DNA of 64,000 nt from a virus. The notes beneath the pieces are model-generated. The model saw only the letters and a list, made by a program, of their open reading frames with translations, was not told the origin of the DNA and did not search any database. A program made the translations under genes and the position numbers. Below, piece after piece: positions 1 to 64,000 of the stretch. The number at the start of each line of letters is the position of its first letter. Position 1 is the first letter of the stretch. The stretch covers positions 118,739-182,738 of IMG/VR virus record IMGVR_UViG_3300035070_003385; one strand, given 5' to 3'.

Positions 1-122
1 TGACTGGCGAAAAAGATGAATTAGAAGGAACCCTTGTAGGAACCGATTCAGAAACAGGGCGCGCAAAAATAAGAACAGGGGACGGTAAATTGTATATCGT
101 AAAACACGATGAAATCATTTAA
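1..122 (+). CDS. C-terminal end of an unidentified protein (partial)
   Basis: An open frame enters from the left edge (codons in phase from base 3) and ends at TAA 120-122, giving 39 residues that end in KHDEII. The next gene starts inside it at 109, a tight overlap as in the rest of this cluster. The fragment is charged and too short to identify. By position it probably belongs to the same row of small late virion proteins. Confidence 0.6.
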   Translation, partial: TGEKDELEGTLVGTDSETGRAKIRTGDGKLYIVKHDEII

Positions 123-414
123 ACAACATATAAAAAATACTCCAAATTTAAAAGAGCAACATTCAAACTGTGGTACTCAACAGTGTTGTGGTAAATGCAG
201 CACTGCAGTTACAGAAGGCTCAGAAACTTGGGAAGCTGGTTATAAGCGTAGAGTAGTCAAAACTACAAAACCAGAGCACAAAGAAAAAGGTATGAATTGG
301 AGAATTAAAGGTAAAGACCGTCCTGAAATTTCCATTAAATTGTATAAAGAAAAACCTTCCCAGGAAGAATTCAACAAACAAATGAAACGTGTTGCAGGAC
401 ACGAGTTCGGATGA
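109..414 (+). CDS. Small basic protein with a capsid-targeting-like N-terminus
   Basis: A 101-residue Lys-rich protein starting MKSFKQHIKN. The start resembles the T4 internal-protein targeting peptide, although the usual Glu at position 10 is missing; the first good candidate cleavage site is the Glu at about residue 16 (NLKE). Four Cys/Cys-Cys positions at residues 21-30 (CGTQQCCGKC) could bind metal. The start overlaps the upstream frame, and the gene overlaps the next start by 4 bases (ATGA), so it is translationally coupled. Packaging in the head is inferred from the N-terminus and neighbours. No family recognised. Confidence 0.7.
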   Translation: MKSFKQHIKNTPNLKEQHSNCGTQQCCGKCSTAVTEGSETWEAGYKRRVVKTTKPEHKEKGMNWRIKGKDRPEISIKLYKEKPSQEEFNKQMKRVAGHEFG

Positions 415-977
415 AAAGATTTAAGCAATACATATCAGAAGAAACAGAAACACTTAATGAAAGCGCACTTAAAGCTTTACGGGTTGCTACTAAAGCCCAT
501 TCAGGACAGACACGTAAAAGCGGTGGTAAATATATTGAGCATCCAAAAGAAGTTGCTCGGTTCGTACAAAAGTTTAAAAAATCAAACAATCTTTCGGCGT
601 TAGTACAGGCGGCTTATCTACACGATACTATTGAAGATACTGATACAACATATGATGATTTGGTTAAACAGTTTGGTGCTCTTATAGCTGATATGGTTCA
701 GGAATTAACAACTGATAAAGCTGCATCTGATGCAATTGGTAAAGGTGAATATATTGCCAATAAGATGGCTAAAATGTCAAGTTGGTCATTAGTTATTAAA
801 CTCGCAGATAGATTAGCAAACGTACAAGACATTGATACACGGCCTGCAGATTTTCAAAAGAAATATGCTGCACAGACTGCGCTTGCTATTAAACGTCTTC
901 GTAGTGATAGATATTTAAGTAAAACACATAATAAAATCATATCAGCTATTGAGAAAAAAATTAAAGAATATGTATAG
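411..977 (+). CDS. RelA/SpoT-type HD-domain hydrolase with a capsid-targeting-like N-terminus
   Basis: A 188-residue protein. Residues 20-140 match the single-domain HD (p)ppGpp hydrolase pattern (MESH1/RelA-HD type): H30 and RKSG 35-38, YIEHP with H44, LHDTIEDT with H71-D72 and E75-D76, and KLADRLANVQ with D133. No synthetase domain is present, so if active it should only degrade the alarmone, or a related nucleotide 3'-pyrophosphate such as NADPH. The first ten residues, MKRFKQYISE followed by E, look like a T4 internal-protein capsid-targeting peptide with the gp21 cleavage consensus (I/L-x-E). The gene lies in a row of coupled genes with similar N-termini. The enzyme class is well supported; injection with the DNA is inference. 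Confidence 0.85.
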   Translation: MKRFKQYISEETETLNESALKALRVATKAHSGQTRKSGGKYIEHPKEVARFVQKFKKSNNLSALVQAAYLHDTIEDTDTTYDDLVKQFGALIADMVQELTTDKAASDAIGKGEYIANKMAKMSSWSLVIKLADRLANVQDIDTRPADFQKKYAAQTALAIKRLRSDRYLSKTHNKIISAIEKKIKEYV

Positions 978-1263
978 TTTCAAACAATATATTTCCGAAG
1001 GTATCATGGTTAAACTGATTCGTGGTAAAGGCCAGGATACTTTAAAAATGAGAGACACTAAAGAAAAAAGTTGGGTTGAATTACGAGGTAAACCTAATTT
1101 TGAAACTAAATATGATAAAAGAGATCCATTACATAAAGCAATTACAGCATTAGGTAAATCGGCAAATATATCTGATTTTATGAACGGTGATGAAGTCAGT
1201 ATTAATCCAAACCATCCTGACGGTAAAAAGGCATTGGCAGCAATGAAGAAGTTAATGAAATGA
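970..1263 (+). CDS. Putative internal head protein with targeting peptide
   Basis: A 97-residue basic protein. I chose the ATG at 970, which overlaps the stop of the HD gene, rather than an upstream in-frame ATG at 949, because it gives the N-terminus MYSFKQYISE/G, almost identical to the previous gene and fitting a capsid-targeting peptide cut after Glu10. The rest (LIRGKGQD..., SINPNHPDGKKALAAMKKL) is compact and Lys-rich, with no family that I recognise. It overlaps the next start by 4 bases. Likely packaged in the head core; the function after ejection is unknown. Confidence 0.75.
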   Translation: MYSFKQYISEGIMVKLIRGKGQDTLKMRDTKEKSWVELRGKPNFETKYDKRDPLHKAITALGKSANISDFMNGDEVSINPNHPDGKKALAAMKKLMK

Positions 1264-1568
1264 AAAATTTTAAAAAATTCTTAGAAGAAAAAGATCCTCG
1301 ATTGGCGAAGGCTGGAGTGGATGGTTATAATAAACCAAAAAGAACTCCTAGTCATCCTACTAAAAGTCATATTGTCGTTGCTAAAGACGGTAATAAAATT
1401 AAAACTATTAGATTTGGTGAGCAAGGCGCATCCACTGCCGGTGATCCAAAAAAAGGTGAATCTGATAGAATGAAGGCTAAGAGAAAATCGTTTAAAGCAC
1501 GCCATGCTAAAAATATCGCTAAAGGTAAAATGTCTGGGGCATATTGGGCAGATAAAGAAAAGTGGTAA
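1260..1568 (+). CDS. Small basic conserved phage protein (DUF6321-like), putative internal protein
   Basis: A 102-residue Lys/Arg-rich protein. After the targeting-like start MKNFKKFLEE it has a block (KDPRLAKAG..., TIRFGEQGASTAGDP, KGESDRMKAKRKSFKARH) that I recognise as recurring in small marine-phage proteins, probably the DUF6321 family; the number is from memory. The high charge fits DNA contact inside the head. It starts 4 bases inside the previous gene (ATGA overlap). Function unknown. Confidence 0.75.
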   Translation: MKNFKKFLEEKDPRLAKAGVDGYNKPKRTPSHPTKSHIVVAKDGNKIKTIRFGEQGASTAGDPKKGESDRMKAKRKSFKARHAKNIAKGKMSGAYWADKEKW

Positions 1569-1577
1569 TTTAAATTT

Positions 1578-1585
1578 GATAAATA
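1578..1585 (+). promoter_or_regulatory. Late-promoter-like box GATAAATA
   Basis: GATAAATA differs from the T4 late promoter TATAAATA at the first base. It lies about 35 bases before the start of the 72-residue zinc-finger-like gene, the usual place for a T4-type late promoter. Assigned by motif only. Confidence 0.45.
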
Positions 1586-1618
1586 TTAACAGTAATCAGG
1601 AACAAAGGTCTAAAACAA

Positions 1619-1837
1619 ATGAAAAGTTTTAAGCAATTTACACTTAATGAAAAAGTCAAGGTTGAATGCCCTAAATGTGATGGTGCTGGCTGTGATCATT
1701 GTGACGGTAAAGGTTATCACGCCGAACCTGAGCTTAACGAGTTATCCGCCGAAGAAAAAAAACTTGTTAATCAAATGTACGATAAAAAGGGTAACTTAAC
1801 ACCACTTGGTAAAAAAGTTATGAACTATAATAAATAA
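1619..1837 (+). CDS. DnaJ-type zinc-binding mini-protein with a capsid-targeting-like N-terminus
   Basis: A 72-residue protein starting MKSFKQFTLNE, a targeting-like peptide with a possible cut after Glu11. Residues 17-34 hold CPKCDGAGCDHCDGKGYH, the CxxCxGxGC-CxxCxGxG pattern of the DnaJ central zinc finger; only one zinc site is present and no J domain. The acidic/basic C-terminal half (LSAEEKKLVNQMYDKKGN) is probably helical. An upstream late-like box suggests late expression, and the N-terminus suggests head packaging. The role could be metal-dependent binding to a host protein; that is a guess. Confidence 0.75.
   Translation: MKSFKQFTLNEKVKVECPKCDGAGCDHCDGKGYHAEPELNELSAEEKKLVNQMYDKKGNLTPLGKKVMNYNK
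1829..1836 (+). promoter_or_regulatory. Late-promoter-like box AATAAATA
   Basis: AATAAATA overlaps the stop codon of the zinc-finger-like gene, about 30 bases before the start at 1867. It has one mismatch to the T4 late consensus. The next gene has a clear AAGGAG ribosome site. Confidence 0.4.
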
Positions 1838-1866
1838 ATTAAACCCAAATAAGGAGAATAAAAACA

Positions 1867-2181
1867 ATGGCACTTTGGGGAAAAACAGACGCATTAGCTT
1901 CAGTACCAACATGGTTGGAAGATGCTGCAGCTAACACAAACAAATCAAATGATCGTGATAACGCGATATTTGTTGACACAGGAGAAGCTGGTGTCGCAGG
2001 AAACCGCGCAAAAGGTATTAAAACGCCAGGTTGGAATATTTATTATACTTACACAGATCAAAACGGCGCTACACGCCATAAAAACGAAGCACTTATACCA
2101 ATGAAAGTTTCAGCCGGTGATGCTGGTGATTTAGGTGTTGCTGGTACTGGTGATGACTCTGTTGTAGCTGACCCAGCTTAA
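1867..2181 (+). CDS. Small conserved structural protein (putative)
   Basis: A 104-residue protein starting MALWGKTDALASVPTWL, preceded by AAGGAGAATAAAAACA. The MALWG(K/N)TD start and Gly/Ala/Asp-rich body, with an alternating central segment (GWNIYYTYTDQNGATRHKNE) that looks like beta strands, resemble small virion proteins I know from marine T4-like phages. The composition is unlike the basic proteins before it. Structural role inferred; no enzyme motif. Confidence 0.7.
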   Translation: MALWGKTDALASVPTWLEDAAANTNKSNDRDNAIFVDTGEAGVAGNRAKGIKTPGWNIYYTYTDQNGATRHKNEALIPMKVSAGDAGDLGVAGTGDDSVVADPA

Positions 2182-2198
2182 TTAAAGAAATATACATT

Positions 2199-2573
2199 AT
2201 GAAATTGACAGAATCAACCTTTCTATTATATGCTGCAAAATACTATGAAAATCCGCATTGCTCGGATATATCTGAGTTTGAAGAAGATCTAAAAAGATTG
2301 CAATACTTAAGAAAACTTTTTAGTAGATTTAAACAAACTGGAGAACTTAAAGAAAGGTTGATTCTAAATCATTTGATTATTTTATATAATTGTTTTGGCA
2401 CTGAAACAACAAATATATTGTTTATGAAGTTAGAGGAATACCACGAGTATTTGAAGCCTTTTGTGGCATACTTAAATTTTATGCCAGAATTTATTGAATA
2501 TGAAGATGAAAAAATTCATAATCGTCATTTTAGATCAAATGAATTTATAGAAGAAATTTTAAGGAAAATATAA
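2199..2573 (+). CDS. Conserved T4-like marine phage protein of unknown function
   Basis: A 124-residue, largely helical protein starting MKLTESTFLLYAAKYYENP. The central block LKERLILNHLIILYNCFG recurs in proteins next to virion genes in marine T4-like phages. No catalytic motif, signal or membrane segment. It sits 17 bases after the preceding gene and one base before the next, so the three are probably one late transcript. Function unknown. Confidence 0.7.
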   Translation: MKLTESTFLLYAAKYYENPHCSDISEFEEDLKRLQYLRKLFSRFKQTGELKERLILNHLIILYNCFGTETTNILFMKLEEYHEYLKPFVAYLNFMPEFIEYEDEKIHNRHFRSNEFIEEILRKI

Positions 2574-2574
2574 A

Positions 2575-3636
2575 GTGGTAGTAGATCTATTCTTAGTTTA
2601 TCAATTTATCCGTAGATTAGCTACGCCATTTGAAAAGTGGCCTGCTTACGAAGCAGGGGTTATAGATAAAAAAGGAAATATACTCAAAGGAAAAAACCAA
2701 AGAAATTTAAAATCTGAAAAAGATTCATTTGGTATTTTTGATTTGATGATATTAAAAATCAAAAAGCTTTTAGCTAAACTACCAGGCGGATCATCAAATT
2801 TTGCTTCCTATGCCGCAGCGCTGTTTCTCATAAAAGAATGGAAACATTTTACTAATGATAGCATGCTTAATGAATCTATTTCTGAAGAGAATATTGACCA
2901 GTCACTGGATTTGTTTTTTAGTAGATATAATCATTATAACACACTTTCAGAAAATGTCAATAGTTTTTTAGATGAAAAACTTAAAAAATCAGATGATATG
3001 GGTACATGGATTAAAGATTTTTATGACTCAGATGCTCCTCAATTCAAAGGTAAATCAAAAGCAAAACGCCGGCAAATGGCCGTTGCTGCAAAACTTGACG
3101 CTATGGATGAAGCACGAAAACTACAACCTCCTAAATGGAAAAAGGCTGGACCCAATGGAGAAAAAGAAATTACTTTTCCGACTGGCCGTCGCTTTAAGAT
3201 AGAAAAACAATATGATGAAAATATTCGTCATAAGGGTGAGTGGAAAGTAATGGAATGGGATCCTCGCTCTCGTGATTGGGAATGGCATGAAACATTTAGT
3301 CCACAATGGTATGCGAAAGAAAAAGTAATGGAACTAGGTAAATATGATTCCAAAGGTAAAAAAGTTACTGAGTCAGCAATTAATATGCGTACTTTAAAAC
3401 TTATCAATAAAATTAAAAAGTCCGGTGTTGTAAAATCCGGTTCTATGTCAAAAAATGTAAACACAAAACCGACGATGAAAGAAGAACCAACAAATAGCGT
3501 TGGATCTGGCGCTGTTGCTGGTTTAGGCGTTGGTCCACAGGGAGAGCCAGGATTGACTCCTGCTCAAATGAAAAAGTATAAAAAGAAAAACAAAGGTCCA
3601 AAAAGACTAAGGGATATTATAGGAGCGAATACATGA
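2575..3636 (+). CDS. Putative virion structural protein, 353 aa
   Basis: Starts at GTG 2575, one base after the previous stop. The N-terminal part (VYQFIRRLATPFEKWPAYEAG, IKKLLAKLPGGSSN) and the central block (DDMGTWIKDFYDSDAPQFKGKS then KAKRRQMAVAAKLDA) are conserved elements I recall from T4-like marine phage structural proteins. The C-terminus has NSVGSGAVAGLGVGPQGEPG and a Lys-rich end. Phrases such as MLNESISEE and KVTESA could be sites for the head protease. It overlaps the endolysin start by 4 bases. A head or neck component is likely; the exact role is unknown. Confidence 0.65.
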   Translation: MVVDLFLVYQFIRRLATPFEKWPAYEAGVIDKKGNILKGKNQRNLKSEKDSFGIFDLMILKIKKLLAKLPGGSSNFASYAAALFLIKEWKHFTNDSMLNESISEENIDQSLDLFFSRYNHYNTLSENVNSFLDEKLKKSDDMGTWIKDFYDSDAPQFKGKSKAKRRQMAVAAKLDAMDEARKLQPPKWKKAGPNGEKEITFPTGRRFKIEKQYDENIRHKGEWKVMEWDPRSRDWEWHETFSPQWYAKEKVMELGKYDSKGKKVTESAINMRTLKLINKIKKSGVVKSGSMSKNVNTKPTMKEEPTNSVGSGAVAGLGVGPQGEPGLTPAQMKKYKKKNKGPKRLRDIIGANT

Positions 3637-4493
3637 TTACTCTTGAACAATTTAGCGCAATGATACCAAGAAATAAAGAACCTGAAGCCTGGTATGAAAA
3701 TGTTGTTGACATGTTTAAAAAATATGATATAATAACACCATTACGTATTGCTGGTTTTATGGCACAATGTGGTCATGAATCAGCTGACTTTACTGCACTC
3801 GAAGAAAATTTAAATTATAGCGAAAAAGCTTTGAATGGTGTATTTGGTAGGTATTTTGGAAAAGATAAAAGAAACGCAGCTGATTATGCTCGTAAACCTG
3901 AAAAGATTGCTAACTATGTGTACCAAGATGAATTCCGTTCTAAACGCGGGGCAATGGGTAATACAGAAGACGGTGATGGTTGGAGATTCCGCGGTAGAGG
4001 AATTAAACAGTTAACCGGGCGCAACAACTATACTGCATTTGGCAAATCTGTTGGAATGTCAGCAGAAGAAGCGGCTGAATACGTAGCAACGAAAAAGGGT
4101 GCTCTTGAGTCAGCTTGCTGGTTTTGGGCCACAAACAAAATTGATAGATATGCAGACAATGACGATATTGTAGGAATGACAAAACGTATTAACGGCGGTA
4201 CAATTGGTTTAGACGACCGTAAATCACGATATGCAAGGGCAAAAAGTATTTTAGGTGGTGAAAGTATTCCAACGCCAAAGAAAACTTCAAGCAGCTCCTC
4301 GTCTAATAAAAGAACACTGCGCAAAGGCATGAAAGGCGACGATGTTGCTAAAATGCAAAAAGCTCTCGGTGTTACTGCAGACGGCGATTTTGGGTTTGGT
4401 ACTTTGGGTGTAGTAAAAAAATGGCAGCGATCAAACGGATTAACTCCAGACGGTATAGTTGGTCCAAAGACTCAAGCAAAAATGTTTAGATGA
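3633..4493 (+). CDS. GH19-type endolysin with a C-terminal peptidoglycan-binding domain
   Basis: A 286-residue modular lysin. Residues 1-210 match the glycoside hydrolase 19 (chitinase-like) fold of phage endolysins: MAQCGHESADF with the likely catalytic Glu49, LNYSEKAL, and GDGWRFRGRGIKQLTGRNNY. A Ser-rich linker at about 215-222 leads to a PG_binding_1-type domain (LRKGMKGDDVAKMQKALG, ADGDFG, LTPDGIVGPKT). It cleaves host peptidoglycan at the end of infection. No signal peptide, so a holin is needed; spanin genes follow. The start overlaps the previous gene by 4 bases. Confidence 0.93.
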   Translation: MITLEQFSAMIPRNKEPEAWYENVVDMFKKYDIITPLRIAGFMAQCGHESADFTALEENLNYSEKALNGVFGRYFGKDKRNAADYARKPEKIANYVYQDEFRSKRGAMGNTEDGDGWRFRGRGIKQLTGRNNYTAFGKSVGMSAEEAAEYVATKKGALESACWFWATNKIDRYADNDDIVGMTKRINGGTIGLDDRKSRYARAKSILGGESIPTPKKTSSSSSSNKRTLRKGMKGDDVAKMQKALGVTADGDFGFGTLGVVKKWQRSNGLTPDGIVGPKTQAKMFR

Positions 4494-4506
4494 TAAATAA
4501 TAAATA
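4492..4506 (+). promoter_or_regulatory. Tandem late-promoter-like boxes
   Basis: GATAAATA (4492-4499) and AATAAATA (4499-4506) run together over the endolysin stop codon, 33-40 bases before the gp67-like gene. Each differs by one base from TATAAATA. Late control of the core-protein gene would make sense. Confidence 0.5.
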
Positions 4507-4538
4507 AGTTAAACCACAAACGAATAAGGAGACAGTAA

Positions 4539-4883
4539 ATGTCAATTAGAGATATTATAGAGCACTCGGTTAATAAAAATCCTCTCGCTATGAAAGAAGC
4601 ATTGGACGAAGAAATGCGTAATCGTATTGCTATAGCAATCCAAGAAAAAATGATGGCAGAAAAAAATGATGAAATGTTGGAAGCATCTGATGATGATGAA
4701 GACGACGAAGATGAAGATGATGCCGATGACAATGATGATGACGAAGACGAAATGGCGTCTGAAATGAAAAATCTCCATGCTTCTTCATGTGGCAAAACAG
4801 AAATGTATGCCAAAATGAAAGAAAAATATGGTTGTGATAAAGCAACATTTGAAGGTTTATACGCTTCTTACTGCAATAGTTAA
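4539..4883 (+). CDS. 67: Prohead core protein, gp67-like
   Basis: A 114-residue protein with a helical N-terminus (RDIIEHSVNKNPLAMKEALDEEMRNRI...) followed by an almost pure Asp/Glu run at about residues 49-71. This is the architecture of T4 gp67 (PIP), a small acidic component of the prohead core. It differs in having a C-terminal extension with three Cys (SSCGKTEMYAKMKEKYGC...YC). In T4 the gene lies between genes 20 and 68; here it is separated from the minus-strand head block and placed next to lysis genes. It has its own late-like boxes and an AAGGAG ribosome site. Confidence 0.7.
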   Translation: MSIRDIIEHSVNKNPLAMKEALDEEMRNRIAIAIQEKMMAEKNDEMLEASDDDEDDEDEDDADDNDDDEDEMASEMKNLHASSCGKTEMYAKMKEKYGCDKATFEGLYASYCNS

Positions 4884-4892
4884 AAAGTTCAT

Positions 4893-5342
4893 ATGGCAAA
4901 ATTATATCTTTTAATCATATTAGCTAGCATTATCGGTGGCTTAGGTTACGCTGCTAAAAGCTACTATGAATGGTCAGAAGAAACCATTGGAACACTTCGT
5001 GAAAATAACGTTAAATTAGCATCTGCAGCCGAAACTCTACAAAATACAGTAGATCAAATGGTTGCAGATGCTGAACGCAACGAAGAGCTGAATCAAAATC
5101 TTACAATACAGTTAGCAGCATCACGTGAATATTTAAACACTTTACGAAATAAATTTGCGCGTATTGATTTAACTATGGAAGCCTTACAGGATCCTACAAA
5201 CTTAGAGGAAAGGGTACAGCGTGCAGTTGACAGACTTATCAGTGACATCGCTGAAGACACTACCGCTCCTGGTGATATCACTGATGCTCCTGACGGGGTG
5301 TCTGGGGAGAACGCCGGAACCGACAGTAGTAGTTCAGACTGA
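4893..5342 (+). CDS. i-spanin (Rz-like)
   Basis: A 149-residue protein with an N-terminal membrane anchor (residues 4-20, YLLIILASIIGGLGYAA), then a long periplasmic coiled coil to about residue 115 and a Ser/Asp-rich disordered C-terminus. This is the layout of an inner-membrane spanin, which joins an outer-membrane lipoprotein to disrupt the outer membrane in Gram-negative hosts. The end overlaps the o-spanin gene in another frame by 122 bases, as in many Rz/Rz1 pairs. Confidence 0.85.
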   Translation: MAKLYLLIILASIIGGLGYAAKSYYEWSEETIGTLRENNVKLASAAETLQNTVDQMVADAERNEELNQNLTIQLAASREYLNTLRNKFARIDLTMEALQDPTNLEERVQRAVDRLISDIAEDTTAPGDITDAPDGVSGENAGTDSSSSD

Positions 5343-5601
5343 ATATCAAAAACAAAATATTCCAATTCAAGCAAGACCTCCTAAGGTAGAGTTTCCACCA
5401 GTTGAGTGGAGTGTTATTACCGAAGATAACATTGACGTAAAAATGGAAGAGCTGAAAGGTTCAACTGGCAATTTCGTCGTGTTTGCTGTAGGACCTAAAG
5501 GTTACGAAAATCTTGCTATTGGTATTGGTGAATTACGTCGATATATTAATGAACAAAAAGCTATAATTGTTTACTATGAAGATGCTTTAAAGAATAAATA
5601 A
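5221..5601 (+). CDS. o-spanin lipoprotein (Rz1-like)
   Basis: A 126-residue protein read in a different frame from the end of the i-spanin gene. It starts at GTG 5221 with AAAGGG six bases upstream. The signal peptide ends in a lipobox, LMLLTG/C with Cys27, typical of an outer-membrane lipoprotein. A Pro-containing segment follows (ARPPKVEFPPVEW), and the C-terminal domain is longer than in classical Rz1. With the i-spanin it should form the complex that completes lysis. Confidence 0.85.
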   Translation: MQLTDLSVTSLKTLPLLVISLMLLTGCLGRTPEPTVVVQTEYQKQNIPIQARPPKVEFPPVEWSVITEDNIDVKMEELKGSTGNFVVFAVGPKGYENLAIGIGELRRYINEQKAIIVYYEDALKNK

Positions 5602-5629
5602 ATTTTATAAACTTCATTATGTTAAATAT

Positions 5630-5654
5630 TGGGAGGTGTAATACCTCCTTTTTT
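5630..5654 (+). terminator. Rho-independent terminator after the spanins
   Basis: GGGAGGT-GTAAT-ACCTCC forms a short GC-rich stem and is followed by a T run (TTTTTT). It separates the spanin pair from the downstream coiled-coil gene. Confidence 0.8.
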
Positions 5655-5681
5655 AATTTAAAAACAAAGAAGTAAACACAA

Positions 5682-6149
5682 ATGGCCAATGAAGAATTAA
5701 ATACACTAAAAACAGATGTTGCTGTTATAAAAAAAGATATAAAACAAATAGATCGTGTATTCAATAAAGTTGATGGCGCAATCGAAGACATGTCTGAACT
5801 TCATAAAATCGCGGCAGTGCAAGATACGATATTAGAAAATACCGAAAGAAGACTCGTAAGTCTAGAAAACAATTTCGTAAAACACGGTGATGATGAACTT
5901 GCGTTTAGGAAAGATCTAAATAAATCTTTAAATGAAATGAAAGAAGAGGCACAAATCCAAAGAGAGCGTCGACATAAAGAAGTTTTAGAAACGCTCAACT
6001 CAATGAACTCGTCAGTAAAAAAACGCCTTGAAATACAAGATGAAAGAGTACGAGCATTGGAAAATTGGAGATGGTGGATCCTAGGTGCGTCAGCAGGACT
6101 TGTTTTCGTTTTAACAAAATATAATATGTTAATGTCTTTTTTTAGTTGA
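5682..6149 (+). CDS. XhlA-like coiled-coil protein with a C-terminal membrane segment (candidate holin)
   Basis: A 155-residue protein. Residues 1-125 are charged heptad-like coiled coil, followed by WRWWILGASAGLVFVLTKY as a single C-terminal transmembrane segment (about 129-148). This matches XhlA-type haemolysin/holin-associated proteins. Next to endolysin and spanins it is the best holin candidate here, though a single segment at the C-terminus could also be another membrane-anchored factor. The last codons overlap the -35 box of the primase promoter. Confidence 0.65.
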   Translation: MANEELNTLKTDVAVIKKDIKQIDRVFNKVDGAIEDMSELHKIAAVQDTILENTERRLVSLENNFVKHGDDELAFRKDLNKSLNEMKEEAQIQRERRHKEVLETLNSMNSSVKKRLEIQDERVRALENWRWWILGASAGLVFVLTKYNMLMSFFS

Positions 6150-6173
6150 CATTTTATAATATTGGTGTTATAT
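6146..6173 (+). promoter_or_regulatory. Early sigma70-type promoter before the primase
   Basis: TTGACA (6146-6151), a 16-base spacer and TTATAT (6168-6173), followed by TGA as in other early promoters here. It lies 37 bases before the primase start. Confidence 0.75.
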
Positions 6174-6209
6174 TGAATAGTAACCATATAAATCAACTTG
6201 TGAGGCGAA

Positions 6210-7223
6210 ATGGTAGATTTCGTAGACCTTCATTATGCAACTTTGTTATCAAACAGGCTCGAACGCTTTCGAGTTAGATCTACAAACCCATATAAAATAA
6301 ATTTTAGATGCCCAGCGTGTGGTGATTCGCAAACATCACGAACAAAGGCTAGAGGATGGTTGTTAGAAAAAGATAACACGTTTCATTTTTATTGTCATAA
6401 TTGTGGAGCAAGCCAATCTTTTTCATATTTCCTAAAAAGCGTTGATAACCTAGTTTATAACGATTACATATCTGAAAAGTTTGTAAAAAAAGTAAGTGAA
6501 AAACAACCAGAAAAAACGGCAATAGAAAAAACAAAATTTGAAAAACCAGTATTTAATACAAATCCATTAAAAAAACTTAAAAAGATAAGTCAATTGGATG
6601 TTAACCATCCTTTAAAAAAATATATAATGAAGCGTGGCATTCCACCTGAGCATCATTATCGAATGTTTTACGCACAAAAATTTAAAACATGGATCAATAG
6701 TGTCATTCCAAATAAATTTGAAAATGTTGGAAAAGATGAGCCTCGTTTAGTAATACCATTCGTGGATAAAAAAGGTAAAGTCTTTGGAGTTTCAGCAAGA
6801 GGTTTCGACCCAAAGGGAATGCGCTATATTACAATTATGTTTGACGATCGCCCAAAGATTTTTGGCCTTGATAAAGTTGATTTTAATAAAAAATATTTTG
6901 TAGTTGAAGGAGCACTTGACAGCATGTTTCTTTCAAACGCAGTAGCGATGGCCGGTGCAGAAGGTAGTACTGCCGCGCTACAAAATATAACTAATGCGAC
7001 GTTTGTATTCGATGCCGAGCCAAGAAACAAAGAAATTCACAAACGAATGGAAAAAATAATTCGTAACGGTAATAAAATTTGTATTTGGCCGTCTGATGTT
7101 CCAGCAAAAGATATTAACGAAATGGTATTGGCTGGTGCAAATAACGTTGAAGAAATCATTTGTAATAATACATATACTAGCTTAGAAGCTAATTTAAAAT
7201 TAATGGCATGGAGAAAAGCATGA
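6210..7223 (+). CDS. 61: DNA primase, gp61-like
   Basis: A 337-residue DnaG-type primase that makes RNA primers for lagging-strand synthesis. The N-terminal zinc ribbon has C34/C37 and C62/C65. The central core (IPFVDKKGKVFGVSARGFD) leads into a TOPRIM domain with VVEGALDSMF (E233, D237) and VFDAEP (D268-E270). The size fits T4 gp61, which works with the gp41 helicase (outside this window). The promoter 37 bases upstream starts the nucleotide-metabolism operon, and the 3' end overlaps DHFR by 4 bases. Confidence 0.93.
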   Translation: MVDFVDLHYATLLSNRLERFRVRSTNPYKINFRCPACGDSQTSRTKARGWLLEKDNTFHFYCHNCGASQSFSYFLKSVDNLVYNDYISEKFVKKVSEKQPEKTAIEKTKFEKPVFNTNPLKKLKKISQLDVNHPLKKYIMKRGIPPEHHYRMFYAQKFKTWINSVIPNKFENVGKDEPRLVIPFVDKKGKVFGVSARGFDPKGMRYITIMFDDRPKIFGLDKVDFNKKYFVVEGALDSMFLSNAVAMAGAEGSTAALQNITNATFVFDAEPRNKEIHKRMEKIIRNGNKICIWPSDVPAKDINEMVLAGANNVEEIICNNTYTSLEANLKLMAWRKA

Positions 7224-7693
7224 TACGGGCAATATTAGCATGTGATGATGATTGGGGTATAGGTAAAGGTGGTCAACTTCCTTGGCCTAATAACAAAGCT
7301 GACTTAAAATGGTTTAAAGAAACGACACTAAACGGGACAGTTATTATGGGTCGAAAAACGTGGGATAGTTTACCATTCAAACCGTTGCCAAACAGAAAAA
7401 ATATTGTAGTTTCTAATACTATGAAACACCAGGAAGGTATTGAAGTAATTCGTTCTGATATTTTTAATTCGAGAATGAGCATTCTTAGTAAAGAAAATAA
7501 TGTGTGGATGATTGGCGGTTGCCATTTAATAGAAAATAACTTACCTATTATTGATGAATTTTGGTTGAGCCGCATCAATGGTGTATATGATTGTGAAATA
7601 TTTTTGCCTAAAACGTTAATTGAATTAACGTACGAATTATATAGTAGTGAGCGTGAAGGTGAAGTATATGTAGACAAATGGAAAAAGATATAA
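7220..7693 (+). CDS. Dihydrofolate reductase
   Basis: A 157-residue DHFR that regenerates tetrahydrofolate for thymidylate synthesis. Typical elements are ILACDDDWGIGKGGQLPW, the NADPH-site MGRKTWDSLP, and MIGGCHL near residue 100. I chose ATG 7220, which overlaps the primase stop (ATGA), over an in-frame ATG at 7208. The thymidylate synthase gene begins at its stop codon, so the two enzymes of the cycle are coupled. Confidence 0.93.
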   Translation: MIRAILACDDDWGIGKGGQLPWPNNKADLKWFKETTLNGTVIMGRKTWDSLPFKPLPNRKNIVVSNTMKHQEGIEVIRSDIFNSRMSILSKENNVWMIGGCHLIENNLPIIDEFWLSRINGVYDCEIFLPKTLIELTYELYSSEREGEVYVDKWKKI

Positions 7694-8583
7694 TGCATCA
7701 ATATAAAAAACTAATTAATGATATTATCGCAAATGGCGAAAACGTAAGTGATAGAACTGGTGTAGGAACACGCTCTATCTTTGGTTATCAAATGAAGTTT
7801 GATCTCGGTGAAGGCTTTCCTGCAGTCACCATAAAAAAGCTTGCGTGGAAAGCAGTTGTTGGGGAACTGCTGTGGTTTCTTGAAGGTGGTACTGATGAAC
7901 GTCGTTTAGCCGAACTTACATTTGGTAAAGACCGTGAAGATTTGGTTAAAAAGAAAACCATTTGGACAGCAAATGCTGATAAGCAAGGCGTGGAGCTTGG
8001 GCATTATAATGACGAATACATCAAGGATCTTGGTCCAGTATATGGATCCCAGTGGAGAAAGTTTTCTTATTATCAGGATGATCCAAGAGGTGTAGACCAA
8101 GTACTAAGTGTAATTAAACAAATTAAACAAACGCCTGATTCTCGACGCATTATTATGTCGGCCTGGAACCCTATGGTATTGAATACAATGGCTTTACCTC
8201 CTTGTCACGTTATGGCACAATTCGTAGTACGCAATGGAAAACTACATTGTCAAATGTATCAAAGGTCTGCAGACGTAGGTCTCGGGGTTCCATTTAATAT
8301 TGCATCATATGCACTACTTACTCATATTATTGCAAGAGAATGTAAGCTTGATGTTGGTACATATGTACATACGATTGGCGATGCTCATATCTATAACGAC
8401 CATTCATATAGTTTGGTGGAAATATTAGAAAGAGAACCATATCCGCTTCCAACTCTTGAAATAGACGAGTCTTTCGATTTAATTGAACGTCTTTCAGTTG
8501 GTTTTAAAAAGGAAGATTCTTCTTTATTTAAACTAATTAACTATAATCACCATTCAGAAATTAAAATGAATATGGCGGTGTAA
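7693..8583 (+). CDS. thyA: Thymidylate synthase (ThyA type)
   Basis: A 296-residue folate-dependent enzyme converting dUMP to dTMP. It shows DRTGVGTRSIFGYQ, the active-site Cys in ALPPCHVMAQF, QRSADVGLGVPFNIASYALL and the HIYNDH segment. The Asn in PFNIASY is the dUMP-specifying residue, replaced by Asp in dCMP hydroxymethylases, so this enzyme is not evidence for hydroxymethyl-dC. Start chosen at ATG 7693 (TAATG overlap with DHFR); an in-frame ATG lies at 7678. Confidence 0.95.
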   Translation: MHQYKKLINDIIANGENVSDRTGVGTRSIFGYQMKFDLGEGFPAVTIKKLAWKAVVGELLWFLEGGTDERRLAELTFGKDREDLVKKKTIWTANADKQGVELGHYNDEYIKDLGPVYGSQWRKFSYYQDDPRGVDQVLSVIKQIKQTPDSRRIIMSAWNPMVLNTMALPPCHVMAQFVVRNGKLHCQMYQRSADVGLGVPFNIASYALLTHIIARECKLDVGTYVHTIGDAHIYNDHSYSLVEILEREPYPLPTLEIDESFDLIERLSVGFKKEDSSLFKLINYNHHSEIKMNMAV

Positions 8584-8690
8584 AAAATTAAAAATATGTG
8601 AAACAATTAAAGCATATTGCGTGTAATACTAATAAATATAACATGTTGTTGACATTACCTGTCTAAAAATTCAAAAAATAAAAAATAAAA

Positions 8691-8722
8691 ATAAAAACCG
8701 TATTGCGGAATACGTTTTCTTT
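8691..8722 (+). terminator. Possible terminator between thymidylate synthase and nrdB
   Basis: CGTATT-GCGG-AATACG forms a six-pair stem flanked by A-rich and T-rich tracts, which extend it with a one-base bulge and give TTTTCTTT at the end. The 165-base gap 8584-8748 holds otherwise AT-rich sequence, one TTGACA at 8649 with no clear -10 box, and an AATAAATA at 8631. Confidence 0.6.
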
Positions 8723-8748
8723 ACTTAATCAACAAAAAAGGTACTTGT

Positions 8749-10029
8749 ATGTTACAAAATTCTTTGACTCCAGAATATTTCAAAAAAGTAAATTATGTTT
8801 TAAAGCGAGACGGCACTACTGAAGGATTTGACGCAAGCAAAATAGAAACCGCAGTTTCTAAGGCAATGAAATCTATTGGAATTAGGAGTAAGAATCTTTC
8901 TAACGAAGTTACTGATGAGGTGGAAACGCTTTTAAACAATGATCCAAAAGATGTTATAGTAGATGTTGACTCAGTCCATAAAGCAGTAGAAAACGTAATT
9001 ATGGATATGGGTTTACACGATTTGGCTCGTGAGTATATTCTTTTCCGTTTTAATAACAAACCGAATATTTTTCGTAAACGTGCAGCATTAAAACCATACG
9101 AGTATCCACAGCTAGTTGAATACACAGATGCAATTCGTCATTCATATTGGGTACATACAGAATTTAATTATTCTTCAGATATTCAAGATATGAAAGTCAA
9201 AATGGATCCATCTGAAGTTGAAATCGTAAAGAAAGCTATGTTAGCTATTTCACAAATCGAAGTTGCTGTTAAAACATTTTGGTCTAAGATTGGCGATCGT
9301 TTTCCTAAACCTGAAGTAGCTGCTGTCGGTATTACATTTGGTGAATCAGAAGTACGCCACGCCGATGCATATTCGAACTTAATTGAAATCATGGGTCTTA
9401 ACGAAGAGTTTGAAAAAGTCGTAGAAGTGCCTGCTATGAAAAAGCGTATCGCTTACCTTGAGCAATCAATTGGATCGCCAGCAGATGATAAAGACTATTT
9501 CCATAAAATTATTTTATTTTCGATGTTCGTGGAAAACGTTTCGTTATTTAGCCAATTCCTTATTATGATGGCTTTCAATAAACACAAAAATGTACTCAAA
9601 GGTATTTCAAACGCCGTTGAAGCTACATCCAAAGAAGAAGATATTCACGCTCGTTTTGGGTTTGAACTTGTGAATATTATTCGTGAAGAAAACCCAGATT
9701 GGTTTGATAAAGATAGTAACGCAGAAGTCAATCGTCTTTGCCGTGACGCATTCAAAGCAGAATCAGCAATTGTTGATTGGATTTATGGCGACCACGATCT
9801 AGACTTTTTACCTAAAGCAACAGTGAAAGAATTTTTAAAGCACCGTTTTAATCAATCACTCAAAGCAATTGATATGAAGCCTTTGTATGAAGTAGATGAA
9901 GAAGCGGTCCGCAGCACTGACTGGTTTGTAGAAGAAATTTTAAGCACTAAAAACGTCGACTTTTTTGTTAAGCGTTCAACCGCGTATTCAAAGAAAACAA
10001 AAGCTTTCACTGAAGATGATTTATTTTAA
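8749..10029 (+). CDS. nrdB: Class I ribonucleotide reductase small subunit with an N-terminal ATP-cone
   Basis: A 426-residue radical-generating subunit. Residues 14-102 form an ATP-cone (VLKRDGTTEGFDASKIETAV..., DVDSVHKAVENVIMDMGLHDLAREYILFR), normally at the N-terminus of NrdA. The ferritin-like domain follows, with metal ligands E201 and H204 in EVRHADAY, E262, E297 and H300 (KEEDIHARF), probably E171, and the radical Tyr at 208. ATP-cone-bearing NrdB is known in some bacteria, where the cone controls activity through oligomerisation. Together with the next gene it reduces ribonucleotides for DNA synthesis. Confidence 0.93.
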   Translation: MLQNSLTPEYFKKVNYVLKRDGTTEGFDASKIETAVSKAMKSIGIRSKNLSNEVTDEVETLLNNDPKDVIVDVDSVHKAVENVIMDMGLHDLAREYILFRFNNKPNIFRKRAALKPYEYPQLVEYTDAIRHSYWVHTEFNYSSDIQDMKVKMDPSEVEIVKKAMLAISQIEVAVKTFWSKIGDRFPKPEVAAVGITFGESEVRHADAYSNLIEIMGLNEEFEKVVEVPAMKKRIAYLEQSIGSPADDKDYFHKIILFSMFVENVSLFSQFLIMMAFNKHKNVLKGISNAVEATSKEEDIHARFGFELVNIIREENPDWFDKDSNAEVNRLCRDAFKAESAIVDWIYGDHDLDFLPKATVKEFLKHRFNQSLKAIDMKPLYEVDEEAVRSTDWFVEEILSTKNVDFFVKRSTAYSKKTKAFTEDDLF

Positions 10030-10040
10030 GGAAATATGTA

Positions 10041-11738
10041 ATGAGAAAATACAAAAAATTCTATTGGCTAAATGATGACGCAAAGACATTTTTGTCGCGT
10101 GGTTATTTAGAAGAAAAAGAAAAGCCACAGGACCGTATTCGTGTCATTGCTGATAAAGCTGAATGGTACCTTAAGGATATGGCAAAAACAAAAGCAGGTA
10201 AAACTACATATGATGGTTTTGCAGATAAGTTTTACGATTATATGAGCCGTGGATTTTATTCCTTAGCATCTCCTATTTGGGCTAACTACGGTAAAGAGCG
10301 TGGACTACCAGTATCATGCTTTGGTTCTTACATCGATGATAGCATGGAAGCAATACTATTTGGTCATGCTGAAAATGGTATGTTAATGAAAAACGGTGGT
10401 GGTACGTCAGGTTACTTTGGCGCTGTTCGTCATCGTGGTGCTCCAATTCGTGATTCAGGCGAGTCTTCAGGTTCAGTGCACTTTATGCAGATGTATGATA
10501 CTTTGGCATCAGTTGTATCGCAAGGTTCAGTTCGCCGCGGTTTCTTTGCGGCATACCAAGACATTGAGCATCCTGATGCTGACGAGTTTCTAGACATTGG
10601 CACAGAAGGTAATCCTATCCAAGGGCTTACAACTGGTATCACTGTTAGTAATAAATTCATTGATGAAATGAAAGCAGGCGATCCTGAGAAACGTCGTTTG
10701 TGGGCTAAGGTGCTACAGCGTCGTTCTGAAATTGGTTATCCTTATATCCTATTCTCGGATAACGTAAACAACGGTCGCCCTCAAGTTTATAAAGATAAGG
10801 ATATGCGAGTATATGCTTCCAATATGTGTGCCGAGATTGCATTGCCATCCTCACACGAAGAAACGTTTACTTGTGTGCTATCATCTCTTAATGTTTTACA
10901 TTGGGATGAAATCAAAGAAACAGATGCTATTGAAGTATTAACAATGTTTCTTGATACAGTATGTGAAGAGTTTGTTCGTAAAACCGCCGGCCAAATCTAT
11001 ATGAAACGTGCTCGTGATTTTGCTGTGAAACACAGAGCCCTTGGTGCTGGTATTTTGGGCTGGCATTCGCATTTACAATCTAAAATGATTTCCTTTGAGT
11101 CAAAAGAAGCTGCGCAACTAAATCTTGAAATTGCTAAAACAATGCAAGAAAAATCATATCAAGCTTCGCGTGAAATGGCTAAGACATTAGGTGAGCCAGA
11201 ATTGCTAGAAGGTTATGGAATGCGTAATACCACAACAATGGCTATTGCTCCTACAAAATCATCGAGCTTTATCCTTGGGCAAGTATCACAATCCATTGAG
11301 CCAGAATTCTCTAACGCTTACGTTAAAGATTTGGCGAAAATGAAAGTTACTATTCGCAATCCATATCTTAAGGAATTGCTTGTATCTAAAGATCAAGATA
11401 CAGTTGATGTATGGGACTCTATTAAAACCCGCGATGGCTCAGTACAGCATCTTGAGTTCTTGACTGAAGACGAACGCGCAGTATTTAAAACATTCTCTGA
11501 GATTAGTCCTAATACTATTGTTGACCAGGCAGCTATTCGTCAGCAATTCATTGACCAATCACAAAGCTTAAACTTGATGCTTGATCCAGACATGACAGTT
11601 AAAGATATTAATTCGTTATATCTATATGCGGCTGAAATGGGCGTAAAAAGCTTGTATTATGCGTATTCTATGTCCGCGGCGCAATCACTAACTCGTAAAC
11701 GCGTTATGTCTGATGATTGCGCAGCATGCGAAGCATAA
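10041..11738 (+). CDS. nrdA: Class I ribonucleotide reductase large subunit lacking an ATP-cone
   Basis: A 565-residue catalytic subunit, short because the N-terminal ATP-cone is absent. The protein begins directly in the helical and barrel region. Seen: Cys93 (GLPVSCFGSY) and Cys278 as the probable redox pair, the active-site N261-x-C263-x-E265, NGGGTSGYFG at about 119-126, the Tyr-Tyr pair in SLYYAYSMS near the end, and the C-terminal CAACEA for re-reduction by glutaredoxin or thioredoxin. It follows nrdB by 11 bases, with the regulatory domain carried there instead. Confidence 0.95.
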   Translation: MRKYKKFYWLNDDAKTFLSRGYLEEKEKPQDRIRVIADKAEWYLKDMAKTKAGKTTYDGFADKFYDYMSRGFYSLASPIWANYGKERGLPVSCFGSYIDDSMEAILFGHAENGMLMKNGGGTSGYFGAVRHRGAPIRDSGESSGSVHFMQMYDTLASVVSQGSVRRGFFAAYQDIEHPDADEFLDIGTEGNPIQGLTTGITVSNKFIDEMKAGDPEKRRLWAKVLQRRSEIGYPYILFSDNVNNGRPQVYKDKDMRVYASNMCAEIALPSSHEETFTCVLSSLNVLHWDEIKETDAIEVLTMFLDTVCEEFVRKTAGQIYMKRARDFAVKHRALGAGILGWHSHLQSKMISFESKEAAQLNLEIAKTMQEKSYQASREMAKTLGEPELLEGYGMRNTTTMAIAPTKSSSFILGQVSQSIEPEFSNAYVKDLAKMKVTIRNPYLKELLVSKDQDTVDVWDSIKTRDGSVQHLEFLTEDERAVFKTFSEISPNTIVDQAAIRQQFIDQSQSLNLMLDPDMTVKDINSLYLYAAEMGVKSLYYAYSMSAAQSLTRKRVMSDDCAACEA

Positions 11739-11752
11739 ATTAAAATAAACTA

Positions 11753-11781
11753 TTGACATTGTAATAGAATCAGTATATAAA
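11753..11781 (+). promoter_or_regulatory. Early sigma70-type promoter before the SleB-like gene
   Basis: TTGACATT at 11753 and TATAAA at 11776-11781 (17-base spacer), with AGAATCAG just upstream of the -10 region, as in the shared early cassette. It lies 30 bases before the start at 11811. Confidence 0.7.
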
Positions 11782-11810
11782 TTATTAACGGTGAAAAAAA
11801 GGTTTGAACA

Positions 11811-12299
11811 ATGAAAAAAATACTAACTGGTTTATTAATTATATTTGCATCAGCTACGTCATCCGCTGCAAATTGCAATAAAGAAAATCAAATCCACGCG
11901 CTAGCAATGAACATGTATCACGAGGCGCGTGGAGAAGGATCTGAAGCAATGCAATTGGTTGGAGAAGTGACTTTGAATAGAACTGGCAGTAAGCATTTTC
12001 CAAATAACATTTGTGATGTTGTTTATCAAGCGCGGCTTGATAGTAAAGGAAATCCAAAGCGTCATAAATGTCAATTTTCGTGGTTTTGCGATGGACGATC
12101 AGATAAACCTTATGATGCAAAATCATGGAAACTAGCTGAAGCCATAGCAAGCGGCCTTGTAAATAAATCTATTTCATTAATTGGAATTAATGCCACGCAC
12201 TATCATACAACGCGTGTAAAACCATATTGGGCAAAAAAATATAATAGGCTTGGTAGACATGGAGATCACATTTTTTATCAAATGGGAAACAAGCTGTGA
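11811..12299 (+). CDS. Secreted SleB-like cell-wall hydrolase
   Basis: A 162-residue protein with a Sec-type signal peptide (MKKILTGLLIIFASATSSAA). The mature part matches the SleB/Hydrolase_2 fold: MNMYHEARGEGSEAMQLVGEVTLNR with the putative catalytic Glu, ICDVVYQ, CQFSWFCDG, and the C-terminal ATHYHTTRVKPYWA and GDHIFY. Such enzymes cut peptidoglycan glycan strands. It sits in an early-promoter operon, not the lysis cassette, and its signal peptide would bring it to the periplasm without the holin. It may remodel the wall or affect superinfection; that role is inferred. Confidence 0.85.
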   Translation: MKKILTGLLIIFASATSSAANCNKENQIHALAMNMYHEARGEGSEAMQLVGEVTLNRTGSKHFPNNICDVVYQARLDSKGNPKRHKCQFSWFCDGRSDKPYDAKSWKLAEAIASGLVNKSISLIGINATHYHTTRVKPYWAKKYNRLGRHGDHIFYQMGNKL

Positions 12300-12457
12300 T
12301 ACGATGGTATGATTATATAGTAGCATTTTGGGCAGCATATATAATGCTAACTACAGCGTTTACTATTCCTTGGGTTGGCTTTGTTATAGCATATGCTATG
12401 TATGAATACGGTTGGGACTATTATTGCCAATTTAGGCTACGGCTAGAAAATAATTAA
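12296..12457 (+). CDS. Small hydrophobic membrane protein, 53 aa
   Basis: GTG start overlaps the SleB-like stop (GTGA). The 53 residues form a hydrophobic stretch (FWAAYIMLTTAFTIPWVGF) followed by an aromatic and charged tail (YEYGWDYYCQFRLRLENN), so one or two membrane spans are likely. It is the first of a run of small coupled genes. No family recognised. Confidence 0.6.
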   Translation: MIRWYDYIVAFWAAYIMLTTAFTIPWVGFVIAYAMYEYGWDYYCQFRLRLENN

Positions 12458-12479
12458 AAAAATAGGAGTTATATTTAAA

Positions 12480-12704
12480 ATGTTACATACTATTGAATCT
12501 CTTATACAGCGTCTTGATATAATGAAAGATAAAGCAATTCAATTACATCGCATTCGCAATCAATATAGCGAATTAAGTGAAAAAGAATATGATAAAGATT
12601 TTGCAAAAATGTTGTTAGACGACATACAAAGTATGGCATTATTGATTGCGCAAGATCGGGAAGGTAAAGAAATATTGACTGATATGGATGAATGGAAAAA
12701 ATGA
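12480..12704 (+). CDS. Small acidic protein of unknown function, 74 aa
   Basis: ATG preceded by AATAGGAG. A helical, charged protein (LHTIESLIQRLDIMKDKAIQ..., DDIQSMALLIAQDREGKE) with no membrane segment or motif. Its stop overlaps the next start (ATGA). Nothing more can be said. Confidence 0.6.
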   Translation: MLHTIESLIQRLDIMKDKAIQLHRIRNQYSELSEKEYDKDFAKMLLDDIQSMALLIAQDREGKEILTDMDEWKK

Positions 12705-12778
12705 AATATATGATTGACATCGATGACAAAGCATTTTGGAGTGAAAACTTCTTTCGTGAAACAGGAGAAAAGCTATGA
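12701..12778 (+). CDS. Micro-ORF, 25 aa
   Basis: A 25-residue reading frame starting MKYMIDIDDKAFW, linked by ATGA overlaps to the genes on both sides. The exact coupling is the main support, since it is too short for any family assignment. It may be a small protein or mainly serve ribosome re-initiation to the next gene. Confidence 0.4.
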   Translation: MKYMIDIDDKAFWSENFFRETGEKL

Positions 12779-12924
12779 ATAATTTTAATGGATTATTTTT
12801 ATCATTTGTATTGATTACCATTATGATGGTGGTGATTCCTATTATTTGGTTAGCAATCGCGTATCCAAATAATTGTAAACAATCTGTTCTTATCCCATGC
12901 TTTGATTTGGAGGATACTCGATGA
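12775..12924 (+). CDS. Small single-pass membrane protein, 49 aa
   Basis: The start overlaps the preceding micro-ORF (ATGA), with AGGAG 9 bases upstream, and its own stop overlaps the next start. Residues 5-30 form a strong membrane span (LFLSFVLITIMMVVIPIIWLAIA), with two Cys in the tail (NNCKQSVLIPCFD). Function unknown. Confidence 0.55.
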   Translation: MNNFNGLFLSFVLITIMMVVIPIIWLAIAYPNNCKQSVLIPCFDLEDTR

Positions 12925-13238
12925 GAGACTTTATTTTAGATAACTGGAACCTAGTAATGGATTACGAAAAGAATCCATTGAGCAATATTCCATCACTGCC
13001 AGTACGACATATGGTTATGCAAGTGCTAGCATGGATGTGGGTAATTATATTTACTATCGCAAGCGGTACATGGGCCTGGGCTGGTATTAATGCTATTGTG
13101 CATACTGCACTAATTGCAGGTATTGTATTAACTGTTGCGGTATTTGAAACTGCAAAGCGCAAGCCTAGCGCATTTAATGCTTATAAAAATGTATTTGGCG
13201 CTTATAATGGTCGTGCTCGCGGCGGTGAACATGAATAA
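12921..13238 (+). CDS. Two-span membrane protein, 105 aa
   Basis: Two hydrophobic segments are clear: about residues 31-52 (MVMQVLAWMWVIIFTIASG) and 55-75 (INAIVHTALIAGIVLTVAVF). The C-terminal tail is basic and likely cytoplasmic. SD GGAGGA lies 11 bases upstream. It overlaps the next gene. Probably an inner-membrane protein; no family recognised. Confidence 0.65.
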   Translation: MRDFILDNWNLVMDYEKNPLSNIPSLPVRHMVMQVLAWMWVIIFTIASGTWAWAGINAIVHTALIAGIVLTVAVFETAKRKPSAFNAYKNVFGAYNGRARGGEHE

Positions 13239-13734
13239 AGTACAAAAGTTTCGAAGTAAAATTGATAACTTCTTTGGCTGGGTAAAAGTTACCGAGCTAG
13301 TTGAACTTGACAATATTGATGTTAGTGAAGATCCAGTACGCCCAGAGCTTGATGTAAAATGGCGTACAAGCTACGGTAGAAAAATATACGGACTAAAATA
13401 TAAAGATGAAATCGAAGGCGTCATTTGTATTGCATATACAAATGACGTACCCTCAAGTGTAAAAGAATTAGACCTAATGAGTCAAAATGCACACTTGCAG
13501 AATAATAGCGATACTGCGGTTGCTTACACTGTGTGGAGCCGTAAACGTGGTGCTGGTAAAGAAATTATCGGTAAAATTGGAGAAATGATGAAAGCTAGTG
13601 ACAACATCACTACGTTAGTAACATTGTCTCCTTTGACGCCAATGGCAACACATTTTCATATTCGTAATGGCGCAAAGCAATTTGCTATTAACAGTACCAC
13701 TCAAAACTTTAAGTATGATTTAGTAAAGAAATAA
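13231..13734 (+). CDS. Putative GNAT-like acetyltransferase
   Basis: A 167-residue protein; I use ATG 13231, in frame within a longer frame that opens at 13135, because the upstream part overlaps a better gene. A central strand pair (GVICIAYTNDVPSS) and the stretch AVAYTVWSRKRGAGKEIIGKI resemble strand 4 and the acetyl-CoA loop (R-G-A-G-K) of GNAT enzymes. The ending (HFHIRNGAKQFAI) fits the fold loosely. The substrate is unknown. Confidence 0.55.
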   Translation: MNKVQKFRSKIDNFFGWVKVTELVELDNIDVSEDPVRPELDVKWRTSYGRKIYGLKYKDEIEGVICIAYTNDVPSSVKELDLMSQNAHLQNNSDTAVAYTVWSRKRGAGKEIIGKIGEMMKASDNITTLVTLSPLTPMATHFHIRNGAKQFAINSTTQNFKYDLVKK

Positions 13735-13786
13735 TTAAATGAATCAATTAGAACATGCGTTTTTTAATCGCAAAAAGGATAATAAT

Positions 13787-14215
13787 ATGATAAAAATTAA
13801 AAAGGCTTTTTGGTTTATGTTAGGAGTTATTTTAGTAGGAGTAGCTTACATTGGTATATTTCTTCCAGGATTGCCATGGAGCACCCCAATCCTTGGAGCG
13901 ACATTTTGTTTTGCCAAGTCCTCCGACCGTCTCCATAACTGGATTATGAACCACCCACGCTTCGGGCCGTTCGTTAAAAATTGGTCTAAGTATCGTGTAT
14001 ATCCACAAAAAGCAAAATATCTTATGGTAGCTGTTATGGCCTCATCATTGGGGTTTATGTATTTTGGCACAGGTAACGTAATGGCAACACTATATTTGTT
14101 TATTACGTTTGCGATCATTATAACATGGGCATGGCGTTATCCTGGATCTCAAGCAGAAGCAGAACGTCGTATTGCAGCCGGTGAACGTATTGGTTGGTTA
14201 AAAATAAAAAAATGA
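13787..14215 (+). CDS. DUF454 (YbaN-like) inner-membrane protein
   Basis: A 142-residue protein starting at ATG 13787, with AAGGAT 7 bases upstream; an in-frame ATG at 13739 lacks a ribosome site. The pattern GVILVGVAYIGIFLPGLPWSTPILGATFCFAKSS is the DUF454/YbaN signature, with later spans at MVAVMASSLGFMYFG and LYLFITFAIIITWAW. DUF454 proteins are bacterial inner-membrane proteins of unknown function, so a phage copy suggests acquisition from a host. It closes this operon before the next promoter. Confidence 0.85.
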   Translation: MIKIKKAFWFMLGVILVGVAYIGIFLPGLPWSTPILGATFCFAKSSDRLHNWIMNHPRFGPFVKNWSKYRVYPQKAKYLMVAVMASSLGFMYFGTGNVMATLYLFITFAIIITWAWRYPGSQAEAERRIAAGERIGWLKIKK

Positions 14216-14244
14216 TTGTTAATGAATTTAATTTCATTTTTTAG

Positions 14245-14272
14245 TTGACATTCCTTTTAGAATCAGTTATAT
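14245..14272 (+). promoter_or_regulatory. Early sigma70-type promoter (GAATCAG cassette)
   Basis: TTGACA (14245-14250), 16-base spacer with AGAATCAG at its end, TTATAT (14267-14272) followed by TG. An AAAAAGGAATCG leader precedes the start at 14308, the shared early layout. Confidence 0.8.
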
Positions 14273-14307
14273 TGTTTATATAAGGTAAATAAAAAGGAAT
14301 CGATCTT

Positions 14308-14676
14308 ATGAAATTCGCAGTATACCAAATTCAAATGACTAAAGCAATCTCTGATGCTGTAAATGCTGGTGAAATTGTACCATCCTTTGAAGCTAAAAAT
14401 AAAATGAACATTGATTTCTCTGGTAACAAAATTGGTGGTCTAGCTTCTGATGCATTTGATGCTGGTTATTACACTCATGTTGCTAACATCGAAGCTGAAG
14501 ACTACAACGATTGTTTCGAGGTTGGTAACATCGGTCCTGATGAAAACATTGAGCGTTTAGGTCGTATGTCTTCACTTTCAGTTGGTGATGTTATTGTCGC
14601 TGAAGATGGTACAGTAGCGGTTATTGCTCCAATGGGTTTCGTTGCTTTTTCTCACAATCCAAAGGTAACAGCATAA
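14308..14676 (+). CDS. YodL-like early protein, 122 aa
   Basis: A 122-residue acidic protein. The C-terminal block RMSSLSVGDVIVAEDGTVAVIAPMGF resembles the YodL-like family signature (SLSVGDVV...GF), found in phage and plasmid proteins of unknown role. The N-terminal FAVYQIQMTKAISDAV is consistent with that. It has its own early promoter and leader. Its stop overlaps the next start. Confidence 0.65.
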   Translation: MKFAVYQIQMTKAISDAVNAGEIVPSFEAKNKMNIDFSGNKIGGLASDAFDAGYYTHVANIEAEDYNDCFEVGNIGPDENIERLGRMSSLSVGDVIVAEDGTVAVIAPMGFVAFSHNPKVTA

Positions 14677-14756
14677 TGGGAGCTTTTGTTGGATGTTTAG
14701 TTTTTTTCGTATTCTTAATCATTGTTACGGCAATTTACGAAAAATTTTATCCTTGA
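14676..14756 (+). CDS. Membrane micro-protein, 26 aa
   Basis: TAATG overlap with the preceding gene. The 26 residues are almost entirely one membrane span (FVGCLVFFVFLIIVTAIY) ending in KFYP. A coupled single-span peptide of this kind could be real, but short length limits certainty. It ends one base before the end of the opposite-strand lipoprotein gene. Confidence 0.45.
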   Translation: MGAFVGCLVFFVFLIIVTAIYEKFYP

Positions 14757-14757
14757 A

Positions 14758-15255
14758 TCATTTTGACCATCTTCGTATAGAAATAGCAGTTTTTGCTTTA
14801 TAATATGAATAACTTACCTTATCATTTTGGTTGCCTCCTAAAATGGTATAATATTCTATTCCTTGACTTGTAAAAGAATTTATATAAAAACCTACATGCC
14901 CTTGCCAAACAGAACCGCCTCGAGGAAATATTATTATATCGCCTCGCTGCGGAGATTCTACTTCATTTCCCCAATCAAGAAAGCTTCGTGCCATTAAAGG
15001 ATGATCGTGAAATTCGCTAGATCCCGGGATGTCAACGGAATCAAGAATAACATTGACGAATGCTGCACACCATTCAGTGCGTGTTGGATCTATTCCTAGA
15101 AGTGATTTTAATGAACTGCGGTGATTATTTTCATGCATGCCAACGTACTTATCCGCGTTAGCAATTAGGCTGCTGATTTTAGTTTCTTTTTTAATGGTTT
15201 CTACGCTAGAGCAAGAGACTAGAAAAACTAAAATAAATAGAAATAGTATTTTCAT
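14758..15255 (-). CDS. Lipoprotein of the TIGR02594 (CHAP-like) family
   Basis: A 165-residue minus-strand gene inside an otherwise plus-strand region. The start at 15255 gives a lipoprotein signal, MKILFLFILVFLVS/C with Cys15; an upstream in-frame start would spoil it. The mature part fits the TIGR02594 family: DKYVGMHENNHRSSLKSLLG, DPTRTEWCAAFVN with the probable catalytic Cys, and GDIIIFPRGGSVWQGHVGFY with His. The family resembles papain-like peptidoglycan amidases. A surface-anchored wall-active lipoprotein made from its own strand suggests separate control, for example superinfection exclusion; that is inference. Confidence 0.8.
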   Translation of the reverse strand: MKILFLFILVFLVSCSSVETIKKETKISSLIANADKYVGMHENNHRSSLKSLLGIDPTRTEWCAAFVNVILDSVDIPGSSEFHDHPLMARSFLDWGNEVESPQRGDIIIFPRGGSVWQGHVGFYINSFTSQGIEYYTILGGNQNDKVSYSYYKAKTAISIRRWSK

Positions 15256-15276
15256 ATAATAAAAGGAAACCTTTTT

Positions 15277-15498
15277 ATGTATACTGCAATGATTCTCGTA
15301 TGTCTTTCTGATCATATTGTAGACATTAATAACTGTTTAGTTTTATCTAATCAATACGTACACAAAACCGAAGTGGAATGTGTAAATTCTATTGCTGATT
15401 TTTTAAATAATGAAATGTTTTATGTGATGTATAACGATTACAATTTGGAAAATTTTTCATGTTACGAATGGTTTAACAATTCTGGCAGTAAAATATAG
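15277..15498 (+). CDS. Small Cys-containing protein, 73 aa
   Basis: The start is preceded by AAAAGGAAACC, which is part of a palindrome (AAAAGG-AAA-CCTTTT, 15261-15275) shared with the divergent lipoprotein gene. The protein has four Cys (VCLSDH, NNCLVL, VECVNS, FSCYEWF) and a hydrophobic start, resembling small exported Cys-containing phage proteins. No enzymatic motif. Confidence 0.55.
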   Translation: MYTAMILVCLSDHIVDINNCLVLSNQYVHKTEVECVNSIADFLNNEMFYVMYNDYNLENFSCYEWFNNSGSKI

Positions 15499-15519
15499 TG
15501 ATATTCTGTTATTTATCTA

Positions 15520-15548
15520 TTTACAAACAACACAATGTATAATATAAT
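15520..15548 (+). promoter_or_regulatory. Possible sigma70-type promoter
   Basis: TTTACA (15520-15525), 17-base spacer, TATAAT (15543-15548), but only 6 bases before the start at 15555. It may therefore serve the helicase gene further on or produce a nearly leaderless mRNA. Confidence 0.45.
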
Positions 15549-15554
15549 AAATTT

Positions 15555-15866
15555 ATGTTAGAAAATTTTATAAAAAAAGACGACACCGATTCTGTAAAGT
15601 GGGGCTCAAAAATTGAGGTTGAGGTCCGCAGGAGAATTAAACTTGCAGTCGCGGCATATGCATATGAGTATGAAAATGAATCTATTTTATCAGATGCTGA
15701 ATACGATAAAGAGTCTTTACTCGTAAACCCAAAACAAAAAACTGGAAACTCGAGATTAGATCGTTTCTTTCGTAATAATTTTAATCCAGACACTGGGCAA
15801 TGGATCCGAAAACATCCAGACATTCCTCAAATAAAAAAAATATATAATGATTATTACAAGAGGTGA
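15555..15866 (+). CDS. Conserved phage protein with a ligase-like SDAEYDK segment
   Basis: A 103-residue protein. WGSKIEVEVRRRIKLAVAAYAYEYENESILSDAEYDKE and LDRFFRNNFNPDTGQWIRKHPD are conserved pieces I recall from phage hypothetical proteins, often near helicases. The segment SILSDAEYDK resembles domain Ia of NAD-dependent DNA ligase, but no adenylation domain follows. It overlaps the helicase frame, suggesting coupled expression. Function unknown. Confidence 0.7.
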   Translation: MLENFIKKDDTDSVKWGSKIEVEVRRRIKLAVAAYAYEYENESILSDAEYDKESLLVNPKQKTGNSRLDRFFRNNFNPDTGQWIRKHPDIPQIKKIYNDYYKR

Positions 15867-15868
15867 AT

Positions 15869-16969
15869 ATGTGGTCATCACAACAAAAACTGGCTCTTAA
15901 GGCTGTAGACAAATGGTTCTATACAGAATCAAAAAATAAACAGGTATTTCGCATCTTTGGATATGCCGGTACCGGTAAGACCACTCTTGCCACACACTTT
16001 GCTCAAAACATTGATGGGTTAGTTCTCTTTGCTGCTTTTACTGGTAAGGCTGCACTTGTAATGAAAAAGCGAGGTTGTGTTGGCGCAAGAACCATCCACA
16101 GCCTAATTTATATCGCAAAGCAAAACAAAAAGACCGGCGAAATTACTTGGAAAATGAATAAAGACAGTTCTCTTAAAGACGCGTCTCTTCTTATTATTGA
16201 CGAATGTTCTATGGTAGATAAAGATTTAGCAGAAGATCTTTTATCGTTTGGCATACCTATTCTAGTTCTCGGAGATCCGGCCCAGCTTCCGCCAGTTTCA
16301 GGCGCTGGATACTTTACTGACGCAAAGCCAGACATCATGCTAACTGAAATACATCGTCAGGCTAAAGATAATCCTATTGTCTATCTTGCTTCCGAAATTC
16401 GAGAAGGGCGGTATCCAAATCATGGATCTTACGGTGAGTCTAGGATCGTCTCTAAGATCGCATCAACCGACGCACTAAATTCTAGTCAAATTTTGGTAGG
16501 TCGAAACGCAACTCGTGATAATATGAATATAAAAATGCGCAAGCTTTTAAAAATAAACGGCGAATATCCAATTCAAAAAGAAAAGCTCATATGCCTTAGT
16601 AATGACAAAGACTTAGGAATATTTAACGGCGGAATATTTAGCGTTGATAGAGTAATCGATACAAGACAAAAAAGTAATTTTTTGCATATGAGTTTGTATC
16701 CAGAAGATGATGATGAAGGTATGCCGGTATTAGTAAAAGTTCACAAAAGTCAGTTTAGTGGAGAAGTATCAGCTCCAAACTGGAAGTTGTTAAAAGGAAG
16801 TCAACAATTTGATTTTGGCTACGCAATTACATGTCATAAATCACAAGGATCCCAATGGGATAACGTATTAATATACGATGAGTCTTGGTGCTTTCGTGAC
16901 GATTGGCAACGTTGGCTGTATACTGCAATTACCCGCGCGTCTGAAAAGGTAACGTTAGTTAAAAATTAA
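15869..16969 (+). CDS. dda: Dda/RecD-like SF1 DNA helicase
   Basis: A 366-residue 5'-3' helicase. Walker A GYAGTGKTT near residue 30, FTGKAA (motif Ia), LLIIDECSMVD (motif II), LVLGDPAQLPPV (motif III), ITCHKSQGSQWDNV (motif V) and LYTAITRASEKV (motif VI) are all present. T4 Dda, of similar fold and only moderately longer, remodels replication and recombination intermediates. The ATG at 15869 is used because AAGAGG lies 5 bases upstream; an in-frame GTG is at 15863. Confidence 0.92.
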   Translation: MWSSQQKLALKAVDKWFYTESKNKQVFRIFGYAGTGKTTLATHFAQNIDGLVLFAAFTGKAALVMKKRGCVGARTIHSLIYIAKQNKKTGEITWKMNKDSSLKDASLLIIDECSMVDKDLAEDLLSFGIPILVLGDPAQLPPVSGAGYFTDAKPDIMLTEIHRQAKDNPIVYLASEIREGRYPNHGSYGESRIVSKIASTDALNSSQILVGRNATRDNMNIKMRKLLKINGEYPIQKEKLICLSNDKDLGIFNGGIFSVDRVIDTRQKSNFLHMSLYPEDDDEGMPVLVKVHKSQFSGEVSAPNWKLLKGSQQFDFGYAITCHKSQGSQWDNVLIYDESWCFRDDWQRWLYTAITRASEKVTLVKN

Positions 16970-16992
16970 CAAATCTTATGATGTATTTTTAG

Positions 16993-17020
16993 TTGACAAA
17001 TTTTAAAAAATGTGTTAAAA
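16993..17020 (+). promoter_or_regulatory. Early sigma70-type promoter
   Basis: TTGACA (16993-16998), 16-base spacer, TTAAAA (17015-17020), followed by a strong AAGGAGAAC ribosome site for the gene at 17046. It lacks the GAATCAG element of other early promoters. Confidence 0.65.
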
Positions 17021-17045
17021 TTGTTCTTAGATAAGGAGAACAAAA

Positions 17046-17477
17046 ATGAATATCCATCACCGTCCGATCCTTGACACAAAGCGAGTATGTGAACTTTATT
17101 CTGAAAAGGATGGGGTTCCTGTAACGTATGTTTGCACTTCAGCTATTGGCGGAGGAACTCAAGCAATCGATATTTTCTATCGTGAGACCCCTCATCCTGA
17201 GTTTGGTAATCGTTACTTTGGTTTGTATCGTAATCAACATTTTAGTGCGGATGGAATGATTATGATCACTAACGCAGACAAGATTGAAGAAGCTGAATTT
17301 GGTATGCTTGAAGGTCCCGAAGGTTGGGAATACAGCCAACACCGACACGACTTCCGCTATGTCGGTGCTTGTGCTGTTGATGGTGGTCGTGCATACTTTA
17401 AACGTGTTGGTGACTTGAGTGTGCCAGTGAAATACTTTGTTGTAAAAGATGGAAAATTTGTGGGATTAACAATGTGA
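17046..17477 (+). CDS. Early protein of unknown function, 143 aa
   Basis: First gene of a promoter-led operon with an AAGGAG ribosome site. It has beta-rich sequence (VTYVCTSAIGGGTQAIDIFYRE, RYFGLYRNQ, DFRYVGACAVDGGRAYFKRVG) and no recognisable catalytic motif, signal or membrane segment. The last codons overlap the next GTG start. Not recognised. Confidence 0.6.
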   Translation: MNIHHRPILDTKRVCELYSEKDGVPVTYVCTSAIGGGTQAIDIFYRETPHPEFGNRYFGLYRNQHFSADGMIMITNADKIEEAEFGMLEGPEGWEYSQHRHDFRYVGACAVDGGRAYFKRVGDLSVPVKYFVVKDGKFVGLTM

Positions 17478-17686
17478 GTAAGATACAAGAAAAACTAAAT
17501 GGCATTATGAACGAAATACAAGCTCTTATGGAATCACATCCTAGAGCTCATCTCGAGCCTGATACTAAAATACATGAACTGATGTATAATGCAGGCATAT
17601 ACTTTGCTCATATGGATGATGAAAACAGAGATTATTATCAATTTGTTCAAATAGCTATAAAAGAAGAAATGGAGTGGAAATTATGA
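17474..17686 (+). CDS. Small acidic helical protein, 70 aa
   Basis: GTG start within ATGTGA at the end of the previous gene. Helical and acidic (IQEKLNGIMNEIQALMESHPRAH..., YYQFVQIAIKEEMEWKL). Its stop overlaps the next start (ATGA). No family recognised. Confidence 0.55.
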   Translation: MSKIQEKLNGIMNEIQALMESHPRAHLEPDTKIHELMYNAGIYFAHMDDENRDYYQFVQIAIKEEMEWKL

Positions 17687-17865
17687 CAGACGGACCGTTT
17701 AAATTTGCATTTAATGCCGATACAACTGGTGTTATTCGTAGGGAAATTATAACCTATCGTATGCGAGATGATGGTAGAATATTTAAAGAGGAAGCTGTTC
17801 GTGATTATTACCAAAGCGGAGATTATCATGACTCGCAAACAGCTGTTCCATTAGTGGAGAGGTAA
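17683..17865 (+). CDS. Small protein of unknown function, 60 aa
   Basis: ATG 17683 overlaps the previous stop; a GTG in frame lies at 17674. Beta-rich (PFKFAFNADTTGVIRREIITYR) with an acidic end. One base separates it from the next gene, so it belongs to the same operon. Confidence 0.5.
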   Translation: MTDGPFKFAFNADTTGVIRREIITYRMRDDGRIFKEEAVRDYYQSGDYHDSQTAVPLVER

Positions 17866-17866
17866 A

Positions 17867-18097
17867 ATGGCTACATTACCCCAAGGTAGAAACCCGCTAA
17901 CACAAGCGGATTTATTAAAGATGATACCTGGCAATAATATTTATGATACAGAAGAAATCATTAAAAAGGACACTGAAATGTTAGCTTGGCTCCGACTTGC
18001 AGCTGAAAACAGCGAAATCGCTACACAGGTTGCAGATCGATTTGAAACACTTACAAACACAGCTCACAACCGTAAACATTGGACAGGACACGAATGA
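17867..18097 (+). CDS. Small helical protein, 76 aa
   Basis: Starts MATLPQGRNPLTQADLLKMIPG with GAGAGG nearby, and continues as charged helix (EMLAWLRLAAENSEIATQVADRFETL). Overlaps the next start by ATGA. No motif seen. Confidence 0.55.
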   Translation: MATLPQGRNPLTQADLLKMIPGNNIYDTEEIIKKDTEMLAWLRLAAENSEIATQVADRFETLTNTAHNRKHWTGHE

Positions 18098-18417
18098 TGA
18101 AAAAAGAATACGTTGTTATAACTACAATTTCAACTCACAAATCTCGATTTGTTATTCATAAAGATGAATTGCAAAAAATGAACACTGATATTACTCTTAC
18201 AGACGAATTGGCTTTTGACTGGGCAAAAGACTCTGTTTTGTGTAATGAAATTAAAGAATTTTCTCAAGAATGGCTAGGAGACAGTTTTATTGATGCCGAT
18301 ATTAAAACTGAAGAAGAAATTTTACAATTGTTTGACCGTGAAAATGATTACCTGAAAAACTGGCCGGTTAGCCAAAAAATGGATTGGATAAAAAATTGGA
18401 GAGAAACAGATGTCTGA
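18094..18417 (+). CDS. Early protein of unknown function, 107 aa
   Basis: Start chosen at ATG 18094 (ATGA overlap). An N-terminal beta segment (YVVITTISTHKSRFVIHKDEL) is followed by an acidic, Trp-containing helical part. The 3' end overlaps the glutaredoxin start by 8 bases. Not recognised. Confidence 0.55.
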   Translation: MMKKEYVVITTISTHKSRFVIHKDELQKMNTDITLTDELAFDWAKDSVLCNEIKEFSQEWLGDSFIDADIKTEEEILQLFDRENDYLKNWPVSQKMDWIKNWRETDV

Positions 18418-18676
18418 CATAGTAGTGACTATATATGGAAAAGATAATTGCCATTGGTGCAAAGAAGCAAAATCTTTAGCTGAAAATTATTCTCTTAAGT
18501 ACGAATATAAAAATATAGGCACATCAGAAAATAGAAACGAAATGTTTAAATTGGTTCCTAATGCTAAAACTGTACCACAAATATTTTGGAATAATAAACA
18601 TATAGGTGGATATAATGAATTTGCTTCTGAAATCGAAAATACGTTAGGTAGCAATTTTGGGCAAGAACTTTTTTAA
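18410..18676 (+). CDS. Glutaredoxin
   Basis: An 88-residue dithiol glutaredoxin: beta strand VVTIYG, active site C14-HW-C17, the cis-Pro segment TVPQIFWNN and GGYNEF. It should re-reduce the C-terminal CAAC of NrdA, as T4 NrdC does, and may also serve other thiol reactions. Last gene before the next early promoter. Confidence 0.92.
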   Translation: MSDIVVTIYGKDNCHWCKEAKSLAENYSLKYEYKNIGTSENRNEMFKLVPNAKTVPQIFWNNKHIGGYNEFASEIENTLGSNFGQELF

Positions 18677-18691
18677 ATTGTCATTTGGCTA

Positions 18692-18720
18692 TTGACATTT
18701 ACTTAATAATAGTATAGATT
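18692..18720 (+). promoter_or_regulatory. Early sigma70-type promoter
   Basis: TTGACATT at 18692; TATAGA (18713) or TAGATT (18715-18720) as the -10 box. The leader has the shared AAAAGGAATCA sequence before the start at 18748. Confidence 0.65.
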
Positions 18721-18747
18721 GATTCTATAAACAAAAGGAATCAAAAT

Positions 18748-18990
18748 ATGCCATATACAGTTGAACTCGACATTTCTCACGAAGCTGACCATTCAGAAGT
18801 TGTAGAATTTGCATCTAATTTGGATTGTGCAGCTAAACTTTTAATGGAAAATGGCCCAGCAGGCGGTAACCCTCTTTATGAATTCTCATCTGATAACTAT
18901 AATAAGATTCGAGAATTACTTGTTGAACTCTTTGGCCAAGGCCACGGTTTCGATGAAGAAGAACTTAAAACTATGATCGTAGAGGTATAA
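18748..18990 (+). CDS. Small acidic early protein, 80 aa
   Basis: Starts MPYTVELDISHEADHSEVVEF, acidic throughout, with GPAGGNPLYEFSSDN in the middle. First gene of a promoter-led cluster with the AAAGGAATC leader. No family recognised; early T4-like proteins of this size often bind host factors, but nothing here shows that. Confidence 0.6.
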   Translation: MPYTVELDISHEADHSEVVEFASNLDCAAKLLMENGPAGGNPLYEFSSDNYNKIRELLVELFGQGHGFDEEELKTMIVEV

Positions 18991-18993
18991 ATT

Positions 18994-19182
18994 ATGATTG
19001 ATTATATTGAATTTGCAAAACGTCTTCGCGGCTTGGCAAGACGTGCTGATAATTTTGGAAAAAACCGTAAAGACGTTCTTTGGGAAATTATTGCAATTGC
19101 TGAAGATTACGAACAAAAAGCAAATCGTATTGAAATGGAAATGATTATCCAAGCTCAGCGCGACGCAGTAGAGGCATCTTAA
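18994..19182 (+). CDS. Small helical protein, 62 aa
   Basis: Helical and charged (IEFAKRLRGLARRADNFGKNRKDVL...), three bases after the preceding stop and one base before the next gene. Same operon. No motif. Confidence 0.5.
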   Translation: MIDYIEFAKRLRGLARRADNFGKNRKDVLWEIIAIAEDYEQKANRIEMEMIIQAQRDAVEAS

Positions 19183-19183
19183 C

Positions 19184-19525
19184 ATGAGTATGCATATGAT
19201 ACATGGTGTACAAGTACACGGCAAATCTAAAAAGAAACTAACACCTAAAGACCGGTTAGCTGCTGTTGAACATGAAAAATGGCTTAAGTCAATTGGAGTT
19301 GGTAAAACAAAAGCACGGAATACAAATACAATTCCAGACTACAGTACAGGACCAAGAATGACTTCAGATAAAATTGCTGGGCATGGCCGCGCTAAAGAGC
19401 GTAGTATATACAGTGGTGAACGACGTCTACTTGGTATTGCTACAATGCATAAGTCAAACATGGTACCTATCTTTGCCGATAAAAAAGAAGATGCAAAAGA
19501 TATTGCAGAAATGCGGAGAAATTAA
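19184..19525 (+). CDS. Conserved T4-like phage protein, 113 aa
   Basis: Basic N-terminus (HGKSKKKLTPKDRLAAVEHEKWL) and a C-terminal block (GHGRAKERSIYSGERRLLGI, MHKSNMVPIF) followed by an acidic tail. I recognise the MHKSN(M/L)VPIF ending from hypothetical proteins of marine T4-like phages. No function known to me. Confidence 0.65.
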   Translation: MSMHMIHGVQVHGKSKKKLTPKDRLAAVEHEKWLKSIGVGKTKARNTNTIPDYSTGPRMTSDKIAGHGRAKERSIYSGERRLLGIATMHKSNMVPIFADKKEDAKDIAEMRRN

Positions 19526-19729
19526 ATGAAGCTTACTTCCGATATGATCATAGATGATGAATATATTATGTTTGGTAATAAGATTACACGCTTTGAAGTT
19601 ATTGATGATGACGGCCGATCTTATACAAAAAATAACATAAAAGAAATAAAGTTTCAATTACAAGATGACAACCTAACATTGAAGGCTTTTATTCATTATG
19701 TTAAAGAAGATGAAATATGTATTGACTGA
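19526..19729 (+). CDS. Small protein of unknown function, 67 aa
   Basis: Begins at the base after the previous stop, with GGAGAAATTAA before it. Mixed beta/charged sequence (YIMFGNKITRFEVIDDDGRSY). Support comes from spacing and the ribosome site only. Confidence 0.5.
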   Translation: MKLTSDMIIDDEYIMFGNKITRFEVIDDDGRSYTKNNIKEIKFQLQDDNLTLKAFIHYVKEDEICID

Positions 19730-19750
19730 TAAATTAATATAAGCATGCTT

Positions 19751-19758
19751 AATAAATA
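19751..19758 (+). promoter_or_regulatory. Late-promoter-like box AATAAATA
   Basis: One mismatch to the late consensus, 22 bases before the GIY-YIG-like gene. It directly follows the 10-bp palindrome AAGCATGCTT (19741-19750), and the downstream AACTC...GAGTT could fold around the AAGGAG ribosome site. Confidence 0.35.
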
Positions 19759-19780
19759 ACTCTGTAAAAGGAGTTACATC

Positions 19781-20215
19781 ATGTGGTATTATCAAGGTAA
19801 AGAATTTACTTCGGAAATGATTGGGGATTATATTGGTTTCGTATATATAATTACTGACACTTCAAACGATAAAAAATATATCGGAAAAAAAATCTTTAAA
19901 TCCAAAAGAAAACTTCAACCGCTTAAGGGTAAAACCCGAAAACGGACTAAAATTGTTGAATCTGATTGGATGAAATATTACGGCTCATCAGAAGAAGTTA
20001 AGCTTATGGTTGAAGAAAAAGGTGCAAATACCTTTTACCGAGAAATAATTCATCTTTGTGATAAGAAAGGAGAAATGGGATATCTTGAGCTTTATGAACA
20101 AATCACTCGTCACGCGTTATTAGACGATTCATATTATAACGGTATTTGTCAAGCAAAAATCCACAGAAGCCATGTTAAAGGATTAAAATGGCTTATGAGT
20201 CATACTAATGGTTGA
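19781..20215 (+). CDS. GIY-YIG-like nuclease domain protein
   Basis: A 144-residue protein starting with a GIY-YIG-type pattern: GFVYIITDT, then KKYIGKK about 10 residues later (the YIG element), followed by LKGKTRKRTKIVESDWMKYYGSS and FYREIIHLCDKKGEMGYLELYEQ, in which a Glu could be the metal ligand. This family is common in T4-like phages and is often compared with Seg homing nucleases, though it lacks a DNA-binding extension. Its last codons touch the next promoter. Confidence 0.8.
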   Translation: MWYYQGKEFTSEMIGDYIGFVYIITDTSNDKKYIGKKIFKSKRKLQPLKGKTRKRTKIVESDWMKYYGSSEEVKLMVEEKGANTFYREIIHLCDKKGEMGYLELYEQITRHALLDDSYYNGICQAKIHRSHVKGLKWLMSHTNG

Positions 20216-20239
20216 CATTTATATTTAGTTGTGTTATAT
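20212..20239 (+). promoter_or_regulatory. Early sigma70-type promoter
   Basis: TTGACA (20212-20217) overlaps the stop of the GIY-YIG-like gene; 16-base spacer; TTATAT (20234-20239). The leader has AGAATCAAAC and a CCGGAGAAA ribosome site before 20276. Confidence 0.75.
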
Positions 20240-20275
20240 TAGAAATATAGAATCAAACATGCCGGAGAAAAGCAA

Positions 20276-20524
20276 ATGATTATTAAAAGAAAAAGTGTTA
20301 TTAGCGGAATTATTCGTTCATTGGATATTCCTGTTAATCCTGACGATTATGCTATATGGAAATCTGGCCTTGAAAGTATTCAAATGGCTATGCCTTATCT
20401 TAATGACGATGATCGTGAGTTTATTCTTTCTGGTATTATTGCTAGCGAATGGGATAGCGCCTTTTCTGAAACGATTGAGGATATTATTTCTGACACGGTT
20501 GCAAACAGAAAGATTTCAGCTTGA
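20276..20524 (+). CDS. Early protein of unknown function, 82 aa
   Basis: First gene after an early promoter. Starts MIIKRKSVISGIIRSLDIPVNP, then acidic helix (DDDREFILSGIIASEWDSAFSE). The stop overlaps the TTG start of the kinase-like gene, so they are coupled. Not recognised. Confidence 0.55.
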   Translation: MIIKRKSVISGIIRSLDIPVNPDDYAIWKSGLESIQMAMPYLNDDDREFILSGIIASEWDSAFSETIEDIISDTVANRKISA

Positions 20525-21171
20525 TTATATTATTTAATGGCCCTCCCAGGTCAGGAAAAGATGAAGCTGCCAGTTACTTTAAACAGAAAGGATTTAAACA
20601 TCTTTCTTTTAAGTACCAACTATACAAAGAAACGTGCAACTATTTTAAATGTAATTACGAATGGTTCATGGATCGTTATGATAACCGCGCTGTGAAGGAA
20701 GTCCCACATATTAATTTAGGCCATATGTCTTGTCGTGAGGCTATGATATATGTATCAGAAAAAATTATTAAGCCAAAGCTCGGTTTAGATTTTTTTGGAA
20801 AACAGGTTGCAAATGAAATTGATATATCAAAAAACTATTGTATTTCAGACGGTGGCTTTATTGATGAACTCATTCCAGTTATAAATAGAATTGGTTCCGA
20901 TAATTTTGTTTTGGTACAACTTACTAGAGACGGCTGTGATTATTCCTCAGATTCAAGAAGGTATTTCGACGGAAATCTTTACCGTGAATATGTAAATTCA
21001 TACGCAACACCAATTCAAAAAAAATATGTTTTGCCTCACAAATTTAATGTCAAAACGTATAGAATTCATAATAACGGCGAACTCGGAGCCTTTCACAATG
21101 TATTAAAAGATATTTACACAAAGGAATGTCATGAGAGCGCACCAGGAGCAAAAGAAAGCTGCAAAGTCTAA
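20521..21171 (+). CDS. P-loop nucleotide kinase-like protein (dNMP kinase candidate)
   Basis: A 216-residue protein starting at TTG 20521 (TTGA overlap with the previous stop). Walker A GPPRSGKD at residues 7-14 follows a buried strand (IILFN), and SDGGFIDELIPVI fits the pattern seen in T4 gene 1-type deoxynucleoside monophosphate kinases (S/T-D-x-R/G...). Near RNR and TS genes such a kinase would phosphorylate dNMPs from host DNA breakdown. Similarity is mostly in the P-loop and overall layout, so the substrate is uncertain. Confidence 0.65.
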   Translation: MIILFNGPPRSGKDEAASYFKQKGFKHLSFKYQLYKETCNYFKCNYEWFMDRYDNRAVKEVPHINLGHMSCREAMIYVSEKIIKPKLGLDFFGKQVANEIDISKNYCISDGGFIDELIPVINRIGSDNFVLVQLTRDGCDYSSDSRRYFDGNLYREYVNSYATPIQKKYVLPHKFNVKTYRIHNNGELGAFHNVLKDIYTKECHESAPGAKESCKV

Positions 21172-21355
21172 AATATTTTGCGAAAATCCATATGATTTAG
21201 AAACTTTTTTTGAATCTTTAGAAATTGCGGCATACGGAAATAAAGAGCTTATTTTTATGGATAAATTTATAGCTTATTTGCGACTAGACCCGTTAGTCGA
21301 CACGACAAAAATAAGTTATAAAATATTACAAGAATTAAATCTTATAAAAATTTAA
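21131..21355 (+). CDS. Small protein overlapping the kinase-like gene, 74 aa
   Basis: Starts 41 bases inside the end of the kinase-like gene in another frame, with AAGGA 5 bases before the ATG. A basic N-terminus (RAHQEQKKAAKSK) is followed by a helical, Leu-rich body. Unknown function; the ribosome site and regular composition support it. Confidence 0.5.
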   Translation: MRAHQEQKKAAKSKIFCENPYDLETFFESLEIAAYGNKELIFMDKFIAYLRLDPLVDTTKISYKILQELNLIKI

Positions 21356-21373
21356 ATTTGAGGAAATTATATT

Positions 21374-21637
21374 ATGTACGATAAAAATGAAATTATCGAG
21401 TCTTTGAAAAAAGGCTCATGTAAAATTGTTTTTACAAAAGTAAATGGCGATGAACGTGTAATGAACTGCACCCTCCACGAGTCCTTTCTCCCAGAGCAGA
21501 TTGACGTAGAAGAACATATTCAAAAGAAAAAACCGAATCAAGATGTGCTTGCGGTCTGGGATAGCGATATTGGCGGCTGGCGGTCATTTCGCTGGGATTC
21601 AATTAAAGAGTTTAATGTAGATTTTTGGATAAGTTAA
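21374..21637 (+). CDS. SH3-like barrel protein (WYL_2/DUF2693-like)
   Basis: An 87-residue protein with KGSCKIVFTKVNGDERVMNCTLHESFLP and a C-terminal VWDSDIGGWRSFRWDSIKEF. This pairing is the signature of the small SH3-barrel proteins (WYL_2, DUF2693) widespread in phages, of unknown role. AGGAAATT precedes the start, and the stop overlaps the glycosyltransferase start. Confidence 0.75.
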   Translation: MYDKNEIIESLKKGSCKIVFTKVNGDERVMNCTLHESFLPEQIDVEEHIQKKKPNQDVLAVWDSDIGGWRSFRWDSIKEFNVDFWIS

Positions 21638-22581
21638 TGAGCTGCGTTTATAAAGGAAAAGTAATAGAAACAGATTTGTCGAAAAATTCACAAGGCGGAA
21701 CTGAAATGATGCGCAGTCGCCTCGTAAAAAATATAGATAAAACTTTACTTGAAAAATACGCTATTCATTTATCAAGACCTCGCGAATTTCATGATGATGT
21801 AAAGAATATTCTTTGGTGCCACGATCTTGCCTTGGATCCTGAAAACAAAATTCTTAAAAACAATGGTTGGGAAAAATTCGATCATTTTGTATTTGTTTCA
21901 TATTGGCAAAGAGATCAATATATTTTAATTTACGGAATTCCTTATTCTAAATGCACAGTTATTCAAAATGCTATTGAATTAGAATATTCGCCGGTTATGA
22001 AACAAACAGATCAAATTCGTTTAATATATCATACAACTCCACATAGGGGTCTTGAACTCGTGTATCCAATTGTAGATGCATTATCAAAACAATACGATAA
22101 TATTCATTTAGACGTATATTCATCTTTTTCAATATACGGTTGGAAGCAAAGAGATAAACCGTTTAAAGAACTTTTTGATAAGATTAAAAATCACAGTCAT
22201 ATGACATATCATGGCTCTGTTAATAACAACGATATTCTTATGGCATTGAGTAAAAGTCATATATTTTTATTCCCTTCTATTTGGCAAGAAACATCGTGCA
22301 TTGCTATGATTGAAGCTATACGCTCTGGTGTTTTAGTAATTCATCCTAGCTACGGCGCTCTTCAAGAAACTGCTGTTGATGCAACTGTGATGTACGAATA
22401 TACTGAAATTGCAAATGATAATGCAAACATGGCTTTTTCCGTGACCAAAAATTTATTAGAAGCTCAAAAAGTTGAGCCGAATTTATTTAATACTATGACT
22501 TCGTCCGAGCGATTTGTGCTTCCTAAAAATAGTATAAATAATTTTACTAACTCTTGGAATAACTTATTGAGGCATTTATAA
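21637..22581 (+). CDS. GT-B-type glycosyltransferase
   Basis: A 314-residue protein. ATG 21637 overlaps the preceding stop (TAATG); a TTG in frame lies at 21625. It shows QGGTEMMRSRL at the N-terminus, NILWCHDLALD, FVSYWQRDQY, VIQNAIELE, RLIYHTTPHRGLELV and the C-terminal FLFPSIWQETSCIAMIEAIRSG, which is the family 1 (GT4-like) nucleotide-sugar site with its E-x7-E. It transfers a sugar to an unknown acceptor. Being in the early strand, it could act on host surface or phage DNA rather than on virions. Confidence 0.85.
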   Translation: MSCVYKGKVIETDLSKNSQGGTEMMRSRLVKNIDKTLLEKYAIHLSRPREFHDDVKNILWCHDLALDPENKILKNNGWEKFDHFVFVSYWQRDQYILIYGIPYSKCTVIQNAIELEYSPVMKQTDQIRLIYHTTPHRGLELVYPIVDALSKQYDNIHLDVYSSFSIYGWKQRDKPFKELFDKIKNHSHMTYHGSVNNNDILMALSKSHIFLFPSIWQETSCIAMIEAIRSGVLVIHPSYGALQETAVDATVMYEYTEIANDNANMAFSVTKNLLEAQKVEPNLFNTMTSSERFVLPKNSINNFTNSWNNLLRHL

Positions 22582-22923
22582 TTGGGCGAGCTCATTTCCT
22601 TTCCAAAAATCAAATTGGATACACCACCACAATCAGCTGAAGAATTGGCTGAAAAACTAGCTGATTATAGAATTAGCTTTTCAACCGACGTTGCTGAACA
22701 ATTGTGGAATTTAGTTCTTCTTGAAATGGTAAGATCTGGGTGTAAATTTGACGACAATATAGAAGAGTATTTTCCTTCGATTATACTTTTATTAGAAGCA
22801 ATCAAATCACTACATCTGCATACTAATAAAATTCATCATACACTTCAAGATTTTGCAAAAGATTTCGTTATTGAGGAAGATATGGATGAAGAATCTATTG
22901 ACATTAACGATCTTTTAGATTAA
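22582..22923 (+). CDS. Conserved phage protein of unknown function, 113 aa
   Basis: TTG start directly after the glycosyltransferase stop, giving MGELISFPKIKLD. An acidic helical protein with a C-terminal run EEDMDEESIDINDLLD. The GELI(S/N)FP start is one I recall from marine T4-like hypothetical proteins near RNase H. The start codon is unusual but no ATG fits better. Confidence 0.6.
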   Translation: MGELISFPKIKLDTPPQSAEELAEKLADYRISFSTDVAEQLWNLVLLEMVRSGCKFDDNIEEYFPSIILLLEAIKSLHLHTNKIHHTLQDFAKDFVIEEDMDEESIDINDLLD

Positions 22924-22928
22924 TATAG

Positions 22929-22945
22929 ATCTGTACAATACAGAT
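22929..22945. repeat. Inverted repeat before the RNase H gene
   Basis: ATCTGTA-CAA-TACAGAT is a perfect 7-bp inverted repeat with a 3-base loop, 20 bases before the start at 22965. It could be an mRNA hairpin near the ribosome site or an operator. No T run follows. Confidence 0.5.
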
Positions 22946-22964
22946 ATGAAAGAAACAATATAAT

Positions 22965-23825
22965 ATGGCTATTTTAATTGACTTTAATCAAGTAATGTTG
23001 GCATCTTTATTTGCTAGCATTGGAAACCACCACAACATTGACGTTGATGAAAACCTTTTACGTCACATGTTCCTTAATTCTATTCGATCAAATCGAAAAA
23101 AGTTTCACGAAGAATTTGGTGAAATTGTAATTTGCGCTGACGGCCAAAAATCATGGAGGCGTGAAAGCTTTCCATACTACAAGGCAGCGCGTAAAAAAAC
23201 CCGTGATGAGTCTGAATTAGATTGGAACCACCTGTTTGGTATCATAAACAACATTCGCTCTGAGCTAAAGGAATACTTTCCATATAAAGTAATTCACATT
23301 GACCATTGCGAAGCAGATGACGTAATTGGAACAGTACTACACAAATATGGAACCGAGCTAAACATTGGAGCTGAGCAATTTCTTATTTTATCTGGCGACC
23401 ATGATTTTAAACAATTGCACAAATATGCAAACGTAAAACAATACGATCCTGTTCGTAAGAAATGGATTCAAAATTCCGATCCTGATAAATATTTACGAGA
23501 ACATGTATTAAAAGGAGATGTTGGCGACGGAGTTCCAAATATTCTATCGGCTGATAACTGTATAGTAATTGGCGATCGCCAAAAGCCAATGACAGCAAAA
23601 AGAATTGCAAACTTTACTGAAAATCCAGAATCAATGGATTCTCAAACAAAGGCTAGGTTTGATCGTAATACTCTTATGATTGATCTTTCTAAAGTTCCGC
23701 AAAATTATCAAGATATAATTCTTTCTGAATATGCTATTGAAAAAGAATTTGGAAGATCTAAACTATTTAACTATTTCGTACAAAAGAAACTAAAAAACTT
23801 AATTACTGACATACAGGATTTTTAA
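22965..23825 (+). CDS. rnh: RNase H (T4 Rnh-like 5'-3' exonuclease)
   Basis: A 286-residue FEN/5'-nuclease family protein that removes RNA primers from lagging strands. Seen: ILIDFNQV with the first acidic ligand, CADGQKSWRRESFPYYKAARKK (bridge region), HCEADDVIGTVL, LSGDHDFKQL and VLKGDVGDGVPNI with the helix-hairpin-helix that follows (KPMTAKRIANF). Size and motif order match T4 RNase H. It overlaps the next start by one base. Confidence 0.93.
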   Translation: MAILIDFNQVMLASLFASIGNHHNIDVDENLLRHMFLNSIRSNRKKFHEEFGEIVICADGQKSWRRESFPYYKAARKKTRDESELDWNHLFGIINNIRSELKEYFPYKVIHIDHCEADDVIGTVLHKYGTELNIGAEQFLILSGDHDFKQLHKYANVKQYDPVRKKWIQNSDPDKYLREHVLKGDVGDGVPNILSADNCIVIGDRQKPMTAKRIANFTENPESMDSQTKARFDRNTLMIDLSKVPQNYQDIILSEYAIEKEFGRSKLFNYFVQKKLKNLITDIQDF

Positions 23826-24265
23826 TGTTATTATCATTATCTGAAATTATTAACAAGGCGTGCAAACTTGACTCAAAAGAGGAAAAAATAGCATGGCTTC
23901 AAAAAAATGACACCGTTCCTCTACGAACAATTCTTAAAAACACGTACGATAAAAGTGTTGAATTTTTAATTCCTAGTGTTCCACCCCCTTGGAAAAAGAA
24001 CGGGTATTTTGACGTTGAAGGAATGTTGTTTAAAGAAGCAAGGCGTTTGCGTATTTTTATAAAGGGTGGAGGCTATGATAACCTAAACCAAGTAAAAAGA
24101 GAAAACCTTTTTATCAGTTTGTTACAAGACGTTGACGATAAAGACGCAGATTTGTTATGTAAAATGATTGCCCAAAAACCAATTAAGGGATTGCCAAAGG
24201 CAGTTGTGATAGAAGCATTCCCGGGCCTAATTACAGCAATAGTAAAAGAGAAAGAAAATGGCTAA
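23825..24265 (+). CDS. Conserved T4-like protein (DUF6433-like)
   Basis: A 146-residue protein. The blocks SLSEIINKACKLDSKEEKI, LRTILKNTYDK, PSVPPPWKKNGYFDVEGMLFKEARRLRIF and GGGYDNLNQVKRENLFISLL are strongly typical of a marine T4-like phage family, DUF6433 as I recall it. It always appears near replication genes in those phages; a role with RNase H is possible but unproven. It overlaps the following small gene by 8 bases. Confidence 0.75.
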   Translation: MLLSLSEIINKACKLDSKEEKIAWLQKNDTVPLRTILKNTYDKSVEFLIPSVPPPWKKNGYFDVEGMLFKEARRLRIFIKGGGYDNLNQVKRENLFISLLQDVDDKDADLLCKMIAQKPIKGLPKAVVIEAFPGLITAIVKEKENG

Positions 24266-24416
24266 ATCGTTCAAAAAATTTAGAGAAGATTATGATGAAT
24301 GGGACGATGATGATGAAAATTATGATCGTAAAAAGCAAAAAATGAATATCCAAAACCAGCGCCGTAAAAAAGCAAAGGAAAGATCTTCTATTTTCGACGA
24401 AAACGAAAAACCATAA
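24258..24416 (+). CDS. Small highly charged protein, 52 aa
   Basis: Starts MAKSFKKFREDYDE, followed by an Asp-rich run (EWDDDDENYD) and a basic part (RKKQKMNIQNQRRKKAKERS). A protein of this composition follows the DUF6433-like gene in related phages as I remember them. It overlaps the previous gene by 8 bases. It resembles a targeting-like start (SFKKF), but its early position argues against head packaging. Confidence 0.6.
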   Translation: MAKSFKKFREDYDEWDDDDENYDRKKQKMNIQNQRRKKAKERSSIFDENEKP

Positions 24417-24435
24417 TTCTTTTTCATATTAACTA

Positions 24436-24464
24436 TTGACATTTGAGTACAAATAGCGTATATT
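24436..24464 (+). promoter_or_regulatory. Early sigma70-type promoter
   Basis: TTGACATT at 24436, 17-base spacer, TATATT (24459-24464), with the leader AAAAGGAATCA before the start at 24499. Confidence 0.75.
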
Positions 24465-24498
24465 GATTCTATAAGGTAAAACAAAAGGAATCAATACT

Positions 24499-24888
24499 AT
24501 GGGTACTTCATCAATGATCGGCTACTACAACGAAGACGGCTCAGTTACTGCAACGTACTGCCATTACGATGGTTACCTTGCTTATAACGGCCGTCTTTTG
24601 GTTGAAAGCTACAACACCTCAGAAAAAGCAAAAGCTGTCGCCAACTCAGGTTACCTTTCAAGTCTCAAGTCTAACTTATATGAAAGTGTAGTTGAAGCAG
24701 TACATAACGAACTTGCTGTTGAATATGATTCTCCAAAGGTATTCTTGCAGTGTGGCGATAACCACGCAGGTGCTGATTATCTTTACTTCTTTGATGGGGA
24801 GGCATGGCTTTATACAGACACGCATACTTCTTACTGGCACCGCCGCTGGGAAGAAGTTGAAATGAATTTAAATGAGGTAACTGCATAA
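24499..24888 (+). CDS. Early protein of unknown function, 129 aa
   Basis: Starts MGTSSMIGYYNEDGSVTATYCHYDGYLAYNG, a beta-rich acidic protein with many Tyr. DYLYFFDGEAWLYTDTHTSYWHRR is its C-terminal block. The GYYNEDGSVTATYCHYDGY start recurs in phage hypothetical proteins as I recall. Driven by its own cassette promoter. Function unknown. Confidence 0.65.
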   Translation: MGTSSMIGYYNEDGSVTATYCHYDGYLAYNGRLLVESYNTSEKAKAVANSGYLSSLKSNLYESVVEAVHNELAVEYDSPKVFLQCGDNHAGADYLYFFDGEAWLYTDTHTSYWHRRWEEVEMNLNEVTA

Positions 24889-24894
24889 TAACTA

Positions 24895-24923
24895 TTGACA
24901 TTTGCTCGCGAATCAGATAGATT
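24895..24923 (+). promoter_or_regulatory. Early sigma70-type promoter (GAATCAG cassette)
   Basis: TTGACATT at 24895, GAATCAG in the spacer, TAGATT (24918-24923) and a leader with CAAATGAAAAGGAC. It begins 7 bases after the previous stop. Confidence 0.75.
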
Positions 24924-24951
24924 GTATATATCAAATGAAAAGGACTACATC

Positions 24952-25308
24952 ATGACTAAAGTAACAAAATTCGACAAACCAACTCTTCGCAATCTTCGTA
25001 ACGAAATGCAAGCATTGCTTGATGCATATGGCGTCGAAACTAATTTGGAAATCTTAGTAGGAAACATGAGTTATTCAGACGCTGAAGTTAACATTAAAAT
25101 CCAAGCAAAAGTAAAAGGTGCGGTTACTATGACTGATCGAATTCTTCAAATGGAGGCCGAACGTCTTGGTTTAAAAATGGAAAATAAAGCAGGTGAAAAA
25201 CTTGTATCGTATAAAACACGCGCTCAAAAATATTCATTCGTATATGAGTCTCGTGGAAAAATGTATAAGACCGACGAACGTGGTATCGTAGCACGTTTCG
25301 CGGCATAA
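24952..25308 (+). CDS. Conserved phage protein of unknown function, 118 aa
   Basis: Start at ATG 24952, after the promoter and AAAAGGAC; a longer frame from TTG 24895 would begin inside the promoter and is rejected. TKFDKPTLRNLRNEMQALLDAYG and LEILVGNMSYSDAEVNIKIQAK match a small phage family I recognise (FD-x-T-x-LR...GN-x-SF/Y), function unknown. It leads into the HAD-type gene 18 bases on. Confidence 0.65.
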   Translation: MTKVTKFDKPTLRNLRNEMQALLDAYGVETNLEILVGNMSYSDAEVNIKIQAKVKGAVTMTDRILQMEAERLGLKMENKAGEKLVSYKTRAQKYSFVYESRGKMYKTDERGIVARFAA

Positions 25309-25326
25309 GTTAAGAAAGACTATAAT

Positions 25327-25905
25327 ATGAAACTAAATGAAAAACTAATCCTCGTAGATTGTGATGGTGTATTGCTCGATTGGCAATATTCCTTTTATAA
25401 ATGGATGGAAGCACGAGGTCATACTCCGCTTTCATATGAAGAATATGATATGGGTAAAGTATTTAATATGCCTTATTCAGAAGCAAAGCAAATGTGCGAA
25501 TACTTTAATACATCGGCCGCAATTGGATGGCTAACTCCATTCCGAGATGCTGTTAAATACGTACGCAAACTTCACGAAGATCACGGCTATGTATTCCATT
25601 GCATTACATCTCTGTCTACTGATAAGTATGCAGGTAAACTTCGTACAAAAAATCTTGAAGCTATTTTTGGCAAAAAGGTTTTTGAGGAAGTTATCTGCCT
25701 TGAATGCGGTGGAGATAAGGATGAAGCCCTTGAGCCTTACCGTGACACTGGCTGCTTCTGGGTTGAAGATAAGCCAGAGAACGCGGACCTTGGAATTAAA
25801 CTTGGTCTAAACTCGATACTCATCGAACATGAACACAATAAAGATTATGTCGGTTTGGCACAAAAAGTTGCAAATTGGAAGGAAATTTACGAAATGATTG
25901 TATAA
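25327..25905 (+). CDS. HAD-superfamily phosphatase (deoxyribonucleotidase-like)
   Basis: A 192-residue HAD enzyme: motif I VDCDGVLLDW with the nucleophile D11 and D13, ITSLS as motif II, and FWVEDKPENADLG as the acidic motif. The size and a small helical cap resemble 5'(3')-deoxyribonucleotidases, which dephosphorylate dNMPs; a role in nucleotide balance would fit, but other phosphate substrates are possible. Confidence 0.85.
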   Translation: MKLNEKLILVDCDGVLLDWQYSFYKWMEARGHTPLSYEEYDMGKVFNMPYSEAKQMCEYFNTSAAIGWLTPFRDAVKYVRKLHEDHGYVFHCITSLSTDKYAGKLRTKNLEAIFGKKVFEEVICLECGGDKDEALEPYRDTGCFWVEDKPENADLGIKLGLNSILIEHEHNKDYVGLAQKVANWKEIYEMIV

Positions 25906-25908
25906 ATA
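25901..25908 (+). promoter_or_regulatory. Late-promoter box TATAAATA
   Basis: A perfect TATAAATA overlaps the stop codon of the HAD gene. However, a terminator follows at 25938, so if used it would give a very short transcript unless read-through occurs. The match could be chance. Confidence 0.35.
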
Positions 25909-25937
25909 AAGGTAATACAGATTAGTTATATTATGCT

Positions 25938-25973
25938 AAGGCGATTCTGTATGGATCGCCTTTTTATTTTTTT
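25938..25973 (+). terminator. Rho-independent terminator
   Basis: AGGCGAT - TCTGTATGG - ATCGCCT forms a stem of seven pairs followed by a long T run. It ends the early cluster before the small gene at 25986. Confidence 0.88.
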
Positions 25974-25985
25974 AAAGGAGACTTA

Positions 25986-26219
25986 ATGCCTCATTATAGT
26001 TTTGAAGACAAAGAAACGAATGAACAATTTGATAAGATTATGAGTATGTCCGAACGCGAGACATATTTAATAGAAAACCCCACCGTAAAACAAATATTTA
26101 AGAGATTTCCGGGAATCGTTGACTCGGTACGCATTGGTGTCCGTAGACCCGATGATAATTTTCGTGATGTATTACAAAAAGCAAAAGTTCATAAAGATAA
26201 CACAATAAACATACGATAG
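25986..26219 (+). CDS. Small conserved phage protein (degenerate FmdB-like), 77 aa
   Basis: Starts MPHYSFEDKETNEQFDKIMSMSERE with AAAGGAG upstream. The MP(T/H)Y.FE start and PDDNFRDVLQKAKVHKDN..N ending match a marine T4-like family I associate with FmdB-like zinc-ribbon proteins, although the zinc Cys residues are absent here. Function unknown. Confidence 0.65.
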   Translation: MPHYSFEDKETNEQFDKIMSMSERETYLIENPTVKQIFKRFPGIVDSVRIGVRRPDDNFRDVLQKAKVHKDNTINIR

Positions 26220-26255
26220 GAAACGAAAAATTTTCCTCATTCGTAAGGAGGTTTC

Positions 26256-27008
26256 ATGGCAACACAGCAGCGTAGATTATCTAAGAGAGAAAAGCGTAGA
26301 CAAGAAAGAGAAATGGATCATATGGTCGGTATTTTAAATCAAAAGTTTTCAATGCGAAAGATCAGCCCATTAACTCCAAAACAAAACGATTTATTTAGAT
26401 CTTATAAACAAGGATATAATCTCGCAGCCATCGGAACAGCAGGTACAGGAAAAACAATGTGTGCTACATACTTGGCACTCAAAGATGTACTAGAGAAAGG
26501 AGAGTATGAAAAAATCGTCATAGTTAGATCTGCAGTTCAAACGCGCGAACAGGGATTTGTCCCAGGTACATTAGAACAAAAGGAAGCAATATTTGAAGCT
26601 CCTTATGTTGACATAGTCAACGATTTGTTTGGAAGAAAGGACGCTTATCAAATACTTAAAATGAAAGGGATGATTAAATTTACAACTTCTTCGAATATCA
26701 GGGGTCTTACGTTTGATAACTCGGTTATAATTGTAGATGAATGCCAATCTATGAATTACCACGAGCTTGATACTATTATTACGCGAGTTGGCGAATCGTC
26801 AAAAATTATTTTTTGCGGAGATACAGCGCAAGACGACTTAGCTGCTTCTAAAAATAAAGCTGATAATTCAGGACTATACGACTTTTTAAAAGTTCTTAAA
26901 CAAATTACATCCTTTAACGTTATAAATTTTGGAGTAGACGATATTGTTCGCTCTGGGCTTGTAAAAGAATATATAATTGCAAAAGAAAAAATATTAGAAG
27001 CTGCTTAA
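26256..27008 (+). CDS. phoH: PhoH-like ATPase
   Basis: A 250-residue P-loop protein. An N-terminal basic stretch leads to LTPKQNDLF, Walker A GTAGTGKT (60-67), VRSAVQTREQGFVPGTLEQK, and Walker B SVIIVDECQSMNYHEL, then FCGDTAQDD. PhoH is common in marine phages and host Pho regulons; the ATPase is probably an RNA helicase or nuclease partner, but its phage role is unknown. AAGGAGG precedes the start. Confidence 0.93.
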   Translation: MATQQRRLSKREKRRQEREMDHMVGILNQKFSMRKISPLTPKQNDLFRSYKQGYNLAAIGTAGTGKTMCATYLALKDVLEKGEYEKIVIVRSAVQTREQGFVPGTLEQKEAIFEAPYVDIVNDLFGRKDAYQILKMKGMIKFTTSSNIRGLTFDNSVIIVDECQSMNYHELDTIITRVGESSKIIFCGDTAQDDLAASKNKADNSGLYDFLKVLKQITSFNVINFGVDDIVRSGLVKEYIIAKEKILEAA

Positions 27009-27015
27009 ATACTGA

Positions 27016-27054
27016 TTAGTGCCTCTTTATAAATATAAGTAAAAGAGGCACTAA
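27016..27054 (+). promoter_or_regulatory. 13-bp inverted repeat enclosing a late promoter and a ribosome site
   Basis: The arms 27016-27028 (TTAGTGCCTCTTT) and 27042-27054 (AAAGAGGCACTAA) are perfect complements. The right arm contains the GAGG ribosome site of the gene starting at 27059. The late box TATAAATA lies at the left arm/loop border. Transcripts reading through from phoH would fold and hide the ribosome site, while late transcripts begin past the left arm and cannot. Confidence 0.8.
27028..27035 (+). promoter_or_regulatory. Late promoter TATAAATA for the tail cluster
   Basis: A perfect match to the T4 late promoter, 24 bases before the PAAR-like gene and within the inverted repeat at 27016-27054. 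It probably drives the cluster of tip, fibre and protease genes to 35.9 kb. Confidence 0.8.
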
Positions 27055-27058
27055 CATT

Positions 27059-27361
27059 ATGAGCAAAGGAATTGTAAGAGATAGAATAGACCGTCATTAT
27101 GGTCACGCGTCTCCTACTCCAAACCCATTCCACCAAACTCCATATAACTCAACGAAACAAGAAAAAGTTTTCGTTGAGACACGTAGGGCTATTGTCAAGG
27201 GTGATAAAACCGCCTGCGGAGATCCTGCCGTAGGCGCATCTACAAAGGTTTTTGCGCAAGGAATTGGTGTGCATAGAAAGCTGGACACTACGGGCGGTCA
27301 TGGATCTTGGCCTGCAAATGCCGCGAAAGGTGGTTCTGGTAAGGTATTTGCAGGTGGATAA
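27059..27361 (+). CDS. PAAR-like tail-spike tip protein
   Basis: A 100-residue protein. GDKTACGDPAVGASTKVFAQGIGVHRKLDTTGGHGSWP and the end KGGSGKVFAGG match the PAAR-repeat pattern (GD...C...S..V..NG..V.R..D..). PAAR proteins such as T4 gp5.4 cap the central spike as a metal-bound sharp tip. It heads the late tail cluster. Assigned by motif; size is typical. Confidence 0.8.
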   Translation: MSKGIVRDRIDRHYGHASPTPNPFHQTPYNSTKQEKVFVETRRAIVKGDKTACGDPAVGASTKVFAQGIGVHRKLDTTGGHGSWPANAAKGGSGKVFAGG

Positions 27362-27364
27362 ATT

Positions 27365-27625
27365 ATGAGTACGAAACCAAATTATAGAAGTTTTCTTGCT
27401 CAAATCGCGGCAGAAACAGACCCTATTGAAAAACAGCGTTTGATTGAACTTACGTATCAATTTGTGTTTGACGATATTAATGAAGAAGATAAAATAGCCT
27501 TTTCGTATGTTAACGACGATTACGTAGTACCAAACCCAGGTTACCAACCTTACGGTCCTGAAACAATGGGTCTCTTTGCTGCATACGTCGGGCTGTATTA
27601 TAGTGACGAAGGAGAAACCACATAA
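27365..27625 (+). CDS. Small acidic tail-cluster protein, 86 aa
   Basis: An 86-residue acidic protein (FLAQIAAETDPIEKQRLIELTYQFVF..., DDYVVPNPGYQPYGPETMGL). Between the tip and fibre genes, ending one base into the next start (TAATG). Probably structural; no family recognised. Confidence 0.6.
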   Translation: MSTKPNYRSFLAQIAAETDPIEKQRLIELTYQFVFDDINEEDKIAFSYVNDDYVVPNPGYQPYGPETMGLFAAYVGLYYSDEGETT

Positions 27626-28656
27626 TGGCTATAATATTACGCCGCGATAAAGGTTTTGCACTTACTTTTGATGAGTTAGACGATAACTTCGCTCAACTTT
27701 CTGGTGGATCTAGTTTAATTATCGCTAATACCGCTCCTTTAGAGCCAAGCGATGGCCAAATGTGGTTGGATACAGGTATCACTCAAAGAACCTTTGCATG
27801 GTCGGTTGAAGCTGGTGGTGTATGGCTTGACATTTCTCCTAGTAATAAAACAACAATATCAGAGACTGAACCTCTCGTAAAAAATACTGGAGACGGTTGG
27901 TTTGATACGTCAGCTGGTGGTGTAGGTTCTTTAGTATTATGGAATGGCACCTCTTGGGTTGAAGTAATTGGAACTGGTGGTAATAATGATGTAGCCATTG
28001 CTACTGTTCAAGAGATTACAGCATCAGGTACAATTGCTCTAGATAAAACAACAGGTGGTGCGTGGGTAAGGTTCCACGGTGCAACAGGTTCTGGTGGTGG
28101 TGCAGGTCTTTATACTTCGAATAACGGAAACTTTTACGCAGTAGCCTCCAGATCTGGTGCTGCAGGCGAAGCAGTGTTCTACGTTTCGGACGTATCGACA
28201 CTCCAAGGTACATCTGTAACATTAGGTGCTGGTGGTGCAGCCCACTTGTTGGGTGTACCTAATGGTAGTGCTAGAACGGATAGTGGTACAGAAGGTACTA
28301 CTTCAAGTTGGACATTAGGTTCTGGCGCTATCGACATCACGCCAGGTACAGCAGGCGGGTCAGGTGTGGTAACAGCAATATCTAACGGATATCCTACACC
28401 TGCAAATGGTACAGATGGTACAGTAACAAACACATCCGGTATTACACTTGATCCTTCATACTCAGGTATGGCATCGGTTTATGAGGATAATGCCACAAAC
28501 TACTTGATTGGAACCTCGAGGTTTATTGAACAGGGTGGAGGCCAGACCAGTGGTGGAGTGGGTTTAGCTACGGCAAGTAGCGAGTCCGCAGCGGCCATTG
28601 TTGTGGCATCTCCAGCTGGTTGGAATGGTGCTATCTACATCGTGTACGATAATTAG
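27625..28656 (+). CDS. Glycine-rich tail fibre-like protein, 343 aa
   Basis: The N-terminus AIILRRDKGFALTFDELDDNFAQLSGG is the LTFDELDDNF attachment signature common in marine phage tail fibres. Next come two WxxxG...W.D modules (DGQMWLDTGITQRTFAW; GDGWFDTSAGG...LVLWNGTSWVEV), then a Gly/Ser/Thr-rich shaft with beta repeats to the end (WNGAIYIVYDN). Likely a secondary fibre or adhesin. Confidence 0.75.
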   Translation: MAIILRRDKGFALTFDELDDNFAQLSGGSSLIIANTAPLEPSDGQMWLDTGITQRTFAWSVEAGGVWLDISPSNKTTISETEPLVKNTGDGWFDTSAGGVGSLVLWNGTSWVEVIGTGGNNDVAIATVQEITASGTIALDKTTGGAWVRFHGATGSGGGAGLYTSNNGNFYAVASRSGAAGEAVFYVSDVSTLQGTSVTLGAGGAAHLLGVPNGSARTDSGTEGTTSSWTLGSGAIDITPGTAGGSGVVTAISNGYPTPANGTDGTVTNTSGITLDPSYSGMASVYEDNATNYLIGTSRFIEQGGGQTSGGVGLATASSESAAAIVVASPAGWNGAIYIVYDN

Positions 28657-28667
28657 AGGATTAACAA

Positions 28668-28985
28668 ATGACTAAAATATTTGAAAAAGACGGGCGCCGC
28701 ATTGTAGTAGCAGATGATGCCAACTTGGCTGATTGGCCTGGTTATGTTGAGGAAGGGTTAGCCGAAGAAGTTAGAACAGAACGTGATGCCCTCTTGTTAG
28801 CATCTGATGCAAATTGGGCAAAATGCACTTCAATACTTTGGGGCGGTGGAAGCTATGCAGCGTGGAAAAGCAATACATACTGCCAAGCTTGGGCAATTTA
28901 TCGTCAAGCACTCAGAGATGTTACAATCCAAGCAGGTTTCCCCGAAACAATTGTTTGGCCAACTAAACCAGGAGAAAATTTCTAA
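28668..28985 (+). CDS. Tail fibre assembly chaperone-like protein
   Basis: A 105-residue protein whose second half, [18 protein letters not shown]...[24 protein letters not shown], matches the Phage_tail_APC/fibre assembly pattern. The same C-terminal block occurs in the minus-strand gene 62407-62880, placing both beside fibre genes. It precedes the collagen-like fibre, whose start overlaps its stop (TAATG). A chaperone for that fibre is the simplest reading. Confidence 0.8.
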
Positions 28986-31900
28986 TGGCTTTTCCAACAT
29001 CACCATCAGATGGCGACACATATGTTGTTGGGTCTGTTACGTTTACTTATAACGCGGCAACCAACGTTTGGGTTAGATCAGGAAGCGGTTCTGTTGCAAT
29101 ACAAGGTACTCAAGGTACTACTGGCGAACAAGGTACTCAAGGTACTACTGGCGAACAAGGAACGCAAGGCGCAATTGGAGCTGGTCTTCAAGGCGAACAA
29201 GGAACGCAAGGTAGTTTTGGCATTCAGGGCCAGGATGGGCGAGGCGAAACTGGCTTCCAAGGTTTACAAGGTATTACTGGCGAACAGGGTATTCAAGGCG
29301 AGCAAGGCGTCCAAGGTATTCAAGGTTGGCAAGGCGTTCAAGGTCTGCAAGGTACTATCGGTGAATTTGGTCTACAAGGTCTTCAAGGGCGACGTGGTAT
29401 TCAGGGTATCCAAGGCTTTCAAGGAATCCAAGGACTTCAAGGAAACCAAGGTATTCAAGGTATTCAGGGTATCCAAGGACTTCAAGGAAACCAAGGTGTC
29501 CAGGGGATGCAAGGTATTCAAGGTATTCAAGGTATCCAAGGACTTCAAGGAAACCAAGGTGTACAAGGTACAGGCGGTTTAGGTGAGCAAGGTTTACAAG
29601 GCACTAATGGTGAGCAAGGCATTCAAGGTACTGCCGGGTACGGAAATCAAGGTTTACAAGGTATTCAAGGCAACTTAGGATTCCAAGGTATTCAAGGTAC
29701 TCAAGGCGCACAAGGTAACCAAGGTTTTCAAGGACCGCAGGGTATTCAAGGCGAACAGGGTGTACAGGGTGTTCAAGGCGACTTTGGATTCCAAGGTACA
29801 ACTGGCGTAGGCTTTCAAGGGACGGTTGGACAACAAGGTATTCAAGGTATTCAAGGACTTCAAGGAAGTCAAGGTGTACAAGGTACTCAAGGCGTCCAAG
29901 GCATTATGGGAGAGCAAGGACTTCAAGGTTCTCAAGGACTCCAAGGTGCGTTCGGCCCTGCTTTAAATATTATTGGAGCAGTAGGCGATGTTAACGTAAA
30001 TCCACCTAACAATCCAAACACATTATTAAATGCACAATTCCCGTCAGCTGGTGTTGGTGAAACTGTTATTGACGAAGCGTCAAACGATTTGTGGGCATAT
30101 ACTGGCAATAATGTTTGGATAAATGTTGGTCCTGTAAGAGGGGTACAGGGTTTCCAAGGTATGCAAGGTGTTCAAGGCGTACAAGGCGTGCAAGGTATGC
30201 AAGGTACCCAGGCTCCTCAAGGTATTCAAGGTAATTTGGGTACACAAGGATCCCAAGGTACTCAGGGTATTCAAGGCGTACAAGGTATTCAAGGTATCCA
30301 AGGTGTACAAGGTATACAGGGCGAGCAGGGTGTTCAAGGACTTCAAGGATCTCCTATACAAGGTATGCAAGGTCGTCAAGGTATCCAAGGTTTCGATGGC
30401 ATCCAAGGTATTCAGGGCGAACAAGGTATTCAGGGTATTCAAGGCGAGCAAGGCGTACAAGGTGTACAAGGCATGCAGGGTATCCAAGGTACTCAAGGTA
30501 TTCAAGGTGGAGGCGGACACCAAGGATTGCAAGGCAGCCAAGGCCTTCAAGGTATTCAGGGCATTCAAGGCAAAACTGGTGATCCATTTAGAATAATAGG
30601 ATCTATCGAAGACGTTAATGTTAACTTCCCGGCGCGCACTCCTGAAGAAATAATAAGAGAAGCATTCGGGCCGACACTCGATGGGCAACCTCCAACTGAA
30701 AGACCTTCTATAGCGGGCCCGGATCTTTCAGACGGTATTATTGATCGCCAGCTAAACGAATTTTGGTTGTGGGACGGTAATGAATGGATAAACACCGGAG
30801 ACATAGTTGGTCCGCAGGGTATCCAAGGCACTGCCAATCAAGGCCGGCAAGGTATCCAAGGTACTCAAGGTGTGCAAGGTATCCAAGGCCGTCAAGGTAT
30901 CCAAGGTATACAGGGCGAGCAAGGTTTACAAGGTACTGCAATACAAGGATCGCAAGGTTTTCAAGGCATTATTGGAAATCGTGGATTTCAAGGTTTTCAA
31001 GGTATTCAAGGTATACAGGGTACTGCGATTCAAGGTACACAAGGTATGCAAGGTATCCAAGGTCGTCAAGGTATCCAAGGTAATACCGGTAACCCGTTTA
31101 GAATACTTGGGACCGTGGCAGACGTAAATCAGGCTCCAACATTTGATCCACAAGTAATATTAGAAACTGCGTTTGCAGATGCTGTTCCAGGTGATGCTGT
31201 TATAGATGAATTAACAAATGACTTGTGGACTTTTACTCCTGACGACGGTGGAGAATGGATAAATGTAGGAAACATTGTTGGCCCACAGGGTATTCAAGGA
31301 ATCCAAGGTATTCAAGGTATTCAAGGTATTCAGGGTGTGCAGGGTAATGCGGGCGAACAGGGTGTCCAAGGTATTCAAGGATCGTACGGCCGGCAGGGTA
31401 TCCAAGGTACTGGAAATGAAGGTTCTCAAGGTGTCCAAGGTACAACTGGCGCGCAGGGTGTACAAGGTTTACGTGGACCCGGCCAAGGTGTCCAAGGTAT
31501 ACAAGGTACTGCCACACAAGGTATACAAGGTATACAAGGTACTCGTGGCGTGCAAGGTAGACAAGGTATTCAAGGACGCCAAGGTTTACAGGGCATTCAA
31601 GGTCGTCAAGGTATTCAAGGTTTACAAGGTAGCCAGGGTGTACAAGGTATTCAAGGTCTACAAGGTACTCAAGGTCGTCAGGGTATTCAGGGTATTCAGG
31701 GTATTCAAGGTGTGCAGGGTATCCAAGGTATTCAAGGTTTACAAGGTATCCAAGGTATTCAGGGTCGTCAGGGTATTCAGGGTATTCAAGGTATGCAAGG
31801 CCGCCAAGGCCGGCAAGGTATTCAAGGTCGTCAAGGTACACAGGGTACACAAGGTCGCCAAGGTACACAAGGTATCCAAGGTCGCCGAGGTGCACAAGGT

Positions 31901-34159
31901 ATCCAAGGTCGCCAAGGTACTCGAGGTGCTACTGGATACCAAGGTATGCAAGGACGGAGAGGTATTACTGGAGCTCAAGGTGTACGTGGCTGGCAAGGCG
32001 TTATGGGCCGGCAAGGTTTTCAAGGTATCCGCGGGTTCACCGGTGCTGGTACTCAGGGTACGCAAGGTATCCAAGGTATTCAAGGTCGTCAAGGTATTCA
32101 AGGTCGTCAAGGTATTCAAGGTACTCAAGGACTTACTGGTCAAGGTCTCCAAGGTCAGGCCGGGTCAACACAAGGTGCTCAAGGTAATCAAGGTATTGCC
32201 GGCGAAGGTGGGGGAGATCCGTTACCTATAGGTCAAGAAGGTGAAGTATTATATAATACTCAAGATAATACGAACAAAGCTAAGTTTGACGATCTAGTTA
32301 ACATAGAACCAATTATTGTAACTGCAGAAGACCAAGTGCCTGCTTACTTTACTGAACCAGGGCCTCCGCCACCGTCTAGCCAGGAGATCTTTAATAATTG
32401 GTATAGGTTTTCACACAATTCAGGAACCAATTACCCAGCAAATGCGTCAGACGTTACCGCATCGCAATGGCAGTTTGACGCCGTAAACGATGAAATCGTT
32501 GGGTTAAACAACACTGGCACTGCCGTTGGTTTTGTTTCGGATCTTAAGTATTCATACTACACCTTAACATCCACTTTAAGAAGTGGCCAATACGACAACG
32601 ATACGATTGGCATTGTTCTTGCATTCACGACAGAAGGAACTCCTGGACAGCCAGATTACAGGGAACATACACTAACAGCATTCAGAACTGGTGGTGGTAC
32701 TGAAGGCGGGCGCACATGGGGTGTTACATATAATGCTCAACCCGGCGTATCTGTCATTATTGCTAACGGTTCCACTGCGGTACCTACTACTGGTGTGTGG
32801 TTTACGCTTGGTTCTACGATCGTCGACGTGGATCGACAAGGTGATACAATAATTGTAAAGACTTCTCCGTTTGGTAGCGCAACATTGAGCGCAGCTTCAA
32901 CTCTCACTATTGATTTAACGGATGCAACATTCGTTGACGGTAACGGTGATCCAATTCTAGAAAGGTTTAGAGGTCCTCAAGCTTACGGTTACATGGCTTA
33001 TAGCCAAGGGGATGCGAGATTTAGCGGTAATTTTAGTGGTGTTTCATCCACAGACAATGTTGTTTATGATGTTATATCTGGTAAAGTTTATGGCTCACAA
33101 GTAAGCCCGCCGTATTATAAAGAGTTAGTGGGAGCTGCATCGTTTAATGACATTGCAGAACCTGGCAGATTTTACAATAACCCAGACACTCGAATTACTA
33201 CTTGGAAATCTTCATTTGATAACAACAATTACCTGATAGGAGGAAGTGGCGGTGGATCGCAAGGCGTCCAAGGTATTCAAGGAACAACCGGTGGCGGCTC
33301 AATCGATTGCGTAGACTGTGACTATGACGAGCCAACCGATACGAATAACAGTGTAGCAATACACTCAAAGCAGTCAATGTACCTATTCATCGATGATAAT
33401 AACACCGCAGGAGAAGATTCAAATTACTTTGGTTTCTATAATAACCTTGATCCATACTCAGATACGGTAAATAGAGATAATACCATTTTTAGAATCGATG
33501 AGGATGGTTCAGTTAGAACAACAAATACAATATATGCAACAACAAGCGGAATACGTTTCCCTGATGATGCATACGGTGGTAGCGGTGACACTGCAAAGAT
33601 CTACCTAGGCAGTGCTGGGGGAGAAGCTACTCAGCTTACTCTTGAAGTGACCAACGATATAAATGATGAGATACATCTAAAAGTTCCAGACGATGACGGT
33701 GTAAAGATCAACGGATACATCGTTTACCATGAAGGGAACCATGTATGTGGTAATACAGGCGGTGGCGATGGTGCTGGGCTTTCTTCAAGAACTAATCTGC
33801 TAGCAACTACATCTTCTTTGGCAGACAACGCAAGTGAAGATGTAAACCTAACCGGATTTAAAGGTTACGCAGTATATGCAATCACAACAGATAGGGCGGC
33901 TTGGGTTAGATTATATATTAATGCTGCATCAAGAACTGCTGATGCTAGTAGAAACGAATTGACAGATCCGGACCCAGACGCAGGAGTAATCTTAGAAGTT
34001 ATAACGAATGGTGCTGAAACCGTTGTTATTTCACCAGCAGTATTTGGATACAACGGCGAAGTTCCAGCAACAACAAATATACCAATGACGATTACAAATA
34101 AATCAGGATCGAGTGGAGCTGTCCAAGTAACTGTTACTGCTCTTCAATTAGAGGTATAA
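28985..34159 (+). CDS. Giant collagen-like tail fibre, 1724 aa
   Basis: N-terminal part (1-40) with [21 protein letters not shown] and a W, a fibre-base module. From residue 41 to about 1070 it is a G-x-Q repeat ([18 protein letters not shown]) with very few Pro, interrupted by three similar globular inserts near residues 322-385, 529-612 and 701-768, each with DVN near its start and DE..N..W...WIN.G at its end. After the collagen part come globular C-terminal domains, with a last domain ([20 protein letters not shown] ... LTNKSGSS) seen in other marine fibres. A trimeric fibre is expected. Late promoter at 27028. Confidence 0.88.
29105..32210 (+). repeat. Collagen-coding 9-bp period repeat tract
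   Basis: A run of 9-base units such as CAAGGTATT in varied forms, coding Gly-x-Gln, with three interruptions (29951-30147, 30571-30830, 31081-31290). Such tracts can change length by slippage or recombination and produce long shadow frames on both strands, which are not genes. Confidence 0.9.
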
Positions 34160-34162
34160 TAA

Positions 34163-35875
34163 ATGTTAAGAGAATGGATAGTTACTCTTTATAATCACGA
34201 GGATCTAGATGATTTTTATGATGATATGGAAACTCCTGGTGGTAGCTTATACATTCCTGACAGGGAAGTTACTGTTGAAAAAAAGAGACTTATAAGCCGC
34301 AATACTCATTATATGTTAACAGATGAAGAAGCCGAAGCGATAAAAAATGACAATAGGGTTCGTGGAGTCGATTTAGCAGAACTGGTAAATCTCACTATTC
34401 AGCCTTCCGGGTATAAGATAGAGGATGGTATATTTGCTAAAGATTGGGGTGCAGGTGGACCCCCATATACTTCTTTAACTGATTTAAATTGGGGTCTTTT
34501 ACGCCAGTCTGAATCTTCCAATAGGTCAAATTGGGGCGATAACGGCACTCCTGAATTAACATCCGATTTGATCATAACGGCATCTGGAAGAAATGTTGAT
34601 GTAGTTATTTTTGATGGGCACATAGATCCAAATCACCCAGAATTTACTGTCAACTCAGATGGCTCTGGCGGATCGAGAATTAATCAATATAACTGGTTTC
34701 AAAACAACATAGGGTTTGGAACTGGTACATACACTTATACACCGTATGTTGATGGTAGTAACGCTGCAAGGACTAGCGATAACGATCATGGTGTTCACGT
34801 GGGCGGAACCGTAGCAGGGAATACTCAAGGTTGGGCTCGAGACGCCAATATATACAATATAAATCCACTTGGGTCAAATTCAAATTTTGGTACTCTTGGT
34901 CTAGACTCTTCAACTTATTGGGATTACGTAAGAGCTTGGCATAATAATAAACCAATTAATCCAGTGACTGGGAGGAAAAATCCTACTATTACAAATCATA
35001 GTTACGGGTCATCAATTACATACAATTCTGATGGTTTTGGGCCGGTGACTTCAGTAACTTTTCGTGGTGTAACGTACTCACCAGGAAGAGCACTAACCGT
35101 CGCAGAACTTCAAGCGCGAGGTTTCTTTACAAATGACACTTCACCCGGACCGATCCCGTATTATTTTACATCATCAATTTCAGACTTTGAAGATGCAATA
35201 AACGATGGTATATTGACGATGTCAGCTGCAGGTAACGAATCGTGGAAAATAGTTAATCCTTCAGACCAAGACTATAACAATTCTTTTTTGGCAACATATA
35301 ACGGTAGTAATTTTTTATGGTGGTTACATCGTGGAAACGGTATGGGTGCTGGCATTGATTCTAATATAACTGTTGGCGCTGTTGGGGTTAATGTAGAAGA
35401 TTATAAAGGCAATTTTAGTAACTGCGGTAGCCAAGTAGATATATTTGCTGCTGGAACCGCAATACAAAGCTCTCTTCACACTGTATCTGGCGAACAAGGT
35501 TCTACAGTTTATGACGCAAGAAACACTACTTACTATCTCGGGAAATACAGTGGTACGAGTATGGCTTGTCCTCAGATATGTGGCATGTTAGCATGTCTTG
35601 CTGAACATTGGCCAAATATGACTCAGGCAGAAGCGACTCAGTGGCTCGTAGATTTTTGTAACAAAAATCAAATGGGTGATACTGGCGCAGATAACGCAAT
35701 GGACGTGCAAAGCTTGCAAGGGGCCCCAAACAAGTTTGCGAGATGGATCAATCAAAGGCCGGTCAACGGTGGAACATATCCTCGAAAAAACTTTAGACCG
35801 AGAACAGTTGATGACGACCCTGTTCATTATGGAAAAAGAGTGTACCCAAGACCTCGTATACGACGAAGAGGTTAA
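34163..35875 (+). CDS. Subtilisin-like serine protease with an I9-type pro-region
   Basis: A 570-residue S8-family protein. The catalytic triad is complete: D151 in VVIFDGHID, H209 in DHGVHVGGTVAG, S466 in YSGTSMACP; N358 in SAAGNES is the oxyanion residue. Residues 1-80 look like an I9-type inhibitor pro-region (WIVTLYNHED..., MLTDEEAEAIKNDNRVRGVDL). No signal peptide; the C-terminus is basic. It follows the collagen-like fibre by three bases. It may be a virion-bound protease or process fibres; the partner is unknown. Confidence 0.9.
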   Translation: MLREWIVTLYNHEDLDDFYDDMETPGGSLYIPDREVTVEKKRLISRNTHYMLTDEEAEAIKNDNRVRGVDLAELVNLTIQPSGYKIEDGIFAKDWGAGGPPYTSLTDLNWGLLRQSESSNRSNWGDNGTPELTSDLIITASGRNVDVVIFDGHIDPNHPEFTVNSDGSGGSRINQYNWFQNNIGFGTGTYTYTPYVDGSNAARTSDNDHGVHVGGTVAGNTQGWARDANIYNINPLGSNSNFGTLGLDSSTYWDYVRAWHNNKPINPVTGRKNPTITNHSYGSSITYNSDGFGPVTSVTFRGVTYSPGRALTVAELQARGFFTNDTSPGPIPYYFTSSISDFEDAINDGILTMSAAGNESWKIVNPSDQDYNNSFLATYNGSNFLWWLHRGNGMGAGIDSNITVGAVGVNVEDYKGNFSNCGSQVDIFAAGTAIQSSLHTVSGEQGSTVYDARNTTYYLGKYSGTSMACPQICGMLACLAEHWPNMTQAEATQWLVDFCNKNQMGDTGADNAMDVQSLQGAPNKFARWINQRPVNGGTYPRKNFRPRTVDDDPVHYGKRVYPRPRIRRRG

Positions 35876-35881
35876 AAACTA

Positions 35882-35909
35882 TTGACATTTTTTAATATTA
35901 GTATATAAT
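35882..35909 (+). promoter_or_regulatory. Early sigma70-type promoter
   Basis: TTGACA (35882-35887), 16-base spacer, TATAAT (35904-35909). The leader has the shared AAAGGAATCA before the start at 35935. It restarts early transcription after the late tail cluster. Confidence 0.85.
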
Positions 35910-35934
35910 AAAACAAATATTAAAGGAATCAAAA

Positions 35935-36603
35935 ATGTTTAATCACGTAGAGCACGGTTTAGTGCTCCCAAAACTCACTCGCAAGACTAGTGAAACAGGC
36001 CGTAAATATTTTACACCTGATGGTAATGCGTATCCATCTATTACAACGGTATTAGGTATCTTAAGTAAAGAAGGAATTTTGGCTTGGCGGGCTCGTGTTG
36101 GCGAAGAAGAAGCAAACAAAATTTCTCGTCAGGCTGCTGGGCGAGGAACGGCTGTTCACACACTTGCAGAAGATTACCTAAACAATAAAGAAGATTGGAA
36201 AGGCAAACACATGCCTGCCAATTTGAACACATTCAACGATCTGCGTAAAGTTATCGACAATCGCATAGACAACGTATGGATGCAAGAAGAATTTCTTTAT
36301 AGTGATAAATTAAAATGTGCAGGTCAGGTTGACTGCATTGCAGAGTATGATGGCGAGCTATCAATTATCGACTTTAAAACTTCTCGCAAACCCAAGAAAG
36401 AAGAATGGATCCAATCATATTTTATTCAGGCCTCTTTTTATGCGGCTGCGTTTTTTGAACGCACGGGAATTCCAATCAAACAGGCCGTGATCCTAATCGC
36501 GGTTGACGGCTCGGAATCTCAAGTTTTTAAGATTAATACTTTTGATTACTTATCGCATTTTCTCGCAGTTCGTAAAAAATATAAAGAAATAAAAGGTGTT
36601 TAA
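35935..36603 (+). CDS. PD-(D/E)XK exonuclease (RecB/MGME1-like)
   Basis: A 222-residue nuclease: SITTVLGILSK with later H75 and E79, GQVDCIAEYDGELSIIDFKTSRK with D133, D146 and K148, and QASFYAAAF with Gln165 and Tyr. This matches the PD-(D/E)XK single-strand exonucleases of the RecB/MGME1 group in marine phages. It may trim recombination or replication ends. Driven by its own promoter. Confidence 0.85.
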   Translation: MFNHVEHGLVLPKLTRKTSETGRKYFTPDGNAYPSITTVLGILSKEGILAWRARVGEEEANKISRQAAGRGTAVHTLAEDYLNNKEDWKGKHMPANLNTFNDLRKVIDNRIDNVWMQEEFLYSDKLKCAGQVDCIAEYDGELSIIDFKTSRKPKKEEWIQSYFIQASFYAAAFFERTGIPIKQAVILIAVDGSESQVFKINTFDYLSHFLAVRKKYKEIKGV

Positions 36604-36615
36604 GGTAATTAACTA

Positions 36616-36643
36616 TTGACATTTCGTTTAGAATCAGTTATAT
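36616..36643 (+). promoter_or_regulatory. Early sigma70-type promoter (GAATCAG cassette)
   Basis: TTGACA (36616-36621), 16-base spacer with AGAATCAG, TTATAT (36638-36643). The 52 bases from 36616 to 36667 differ at one position only from 38075-38126. Confidence 0.85.
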
Positions 36644-36672
36644 TGATATTAACAAATGAAAAGGAATAGATT

Positions 36673-36978
36673 ATGACAAAGTTCAACAAAGAAGACTTCA
36701 ACTACTACGGCGGATACCTTACATACACTGGTGAATATGAAGGTCGTCCAACATATGAAGATAAGCCAGGAGTTCATCCTACACGCGTCGGCAAAGGTAA
36801 AGATCTTTTTATTGCGCGCTTCAAGCATAAAGGTCCAATCACTAAAGCAAAATTCCTGAAAGAGCTTATTAAAAACCATACTGTTGAGGATTATGCAAAT
36901 GCTTATCTTTTTGGAATGGCTCCGATAGCTATCCTTAAAAATAAAAATCCAGCTTGGCATGAAAAGGCAATGGCATAA
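36673..36978 (+). CDS. Early protein of unknown function, 101 aa
   Basis: Starts MTKFNKEDFNYYGGYLTYTGEYEGRP, a basic, aromatic-rich protein with GKGKDLFIARFKHKGPITKAKF. Own cassette promoter and leader. Not recognised; no membrane segment. Confidence 0.6.
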   Translation: MTKFNKEDFNYYGGYLTYTGEYEGRPTYEDKPGVHPTRVGKGKDLFIARFKHKGPITKAKFLKELIKNHTVEDYANAYLFGMAPIAILKNKNPAWHEKAMA

Positions 36979-37191
36979 ATGAAGTATTTTAAATCTAAAT
37001 TTATTAATACCGTTGGGCATGCTTTTAATGGAACTGCGTGGACCTTTAAAGGCTGTGAAGTAATAATGGACGAAACAGGGTTTGCATGTACTTGTATGAA
37101 AAGAATGAAATATAAATGCAATCATATAAAATCAGTAGAACTAGGAATTTTAGGAGTAGGACAAACATACTATGAACTTATTCATTCTTGA
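36979..37191 (+). CDS. SWIM-type zinc-finger mini-protein
   Basis: A 70-residue protein with CTCMKRMKYKCNH, the CxCx(n)CxH pattern of SWIM zinc fingers, preceded by a beta hairpin (TWTFKGCEVIMDE). SWIM fingers bind DNA or protein. It starts directly after the previous stop and overlaps the next gene by 20 bases. The function is unknown. Confidence 0.65.
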   Translation: MKYFKSKFINTVGHAFNGTAWTFKGCEVIMDETGFACTCMKRMKYKCNHIKSVELGILGVGQTYYELIHS

Positions 37192-37729
37192 TAAATCGCC
37201 AGTAAAATCTGCACAATTGCAGTGCGATAAGCATATTGTTAAAATGATTGTTGAATCAGCACAAATGCTTTCAACGACCCACAGAATGCTAGACGGGGAG
37301 CTAGAACGCCGTCGATCAAAATCAGGCAAGACTGTAGTTAAGTACTGGAAGCTTCCTGACAGCCGTGAAAACTTCTTCTACAAGGCTGTTCATATGTACC
37401 ATCCATGTACCGTATGGACCGCTGAATCTAATAACAATTATAATTGGCATTGGGTACATTTTGCTGCACTTTGTGATGAATATAAATATCGTTACGGAAA
37501 AATACACGCAACTGATAAATTACTTCGTGAAGAGCTACGTTCTTTACCCAAGAACATACCAATTGGTCATTTGACACCACAGCCGTTAGCTATGAAAGCA
37601 AATCCTGAATGCATGGATCCAAATAACATTGTGGGTTCTTATAGAAAATTTTACCAAACAAAACAGCATCGTTTTAAAATGGCTTGGACTAAAAGAGAAA
37701 TACCAGAATGGTTTGAATTTGCTGCTTAA
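37172..37729 (+). CDS. Conserved phage protein of unknown function, 185 aa
   Basis: Starts MNLFILDKSPVKSAQLQCDKHIVKMIVESAQMLSTTHRML and has NHPC-like HMYHPCTVWTAESNNNYNW and a C-terminal YRKFYQTKQHRFKMAWTKREIPEWF. I recognise this pattern as a widespread phage family, with conserved Cys/His, but without known function. Possible metal site from C18, H21 and others. Confidence 0.75.
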   Translation: MNLFILDKSPVKSAQLQCDKHIVKMIVESAQMLSTTHRMLDGELERRRSKSGKTVVKYWKLPDSRENFFYKAVHMYHPCTVWTAESNNNYNWHWVHFAALCDEYKYRYGKIHATDKLLREELRSLPKNIPIGHLTPQPLAMKANPECMDPNNIVGSYRKFYQTKQHRFKMAWTKREIPEWFEFAA

Positions 37730-37756
37730 TTTTATAGTAGGAGAAAATAAATTTTA

Positions 37757-38056
37757 ATGCGATATATAGTAGCCGAAGAAGAGCTCGGGGTTTTTTTAGG
37801 TGCCTTTAAAAATCACGGTGTTTTTGCAAAAACAGATATATTTGGTATATCAAAAGCCTTTAGTTTTAACACTAAAGAAGACGCTAAAGAATTTATAGAC
37901 GATTACGCTGGTGAAAAAAAAGATACTTGGAAAATTATTGAAATAAAAACCAATAACAAATATGTTGACGTTATTGATCTTATAAAAAACGGCCATGAAA
38001 AATATACACACGGAATGATAGACTCTATGCACATGTATTCTACTGAGCTACACTAA
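37757..38056 (+). CDS. Small conserved phage protein, 99 aa
   Basis: Starts MRYIVAEEELGVFLGAFKNHGVFAKTDIFGISKAFSFNTKEDAKEF, an alpha/beta protein with a Lys-rich end. A family of this kind (FLGTF...FA...FG...A..F.T..EA) is familiar in marine T4-like phages; no role known. AGGAG lies upstream. Confidence 0.6.
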   Translation: MRYIVAEEELGVFLGAFKNHGVFAKTDIFGISKAFSFNTKEDAKEFIDDYAGEKKDTWKIIEIKTNNKYVDVIDLIKNGHEKYTHGMIDSMHMYSTELH

Positions 38057-38074
38057 TTTTTTTGATTTTATCCA

Positions 38075-38102
38075 TTGACATTTCATTTAGAATCAGTTAT
38101 AT
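38075..38102 (+). promoter_or_regulatory. Early sigma70-type promoter (GAATCAG cassette)
   Basis: TTGACA (38075-38080), 16-base spacer with AGAATCAG, TTATAT (38097-38102). Near-identical to the promoter at 36616 over 52 bases. Confidence 0.85.
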
Positions 38103-38130
38103 TGATATTAACAAATGAAAAGGAATCACA

Positions 38131-38307
38131 ATGGAATCTTATACTGTAAAAGCATATGTTTGGAAGAATGGATCTAAAGAATTGGTTGAATGGGCATCTG
38201 GATTTACACACCGCCAAGCAGATCAATACTTTAAAGCTCTTCGTGACTCCGAAAAATTTGCTAAAATTGAAATGTCTATGGATAAATTAAACGAAATTAA
38301 CTATTGA
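38131..38307 (+). CDS. Small early protein, 58 aa
   Basis: Starts MESYTVKAYVWKNGSKELVEW and ends NEINY, with a basic/aromatic composition and AAAAGGAATCA before the start. It has its own promoter, and its stop codon TGA lies inside the -35 box of the next promoter (38304-38309). No family recognised. Confidence 0.65.
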   Translation: MESYTVKAYVWKNGSKELVEWASGFTHRQADQYFKALRDSEKFAKIEMSMDKLNEINY

Positions 38308-38332
38308 CATTCCGGATAGAATCAGATATAAT
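38304..38332 (+). promoter_or_regulatory. Early sigma70-type promoter before the DUF932 gene
   Basis: TTGACA (38304-38309), GAATCAG in the spacer, TATAAT (38327-38332), 17-base spacing. A perfect -10 box suggests strong use. Confidence 0.85.
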
Positions 38333-38368
38333 AATTATATCAAATGAAACCAAACTAGGATATATATC

Positions 38369-39325
38369 ATGGCACACGAACTTGAAATGGTTAACGGCGA
38401 AGCACAAATGGCGTATCGCGCAAGCAAAGGTCTACCTTGGCACGGTCTTGGCACACCAGTATCTGACGATATGACACCATTAGAAATGATGGATGCAGCT
38501 GGTCTTAACTGGGAAGTTGAAGAATCAGAATGTTTTGCGCGTTGGAATGGTGATAACGTACCAACTGGTCAAAAGGCACTCATTCGTTCAACGGATGGTA
38601 AAGTACTTACACAAGTTGGCGCTGGCTGGAACCCGGTACAAAACGCTGACGCATTTGAATTTTTTAATGATTTTGTTTCCGCAGGAGACATGCAAATGGA
38701 TACGGCTGGTTCTTTAAAAGACGGCCGGTTGGTTTGGGCTTTGGCTGACGTAAAAGATGGCTTTTCTCTGTTTGGAGGAGACGAAGTAAAAGGTTATCTT
38801 TTATTTTCAAACCCCCATATGTATGGAAAGTCCATTGATATTAAATTCGTAATGGAACGTGTTGTTTGCAATAACACCTTGTCTGTTGCGTTAAACGAAG
38901 TTGGTCAGCCATCTGTTCGCGTTAATCATCGTTCAGTATTTAATCCTGATAGTGTCAAGGAAATTCTTGGCCTAGGTCATAACAAAGTTGAAAAGTTTAA
39001 AGAAGCTGCAGAATTCCTTGGCTCAAAACGTTATACCGATAATCAACTTACTCAGTTCTTTGGAGTTGTTTTTGGCAAATCAACAAAAGAAAAAGAAGAG
39101 CTTGCACGCAACGCAAAAGAAGCGATGGACATCGTTGAAAATCAGCCAGGCGATCATTTTGTACCAGGAACATGGTGGAATGCATATAATGCAGTTACTT
39201 ACATGACAGACCATAAACTAGGTCGCTCAGCCGATACTCGTATGGCTTCTGCCTGGTTTGGTGGGAATGCAAAGCGTAAAGTTGATGCACTTAGCCTTGC
39301 TATAGAAATGGCGGAGACAGTATAA
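38369..39325 (+). CDS. DUF932 family protein (phage/plasmid-like, TIGR03299 type)
   Basis: A 318-residue protein starting MAHELEMVNGEAQMAYRASKGLPWHGLGTPV, with DAFEFFNDFV, LVWALADV, VMERVVCNNTLSVAL and the C-terminal GTWWNAYNAVTYMTDHKLGRSADTRM. This is the DUF932/TIGR03299 family found in phages and plasmids, function unknown. Strong own promoter, so probably abundant early. Confidence 0.9.
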   Translation: MAHELEMVNGEAQMAYRASKGLPWHGLGTPVSDDMTPLEMMDAAGLNWEVEESECFARWNGDNVPTGQKALIRSTDGKVLTQVGAGWNPVQNADAFEFFNDFVSAGDMQMDTAGSLKDGRLVWALADVKDGFSLFGGDEVKGYLLFSNPHMYGKSIDIKFVMERVVCNNTLSVALNEVGQPSVRVNHRSVFNPDSVKEILGLGHNKVEKFKEAAEFLGSKRYTDNQLTQFFGVVFGKSTKEKEELARNAKEAMDIVENQPGDHFVPGTWWNAYNAVTYMTDHKLGRSADTRMASAWFGGNAKRKVDALSLAIEMAETV

Positions 39326-39408
39326 TGAAAATTAAAAAAGTAATCTTTTGGGGAGTCTGGTTTGGACTCCTCCTTATTCTCATCGATCCATTGAAAATTA
39401 TTAATTAA
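39325..39408 (+). CDS. Single-span membrane micro-protein, 27 aa
   Basis: TAATG overlap with the DUF932 stop. MKIKKVIFWGVWFGLLLILID is a basic start followed by a membrane span. Coupling and the positive-inside start support a real peptide; function unknown. Confidence 0.5.
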   Translation: MKIKKVIFWGVWFGLLLILIDPLKIIN

Positions 39409-39468
39409 ATATCCTGCAATTTTTTTAATCTTTTGAATAAACACATAATAAACAAAAAAGGTGATTCA

Positions 39469-39831
39469 TTGTTTTCAAGTAACCCATATTCTGCTTCCAT
39501 AAATGCGTTGTTACAAGCGACTGCTTTATTTGCTTCGTCACAAGGTGTAATCTGGGCAATGTATCCAGTTATGGTAATGATGTGTTATATGGCATTTATG
39601 CAATCTGTTGCGGCGGCAAGTTTATTTTCCGGATTTATTGAAAAAAATATTGGAAATAAAGATGCAGATCTAAATCATAGCATTTCCATATTAGTAGCTT
39701 TTTTATATTTAACATCTTCTTATCAGACATATATTTTAGGATATGAAGTTATGTCTGGTATTATGTTTGCGCATGCAACAATATTTTTAATTACAAACGT
39801 TCTTGGTGTTTTAAAGGAATATAAGGGTTAA
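39469..39831 (+). CDS. Multi-span membrane protein, about 120 aa
   Basis: A frame of strongly hydrophobic segments: ALLQATALFASSQGVIWAMYPVMVMMCYMAF, SIFILVAFLYL-like, and ATIFLITNVLGV near the C-terminus, at least three spans. No ATG fits; I chose TTG 39469 with AAGGTG 6 bases upstream, but TTG 39433 is possible. No family recognised. Confidence 0.55.
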   Translation: MFSSNPYSASINALLQATALFASSQGVIWAMYPVMVMMCYMAFMQSVAAASLFSGFIEKNIGNKDADLNHSISILVAFLYLTSSYQTYILGYEVMSGIMFAHATIFLITNVLGVLKEYKG

Positions 39832-39834
39832 TTA

Positions 39835-40266
39835 ATGAAAATACTAATTTTTGGGCTTCCTGGAAGTGGTAAATCTACATTAGCAAAACCATTTGCAGAA
39901 CTGGTAGGCGGTGTGCATATTAATGCAGATGATATTCGCTCACATTATAACGATTGGGACTTTAGTTTATCTGGAAGAATACGCCAAGCAGTTCGCATGA
40001 AACACTTATCTGATGGTGTTGTGATGGCTAATAAGATTGCGGTTACGGATTTCGTATGCCCCACAGAAGCCGCGCGGGCCGCTTTTGAACCTGATTTTAC
40101 AGTATGGATGGATACTATTAAAGAAAGTAAATTTAAAGATACCAACGATATTTTTGAAAAGCCTAATCAAGTAGATTACCATGTTAAGGAATGGTTTACA
40201 GATACCCATAATACATTAATGCTTGCTTTAAAAAGATATCAGCAATGGAAAGAAAACAATGTTTGA
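39835..40266 (+). CDS. P-loop kinase (APS kinase-like)
   Basis: A 143-residue kinase: FGLPGSGKSTLA (Walker A at 7-14), INADDIRSHYNDWDFS and VWMDTIKESKFKDTND then VDYHV resemble adenylylsulfate kinase-type proteins. It overlaps the following nucleotidyltransferase by 8 bases, so the two probably act on one small molecule in successive steps. The substrate is not shown; a sulfate or sugar-phosphate nucleotide is possible. Confidence 0.7.
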   Translation: MKILIFGLPGSGKSTLAKPFAELVGGVHINADDIRSHYNDWDFSLSGRIRQAVRMKHLSDGVVMANKIAVTDFVCPTEAARAAFEPDFTVWMDTIKESKFKDTNDIFEKPNQVDYHVKEWFTDTHNTLMLALKRYQQWKENNV

Positions 40267-40669
40267 TTTACAAAAACCAACTACTATGCTACTTGGGAGG
40301 TGGCAGCCGTGGCATGACGGTCATACTGAATTATTCAAACGAGCATATGCAGAAACTGGGCAAGTATGTATTATGGTTCGTAACGTAAGTTTCATTGTTG
40401 GGCAGGATGCTGGCGCTGGGCGAACAGTTGCACAGGACGATAATCCTTTTAGTTATGATTATGTAGTAGACGGTATTGAAGACGCTTTACATTCAGCAGG
40501 ATTTACAAGAGGCACAGAATATGTTATAATGCAAGTACCAAATATTGTAGACATCAGTTATGGACGTGGCGTAGGATATACCTTGACAGAACACGATCTT
40601 GGTGATAAAATACATAATATAAGCGCAACTAAAATAAGAAAACAAATGAGAGAAGAAGGAACATTATGA
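40259..40669 (+). CDS. Cytidylyltransferase-fold nucleotidyltransferase
   Basis: A 136-residue HxGH-type transferase: GRWQPWHDGH (H19, H22) at the N-terminus and NISATKIRKQM at the C-terminus, the two nucleotide-binding signatures of the family that includes NadM, PanC-like and GCT enzymes. GAGRTVAQDDNPFSYDYV is a variable acceptor region. Coupled to the kinase before it and overlapping the next gene by ATGA. Confidence 0.8.
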   Translation: MFDLQKPTTMLLGRWQPWHDGHTELFKRAYAETGQVCIMVRNVSFIVGQDAGAGRTVAQDDNPFSYDYVVDGIEDALHSAGFTRGTEYVIMQVPNIVDISYGRGVGYTLTEHDLGDKIHNISATKIRKQMREEGTL

Positions 40670-40974
40670 ATATACAAACACCGCAGGCACTCCCTTCAAC
40701 AATTACAGATCATGATCGAAAAGTTATTCAAAATGCTTTGCGAGAAATGTCAGACTCAATGACTCGAATTTCTGCAGAAAAGGATTTACAAAAAGAAATT
40801 GCTGAAGCTATTCTTGAAAATGTAAATGTCCCAAAGAAAGACTTTAATAAATTAGCGCGCATTTTTCATGCGTCAAGTATTATGGAAGAAGCTGCTCGTA
40901 ATGAAGAATTCATGGGGTTTGCAGAAGCCGTGATGGCGCCAATTTCAAACAGAATTGAAAATAAGGAAACATAA
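40666..40974 (+). CDS. dsbA: DsbA-like late transcription protein (putative)
   Basis: A 102-residue helical protein. ITDHDRKVIQNALREMSDSMTRISAEKDLQKEI and VPKKDFNKLARIFHASSIMEEAARNEEF match the DsbA family of T4-like phages, a dsDNA-binding protein that enhances late promoter use. Assigned from memory of cyanophage DsbA sequences. It would help read the TATAAATA boxes in this window. Confidence 0.7.
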   Translation: MNIQTPQALPSTITDHDRKVIQNALREMSDSMTRISAEKDLQKEIAEAILENVNVPKKDFNKLARIFHASSIMEEAARNEEFMGFAEAVMAPISNRIENKET

Positions 40975-41003
40975 AGAATGAATAAGATTGTAAATATATT
41001 AAA

Positions 41004-41219
41004 ATGAAACCAAATACGCAATTTAATTTATCTGTAAAAGATATTGAACTAATTGAAAAGTCTTTAAGGGTTCAAATGCGCAATTTAAACATTCTTAAGG
41101 AAAAAGAAACGCACCATGTTCAATCGATTGAAGCCAAGTTAAGAGAAATAAATGAGCTGTTAGGCCGCATTCACAATCAAAAAAACTTTTATAGGCCAGG
41201 AAACAGATTTAATCTTTAA
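41004..41219 (+). CDS. Small conserved coiled-coil protein, 71 aa
   Basis: Starts MKPNTQFNLSVKDIELIEKSLRVQMRNL and ends ELLGRIHNQKNFYRPGNRF. The (F/Q)(D/N)(I/L)SVKDIELIE start and LLGR(I/L)HNQKN(W/F)YRP end are a recurring marine phage pattern. Function unknown. A terminator follows directly. Confidence 0.65.
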   Translation: MKPNTQFNLSVKDIELIEKSLRVQMRNLNILKEKETHHVQSIEAKLREINELLGRIHNQKNFYRPGNRFNL

Positions 41220-41220
41220 G

Positions 41221-41251
41221 AAACAGGAGTATTTAGGTACTCCTGTTTTTA
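41221..41251 (+). terminator. Strong rho-independent terminator
   Basis: AAACAGGAGTA - TTTAGG - TACTCCTGTTT is an 11-pair stem with a T run after it. It ends the early operon just before the last plus-strand promoter. Confidence 0.92.
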
Positions 41252-41259
41252 TAAAAAGG

Positions 41260-41288
41260 TTGACAATGTTTGATCACTATGGTATTAT
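41260..41288 (+). promoter_or_regulatory. Sigma70-type promoter
   Basis: TTGACA (41260-41265), 17-base spacer, TATTAT (41283-41288). Its leader of about 100 bases has AGGAAAT-ATTTGG-ATTTCCT, a 7-pair hairpin (41332-41351). Confidence 0.75.
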
Positions 41289-41392
41289 TATATTATGTAA
41301 AAGAGAATTGAAAAGCCATTGGATATAAAAAGGAAATATTTGGATTTCCTAAATACGTCTAATATTATTTAAATAACAGGAAAGAAAAAACA

Positions 41393-41608
41393 ATGGATCA
41401 CAAAAAAACAAACGATTTTACTGTATTAGAAACAAAACGTAGTTCTACTCGTGGCGAGAAAATATGGCAAATAATTTTAGGTGGCAAAGCTATAACAACC
41501 TGTGTTACTAAAAAGCAAGCAGTCGACCTTGCAGAAAAACTAAATTTAGATCCGTATTTTTTAAATAGAGGTCAAACTAGGGCTGATATAATTGCTAACA
41601 GCGGTTAA
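41393..41608 (+). CDS. Small protein of unknown function, 71 aa
   Basis: Last plus-strand gene before the strands converge. Starts MDHKKTNDFTVLETKRSSTRGEKIWQI, basic with a beta-like middle (IILGGKAITTCVT) and a helical end. It has its own promoter and a long hairpin-bearing leader. No family recognised. Confidence 0.55.
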   Translation: MDHKKTNDFTVLETKRSSTRGEKIWQIILGGKAITTCVTKKQAVDLAEKLNLDPYFLNRGQTRADIIANSG

Positions 41609-41620
41609 GAATAAAGTTAC

Positions 41621-41650
41621 AAATAAAAAAGGGAGATCCGAAGATCTCCC
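41621..41650 (-). terminator. Terminator for the minus-strand head operon
   Basis: Read on the minus strand: GGGAGATC-TTCG-GATCTCCC followed by TTTTTTA. The UUCG tetraloop closed by C-G is especially stable. It lies 55-85 bases past the gp23 stop. Confidence 0.88.
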
Positions 41651-41675
41651 AAATACTCATTAAAGAGTGTGTGAG

Positions 41676-41705
41676 GAGGGGTTTTATCCCCTCTTCTTTT
41701 TTTTA
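41676..41705 (+). terminator. Terminator for the plus-strand early region
   Basis: GAGGGG-TTTTAT-CCCCTC followed by TTCTTTTTTTT. It ends just at the gp23 stop codon, so each strand has its own terminator within about 85 bases. Confidence 0.88.
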
Positions 41706-43019
41706 TTAGAACAAGTTGCTTACGCGAACTCTGCGGTAGTAAACGTTGCTATTATCTGTAAGAGCACCTTCGCTACGTGATCCGCCATGTGCAAATGGGT
41801 TAGCAACCATGCCGTAACGAGTTTTGAACCCGATTTTTGGCTGGAAGCTGTTTTCACCAACTGCGCGGTACATTTGCAATGGTACATATGGGCAATAGAA
41901 GAGACCTGCGTCGAATGCAGAAGAACCTTTATAACCTACAACCATATAGTTGCTACCTGCATATGGATCGATATATACTCTATAACGACCGTTCAAGATA
42001 CCTGCGAATGTATTGCCTGTATCATCAACGTTAAGTGCGTTGCTGTTAAGAGCTGGAGTATAATCAAGAACACCAGACATCTGAAGTGCCGATGCAACAT
42101 CGGAAGAACAGATAACGATGTTACCTTTACCGCGACGAGTTGCTTTTGCAATCGCGTTGGCTTCGATTTCAACTTGGAACATCAATCCTTTGAATTTCTC
42201 AACTGACCAACGGCCGTTTGCGTCAACATCAAGATCGAATACACCGGCTGATGCAGTTGCCGCAGCACCTGTTACAGCAGTGTTATAGATTGTACGAACA
42301 ACTTCACGGTTGATTTCCGCAAGGATTTCAGACTGAAGAATGTTTGCGAGTTCTGTTTCTGCATCGAGACCGTGAACAGCGCGAAGATCCTGAGCAAGCT
42401 CAGTTGTGTATTCTGCTTTCAACGCTCTGCTTTTCGCAGCAACAGTTACTTTTTCAATAGCAAGTGCCATTTCTGCGAAGTTTGTTCCGTTACCGTCGCC
42501 AAGAGCTTCAGCATCGCCAGTTGCAAGACCTGTACCAGCTGGTGCTGTTGCGCCTGCACCAGTTGCAGCAGGACCGTGTGTACCAGTACCTGAGAAATCT
42601 GTGTCAGCTTCGTTATAGAAAGCTTCCTGTGCAGTGTTACCTGACATTGCATTCAAGTTAGAACGCATTGCAAAGATAAGACCTGTTGGACCTGTCATTG
42701 GCTGTACACCAGCAATGTCATATGCCATCAAGTTTGGCATAGAACGGCGAACCAAGCTGATTAGAACTGGGTCATAACCTGCTGTTGGAGTTGCAGCACC
42801 GGAACCAAATCCGCCAGTTCCAGCTGCGTTTGTTGGGGCTTCTTGTAAAAGCGAAGTCATATTAATTGACTGATCGCCACTTTCTACAAGTGCCTTTTCT
42901 GTGTTTTCGAGAAGAGTAGCAGTTACTGCTTTTCTGTGCTCGTCTTTGATTGCTGCGAAAGATGAGTGCTCGAGAAGAGGTCCCCACTTTTCAACTAATG
43001 TTCTGCTAGATTGACTCAT
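41706..43019 (-). CDS. 23: Major capsid protein precursor, gp23
   Basis: A 437-residue protein from ATG 43019 with GGAG 8 bases upstream; an in-frame GTG at 43028 would overlap that site. The N-terminal propeptide (SRTLVEKWGPLLEHSSFAAI) ends at the likely gp21 cleavage site SLLQE/APTN after Glu60. The mature part (DPVLISLVRRSMPNLMAYDIAGVQPM, MTGPTGLIFAMRS, KAEYTTELAQDLRAVHGLDAE, FYCPYVPLQMYRAV, FKTRYGMVANPF) is typical of gp23. It forms the capsid hexamers. Perfect late promoter upstream. Confidence 0.97.
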   Translation of the reverse strand: MSQSSRTLVEKWGPLLEHSSFAAIKDEHRKAVTATLLENTEKALVESGDQSINMTSLLQEAPTNAAGTGGFGSGAATPTAGYDPVLISLVRRSMPNLMAYDIAGVQPMTGPTGLIFAMRSNLNAMSGNTAQEAFYNEADTDFSGTGTHGPAATGAGATAPAGTGLATGDAEALGDGNGTNFAEMALAIEKVTVAAKSRALKAEYTTELAQDLRAVHGLDAETELANILQSEILAEINREVVRTIYNTAVTGAAATASAGVFDLDVDANGRWSVEKFKGLMFQVEIEANAIAKATRRGKGNIVICSSDVASALQMSGVLDYTPALNSNALNVDDTGNTFAGILNGRYRVYIDPYAGSNYMVVGYKGSSAFDAGLFYCPYVPLQMYRAVGENSFQPKIGFKTRYGMVANPFAHGGSRSEGALTDNSNVYYRRVRVSNLF

Positions 43020-43058
43020 TTTTGTCACTCCTATCCCTGTTTGTTTTAACTATAGTGG

Positions 43059-43066
43059 TATTTATA
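43059..43066 (-). promoter_or_regulatory. Late promoter of gp23
   Basis: TATAAATA on the minus strand, 40 bases before the gp23 start, a perfect match to the T4 late promoter. Confidence 0.85.
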
Positions 43067-43078
43067 ATTTGTTTATTT

Positions 43079-44044
43079 TCACTTTTGTTTACTATTGATG
43101 GCTTCAACGATTGCAGAAACCGAAGAATATTGAGAAACTGGTTTTTTCGTTTCAGTTTCTTCAGTAAGAACTTCGTCTTCTGTTTCTTCGCTTATTACCT
43201 GTGCCTTTTTAGTTTTAAAGAACGATTCCTTAAGGGTACCAAGGTCTGTCTCATATGCTTGAATGTCGTCATAATCAAGCTTTTCTGACAAAGATTTTAA
43301 TCTTTCTTTCTGAGAGACAGTAAGTCCTTCTGAAATATCATCAAAAACTTTTTCAGCTTTGAGACTGGCTATTTCCTTTGCAAGGGAAATATTTTCGTTG
43401 ATGGTTTCGTTTGTTTGTTTTTGAAGTTCATCAACTTGTTCTTCTAACCCAGCAACCACATCAACCGTTTCTTCATCAATATCGATGTTGTGACTGGAGA
43501 AAATATCTCTTAGGCCGTCCATTAATGATTCTGCCATTTCTACTTTAATGCCAGACTCTACAGCCACTTTATTTTCTTCCATCCACTGTTCAACAACATA
43601 GTCGAGATACGAGTCTAGGTTTTCGGTAATTTCTTCTATAGCTTCATTAACAGTTTCAACTAGCTTGTTATCAAACTCTTCTTCAAGAGCTGTAACAGCT
43701 TCGTTTACTTTTGTGTTTGTTGCTTCTCTGACAGCTGTTTCAAAAACTAATGATACTTTAGATTTGAATTTTTCAGAAAGATCTGTACCTTCAAACATTG
43801 AAGCAATAGACTCTTCAACAGATACAACTTCTTCTACAACATCTGTAGTTTCTACGACTTCTTCTGCATCAACGTCGTCAGCTTCTTCTGACATAGGTGG
43901 CGTTTCTACAGTATCCGCTTTAGGATCTACTTTCTTTTTAACATCAGCTTTTTTCTTTTTAATTTCGCCGCCTGCCGCTACCGTTGGTTCTGGAACCTCG
44001 GAAACGCCGTCGTCAGCAACGAATTTTTCTTCTAATTCTGACAT
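43079..44044 (-). CDS. 22: Prohead scaffold protein, gp22
   Basis: A 321-residue acidic, coiled-coil protein between gp21 and gp23, the T4 position of the main scaffold. Asp/Glu-rich N-terminus with a Lys cluster (IKKKKADVKKKV), then long helices (VNEAVTALEEEFDNKLVETVNEAIEEI...), and QYSSVSAIVEAINSK at the end. Several L/I-x-E sites fit digestion by gp21. Assignment is by position and composition. Confidence 0.9.
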   Translation of the reverse strand: MSELEEKFVADDGVSEVPEPTVAAGGEIKKKKADVKKKVDPKADTVETPPMSEEADDVDAEEVVETTDVVEEVVSVEESIASMFEGTDLSEKFKSKVSLVFETAVREATNTKVNEAVTALEEEFDNKLVETVNEAIEEITENLDSYLDYVVEQWMEENKVAVESGIKVEMAESLMDGLRDIFSSHNIDIDEETVDVVAGLEEQVDELQKQTNETINENISLAKEIASLKAEKVFDDISEGLTVSQKERLKSLSEKLDYDDIQAYETDLGTLKESFFKTKKAQVISEETEDEVLTEETETKKPVSQYSSVSAIVEAINSKQK

Positions 44045-44087
44045 ATTTACTCTCCTCTTAATTGGATTCGTGTTATATTATAATCCA

Positions 44088-44095
44088 TATTTATA
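44088..44095 (-). promoter_or_regulatory. Late promoter of gp22
   Basis: Perfect TATAAATA on the minus strand, 44 bases before the gp22 start; GAGGAGAG is its ribosome site. Confidence 0.85.
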
Positions 44096-44099
44096 ATTT

Positions 44100-44786
44100 T
44101 TAATTTTTCAGAGAAGTAAGGAATTTCTCAAAGAGCTTTGCCGCGTGTGATTCGTCAATTACTCTAACAGTTTTCTTATATTCCCTTTTCACTTCTTGAA
44201 CTATCTCCTCAACAACCTGTTGAACAGCGTGTTGACGCCAAGTTCCAGCGGCAATATCATAATAATATTCCGTGTTTTCCATTATGCCATTTACAAAACA
44301 ATCAGGCCCAGATGGATCTGTCACAATATCAACAGTTGCTAAATGAAAGTCGTCTTGCACTTCCATTACGCCGTCTTTAGTAGGTTTCACGGAACCTAGA
44401 CCGCGAGTGGAAACGCCAACCCTTACGCCTTCGTCTACGAAAGTTTTGACAATTTCGCCCATTGGAGTTGACAAAATTTTTGCCTTTCCAATAAAGTTTG
44501 ATCCTTCTTGCTTCATTTCAGTAATAAGATGTGAAACTCTATCACCGTTAATTTGCGGACCGTCAGGATGTCCCAATTCGCCAAGAGCTCTTTTTGTCTC
44601 AATAAACGTTTTTTGGTACCTATTCATTTCTTTTTCAAGAATGGTAGAAGGATATATGCGACCGTTACGATTTTTCATATCGCCTTGCATGAAGATACCT
44701 TCAATGAAGTAATTCTTCTTACCGTTTTCAGTTGCTTCTGTGACAACCTCGCAATCTTCGTTGAATACTTCAGTAATTAACTTCAT
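44100..44786 (-). CDS. 21: Prohead core protease, gp21
   Basis: A 228-residue serine protease of the T4 gp21 family. Probable catalytic residues: H73 in ELGHPDG, S126 in VGVSTRGLGSV, and D153 in VDIVTDPSG. It matures the prohead by cutting after I/L-x-E. The start MKLITEVFNE/D itself resembles a capsid-targeting peptide (as T4 Alt), which may be self-cleaved. Confidence 0.95.
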   Translation of the reverse strand: MKLITEVFNEDCEVVTEATENGKKNYFIEGIFMQGDMKNRNGRIYPSTILEKEMNRYQKTFIETKRALGELGHPDGPQINGDRVSHLITEMKQEGSNFIGKAKILSTPMGEIVKTFVDEGVRVGVSTRGLGSVKPTKDGVMEVQDDFHLATVDIVTDPSGPDCFVNGIMENTEYYYDIAAGTWRQHAVQQVVEEIVQEVKREYKKTVRVIDESHAAKLFEKFLTSLKN

Positions 44787-44811
44787 GTATATAACTCCTC
44801 TTTGTATCTCT

Positions 44812-44819
44812 TATTTATA
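44812..44819 (-). promoter_or_regulatory. Late promoter of gp21
   Basis: Perfect TATAAATA on the minus strand, 26 bases before the gp21 start, overlapping the end of the small gene upstream. Confidence 0.8.
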
Positions 44820-45039
44820 CTTTAGCATCGTAATAGTTTTTAGATAATTCGCCACGCTCAATAGTTTCTCCAGCTTTTCTAACTTTAACATACGTTCTTT
44901 GTACGTTTCCAAGAGGAGTTGTGAATGTTCGAACACCAGCTGCTGTAGTTCCATTCGCATCTAAATATGTATCCGCGGCAGAGGCGGCATTATCATATTC
45001 CCATATATTATTTGATCCTGGAACTACTACCCAAGCCAT
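44815..45039 (-). CDS. Small conserved structural protein, 74 aa
   Basis: Start taken at ATG 45039, giving MAWVVVPGSNNIWEYDNAASAADTYLD, one base after the preceding core-protein stop; a longer frame from 45078 overlaps that gene. It ends RAGE/KAGETIERGELSKNYYDAKV. The MAWV.VPG...WEYDNA pattern recurs in marine T4-like phages beside head genes. Probably a small virion protein. Confidence 0.7.
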   Translation of the reverse strand: MAWVVVPGSNNIWEYDNAASAADTYLDANGTTAAGVRTFTTPLGNVQRTYVKVRKAGETIERGELSKNYYDAKV

Positions 45040-45040
45040 A

Positions 45041-46720
45041 TTACATTGCTTCTCTTGCAAAACCAAGAATTTCTTCAAACCCTACTTTGTCTGCCATTGC
45101 AGTATTTTGCATTTTTTTACGGTTTGCGGAAGAAAGATTTTTGAACATTTGGTTTAAAAGATCGGTATCTTGCTTTTTTAAAATAACAGAAGAACCGTCC
45201 TTAAGTTTTACCATACCAGTTTTAAATTTTTCGTTCAATTCCTCATCAATCTCAGTTTCTTCTTTTTTATCCCAAGGAGCTTTTTTTAAGGAAACTTCAC
45301 CTTTCGGTTTAACCTTCATACCTTGAAGAGCTCTTGTAATTGTTTTTTGTGAAATAGTTTTCTTTGCTTCGTCTAGTTCAACTTCTTCACGCATTTTTTT
45401 CTGAACCGCTTTGTATTCTTTACGGCGGTCAGAGTCTTTATCCATTAAAGAAAGAATTTTTTCACGTGGCTCTGTGTCTAAGTCATCAACAAACTTCTTC
45501 AGTTGTGCTGTTTGACCTTTCTTCATCATCATAGCAGCTTTTATAAAGTCCATCTTATCAATGCCGCCATATTTACGGGCATAATCTTCAAGTTCTTTTG
45601 CAACACGTGACATTGTAGCTTCATCAAGATTTGATTCTCTTATTGAGGCTTTGTATAATTTTATTGCTTCTTTATACTTTGGATTCTTTATCATTCGCTT
45701 TGACTCAGCATCATCTGGATTTTGATGAATCATACGTACCGTTGGTTCGTCCAACTTATGAGTTTTCATATGCTTTTTATATGCATCGAACTTTTTAGAA
45801 TCTACTGCTGGGCCAAATCTGTTTCTCATCGGCGTGGTTATTTCATTGACAGATTCAGCAAGCATCCAACCTTTTGCAAGATATTCTTTTTGTTTAGTCT
45901 TATCAATAACAATAGTTTTGCCGGCGTTATCTACAACCATAACTTCGGTTTTAGGATTTTTTAACTGACGAGCTTCTTCAAGTTCAGCTTCTTCACCCAT
46001 CGCCATTACTTCAGCTGTTGCGTACGAGTACAGAGTTTGGATTTCCTTAGCAACGCCCGCCAATTTGTTTTGGAACCATTCTTCTGGATCCTGTGTTGAT
46101 TGGAGGTAACGCGAAATACCAGATATGTTATGTGACATAGAGCGTAAAGAATTCATCATCATTGGAATTTCCTCCCACGCATTTTCGTCAAGTTCTTCAC
46201 GCATGCTAGCTAAAGATTTTTGAGTAGAAGTCATTGTGCGTACTGGTTTTTTCCGGCCGGTCTTCGTACGGCCCATAGCTGCATTATGCGCTGCATCTTT
46301 TGCACGCTGAATCTTAATAAAGTCGCCAGACATCTTTGGCGCGCCTTTACGACGTGGAGCCTCGTCCAGGTCAGCTTCTTTCATATTTTTAGAAATTGCT
46401 TGGCGGCGCTTATGGAGATATTCGTCTGATGAGTCGATATCGCCATCGTTGTCAATGTCTTTGTCTTTACGGTCGTCAAATTTCTTTTTAACGGCTTTTG
46501 GATTGACTTTATCTAGCGCTTCATAAACTGCAGCGTCTTCTCCTGGGGCTAAATCTGCTCTACGTTTAACTTTGGCCGTGCCTGGTATTTCGCCAGTAAA
46601 CTGATGGTCCAAAGCAACAGGATGGCCAACCATAGTTACAATATGTTTATCCTTAAACGCCTTTTCGTCGCCTGCTTTTGGCTGTGCCACTTCGGCTATT
46701 AAATTTTTAAAGGTTTTCAT
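45041..46720 (-). CDS. Large internal core protein with an EF-hand motif and many protease sites
   Basis: A 559-residue protein between gp20 and gp21, where T4 has gp67/gp68. It begins with MKTFKNLIAE/V, a capsid-targeting-like peptide. Residues 88-110 (DKDIDNDGDIDSSDEYLHKRR) form a DxDxDGxxD calcium-binding loop. The rest is charged, with repeated possible gp21 sites (DLDEA, ELDEN, ELEEA, NLDEA, ELDEA). It is therefore probably a core component cut into several peptides at maturation. One in-frame late promoter upstream at 46751. Confidence 0.7.
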   Translation of the reverse strand: MKTFKNLIAEVAQPKAGDEKAFKDKHIVTMVGHPVALDHQFTGEIPGTAKVKRRADLAPGEDAAVYEALDKVNPKAVKKKFDDRKDKDIDNDGDIDSSDEYLHKRRQAISKNMKEADLDEAPRRKGAPKMSGDFIKIQRAKDAAHNAAMGRTKTGRKKPVRTMTSTQKSLASMREELDENAWEEIPMMMNSLRSMSHNISGISRYLQSTQDPEEWFQNKLAGVAKEIQTLYSYATAEVMAMGEEAELEEARQLKNPKTEVMVVDNAGKTIVIDKTKQKEYLAKGWMLAESVNEITTPMRNRFGPAVDSKKFDAYKKHMKTHKLDEPTVRMIHQNPDDAESKRMIKNPKYKEAIKLYKASIRESNLDEATMSRVAKELEDYARKYGGIDKMDFIKAAMMMKKGQTAQLKKFVDDLDTEPREKILSLMDKDSDRRKEYKAVQKKMREEVELDEAKKTISQKTITRALQGMKVKPKGEVSLKKAPWDKKEETEIDEELNEKFKTGMVKLKDGSSVILKKQDTDLLNQMFKNLSSANRKKMQNTAMADKVGFEEILGFAREAM

Positions 46721-46721
46721 T

Positions 46722-48392
46722 TCAGGCCCTCTTTTTAAATGATTTTGTTTTATTTATAACTTTAAGTGATTCTTCAGCATCAATTTCAACATTATCATCC
46801 GTTGGCTCGTTATTCTTAGGCTCTTTTTCGGAATTATCAAAATCGTCTTCTATGTCTACGTCTTGCATGTCTGGATCATTATATAACCCACTAGCTCTTT
46901 CTTGATCGATTTGCAATTGCATTTCGCGCATTTCATCGTCAGTCATAAACAAAACATTTTTGGTAATCCATTGTCTTGAATAGTATTTACCTACTTGTTC
47001 TTCCATATCTCTTAATGTTGTTATTTTTTCACGTAGAATTTCAGTCTGTTTTAATTCTTCAAAATAGTTATCTTTCATAAAGTCATAACGTATTTTATTT
47101 TTAATGTCTGCCCATTCTTCTGGATCCAACACTCCTTTTAAAATCAATTGCTTTTCAAGGAGGGAATCAAATAAACCTGAGAATCTATTTCTTAATCTAC
47201 GAATAAACTTACTAAACTTTATTTCATCACGCGTCATTTCAGAAACGCGGCCCATACTATACATATTTTCTGGCTCTAACCTAGAAACAGGAACCTTTAG
47301 AGATTTATATAATTTTCTTTGAAAATATGAAAGATTTTCATCACCGCTTAATGCTGCAGCATTACCGCCAGCTAAAATATCTACTTCTGTAGATCTTTCT
47401 CCACCACGGCGAGGGAACCAAAAATCTTCAGTCATAGTCATAAATTTACGACCGTCCGTAATATCACCACTATCAGAATCATACTGCAATTTGTTTTTAT
47501 GGCGAGTCATCATATCATGTAAATATTGCTCTGCTTTCATTTTAGGCAGGTTACCTACGTCGATATAAAAAATTCTTCTTTCAGGAGCTCTTGTAATTGT
47601 GTAAATTACGGTAGCATCTTCTAGCATGCGAAGCTGATTTAACGGTTTGATAGACGGGTGTAAGTATGAAAGAATCAATGAATTGTTTTCATTCATATAC
47701 CCAGAAGTTATTCTTGCTATTGAATCTTTTGCAATTCTATAACCCTGAACAGTTTGTCCAGATGAAACATTGGAACTAACCGCCTTGGATCCAAACCCTG
47801 AATCAGAATAAAGATAATATTCTTTTTTAACTTTTTTCAAAGGAATTCCAGAATGAGAATCCTTTTGTTTTTCATCCATTTCTTTAATAAGACGAAGTTT
47901 TCGTGGATCAATATAACGAACTTCTTTTATACCATCTTTTAAGTTTTCATTGTCTATAATAATATGATAATTTAATCTGCCGTCAACATAAAACTTTTGG
48001 AAAATGTCATAACCATAATTTGAAAAGTCAAGAAAACGAAGAATTTCTTCAAATTCCTCTATTATCCTATTTTTTACCTTATCTGGTAAATCAGTATCGT
48101 CTAAAACCACTTCAACAGCATTTTCGTGCGAATCGATGTTTATAGCTTCGTTAATAACTTCATCAACGGCCTGTGAAATTTCAGGCTGCAACATCATACT
48201 ACGGTATTTTGTTACTAGTTCGCCTTCAGTTTTGGCGTCGCCATCCATATTAATAGAAATACCATAGGATCCCCCGAGAGAGTTTCCTATGGTAATCGCG
48301 CCTTCGTCGTTAGACGGTTCTACAAAAGAAACCGCAATGTCTTCATCAGCACCGCCAACGTCTTTTTTTATTTCAAATCCAAAAATTCGCAT
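46722..48392 (-). CDS. 20: Portal protein, gp20
   Basis: A 556-residue protein at the T4 gene 20 position between the core protein and gp19. SMMLQPEISQAVDEVINEAI, YIDPRKLRLIKEM, LNQLRMLEDATVIYTITRAPERRIFYIDVGNLPK and MSRV-like YSMGRVSEMTRDEIKFSKFIRRLRNRF are portal signatures. It forms the dodecameric vertex for DNA entry. The acidic C-terminus ends close to a late promoter for the next gene. Confidence 0.95.
   Translation of the reverse strand: MRIFGFEIKKDVGGADEDIAVSFVEPSNDEGAITIGNSLGGSYGISINMDGDAKTEGELVTKYRSMMLQPEISQAVDEVINEAINIDSHENAVEVVLDDTDLPDKVKNRIIEEFEEILRFLDFSNYGYDIFQKFYVDGRLNYHIIIDNENLKDGIKEVRYIDPRKLRLIKEMDEKQKDSHSGIPLKKVKKEYYLYSDSGFGSKAVSSNVSSGQTVQGYRIAKDSIARITSGYMNENNSLILSYLHPSIKPLNQLRMLEDATVIYTITRAPERRIFYIDVGNLPKMKAEQYLHDMMTRHKNKLQYDSDSGDITDGRKFMTMTEDFWFPRRGGERSTEVDILAGGNAAALSGDENLSYFQRKLYKSLKVPVSRLEPENMYSMGRVSEMTRDEIKFSKFIRRLRNRFSGLFDSLLEKQLILKGVLDPEEWADIKNKIRYDFMKDNYFEELKQTEILREKITTLRDMEEQVGKYYSRQWITKNVLFMTDDEMREMQLQIDQERASGLYNDPDMQDVDIEDDFDNSEKEPKNNEPTDDNVEIDAEESLKVINKTKSFKKRA
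46751..46758 (-). promoter_or_regulatory. Late promoter before the core protein
   Basis: Perfect TATAAATA inside the C-terminal codons of gp20, 31 bases before the core protein start. Confidence 0.7.
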
Positions 48393-48411
48393 TAATTAAT
48401 CATCCTATAAA

Positions 48412-48945
48412 TTAAGTAGTTGAAGTGCCAGTGGTTCCTTCAACTCTCCACAGATCGTATTGGAATGTAACTCCAAATTCTTCGATCACATCAGTGGATT
48501 CCCATGAAAGGGGTATCGCGTCAACAGTGACAGGATATATACCCTCAAATACATATGTTCTAAGCAAACTTCCATCTTTACCAAATTGAGTTACAATCGC
48601 GTTTGATTTGTAATCCTGTGGTAACGACCGTGCATTAGAATCATGAGTATTTATTGCATTTGACCATGTTTCCATTGCATTGCGAACTAAAAAGTCTTCA
48701 TCGTTAATAATTGTAACAGGCCAATCTTCAAACGTTCTGTCTCCGGCATATTTGACTTGACGACCAAAGTATGGAACCACATAAGAACCTAGAGTTGATC
48801 CAGGCAACGCCGCGGTTTTAACCATAAATGGTACTTTCAAATCAGCGAGGCCAGTAATTGGATTTGTGATTTGTACTTGGAAGAGGGTAGGTCTTGCCCC
48901 ACCCCCTACTAATTGTGATTTAAATTCGTTGATATTAAATGCCAT
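48412..48945 (-). CDS. 19: Tail tube protein, gp19
   Basis: A 177-residue protein starting MAFNINEFKSQLVGGGARPTLFQVQITNP, the standard start of gp19. Other typical parts are KTAALPGSTLGSYVVPYFGRQVKYAGDRTFEDW and the C-terminal VTFQYDLWRV. It forms the inner tail tube. T4 order gp20-gp19-gp18. Confidence 0.96.
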   Translation of the reverse strand: MAFNINEFKSQLVGGGARPTLFQVQITNPITGLADLKVPFMVKTAALPGSTLGSYVVPYFGRQVKYAGDRTFEDWPVTIINDEDFLVRNAMETWSNAINTHDSNARSLPQDYKSNAIVTQFGKDGSLLRTYVFEGIYPVTVDAIPLSWESTDVIEEFGVTFQYDLWRVEGTTGTSTT

Positions 48946-48963
48946 GATTATCTCCTTTTCTTT

Positions 48964-48971
48964 TATTTATT
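48964..48971 (-). promoter_or_regulatory. Late-promoter-like box before gp19
   Basis: AATAAATA on the minus strand, one mismatch to the late consensus, 19 bases before gp19 and overlapping the gp18 stop. Confidence 0.5.
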
Positions 48972-50811
48972 AGAGTGGCTGACCAACGATTTCATCAAAC
49001 TCAACACCAGTTCTTGTGGCAACGAATGTCAATTCAATGACGTTAATTGAACGAGCAGGCTTAATAAAGATATTGCCTCTAAACAAGTTTCTATCAACAA
49101 TGTCTGGGGTGTTTACAGTTGCATCAGATACAACTCTGAAATCAATAATACCACGTTTTCCTTGAATATCACGAAGGAATGGTTCCACTAAGTTTTTAAA
49201 CTGCGTTTGAGTAAACTCGTCGTTAAAGTCAAAGAGGAACGACGCCGACACGGTAGATATAGCTTTTTCAACTGTAATGAAAAGACGGCGAACATTAATA
49301 CGAGTAAATGCGCTTCCTGTTGCCGTGCCAAGGCCTGTTTTATCACCAAAGAGTAATACACCTTGACCAACTTGTGTAATAACTGGGTTAATATCAGAAC
49401 CGTATAATTGGTCTCTTTGGGCTTTATTTGGATTAAATGCCAATTTAACAACGTTTTTAATAAGGCCTCTTTTAAACCCGGCTGGCGATACCCAAGGCTC
49501 TACTCTCATAGTAAGACCTGCGATGTCACCGTTTAAAGGTATCCAACGGTATTCGTCGTTATATTTGTCATAACGATATTTATATCCGCTATCCATAAAC
49601 CAATAAGATGAAGATTGCACTAGATTTCTAAATGCAATAACGTTTGTCATTTTAGTTTCAGGATTTGCTGGAGTAACAGCATCAGCTAAAGGCGGCGAAA
49701 AGTAAACAACACAATCTTTTCTATGTTCAGCAATATTTGATACAACATAATTTGGAAGATTTGAACTGTTAGATTTACCGCAAATAATAGCGGAAATATC
49801 AACTTGATTAGCATCTTTATATAAATCGTAACCTAAAGCTAGTTGGCCAAAAGGTATAGAAGCTTCGCCAAGACCATCTGTGCCGTCTACCATACGATCA
49901 TAAATAGGAATTGTAATGCTAGTATTAACTAATGTGCCTGCGGCTATTTGTTTAACCCACGCAGAAGAATTAAACAACACGGTAGGATAATAGTTATTTG
50001 TACCGTCTGGCAGTTTTGCATCGCTATTGACTGATAAGTTTTCGTATAATTCAAGAACAGTACCAGCAATTCCGGTTATTTCGCCACCAGCATCAACAAC
50101 TGCAATGTGAATGTTATTTGCATTTGATGGGGCAGATTGCGCTATATTTGCATATCCCCATTTTCTTGTTATTTTTAACAGCGCAAGATCTGTTTCAGCT
50201 AACGTAAATCTATTTTTTGTTGTTATTGTATAGTTAAATGGTGCTACACCAGGACTTACAGTATCATCAGAAAATGCAGATACAACGAGGTCTTGGTATC
50301 CTACAGAATCGTTTCCTATCCGTATAATATCGTCTTGTTGTATAACGCCAATTGCGGTTGTAAACCCGTTTATGCTGAAAGTTGTTGTGTTAAACGCAAT
50401 AGTTCCAGTTATATCCCCAACACCAGAAATTGCTTCTTCGTAAGATGTTTGTGATGCTACGGAAACTTCAATGCTATTTCCTAATTCTCCTGGATATTTT
50501 GCCTGAAAATATGTATTATCAGCAATTGCAGTATTTGCTCCATCGGTGACGCGTGTTACATATAACGCGTTCGAATACGACAGAAAGTCTGCTGCACTAA
50601 AAAAGGTTTCGTGATTTTGCCAAGACGTGTTTGCGTGTGGTTTACCAAAACGACGAGCTAGATCTTCTTCCGAAGAAACTAAAATGCGTTCGTTAATTGG
50701 GCCCCAACGAAAAACACCGGCAATAGCGGCAGGTGGTGTTCCAATAGCCGGTATTACTGCCGACGCATCTACTTCCCTGACGATTACGGATGGACTTACA
50801 GAAAAAGTCAT
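48970..50811 (-). CDS. 18: Tail sheath protein, gp18
   Basis: A 613-residue contractile sheath subunit. The N-terminus SPSVIVREVDASAVIPAIGTPPAAIAGVFRWGP and the C-terminal SFLFDFNDEFTQTQFKNLVEPFLRDIQGKRGI, plus RRLFITVEKAIS, are the sheath signatures. It surrounds the gp19 tube and contracts on infection. Its own late promoter lies at 50866. Confidence 0.96.
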   Translation of the reverse strand: MTFSVSPSVIVREVDASAVIPAIGTPPAAIAGVFRWGPINERILVSSEEDLARRFGKPHANTSWQNHETFFSAADFLSYSNALYVTRVTDGANTAIADNTYFQAKYPGELGNSIEVSVASQTSYEEAISGVGDITGTIAFNTTTFSINGFTTAIGVIQQDDIIRIGNDSVGYQDLVVSAFSDDTVSPGVAPFNYTITTKNRFTLAETDLALLKITRKWGYANIAQSAPSNANNIHIAVVDAGGEITGIAGTVLELYENLSVNSDAKLPDGTNNYYPTVLFNSSAWVKQIAAGTLVNTSITIPIYDRMVDGTDGLGEASIPFGQLALGYDLYKDANQVDISAIICGKSNSSNLPNYVVSNIAEHRKDCVVYFSPPLADAVTPANPETKMTNVIAFRNLVQSSSYWFMDSGYKYRYDKYNDEYRWIPLNGDIAGLTMRVEPWVSPAGFKRGLIKNVVKLAFNPNKAQRDQLYGSDINPVITQVGQGVLLFGDKTGLGTATGSAFTRINVRRLFITVEKAISTVSASFLFDFNDEFTQTQFKNLVEPFLRDIQGKRGIIDFRVVSDATVNTPDIVDRNLFRGNIFIKPARSINVIELTFVATRTGVEFDEIVGQPL

Positions 50812-50865
50812 ATTTTTCTCCCCTGTGTAAGATTATTTGACACTTGTTTTCAATCTATTCTTGTT

Positions 50866-50873
50866 TATTTATA
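50866..50873 (-). promoter_or_regulatory. Late promoter of gp18
   Basis: Perfect TATAAATA on the minus strand, 55 bases before gp18. A second match at 51022-51029 lies inside the terminase gene. Confidence 0.8.
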
Positions 50874-50884
50874 AAAAACCGTTT

Positions 50885-52495
50885 TTACATCATCCAGCGT
50901 TCGTCTTCTTCAATAGGCTGAAATCCTACGCTTAATGCATCTTCTCCGCTATCAATGAATCCGAATGGAAGAAGATCGTCTTGTATTTGCTCTTCGGTCT
51001 TTGCTCTTAGTTTATGTAGTGTATTTATATCTGTGATTTCTTTAAAGTATGCTTGACTTGTTAACCATCCAAATATAACCAAATTCATTACAAGATCGTC
51101 GTGAGATCCTGGTTCTGCTTCATACGAATTACCTTTTTTAGAAAATCTTGATAATTCTTGTATAGTTTCAAAATCGTTTATAATAAATTGGTTTTGTTCA
51201 ATAAGCATTTTTAACATTGAACAACCAACCGCCTTTACGGATTTTGTGGTTCTAACACCGGTATCAGACATTTTTCCAAACCCGGATGAAATTCTTTTAC
51301 CTTCTCGTCCTGCGCTTTCTGTGTGAAGTAAACTTTCGTAACCAAAGTCCATCAAAAGTGTATCTGATACCTGAGATCCAATATCGTTAATTTCAACTAA
51401 AACCAATGCTTCGTTATACGCAGTACCTACACGATATATAATAGACGCAAAATCTATTGGAGATATGTAATTATCTCTAAACGTGCAAACCTGTTTATAT
51501 GGCATTGTTGTAATATCTATTACATTAAATGTAGAATAATCCAAACCTTTACCTCGAGAAACGTCAACAGTCATTGCATATATGTGATTTTTTTCAGCTT
51601 GTTCGTATTGACTAATACCTTCACTTGCATATAGCGGTATAGAAAAGGCCAATTCTTTTAATTTCGCTCCGGATATGAGTGTTCCAGAAGACCCTAAAAA
51701 CTGACCATTGTATTCTTGATTAAATTTTTCTTCGTCGTGGTCTAACGATTCGAGTGTTTCAGTTTTCCATTTTTCGTTTCTTCCTGGAACATCGCTCCAC
51801 ACAACCTTCACAAACTCATATCCGTTTGTTCCTTCTTCAGCTCCTTTGCAAGTTTTCCAAAAATGGTTTAATCCGTTTGGTGTAGAGGTCATTAGAAGCT
51901 TTGTAGATTCACCCGATGAAATAGTAGGATATACTGACGCGAAGAATTCGTCATACCCCTCAATGAAGGCTACCTCATCTAGATACAAGAATGAGATAGA
52001 CTTACCGCGAATTGCAGAGCTTGATGTTGTACCAGCTAAAATGTTACATCCATTTTCTAATGCAATGTTACCTTTGTTCCATTCCTCGACACCTTGCTGA
52101 AGCCATTTTGGTAAAGCTTCAAAGGCCAATTTAATACGCGCGAGAACTTCTCGAGATGCGTCTCCTTTGTTTGCGAGAATAGCAACCGTTTTAAATTCGT
52201 TGAATAAAATATAATGTAGTATTACAGCCACGGCCGTTGTTGTCTTACCAGCTTGCCTTGCAGTTAAAACAGCAACGCGTCTATTATTTGTTATTTTTTC
52301 AACAATGTCTTGCTGGTAATCATACATGTCTAACGGAATGAGACCGTGGTCTACATGAACAATTTTTATATATTCTTTTGCAAAATATACAGGATCTTCG
52401 GAACATTTTAAATATTCTTTAATTAATTCCGGTGTCCATTCTATTTGTTCTCCAGTTTTCTTTAAATGTATGTTACCTAAGTAACCACTATTCAT
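50885..52495 (-). CDS. 17: Terminase large subunit, gp17
   Basis: A 536-residue DNA packaging motor and nuclease. Walker A ARQAGKTT (79-86), Walker B FLYLDEVAF with D173-E174, the coupling motif LLMTSTPNG, and nuclease Asp in MTVDVSRG and VEINDIGS. ATG 52495 is used with AAAGGTG upstream; an in-frame GTG is at 52504. The start lies 8 bases inside gp16. It packages DNA through the portal. Confidence 0.97.
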   Translation of the reverse strand: MNSGYLGNIHLKKTGEQIEWTPELIKEYLKCSEDPVYFAKEYIKIVHVDHGLIPLDMYDYQQDIVEKITNNRRVAVLTARQAGKTTTAVAVILHYILFNEFKTVAILANKGDASREVLARIKLAFEALPKWLQQGVEEWNKGNIALENGCNILAGTTSSSAIRGKSISFLYLDEVAFIEGYDEFFASVYPTISSGESTKLLMTSTPNGLNHFWKTCKGAEEGTNGYEFVKVVWSDVPGRNEKWKTETLESLDHDEEKFNQEYNGQFLGSSGTLISGAKLKELAFSIPLYASEGISQYEQAEKNHIYAMTVDVSRGKGLDYSTFNVIDITTMPYKQVCTFRDNYISPIDFASIIYRVGTAYNEALVLVEINDIGSQVSDTLLMDFGYESLLHTESAGREGKRISSGFGKMSDTGVRTTKSVKAVGCSMLKMLIEQNQFIINDFETIQELSRFSKKGNSYEAEPGSHDDLVMNLVIFGWLTSQAYFKEITDINTLHKLRAKTEEQIQDDLLPFGFIDSGEDALSVGFQPIEEDERWMM

Positions 52496-52916
52496 TAGTT
52501 TCACCTTTAATCATTTTAAGTAAATCGGCTGTAGAAAGTATAAGATTATTATTTGTTACGTTTGGCGAAGTATTAGATGCGCCGTTTTTTTCTTCTTTTG
52601 CATATTTTTTCTTAGTTGACATTTCAACAAAATCTTTATTTGCGTCAAGGAGCGTTTTCATTAAAGTTGATGCAACCTCAAAGGCGCGTGGAGACTCTGA
52701 TTGTTTTGCAAGTTCTATCATTTCCTTTAAAGCATCATCACCTTGTTCTATAATATTTTTTATATTTCCACGGGCTTGCTCGATATCAATAATTGTATCA
52801 TCTTCATCATCTACTGTCACTAACGGTTTTTCTTCAATTATTTCCGGTAGATTTTTTTCTTTTGCTTCTTCTAAAGGTCTTAAACCAAGAACTTTTGCAA
52901 TTTTGTCTTCACTCAT
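52488..52916 (-). CDS. 16: Terminase small subunit, gp16
   Basis: A 142-residue protein upstream of gp17 with the T4 order, overlapping both neighbours. Central helices (IEQARGNIKNIIEQGDDALKEMIELAKQSESPRAFEVASTLMKTLLDANKDF) match gp16 and its self-assembly region. It recognises DNA and starts packaging. Confidence 0.92.
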   Translation of the reverse strand: MSEDKIAKVLGLRPLEEAKEKNLPEIIEEKPLVTVDDEDDTIIDIEQARGNIKNIIEQGDDALKEMIELAKQSESPRAFEVASTLMKTLLDANKDFVEMSTKKKYAKEEKNGASNTSPNVTNNNLILSTADLLKMIKGETNE

Positions 52917-53734
52917 ACTTCTGCCTCAGGATCTTCAGTCACAACTTTAATAGGAGCCCAATCATCATCATATTCGACGTCTAAGAAAGGTACAGCCTCA
53001 TCTGCATCGGTTGTTGGTGCTCCGTTTGCAGTTAACCCAGGGAATGTATTTACGCCCCTCACAGGATCTACGGTTTCCCCATTCGTGGTATTATAAACAT
53101 CAGTATCGACGAACTTAATTATTTTATTATCTTTTTCTGGTCCAAAGTACCAGCATTTCATTGTAAAATTAAGAGTCCATAATACAGATCTTCTTTCGGT
53201 AAACGCGCCTTCGTATAATTCTTCGTTCGTAACACCATTTAAAATAAGTGGTATATCAATAGGATCCATGTCATCGATTAATTTAACAGTTGATGTCCAT
53301 TCCGGTTTAAAGAATGGAATTATTTGTTCAACTATTTTTGTTGCATCTTCGGAATATTTTGTCATAATGTATAATGAAAAATCTACATTATATGGTGCTC
53401 CAGACCAATTATAATATCTTTTGTCTTCACTTTCTGAGCTAGTTTTAAATATTCTTTGCTTTGACGCAATTTTACGAGTTCCATCGTATGACATATTTGT
53501 CATTTCAAAAGACATTCTTGGCAGAGTAATAGCCGAGGGATTGCTTAAGTTCGGATCCTGTGTAATCTTTGCAAGAAACTTTTGAAACGGACCGTATGCA
53601 ATAGGTACTATGATACTTTGTACTTCAGCGTCATTGCTTCCATTCCGCGTGATTCGGATCTTATTGAAAAGAGTACCAAATAAAGCAACATACTTTCTTG
53701 TACTTGAATTATAAAAGTGATTTACAAATGCCAT
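52913..53734 (-). CDS. 15: Tail sheath stabiliser/completion protein, gp15
   Basis: A 273-residue protein at the gp15 position. Recognised blocks: FNHFYNSSTRKYVALFGTLFN-type start (seen as NHFYNSSTRKYVALFG), ITLPRMSFEM, and SGAPYNVDFSLYIMTKYSEDATKIVEQIIPFF. It caps the tail tube and sheath at the head end. In T4 genes 14 and 15 are adjacent; here a repeat protein gene lies between them. Confidence 0.93.
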   Translation of the reverse strand: MAFVNHFYNSSTRKYVALFGTLFNKIRITRNGSNDAEVQSIIVPIAYGPFQKFLAKITQDPNLSNPSAITLPRMSFEMTNMSYDGTRKIASKQRIFKTSSESEDKRYYNWSGAPYNVDFSLYIMTKYSEDATKIVEQIIPFFKPEWTSTVKLIDDMDPIDIPLILNGVTNEELYEGAFTERRSVLWTLNFTMKCWYFGPEKDNKIIKFVDTDVYNTTNGETVDPVRGVNTFPGLTANGAPTTDADEAVPFLDVEYDDDWAPIKVVTEDPEAEV

Positions 53735-53740
53735 GTTATG

Positions 53741-54730
53741 TTATACCTGTTGACCTGCTAGGCTATCTATCAGCGTAAGAAGATCACCAACGTCCGTTGC
53801 GTTTCCGTCGGATGCAAAAGAGAACTTATCGATCGTATCAACTCTGAATGGACTAGCACCTCCGGCTGTATATCCAGATTCTGTACTCGATTGCCCTCCA
53901 GGATTATTTCCTCTTGCTTGGGATAAATCGCCAATATCGGTTGCGTTTCCATCAGATGCAAAAGGAAACTTATCAATTTCGTTAGTGGAATTCACATTTA
54001 CTGGAGACGCCCCACCAGATGCATAACCAGAAGTATCACTAGATTGCCCAGCATGAAATCTTCTATTCGTTACCAAGTCCCCTACGTCTGTGGAGTTGGC
54101 GTCGGCAGCAAAAGGAAACTTGTCAATTATGTTCGAGAAACCTGGTGGTGATCCACCAGCGTTATATCCTGATACACTGCTTGACGAACCAGACGCACCA
54201 TACCGACCCTGCGTTAGATCACCAACATCTGTTGCATCACTGTCAGTGGCAAAAGGAAACTTATCAACTGTATTTCTTGTAGAAGGGGAAGGTGTAAGAC
54301 CGCCAGAAGTGTACCCAGACTCAGTACTCATTTGGCCTGAAACAATTCTTCTTTCTACAGTTAAGTCACCCACATCAGTTGCGTCAGCGTCTGCTGCAAA
54401 AGGAAACTTGTCTATCGTATTTACCTGTGGAGGAACAAACCCACCAGAAGTATACCCACTTACAGAACTGGATTGCCCTGCTCCGCGAGATCTGGCTTGC
54501 GTAAGATCACCAACATCGGTTGAATTTCCGTCAGATGAAAAAGGAAACTTTTGAATAACATTAGATATTGGATTACCGCCAGAAGTATAACCACTTACTG
54601 ACCCATACGCATTCGGTGGAGGAGGTGGTGTAATGTTTAAACTTTCGTTTACAACGAATTTAGTCTTATCTCCTGGTACAATATTACCAGATGAGTCTAC
54701 AACTTCTGTACCTTGAATTTTATATACCAT
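53741..54730 (-). CDS. Six-repeat SGYTSGG (Kelch-like) protein inserted in the neck operon
   Basis: A 329-residue protein. After an N-terminal part (KIQGTEVVDSSGNIVPGDKTKFVVNE then a Pro run) it has six repeats of about 45-50 residues: SGYTSGG, then ID/KFPFA(T/A)D, then TDVGDLT, then R and AGQSS. The alternation of GG, hydrophobic beta and R resembles Kelch blades, so a six-bladed propeller is plausible. It ends AGQQV, as does its paralogue at 62906. By position it may be a virion decoration or adhesin. Confidence 0.75.
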   Translation of the reverse strand: MVYKIQGTEVVDSSGNIVPGDKTKFVVNESLNITPPPPPNAYGSVSGYTSGGNPISNVIQKFPFSSDGNSTDVGDLTQARSRGAGQSSSVSGYTSGGFVPPQVNTIDKFPFAADADATDVGDLTVERRIVSGQMSTESGYTSGGLTPSPSTRNTVDKFPFATDSDATDVGDLTQGRYGASGSSSSVSGYNAGGSPPGFSNIIDKFPFAADANSTDVGDLVTNRRFHAGQSSDTSGYASGGASPVNVNSTNEIDKFPFASDGNATDIGDLSQARGNNPGGQSSTESGYTAGGASPFRVDTIDKFSFASDGNATDVGDLLTLIDSLAGQQV

Positions 54731-54735
54731 ATCTC

Positions 54736-55416
54736 TTATCCAGTGTTTGTTGGGTTTGTGATAGTTTCGCTAAACGGATCTATCTCTGTGAAATCTATTA
54801 TATCATCTCCAGCATTTTCAAAGTCTATATTATTTGCAATAGGATCTTTTGTTTTTAATGCAGTAAGCGAAGTAACAGCGGTTGTTTTATAATTATCAAA
54901 AAATGTATCTATATCCGATACACCAGTTTGGAATCTTTCATTTGAATATTCAAACAATTCGCACTGAAGGTCGAACACTTGTAAAGCACCGCTCTGATAG
55001 AAGACGCTCTCATGTTCAACGTGAGTAATTTTAAAGAACTTGTTAACCATAGGGAAGTATACGAGCTCCCCTTCTTTTGGTCTTAAAATAGTAGGTATTA
55101 TGTTAGTTACATTTTTTTCAAATGTTCGCATTGCAACAGTAAATGTAACTTGGTCACGAATTTGTAAACCAAATCTGCTAAGGAAGTCGCCTTCACCTTG
55201 GAAACCATCAACACTCTTAACATACATTTCCATTTCGTAAGCGGTATTAAAGATCGAAAGATCATCTTCATTTAATATATTGTCTACAGCCTGCAAACTA
55301 CGAGTAAGATAATACGTGTCTATCCCATAAATTTGAATAGACTCAATCACCAAGTCATCGATGAGAGTCTGTTCATTTGAATAATCGTAATTTTGAAAGT
55401 ATACGTTCGTTGCCAT
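54736..55416 (-). CDS. 14: Neck protein, gp14
   Basis: A 226-residue protein. NVYFQNYDYSNEQTLIDDLVIESIQIYGIDTYYLTR, DDLSIFNTAYEMEMYVKSVDGFQGEGDFLSRFGLQIRDQVTF and LRPKEGELVYFPMVNKFFKI are gp14 signatures. With gp13 it seals the head neck for tail attachment. It starts three bases after gp13. Confidence 0.95.
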   Translation of the reverse strand: MATNVYFQNYDYSNEQTLIDDLVIESIQIYGIDTYYLTRSLQAVDNILNEDDLSIFNTAYEMEMYVKSVDGFQGEGDFLSRFGLQIRDQVTFTVAMRTFEKNVTNIIPTILRPKEGELVYFPMVNKFFKITHVEHESVFYQSGALQVFDLQCELFEYSNERFQTGVSDIDTFFDNYKTTAVTSLTALKTKDPIANNIDFENAGDDIIDFTEIDPFSETITNPTNTG

Positions 55417-55418
55417 TA

Positions 55419-56162
55419 TTAACCCACGAAATTATAGGTAAGAGGTTGCAGTGAGCTAATGGCATTTTCTTCCATTTCTTTTCGATCAGCCTTGGCTTCA
55501 CTTAATATTTGTTCTCCATTAAACTGAACACCACCTACGAGTTGCATATTTGTAAATTTAGTTAAGTTTAATCCCCACTGTTCTCTTATAAGAGCTGAGG
55601 TGTAATTTTGGAGCCAGCGATCCTGCCAAACATCAGAATATGTTTCTCCATCTATGATATCATATCCTTCAATGATAATATGTGATCCTGCGACCATTAT
55701 ATCTTTTTTACCATCAATATAAAGGCGATTTACATGGCGGTTATATCGTACTAAAGGTTTTCCTACTAAAATTTCCTGTAGGAATTGCAGATGAGACATT
55801 GACATATAATAGTTTTGTATACTATATCCTGTAATATCACTGAGGTTATTCAAAACGAATTGGTATTGTACATTAAAAATACCAGTACCCGTCGACACAG
55901 ATGAGCTTAAGTCAAATATTCGAGTAACACCTAGCATATTTGCTGGTATTGTAACATAACCTTGATCTATTTCATTTTGAGTAAGTTCGTGCTTAAGATA
56001 AACCATTTGACTTCCGTCATAATGATAATCTCTCCAAAAAGATATAGCTTCGTCAATACGGTCTTCAGTTTGTTCTTCGGAAACATTTATCTGAATAACT
56101 GGAGAACCTATTTTACGAAGAACGTAATCTTTAAACTCTTCGCGTGTTGTTGGTAATGCCAT
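55419..56162 (-). CDS. 13: Neck protein, gp13
   Basis: A 247-residue protein. PTTREEFKDYVLRKIGSPVIQINVSEEQTEDRIDEAISFWRDYHYDG and the later LYIDGKKDIMVAGSHIIIEGY and AKADRKEMEENAI are gp13 signatures. It forms the neck on the portal. First gene of this late neck operon with a late promoter at 56186. Confidence 0.95.
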   Translation of the reverse strand: MALPTTREEFKDYVLRKIGSPVIQINVSEEQTEDRIDEAISFWRDYHYDGSQMVYLKHELTQNEIDQGYVTIPANMLGVTRIFDLSSSVSTGTGIFNVQYQFVLNNLSDITGYSIQNYYMSMSHLQFLQEILVGKPLVRYNRHVNRLYIDGKKDIMVAGSHIIIEGYDIIDGETYSDVWQDRWLQNYTSALIREQWGLNLTKFTNMQLVGGVQFNGEQILSEAKADRKEMEENAISSLQPLTYNFVG

Positions 56163-56185
56163 GTGAATTAACCTATTTTTGTTTA

Positions 56186-56193
56186 TATTTATA
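56186..56193 (-). promoter_or_regulatory. Late promoter of gp13
   Basis: Perfect TATAAATA on the minus strand, 24 bases before the gp13 start, close to but outside the plus-strand promoter duplication. Confidence 0.8.
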
Positions 56194-56219
56194 AAAAAGA
56201 AGCTATCGTCATTTTTCTA

Positions 56220-56247
56220 TTGACATTCCATAAATATTGGATATAAT
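56220..56247 (+). promoter_or_regulatory. Plus-strand sigma70-type promoter, copy 1
   Basis: TTGACA (56220-56225), 16-base spacer, TATAAT (56242-56247), followed by a palindrome at the start site. The ATG at 56270 opens a 15-codon frame that stops within copy 2. Confidence 0.82.
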
Positions 56248-56313
56248 AGAATTAATAATTCTGGGAGCTATGGTATTAGATTACAATAATTTAAAATATG
56301 TACCATTTTTCTA

Positions 56314-56341
56314 TTGACATTCCATAAATATTGGATATAAT
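56314..56341 (+). promoter_or_regulatory. Plus-strand sigma70-type promoter, copy 2
   Basis: TTGACA (56314-56319), TATAAT (56336-56341), identical to copy 1. It points into the minus-strand modification operon, so its transcript would be antisense to it. Confidence 0.82.
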
Positions 56342-56370
56342 AGAATTAATAATTCTGGGAGCTATGGTAT

Positions 56371-57129
56371 CTAAACGCGCTCGATATCCTCTTCAATACA
56401 ATTTGTTCCATATTGGATTTCTACGATCCGTACTTCGTCCTTTGTATTATTTATCAATTGATGCCAAGTACCTACAGGAATATCAATTTCGTCGTGTTTT
56501 TCAAGCACAGAAGTTTGAATATTATCTAAATCATTTCCATGGTTTACTGTTGCAACACCATAGCTTACAATCCAATATTCATTGCGTGACTCGTGTCTTT
56601 GAAGACTTAAAGATTTACCTGGAGAAACAACAAGTTCTTTTGCTTTCGTGGAAGGACCGTCAGAATGAAGTACACGATAGTATCCCCATTTTCTTTCTGT
56701 TTTTGGAGTTTTCCATTCAGTGAGTATTTTACTGCTGGAGTTCATCTTGTGAACTCCGCCTACTCCAAATACAAAAGATAGTCGTGGATCATCAATTTTC
56801 ATTTCTGGAATATTTTCATCCGTCCTATCACCACCATTTGCAAAAATAATTTCTGAGTCCGGATACATAACCAAACAATTATGAATTGCTTGATTTGCAC
56901 CACCATCACTATCGTCAAATACCATAGCTACATCAACAACTGAAAGATTTTTTACAATTTCAACTCTTTCGTTTATATCCATGAATGGCTGACCTTTTTT
57001 ACGAGTCAACCATTCGTTACTGTTTACACCTACTACTAGGATATCACCTAGCTTTTTTGCTTCGTTAAAATATGCGATATGACCGCTGTGTAGCGGATCA
57101 AACCCTCCAGAAACTAAAACAACCTTCAT
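56371..57129 (-). CDS. Cytidylyltransferase-cupin fusion (sugar nucleotide enzyme)
   Basis: A 252-residue two-domain protein. N-terminal HxGH transferase (SGGFDPLHSGH with H14, H17), like glycerol-3-phosphate or heptose nucleotidyltransferases, residues 1-135. Then a cupin: KWGYYRVLH, AKELVVSPGKSLSLQRHESRNEYWIV, and IPVGTWHQLINNT, like the type II mannose-6-phosphate isomerase domain of guanylyltransferases. ATG 57129 with GGAG upstream is chosen; a TTG is at 57135. It may make an activated sugar for the transferases beside it. Confidence 0.85.
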   Translation of the reverse strand: MKVVLVSGGFDPLHSGHIAYFNEAKKLGDILVVGVNSNEWLTRKKGQPFMDINERVEIVKNLSVVDVAMVFDDSDGGANQAIHNCLVMYPDSEIIFANGGDRTDENIPEMKIDDPRLSFVFGVGGVHKMNSSSKILTEWKTPKTERKWGYYRVLHSDGPSTKAKELVVSPGKSLSLQRHESRNEYWIVSYGVATVNHGNDLDNIQTSVLEKHDEIDIPVGTWHQLINNTKDEVRIVEIQYGTNCIEEDIERV

Positions 57130-57131
57130 TA

Positions 57132-57860
57132 TCAATCTCCTAAATGCATTCTTGATTCTTCTCCGTCAAAGAAGAACATTTGCCATAATCTGCAATCATG
57201 TATATCGCTGCCAAAGTATTCAGACGCAGCATGAATTGATCCCCCTTCAAATATAACCAAACGATTAAAAATATTACCGAAAGAATCTACTGTATCGAAC
57301 GGAGTTTTATCTAAAAATGTTTTTCCAGGAAATATTTTATGTCCAGTTCCATCTTCCCAATTAATTTGAGAGTTATGGTGAATTTTTGTTTCTCGGTGCA
57401 TGTATGTACTTGTACCAGTTTGAGGTGGAGCATTCGGTGTTAGATATATCATGGCTGCCCATTTTTGTTGGTCACAATGATACACTAGCTTTTCACCGGC
57501 ATAATTGTGCTGAAACCTACCATTCATACCATAGGTTTCCCACTCACTTATTCTTTCGCCGATAATACTTTCAAAAGTTTCCTTTAAGCCAGGAAATAGA
57601 TGTTGCGTTCTTGTTCTTCTTCCAATATAACCAGGATCATCAAAGTATTCCTGTTGCAAAGCATAGTCGCGCATCGCATAAGGATCTGCGTAAAAGTTAT
57701 CAACTATAATTGCTCTTTTATTTTCTTGAAGATTTGGGTTTACTTTATAGACAGGATCGGCTTCTCCCTCGTAAACAATTTCATTTTCTTGCGGCTGAAT
57801 AACTTCCTCAACCACATTTTCTTGAAAATGTTCTTCTTCTTGTATAATCCAATTTTTCAT
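57132..57860 (-). CDS. 2OG-Fe(II) oxygenase-like protein (DUF6445-like)
   Basis: A 242-residue protein whose C-terminal half has the double-stranded beta-helix ligand order: H128-x-D130 in VYHCDQ, distal H210 in GGSIHAAS, and R224 for the 2-oxoglutarate. IIVDNFYADPYAMRDYAL and AAMIYLTPNAPP are typical of the DUF6445 group, as I recall it. It may hydroxylate a sugar or protein side chain in the late modification set. Substrate unknown. Confidence 0.8.
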   Translation of the reverse strand: MKNWIIQEEEHFQENVVEEVIQPQENEIVYEGEADPVYKVNPNLQENKRAIIVDNFYADPYAMRDYALQQEYFDDPGYIGRRTRTQHLFPGLKETFESIIGERISEWETYGMNGRFQHNYAGEKLVYHCDQQKWAAMIYLTPNAPPQTGTSTYMHRETKIHHNSQINWEDGTGHKIFPGKTFLDKTPFDTVDSFGNIFNRLVIFEGGSIHAASEYFGSDIHDCRLWQMFFFDGEESRMHLGD

Positions 57861-57861
57861 A

Positions 57862-59427
57862 TTAAAAACCTAAATGCTTTTGTCTAACAAAATCTAAATC
57901 ATATGTGGTAGTTGAAATAGGAGTTTCTTCCCCTTCAAATACTTCTTTATTTGGAGACAACTTCCTCCAACCAATACCCCACTTACGTGTAAGATATTCA
58001 ATATTTAAGTTATTTGAATGATCTAATTTTTGTTTTAAACCTTCTTCATTTTTTTCTGTTTGGCTACCGGTTTCATAATACATTGTACTATCACCGTGTC
58101 CATGCATATATTTATTCTCTAAGCCAACGATCTTTCGAATAGGACGGTGTGACATCCGCATAATATAATCTGCGTCTTCGCAATATGCAGGATATGTATT
58201 TTCATCAAATAAACCAAATACTTTAACAACATTTTCACGAATAAGAAAAAGATCCCACGCTCCGACTCCAAAGTCACCAGCATTTGGATGTATCATACCT
58301 ACGACTGGATCACCATTTATTCTTTCGACCATTTCAGCTAAAAGACCTGGGCCAAAAGCAACATCGTCGTTTGCAATAATCCAATATGGCGCTAACATAT
58401 AGCATTTAATAATAAGGTTCCAAGCTCCTGCGCAACCGACGTTTGCTGGCATATGAACTACCTTAATATTATCAATAAATTTGTGATCTATTTGAACTAA
58501 GCGATTTAGCTCTTCATCTAATTCACCGCGGCCATTATTGTTTATAATGACAAAGTTTTCCACAGGATAATCAACACTCATAATAAGTCTTGAAATCCAA
58601 TATGTACTATTTACAACCGGGGCACCAATAACTGGAATTTTATCTACCATACTTACCAACTCCTTTATATTAATATTTTTTCCATTTTCTTTCCACCAAT
58701 CAGTTATAAACTTGCTACTTTGGTCCTGAATGGTATCTATACTGTCTTTATTATCTTGCCTAATTAAAGTAGAATCGTGTAATCTGTTTTCTGTAAAGAA
58801 CGGAAATACATAACATCTTTTATAATTATAAGGATATATAACATTTTCAGGCAAAGGAATATGTAATGTTTCTTTTATTTTTAAATTAAACGAATTTGTT
58901 TTTTCGTCATAAAAGCTATTTAATATTTCTTTTGCGTATTCGCGTCGCATTAGATATGCGCAGCAAGACCAATCATTCCATCTTTTTCCTCTTATTCTCA
59001 TATCACTGCGGTTGACTGGGTCTTCTTTAATCAGTGACATTTGAATAACTTGCCAATCTTTTGGCAAAGGCTCAATAAATTCGTTAAGATCAAAATTCCA
59101 ATAATCAACCAAAGAAAAATTAATATCGTCTTCGCAAAAGAAACCAATTTTTTCTTCTGTTTCTGTATACCAACGATATATCATATGCAAATGTGAAACA
59201 GCAACAGACAGTACTTCAGACGAAATAACTTCAGGCGCCATATGTGGACTTGATATATTTAGCTGTTTTCGAATATCAACAGTTCTGCCGTCGTATCCTT
59301 CAATCATTTTAAAGTTTACTCCCCTCGAGGACAGCTGTGACTCTAAATCGCGCTGCCTCTCTAAGGAGTCTTTTAATGAAAGATAATATACAGTTGGAAA
59401 GTTTTTAAGCTGCTTTTGCTTTGTCAC
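57862..59427 (-). CDS. Two-domain glycosyltransferase (GT25-like plus GT2-like)
   Basis: A 521-residue protein with GTG start 59427, 23 bases within the preceding gene. The N-terminal half (FPTVYYLSLKDSLERQRDLESQLSSRG, MIEGYDG, SVAVSHLHMI, EDDINF) resembles GT25 LPS transferases. The C-terminal half (IGAPVVNSTYWISRLIMSVDYP, HMPANVGCAGAWNLII, WIIANDDVAFGPG, PAYCEDADYIMRM) is a GT2/GT-A type with DD nucleotide site. It could add two sugars in succession. Confidence 0.85.
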   Translation of the reverse strand: MTKQKQLKNFPTVYYLSLKDSLERQRDLESQLSSRGVNFKMIEGYDGRTVDIRKQLNISSPHMAPEVISSEVLSVAVSHLHMIYRWYTETEEKIGFFCEDDINFSLVDYWNFDLNEFIEPLPKDWQVIQMSLIKEDPVNRSDMRIRGKRWNDWSCCAYLMRREYAKEILNSFYDEKTNSFNLKIKETLHIPLPENVIYPYNYKRCYVFPFFTENRLHDSTLIRQDNKDSIDTIQDQSSKFITDWWKENGKNINIKELVSMVDKIPVIGAPVVNSTYWISRLIMSVDYPVENFVIINNNGRGELDEELNRLVQIDHKFIDNIKVVHMPANVGCAGAWNLIIKCYMLAPYWIIANDDVAFGPGLLAEMVERINGDPVVGMIHPNAGDFGVGAWDLFLIRENVVKVFGLFDENTYPAYCEDADYIMRMSHRPIRKIVGLENKYMHGHGDSTMYYETGSQTEKNEEGLKQKLDHSNNLNIEYLTRKWGIGWRKLSPNKEVFEGEETPISTTTYDLDFVRQKHLGF

Positions 59428-61261
59428 GTGTAATTCTACCCATCATATAATCTTCACCCATTTTCGTAGAATCACCAGTATTCTTCAAAACTCTGAACTC
59501 ATCGATATTTATAATGTCAGGATGTATATACCAATCTTCATATGGTCTATCTTTATCTGGTGATATGTTGCCTGCGACCAATTGATAACCATAAGCTGCT
59601 AGGTACTTGCGAGATTTTTCACGATATCCACCGTTTGGATCTGCATAGTGATCGTGCTCAAATGTAATTACGCCAAAACGTTTTGTATCAAATGGAATTG
59701 AAAGTAAAACTTTATAACTTATCTCGGGTGGATCGCAGTCGATTTGAAGGTAATCAATATCCTTACCAAAACCAAGACCGTTGAGGAACGGCTCGTAGTT
59801 TACGGTTGTTGCGTCTTTGAGGATGCAAGTGTGTTTTCTTTCCTGGTTGTGCTGAGCAACAAACTGCTCGCTAATATCAAGTGATACGCCATTCCAACCG
59901 TAGTCTTTTTCCAATAGATATGTATTGTTTCCATATGTTGGATGGCCTGATCCAATCTCAACGTAACTGCCGTTCTTTTTACCACCGAATAGAGTAAGGA
60001 CAAACATATCTTGATACGCTTCCGAATAGTTTTGTTCGATGTTTTCTGATCCACCGAATTGATTTGCAAGATCGCCATGTTTATCTTTTGTATATAGAGT
60101 AAGACTTTTTGATTGGAATGCCCCTAATCTTGCTAGGTTTTCGTATACGGCATTACGATACTCTTCTTTCAAATCGTAGTTTGTATAAAGATCCATTAGC
60201 ATACTTCTGCAGTCTTCGCTAAGACCGCACCACCAAGCAGTATGTGCTTTTTGAAATAGCAAAGCATGTTTTCCAGGGTAATCTACAACTGTCCTTAGAG
60301 GCTCTAATATGTTGTTTGCGAATGAATAACCGATTGATGCAGTTGTATACGAGTCAAACCATTTACCATCACCAGGATCATTTTCATAAAACTTACTGAG
60401 TAAATAATATCCTTCAGGGCGATGCGGCTGAGTTGCAATAGCATGCTGCACAATACCCTTTACGGTAAATCTTCGAGTACCTTGTTTTTCAAAGCACATC
60501 GCAGCTCGAATAAGACATTCGTATTTTAATAAATCTTCTTCTGTTCTTTCAGCAGTGCGAATGTAAAAAGAAATTGCAGAAGCTAATTGACCAATTGTAT
60601 CATAATACAAAGCCAAATTCCAATTAGTTTCTGGGTTATTTGGATCCATGATATAAGTTTTTAACATATATTTTAAACCAACTATCCCAAACATTTCTCC
60701 AAATTTTTGAGTGCTAATAAGATTTAGCCATTCTACTCTGTTTTTATCAAAATCTTTGTATTGTAATTCACCATCTGGTATATTTAATGTTTTTTGCTTA
60801 CCTTTTTTAATTATCCCACAACCATGATCTGTATTAACAGTGTACATTTCCAAATCTTTTCGAGTTGCTCTTAAATTAACAAATGCTTTCCAGCAATCAC
60901 CATTCCAAGTACCTCCTGTAAAAGGTATAACTTGGTGTTCTTCTTTAAGCGGGTTCATATCATGGCATACTATATAACCACCTTCATTTAAAATATCAAT
61001 TGAATTTACAATATCACGATAAACTTGATCTGCATGATGTAATCCATCAACAAATATTACATCAAAAGTTTCTTTATTTTTTTTAAAAAATTCATCGGAT
61101 GTTATAACGCAATCAGCTTTTGACAGTGGTTCTGGGTCAACACTTACTTTATGTTCACATTTAATTTCTCTCCAATTATATCCTTCTGAAATTCCTATTT
61201 CAAGATAACTTTTTGCGTTTATATTGTTTATGAGAGATTGTATAATATCAGTTCTGTTCAT
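59405..61261 (-). CDS. Methyltransferase-TPR-FkbM methyltransferase fusion
   Basis: A 618-residue protein. The N-terminus is a class I SAM methyltransferase (KSYLEIGISEGYNWREI, VIFVDGLHHADQVYRDI, GGYIVCHDMNP). The middle (about 195-400) is helical and TPR-like (ETNWNLALYYDTIGQLASAISFYIRTAERT). The C-terminus, from about residue 410, is FkbM-type (QNYSEAYQDMFVLTLFGG, SYVEIGSGHPTYGNNTYLLEKDYGWNG). SD AGAGG precedes the start. Two methylations of one glycan, organised by the repeat scaffold, are plausible. Confidence 0.8.
   Translation of the reverse strand: MNRTDIIQSLINNINAKSYLEIGISEGYNWREIKCEHKVSVDPEPLSKADCVITSDEFFKKNKETFDVIFVDGLHHADQVYRDIVNSIDILNEGGYIVCHDMNPLKEEHQVIPFTGGTWNGDCWKAFVNLRATRKDLEMYTVNTDHGCGIIKKGKQKTLNIPDGELQYKDFDKNRVEWLNLISTQKFGEMFGIVGLKYMLKTYIMDPNNPETNWNLALYYDTIGQLASAISFYIRTAERTEEDLLKYECLIRAAMCFEKQGTRRFTVKGIVQHAIATQPHRPEGYYLLSKFYENDPGDGKWFDSYTTASIGYSFANNILEPLRTVVDYPGKHALLFQKAHTAWWCGLSEDCRSMLMDLYTNYDLKEEYRNAVYENLARLGAFQSKSLTLYTKDKHGDLANQFGGSENIEQNYSEAYQDMFVLTLFGGKKNGSYVEIGSGHPTYGNNTYLLEKDYGWNGVSLDISEQFVAQHNQERKHTCILKDATTVNYEPFLNGLGFGKDIDYLQIDCDPPEISYKVLLSIPFDTKRFGVITFEHDHYADPNGGYREKSRKYLAAYGYQLVAGNISPDKDRPYEDWYIHPDIINIDEFRVLKNTGDSTKMGEDYMMGRITRDKAKAA
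59506..59513 (-). promoter_or_regulatory. Late promoter-like box before the two-domain glycosyltransferase
   Basis: Perfect TATAAATA within the end of the methyltransferase gene, 79 bases before the glycosyltransferase start. It could be an internal late promoter or a chance match in coding sequence. Confidence 0.5.
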
Positions 61262-61274
61262 AATAATTTTCCTC

Positions 61275-62345
61275 TCAGCCTAACATTTTTTCGATTGTCT
61301 TTGGATTTACTTCTAAGATAAACGCCGCATTATCTTGAAATCCAAATGTAATAAGTATTTTATCTTTATAATGACACATACCAGCTGAAAATTCAGTATG
61401 CCCGTTCATTAAAGAAAAATCTTTTGAATGTTTTAATATTTTCCAATCTTTATCAAATAATATAAACCTATGGCGATATACACCATCTTTTCTTCCAACA
61501 TCACTTTTAAATAAATCAACATCATGAGTAAGTGTTAGGTAATTATCACCAAATGGAATTACCTGCGATCCACCTCGAGGATCCTTACTCAAAAAGTTAC
61601 CAGATGTCTGTAAGTGTATAGTTTCGGAATCAACCCAATTTGACTCAAATACCTTATCATCAGTTGGTGTCTCATCAACTTTTACAACCTCAACTGGGTT
61701 ACACCATTTTATATATTTAAAAGGTTGATCTGCAATAGGCATCCAATTCTTTTCACAATATGAATTCTTATCGTTTGGCGGATGAATTCTCCATCTTGAA
61801 ACTTCTATAACTCTATCTTCATGGACTTCAATTTCGCAAAGCTCCATTCTTCCTTGGCCGTTTGTGGTTGTATCACGCCGAACGCCGGATGTAAATAGTT
61901 TTCCATTCCATTCGATTAAACGGGCATCTTCAAGACCAACGAAATCCCACATAGGTTCGTATGTATCAAACTTACTTGTATCGATTTTATTAAAGCGTGA
62001 TATTTCAAACGATTCATCCAGCTCACAGTAATAGTTTTCAGTTCGCAAGTGCATATCGTTCTCAGGATGTAAATACGTAAGAGGTCCCCACGGGTGTTGA
62101 AACAGTTTTCTTTCTGAATGATAGAAAGTATAGTTTACATGTCTTATATTTACAACAAGTTTACCGTCTATATTCAATATAGACGGGTTCATTAGACCTG
62201 TACCGTTTGTAAGACTAGAGGGGATAATGAGGGGGTGTATGTCACCCCCGTCATTTAAAACGTTTCTTGCTAAGCTATCATTATCACCGTATTGGTACGT
62301 ACTTTCAATTTGTTGTCCGTCTTTAGTGTTTTCGAAAAAACTCAT
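61275..62345 (-). CDS. GH130-like five-bladed propeller protein
   Basis: A 356-residue protein; ATG 62345 with GAGGTG 9 bases upstream. Beta-rich repeats with NPSILNIDGKLVVNIRHVNY, MWDFVGLEDARLIEWNGKLF, EKNWMPIADQPFKYIKWCNP, GGSQVIPFGDNYLTLTH and HTEFSAGMCHYKDKILITFGFQDNAAFIL. The GLEDARL and K-N-W-M elements resemble GH130-type phosphorylases and related glycan-acting propellers. It may act on a glycan with the transferases here. Confidence 0.65.
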   Translation of the reverse strand: MSFFENTKDGQQIESTYQYGDNDSLARNVLNDGGDIHPLIIPSSLTNGTGLMNPSILNIDGKLVVNIRHVNYTFYHSERKLFQHPWGPLTYLHPENDMHLRTENYYCELDESFEISRFNKIDTSKFDTYEPMWDFVGLEDARLIEWNGKLFTSGVRRDTTTNGQGRMELCEIEVHEDRVIEVSRWRIHPPNDKNSYCEKNWMPIADQPFKYIKWCNPVEVVKVDETPTDDKVFESNWVDSETIHLQTSGNFLSKDPRGGSQVIPFGDNYLTLTHDVDLFKSDVGRKDGVYRHRFILFDKDWKILKHSKDFSLMNGHTEFSAGMCHYKDKILITFGFQDNAAFILEVNPKTIEKMLG

Positions 62346-62385
62346 AATATATTTCACCTCACATTATCATAATCTTCCTTATTGT

Positions 62386-62393
62386 TATTTATA
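62386..62393 (-). promoter_or_regulatory. Late promoter of the modification operon
   Basis: Perfect TATAAATA on the minus strand, about 41 bases before the propeller protein. It may start the late transcript through the island to 56371. Confidence 0.8.
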
Positions 62394-62406
62394 CATTGAA
62401 ACAGCG

Positions 62407-62880
62407 TTAAGGTTTCGTAGGCCAAGTAACAGTGTAAGGAAATCCATCCTGAGCTGTAACGTCTCTTAGAGCTTGACGATATGTAGCCCAAGCCTCATCA
62501 ATAGGAGTAGCCGTATCTGCAGCTTTTAATGTGGCCCAGTCACATTCGGCAAGAAGCGCGTCACGTTCTTTACGTACTTGCATTGCTTTTATCGATGTAT
62601 CGTGTTCGATCACTATTTCTGTTTTTTCTAAGACATTCCATCCGTATTTCCATAAACCGTCTTCATCAAGATACGGATTATTGGCATCAGCAATAGCTTG
62701 TTGCGTTGCTTCGTTGAATTCTGGTTTTTCTGTTGGATATACTGGAAATACATTTTCCACAGCAAGATAATCGTTGTTTAAAACTTTAGGTAAACTCTTA
62801 TTTTTGTTTTCTGCTCGGTACATATCATGATTATATGGATATGTCACGATGTTATTTTCGTTATCTGTTTTAATAAACAT
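62407..62880 (-). CDS. Tail fibre assembly chaperone-like protein (second copy)
   Basis: A 157-residue protein whose C-terminal half, VRKERDALLAECDWATLKA...[29 protein letters not shown], matches the gene at 28668 (Phage_tail_APC type). The N-terminal half differs (FIKTDNENNIVTYPYNHDMYRAENKN). It follows the six-repeat fibre gene. GGAG 10 bases before ATG 62880. Confidence 0.8.
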   Translation of the reverse strand: MFIKTDNENNIVTYPYNHDMYRAENKNKSLPKVLNNDYLAVENVFPVYPTEKPEFNEATQQAIADANNPYLDEDGLWKYGWNVLEKTEIVIEHDTSIKAMQVRKERDALLAECDWATLKAADTATPIDEAWATYRQALRDVTAQDGFPYTVTWPTKP

Positions 62881-62905
62881 TCTTTTTCTCCGTTAAACTG
62901 TTCGT

Positions 62906-64000
62906 TTATACCTGTTGACCTGCATTCCCCGACGGCGATGCCGTTAAATCCCCAACATCAGTTGCGTTAGTGTCAGAAGCAAACGGAAACTTATCAATTA
63001 TATTATACGATGTGGGTGGGAAATCGTTGAGAGTTCCTCCTGAACTGTAACCATTTCCTGTACTAGATTGTCCTGCCACCGCCTGTCTTGCTACCGTTAA
63101 ATCACCAACATCTGTTGCATTTGCATCAGCCGCGAATGGAAACTTATCAATTACATTTGTCGTGAATGCCGGCGCAGGCGGGGTCCTTGTTTGACCCCCA
63201 GACGTATAACCTGATTCGGAACTAGATTGGCCTGCTGCGTCATTTTTGGTTACAGATAGGTCTGCAATGTCAGTTGCGTTTGCGTCAGTTGCAAATGGAA
63301 ACTTATCAATTGTTAAACGTGGGATCCCATAGAGGCCTCCTGAAGCATAGCCATTTTCTGAACTTGATTGGCCCGCTAGGCCAATCCTAGCTTGCGTAAT
63401 ATCACCTACATCAGTTGCATTACCGTCAGTCGCAAAAGGAAACTTGTCTATCGTGTTAACGTTAGGCGGTGAAAAACCCCCTGAATTGTATCCCGATTCG
63501 GCGCTAGATTGCCCGGCTGATCCATACCGTATTTGAGTCAAATCACCTACATCTGTTGCGTTTGCGTCAGTAGCAAAAGGAAACTTATCAATCGTATTTA
63601 CATATGAGAGCTCGACTGGGCCAACTCCGCCTGATGTATACCCATGTGTTGAAGATGACTGACCACCCGACAGCCCCAATCTAGCTACCGTCAAATCACC
63701 GACATCAGTCGCATTACCATCACTGGTGAAAGAAAACTTTTCGATCTGGTTTCTTCTGATTGCTGGAAAAGTATAACCACCAGAAGTATAACCACTTACA
63801 GAGCCCTGGAACAAATACGCTGGCGTTTCGTCTCTATTTATAGACTCAACGCCGTAAATATTAGTACCACCATCAGGCGTGTAAAACTCAAGTATTAAAG
63901 TTTGACTTCCAGAAGTCGCCGGTGCAGTAGCTGCTTCCCATATTACAGAGTCAGGCCATGTAATTGTGTAGCTATCACTTACATTCAACTCTAAAAACCA
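62906..64000 (-). CDS. Tail fibre with C-terminal six-repeat SGYTSGG domain (partial)
   Basis: The frame runs off the window edge, so its N-terminus is missing. The visible part begins LNVSDSYTITWPDSVIWEAATAPAT and FYTPDGGTNIYGVESI, a common end domain of marine phage tail fibres. It then has six repeats of 45-50 residues (SGYTSGG, IDKFPFATD, TDVGDLT, AR, AGQSS) ending AGQQV, as in 53741-54730. A virion fibre is the likely product, with the repeats as the distal or binding part. A first TTG in frame is at 63988, but the true start is outside. Confidence 0.8.
   Translation of the reverse strand, partial: WFLELNVSDSYTITWPDSVIWEAATAPATSGSQTLILEFYTPDGGTNIYGVESINRDETPAYLFQGSVSGYTSGGYTFPAIRRNQIEKFSFTSDGNATDVGDLTVARLGLSGGQSSSTHGYTSGGVGPVELSYVNTIDKFPFATDANATDVGDLTQIRYGSAGQSSAESGYNSGGFSPPNVNTIDKFPFATDGNATDVGDITQARIGLAGQSSSENGYASGGLYGIPRLTIDKFPFATDANATDIADLSVTKNDAAGQSSSESGYTSGGQTRTPPAPAFTTNVIDKFPFAADANATDVGDLTVARQAVAGQSSTGNGYSSGGTLNDFPPTSYNIIDKFPFASDTNATDVGDLTASPSGNAGQQV

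Follow-up and report, generated by a model that had tools for sequence, protein, structure and literature searches.

The stem-loops of promoter-early stem-loop (PeSL) cassettes are terminators. The cassettes themselves, known from the T4-type phages RB49 and phi1 (Arbiol 2010; Comeau 2014; via PMC4503421), are small, repeated and intergenic, and they combine a strong sigma-70-like promoter with a stem-loop, all of which likens them to the element described here. Antisense transcription in T4 phages is likewise on record, at gene 32 of T4, a different locus (Belin 1987, listed as a reference in PMC2988021), and in a marine T4-like phage in the form of CfrI, an antisense RNA of cyanophage S-PM2 at psbA/homing endonuclease (Millard 2010, via PMC2984593); for CfrI such transcription is known, whereas for the present element it is predicted, and the passage on CfrI in that source gives it no link to gp55 and mentions no start-site dyad. 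The RfaH/ops system (PMC5995543) also offers a precedent for a functional hairpin formed by non-template DNA within a transcription complex, and there the hairpin is likewise small and selected as a structure; ops, however, acts in elongation and recruits a factor, whereas the hairpin considered here is proposed to act at initiation, with no factor known. From PeSL cassettes the present element differs in that its dyad, of 4-6 bp, lies on the start site, its promoter is antisense and its place is conserved. Position, dyad and conservation together are matched by none of PeSL, CfrI and the gene 32 antisense transcription, and we know of no dyad element associated with the latter. Searches of the open-access literature (antisense at uvsW/gp55, cyanophage antisense, divergent promoters) found no prior description, and this control element beside the late sigma-factor gene is apparently undescribed.

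The window analysed here is the final 64 kb of a virus record that is 182,738 bp long. In it, two plus-strand units of 67 bp (56210-56276 and 56304-56370), identical at 67/67 positions and 94 nt apart from start to start, form an exact direct repeat that fills the gap between two minus-strand genes. Downstream lies the gene of a neck protein (head-tail adaptor Ad2, gp13-like; 55419-56162; phrog_211, E 1.1e-36), whose late promoter TATAAATA (56186-56193, minus strand) stands back-to-back with both antisense promoters; on the other side, the last base of copy 2 adjoins the stop codon of a fused nucleotidyltransferase and cupin gene (56371-57135; phrog_7878, phrog_7851), which is read in antisense. 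Each unit consists of CATTTTTCTA, a -35 box, a spacer, a -10 box, the dyad and GGGAGCTATGGTAT. Both promoters (56220-56247 and 56314-56341) are TTGACA-16-TATAAT, a 12/12 match to the sigma-70 consensus (TTGACA and TATAAT, 16-18 nt apart), and the 15-nt dyad AGAATT-AAT-AATTCT (56248-56262, repeated identically at 56342-56356) directly abuts the -10 box and surrounds the predicted start, which as the 7th nucleotide falls near its centre. The first-pass annotation had thus described the duplication, the promoters, the palindrome at the start site and the antisense orientation into minus-strand genes correctly. Its ribosome site with ATG is weak (GGGAG stands 2 nt from the ATG, and the third copy and relatives have GTG), and the 15-residue peptide that it assigned to the first copy is not conserved in relatives.

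Several further features of this region and genome may be listed for orientation. An Rfam scan of the window and of contig L006 returned nothing at the gathering threshold, and a tRNA/tmRNA search found none at the units; elsewhere in the same phage genome there are six tRNAs (L007:3815-4766) and, outside the window, a tmRNA gene (L007:9731-10119, plus strand) with the tag ANANRAPKMALAA. Reading the dyad as a minus-strand terminator was rejected, as it has no U tract and the wobbles discussed below are on the opposite one. A terminator-like CTAGG-ATATCA-CCTAG-CTTTTTT lies about 670 nt beyond copy 2 on the antisense (plus) strand, at 57036-57051; a downstream terminator is present in the closest strains only and is not conserved among relatives. 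The place of the fused nucleotidyltransferase/cupin ORF is held in relatives by genes with a cupin-like end or by quite different genes. Between the neck and tail genes lies a repetitive ORF of unknown function (53741-54730, minus strand; YTSGG/DVGDL repeats; phrog_19111). Sense early promoters across the record (e.g. window 36616, 38075 and 14245) carry an extended motif TTGACATT...TAGAATCAGTTATATT, with a GGAATC/GGAATA block downstream, ahead of the start codon.

The same phage has a third unit, also antisense and 57/67 identical, at record positions 70774-70840 in the gap between uvsW and the gene of gp55, the T4-like late sigma factor (54% identity with gp55 of Syn1). By themselves, 6-3-6 dyads are no rarity, with 28 in the 64 kb, and a 12/12 promoter joined to a 6-bp dyad occurs at three sites only in the 182,738-bp record, namely the two units and record position 70784. 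Of two independent contigs, L014 shows both of these copies and L012 a one-copy allele in which the centre base is flipped, so the duplication did not arise as an artefact of assembly. In three related lineages this gap contains two copies that have diverged from each other (identities of 49/67, 53/67 and 60/67), at spacings of 94, 99 and 104. Copy number among relatives, a check proposed with the first-pass annotation, is therefore one, two or two diverged, and the tandem state, judging from these contigs, is not peculiar to this strain. The recent event suggested in that annotation holds in so far as the exact identity points to recent re-duplication or homogenisation; it does not hold as an isolated oddity, given an ancient element and three lineages with diverged copies. 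Contig L011 has, in its second copy at the neck, a spacer (TTTCTTCAACAATGAG) that is one base off that of its own uvsW copy (TTTCTTGAACAATGAG), which is evidence of copying between the two loci. We infer that the unit at the gp13 junction was transposed there, its source being the copy at the gp55 junction or one related to it, and that it became tandem and was homogenised. The cultured phage closest in its neck protein, Stenotrophomonas phage DLP6, has no 12/12 promoter.

Conservation is most extensive at the uvsW-gp55 junction. A search with UvsW gave 78 usable relatives (74-100% identity), and 72 of these loci keep the antisense 12/12 promoter, 54-132 nt past the end of uvsW; these promoters comprise 27 distinct sequences, all exactly 12/12 despite a freely varying spacer. 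The promoter is missing at the other 6/78 uvsW loci, as it is at many neck loci, and hence the element is not essential everywhere. A gp55 search added 80 further IMG/VR loci, at least 76 of which have an antisense promoter of 10-12/12. So do all 17 cultured Kyanoviridae and Pelagibacter phages examined at this junction (Syn1, S-RIM44, S-CAM3, S-SSM4, ACG-2014d, S-CAM1, ACG-2014f, S-CAM7, S-RIM2, ACG-2014a, S-RIM12, S-PRM1, P-SSM4, S-PM2, S-RSM4 and the Pelagibacter phages HTVC008M and Mosig). The antisense promoter stands back-to-back with gp55's own sigma-70 promoter, and in S-RIM2, S-RIM12 and P-SSM4 it overlaps or interlocks with it. The element is absent at gp55 in Caulobacter Cr30, Vibrio F86 and Escherichia JS98. 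On this comparative evidence the element is ancient, with its main home at the uvsW-gp55 junction of many marine T4-like phages.

The dyad arms vary from sequence to sequence and yet stay complementary, starting 0-1 nt past the -10 box. Arm pairs include AGAAT/ATTCT, CAGAT/ATCTG, TGGAT/ATCCA, AGCAT/ATGCT, AGAC/GTCT, AGGC/GCCT, AGGCT/AGCCT, CTGAT/ATCAG, AAGGT/ACCTT, AACCT/AGGTT, AACTT/AAGTT, AACAG/CTGTT and ATGAG/CTCAT, together with AGGCA/TGCCT (HTVC008M) and AACGG/CCGTT (Mosig) in Pelagibacter phages; at least 30 distinct pairs exist overall, 15 and 21 having been counted in two sets, with a few length variants among them. Dyad centres lie 5.5-9 nt past the -10 box, i.e. at the predicted start, and the loops are 2-7 nt. 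With right parts swapped among sequences as a control (500 times), a dyad score of at least 4 was reached by 21/27 distinct uvsW sequences against 3.8 (maximum 11) in the controls, and by 60/82 distinct sequences of the second set against 36.9 (maximum 47); 15/82 sense promoters of the same loci passed this threshold. About a quarter of the distinct sequences have no good dyad, and among the cultured phages it is clear, by reading, in 14/17 and weak in ACG-2014d, ACG-2014a and S-PRM1. Where pairs in the cyanophage-type set depart from Watson-Crick, they read G.T on the antisense strand (39 sequences) and never A.C. This asymmetry favours folding of the plus strand, the antisense and non-template one, rather than an mRNA hairpin on the minus strand, but is supportive rather than decisive, since many of the 39 cases share one inherited wobble; in the other set the count is 1 vs 1. 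Single strands of the dyad have predicted folds of -1.3 to -3.5 kcal/mol. A pure-structure model would not require the primary sequence to be conserved, yet in cyanophages AACTCTGTNAGGGTTCAAG is.

Among the 12/12 promoters collected, the dyad accompanies 42/58 antisense and 6/76 sense promoters (Fisher p = 3e-15), although the loci came from searches with uvsW, neck and gp55, so that the sample behind the statistic is not unbiased; two of the six dyad-bearing 'sense' promoters are upstream tandem copies of the element itself. The general layout is a near-perfect promoter just past a gene's stop codon, directed back into that gene, with the following gene's promoter in back-to-back position; the latter is a sigma-70 promoter for gp55 and a late TATAAATA promoter for gp13 and other late genes. 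Specifically, L188, L187 and L068 share the order gene A stop, antisense promoter with dyad, late promoter, gene B, and in L196 the element is flanked by two large minus-strand ORFs, with no late promoter present. One further 12/12 promoter (window 2933-2960, minus strand) is antisense inside a coding ORF (2575-3636); the matching site is kept at 12/12 in contigs G001, G002, G003 and G005, with an AGCA/TGCT dyad in two (L193, L203). Promoter, dyad, covariation, conservation and boundary position are thus legible in the sequences, from which we further infer that the element is transcribed and functional.

The explanation that we favour, tentatively, is that the unit is a copy of a conserved divergent or antisense sigma-70 promoter element whose structure-selected hairpin would slow escape, and which would thereby insulate or time the next promoter. 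Early in infection, unmodified host RNA polymerase would bind the antisense promoter very tightly. The initial bubble would open to about +8, and the non-template strand, which is probably the folding strand, would fold into a hairpin of 4-6 bp. Indeed, the left arm lies at -6 to -2 and would be untranscribed with a canonical start, so that the hairpin would form in non-template DNA. It would hold the bubble open and slow the escape of the polymerase. A slow, outward-facing polymerase, together with released antisense transcripts, could then stop read-through from the upstream gene, and an occupied or slowly firing antisense promoter might compete with or delay the promoter that faces it (gp55 timing; the gp13 late operon).

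The first-pass annotation saw in the same dyad an operator. In the classical form of such a site, a phage or host dimeric protein would bind there and switch the antisense early promoter off. The dyad is there and covers the predicted start site, its arms are the same in the three copies of this phage, and some arm sequence is conserved in cyanophages. Nevertheless the arms differ between close relatives and even between loci of one genome (in G002 AGCAT at uvsW vs AGGTA at L196; in G003 TAGAT at the neck vs AGCA at L193; likewise in G005) while remaining complementary, which points to selection for structure and not for one binding-site sequence. The half-site spacing also varies with the loop, G.T mismatches are tolerated on one strand, and an operator is on balance doubtful and unlikely. 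If instead the RNA mattered, the transcript would act as a cis-antisense RNA that pairs with the mRNA of the upstream gene (uvsW, the sugar gene) at its 3' end and lowers that gene's expression, the dyad being secondary. The promoter is antisense to the gene, the element is always at a gene's 3' end and points inward, and CfrI, as described in the passage of PMC2984593 on S-PM2, is an example of such RNAs. We consider this improbable to much the same degree, as there is no conserved terminator and the element persists next to different upstream genes (uvsW, gene 139, cupin, epimerase). A synonymous-constraint test on uvsW moreover found no excess conservation at the 3' end that the antisense promoter overlaps, so the site or the act of transcription, rather than the RNA sequence, seems to matter; this is a weak point against the antisense RNA, since a perfect complement needs no such conservation.

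The tandem copies, the one- and two-copy alleles and the neck-gp55 exchange in L011 would also be expected of a PeSL-like cassette, a promoter and stem-loop spread and duplicated through repeat recombination, and the combination is indeed repeated in this genome, in three copies. However, the AT-rich 6-bp dyad is not an intrinsic terminator, with no T run after it on either strand, it is located at the start site instead of next to the promoter, and the position at gp55 is constant, not shuffled, among marine T4-like phages, all of which makes such a cassette very unlikely. Least probable, and by our judgement barely credible, is a transcription-primed replication origin with an R-loop primer made from the antisense promoter, for which the strength of the promoter and the neighbourhood of uvsW, an R-loop helicase gene, could be cited, as could the use of phage promoters by T4 origins. 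Against it, the element is also found at the neck, at other late genes and inside coding sequence.

Under the favoured reading of a promoter element with a structure-selected hairpin, it is conceivable, if rather doubtful, that marine T4-like phages have a new class of promoter, in which a consensus sigma-70 promoter, a non-template hairpin and a poised, slowly escaping polymerase would make up a directional boundary and timer for the gene of the late sigma factor and for certain late operons. The element is present in cultured, sequenced phages (S-PM2, P-SSM4 and HTVC008M) and is hence testable. It adjoins the gp55 promoter and bears on the timing of gp55 and late expression in marine T4-like phages, which have neither MotA nor AsiA (PMC2984593); should the dyad act as a hairpin of the non-template strand, promoter escape would be set by DNA structure in a new way.
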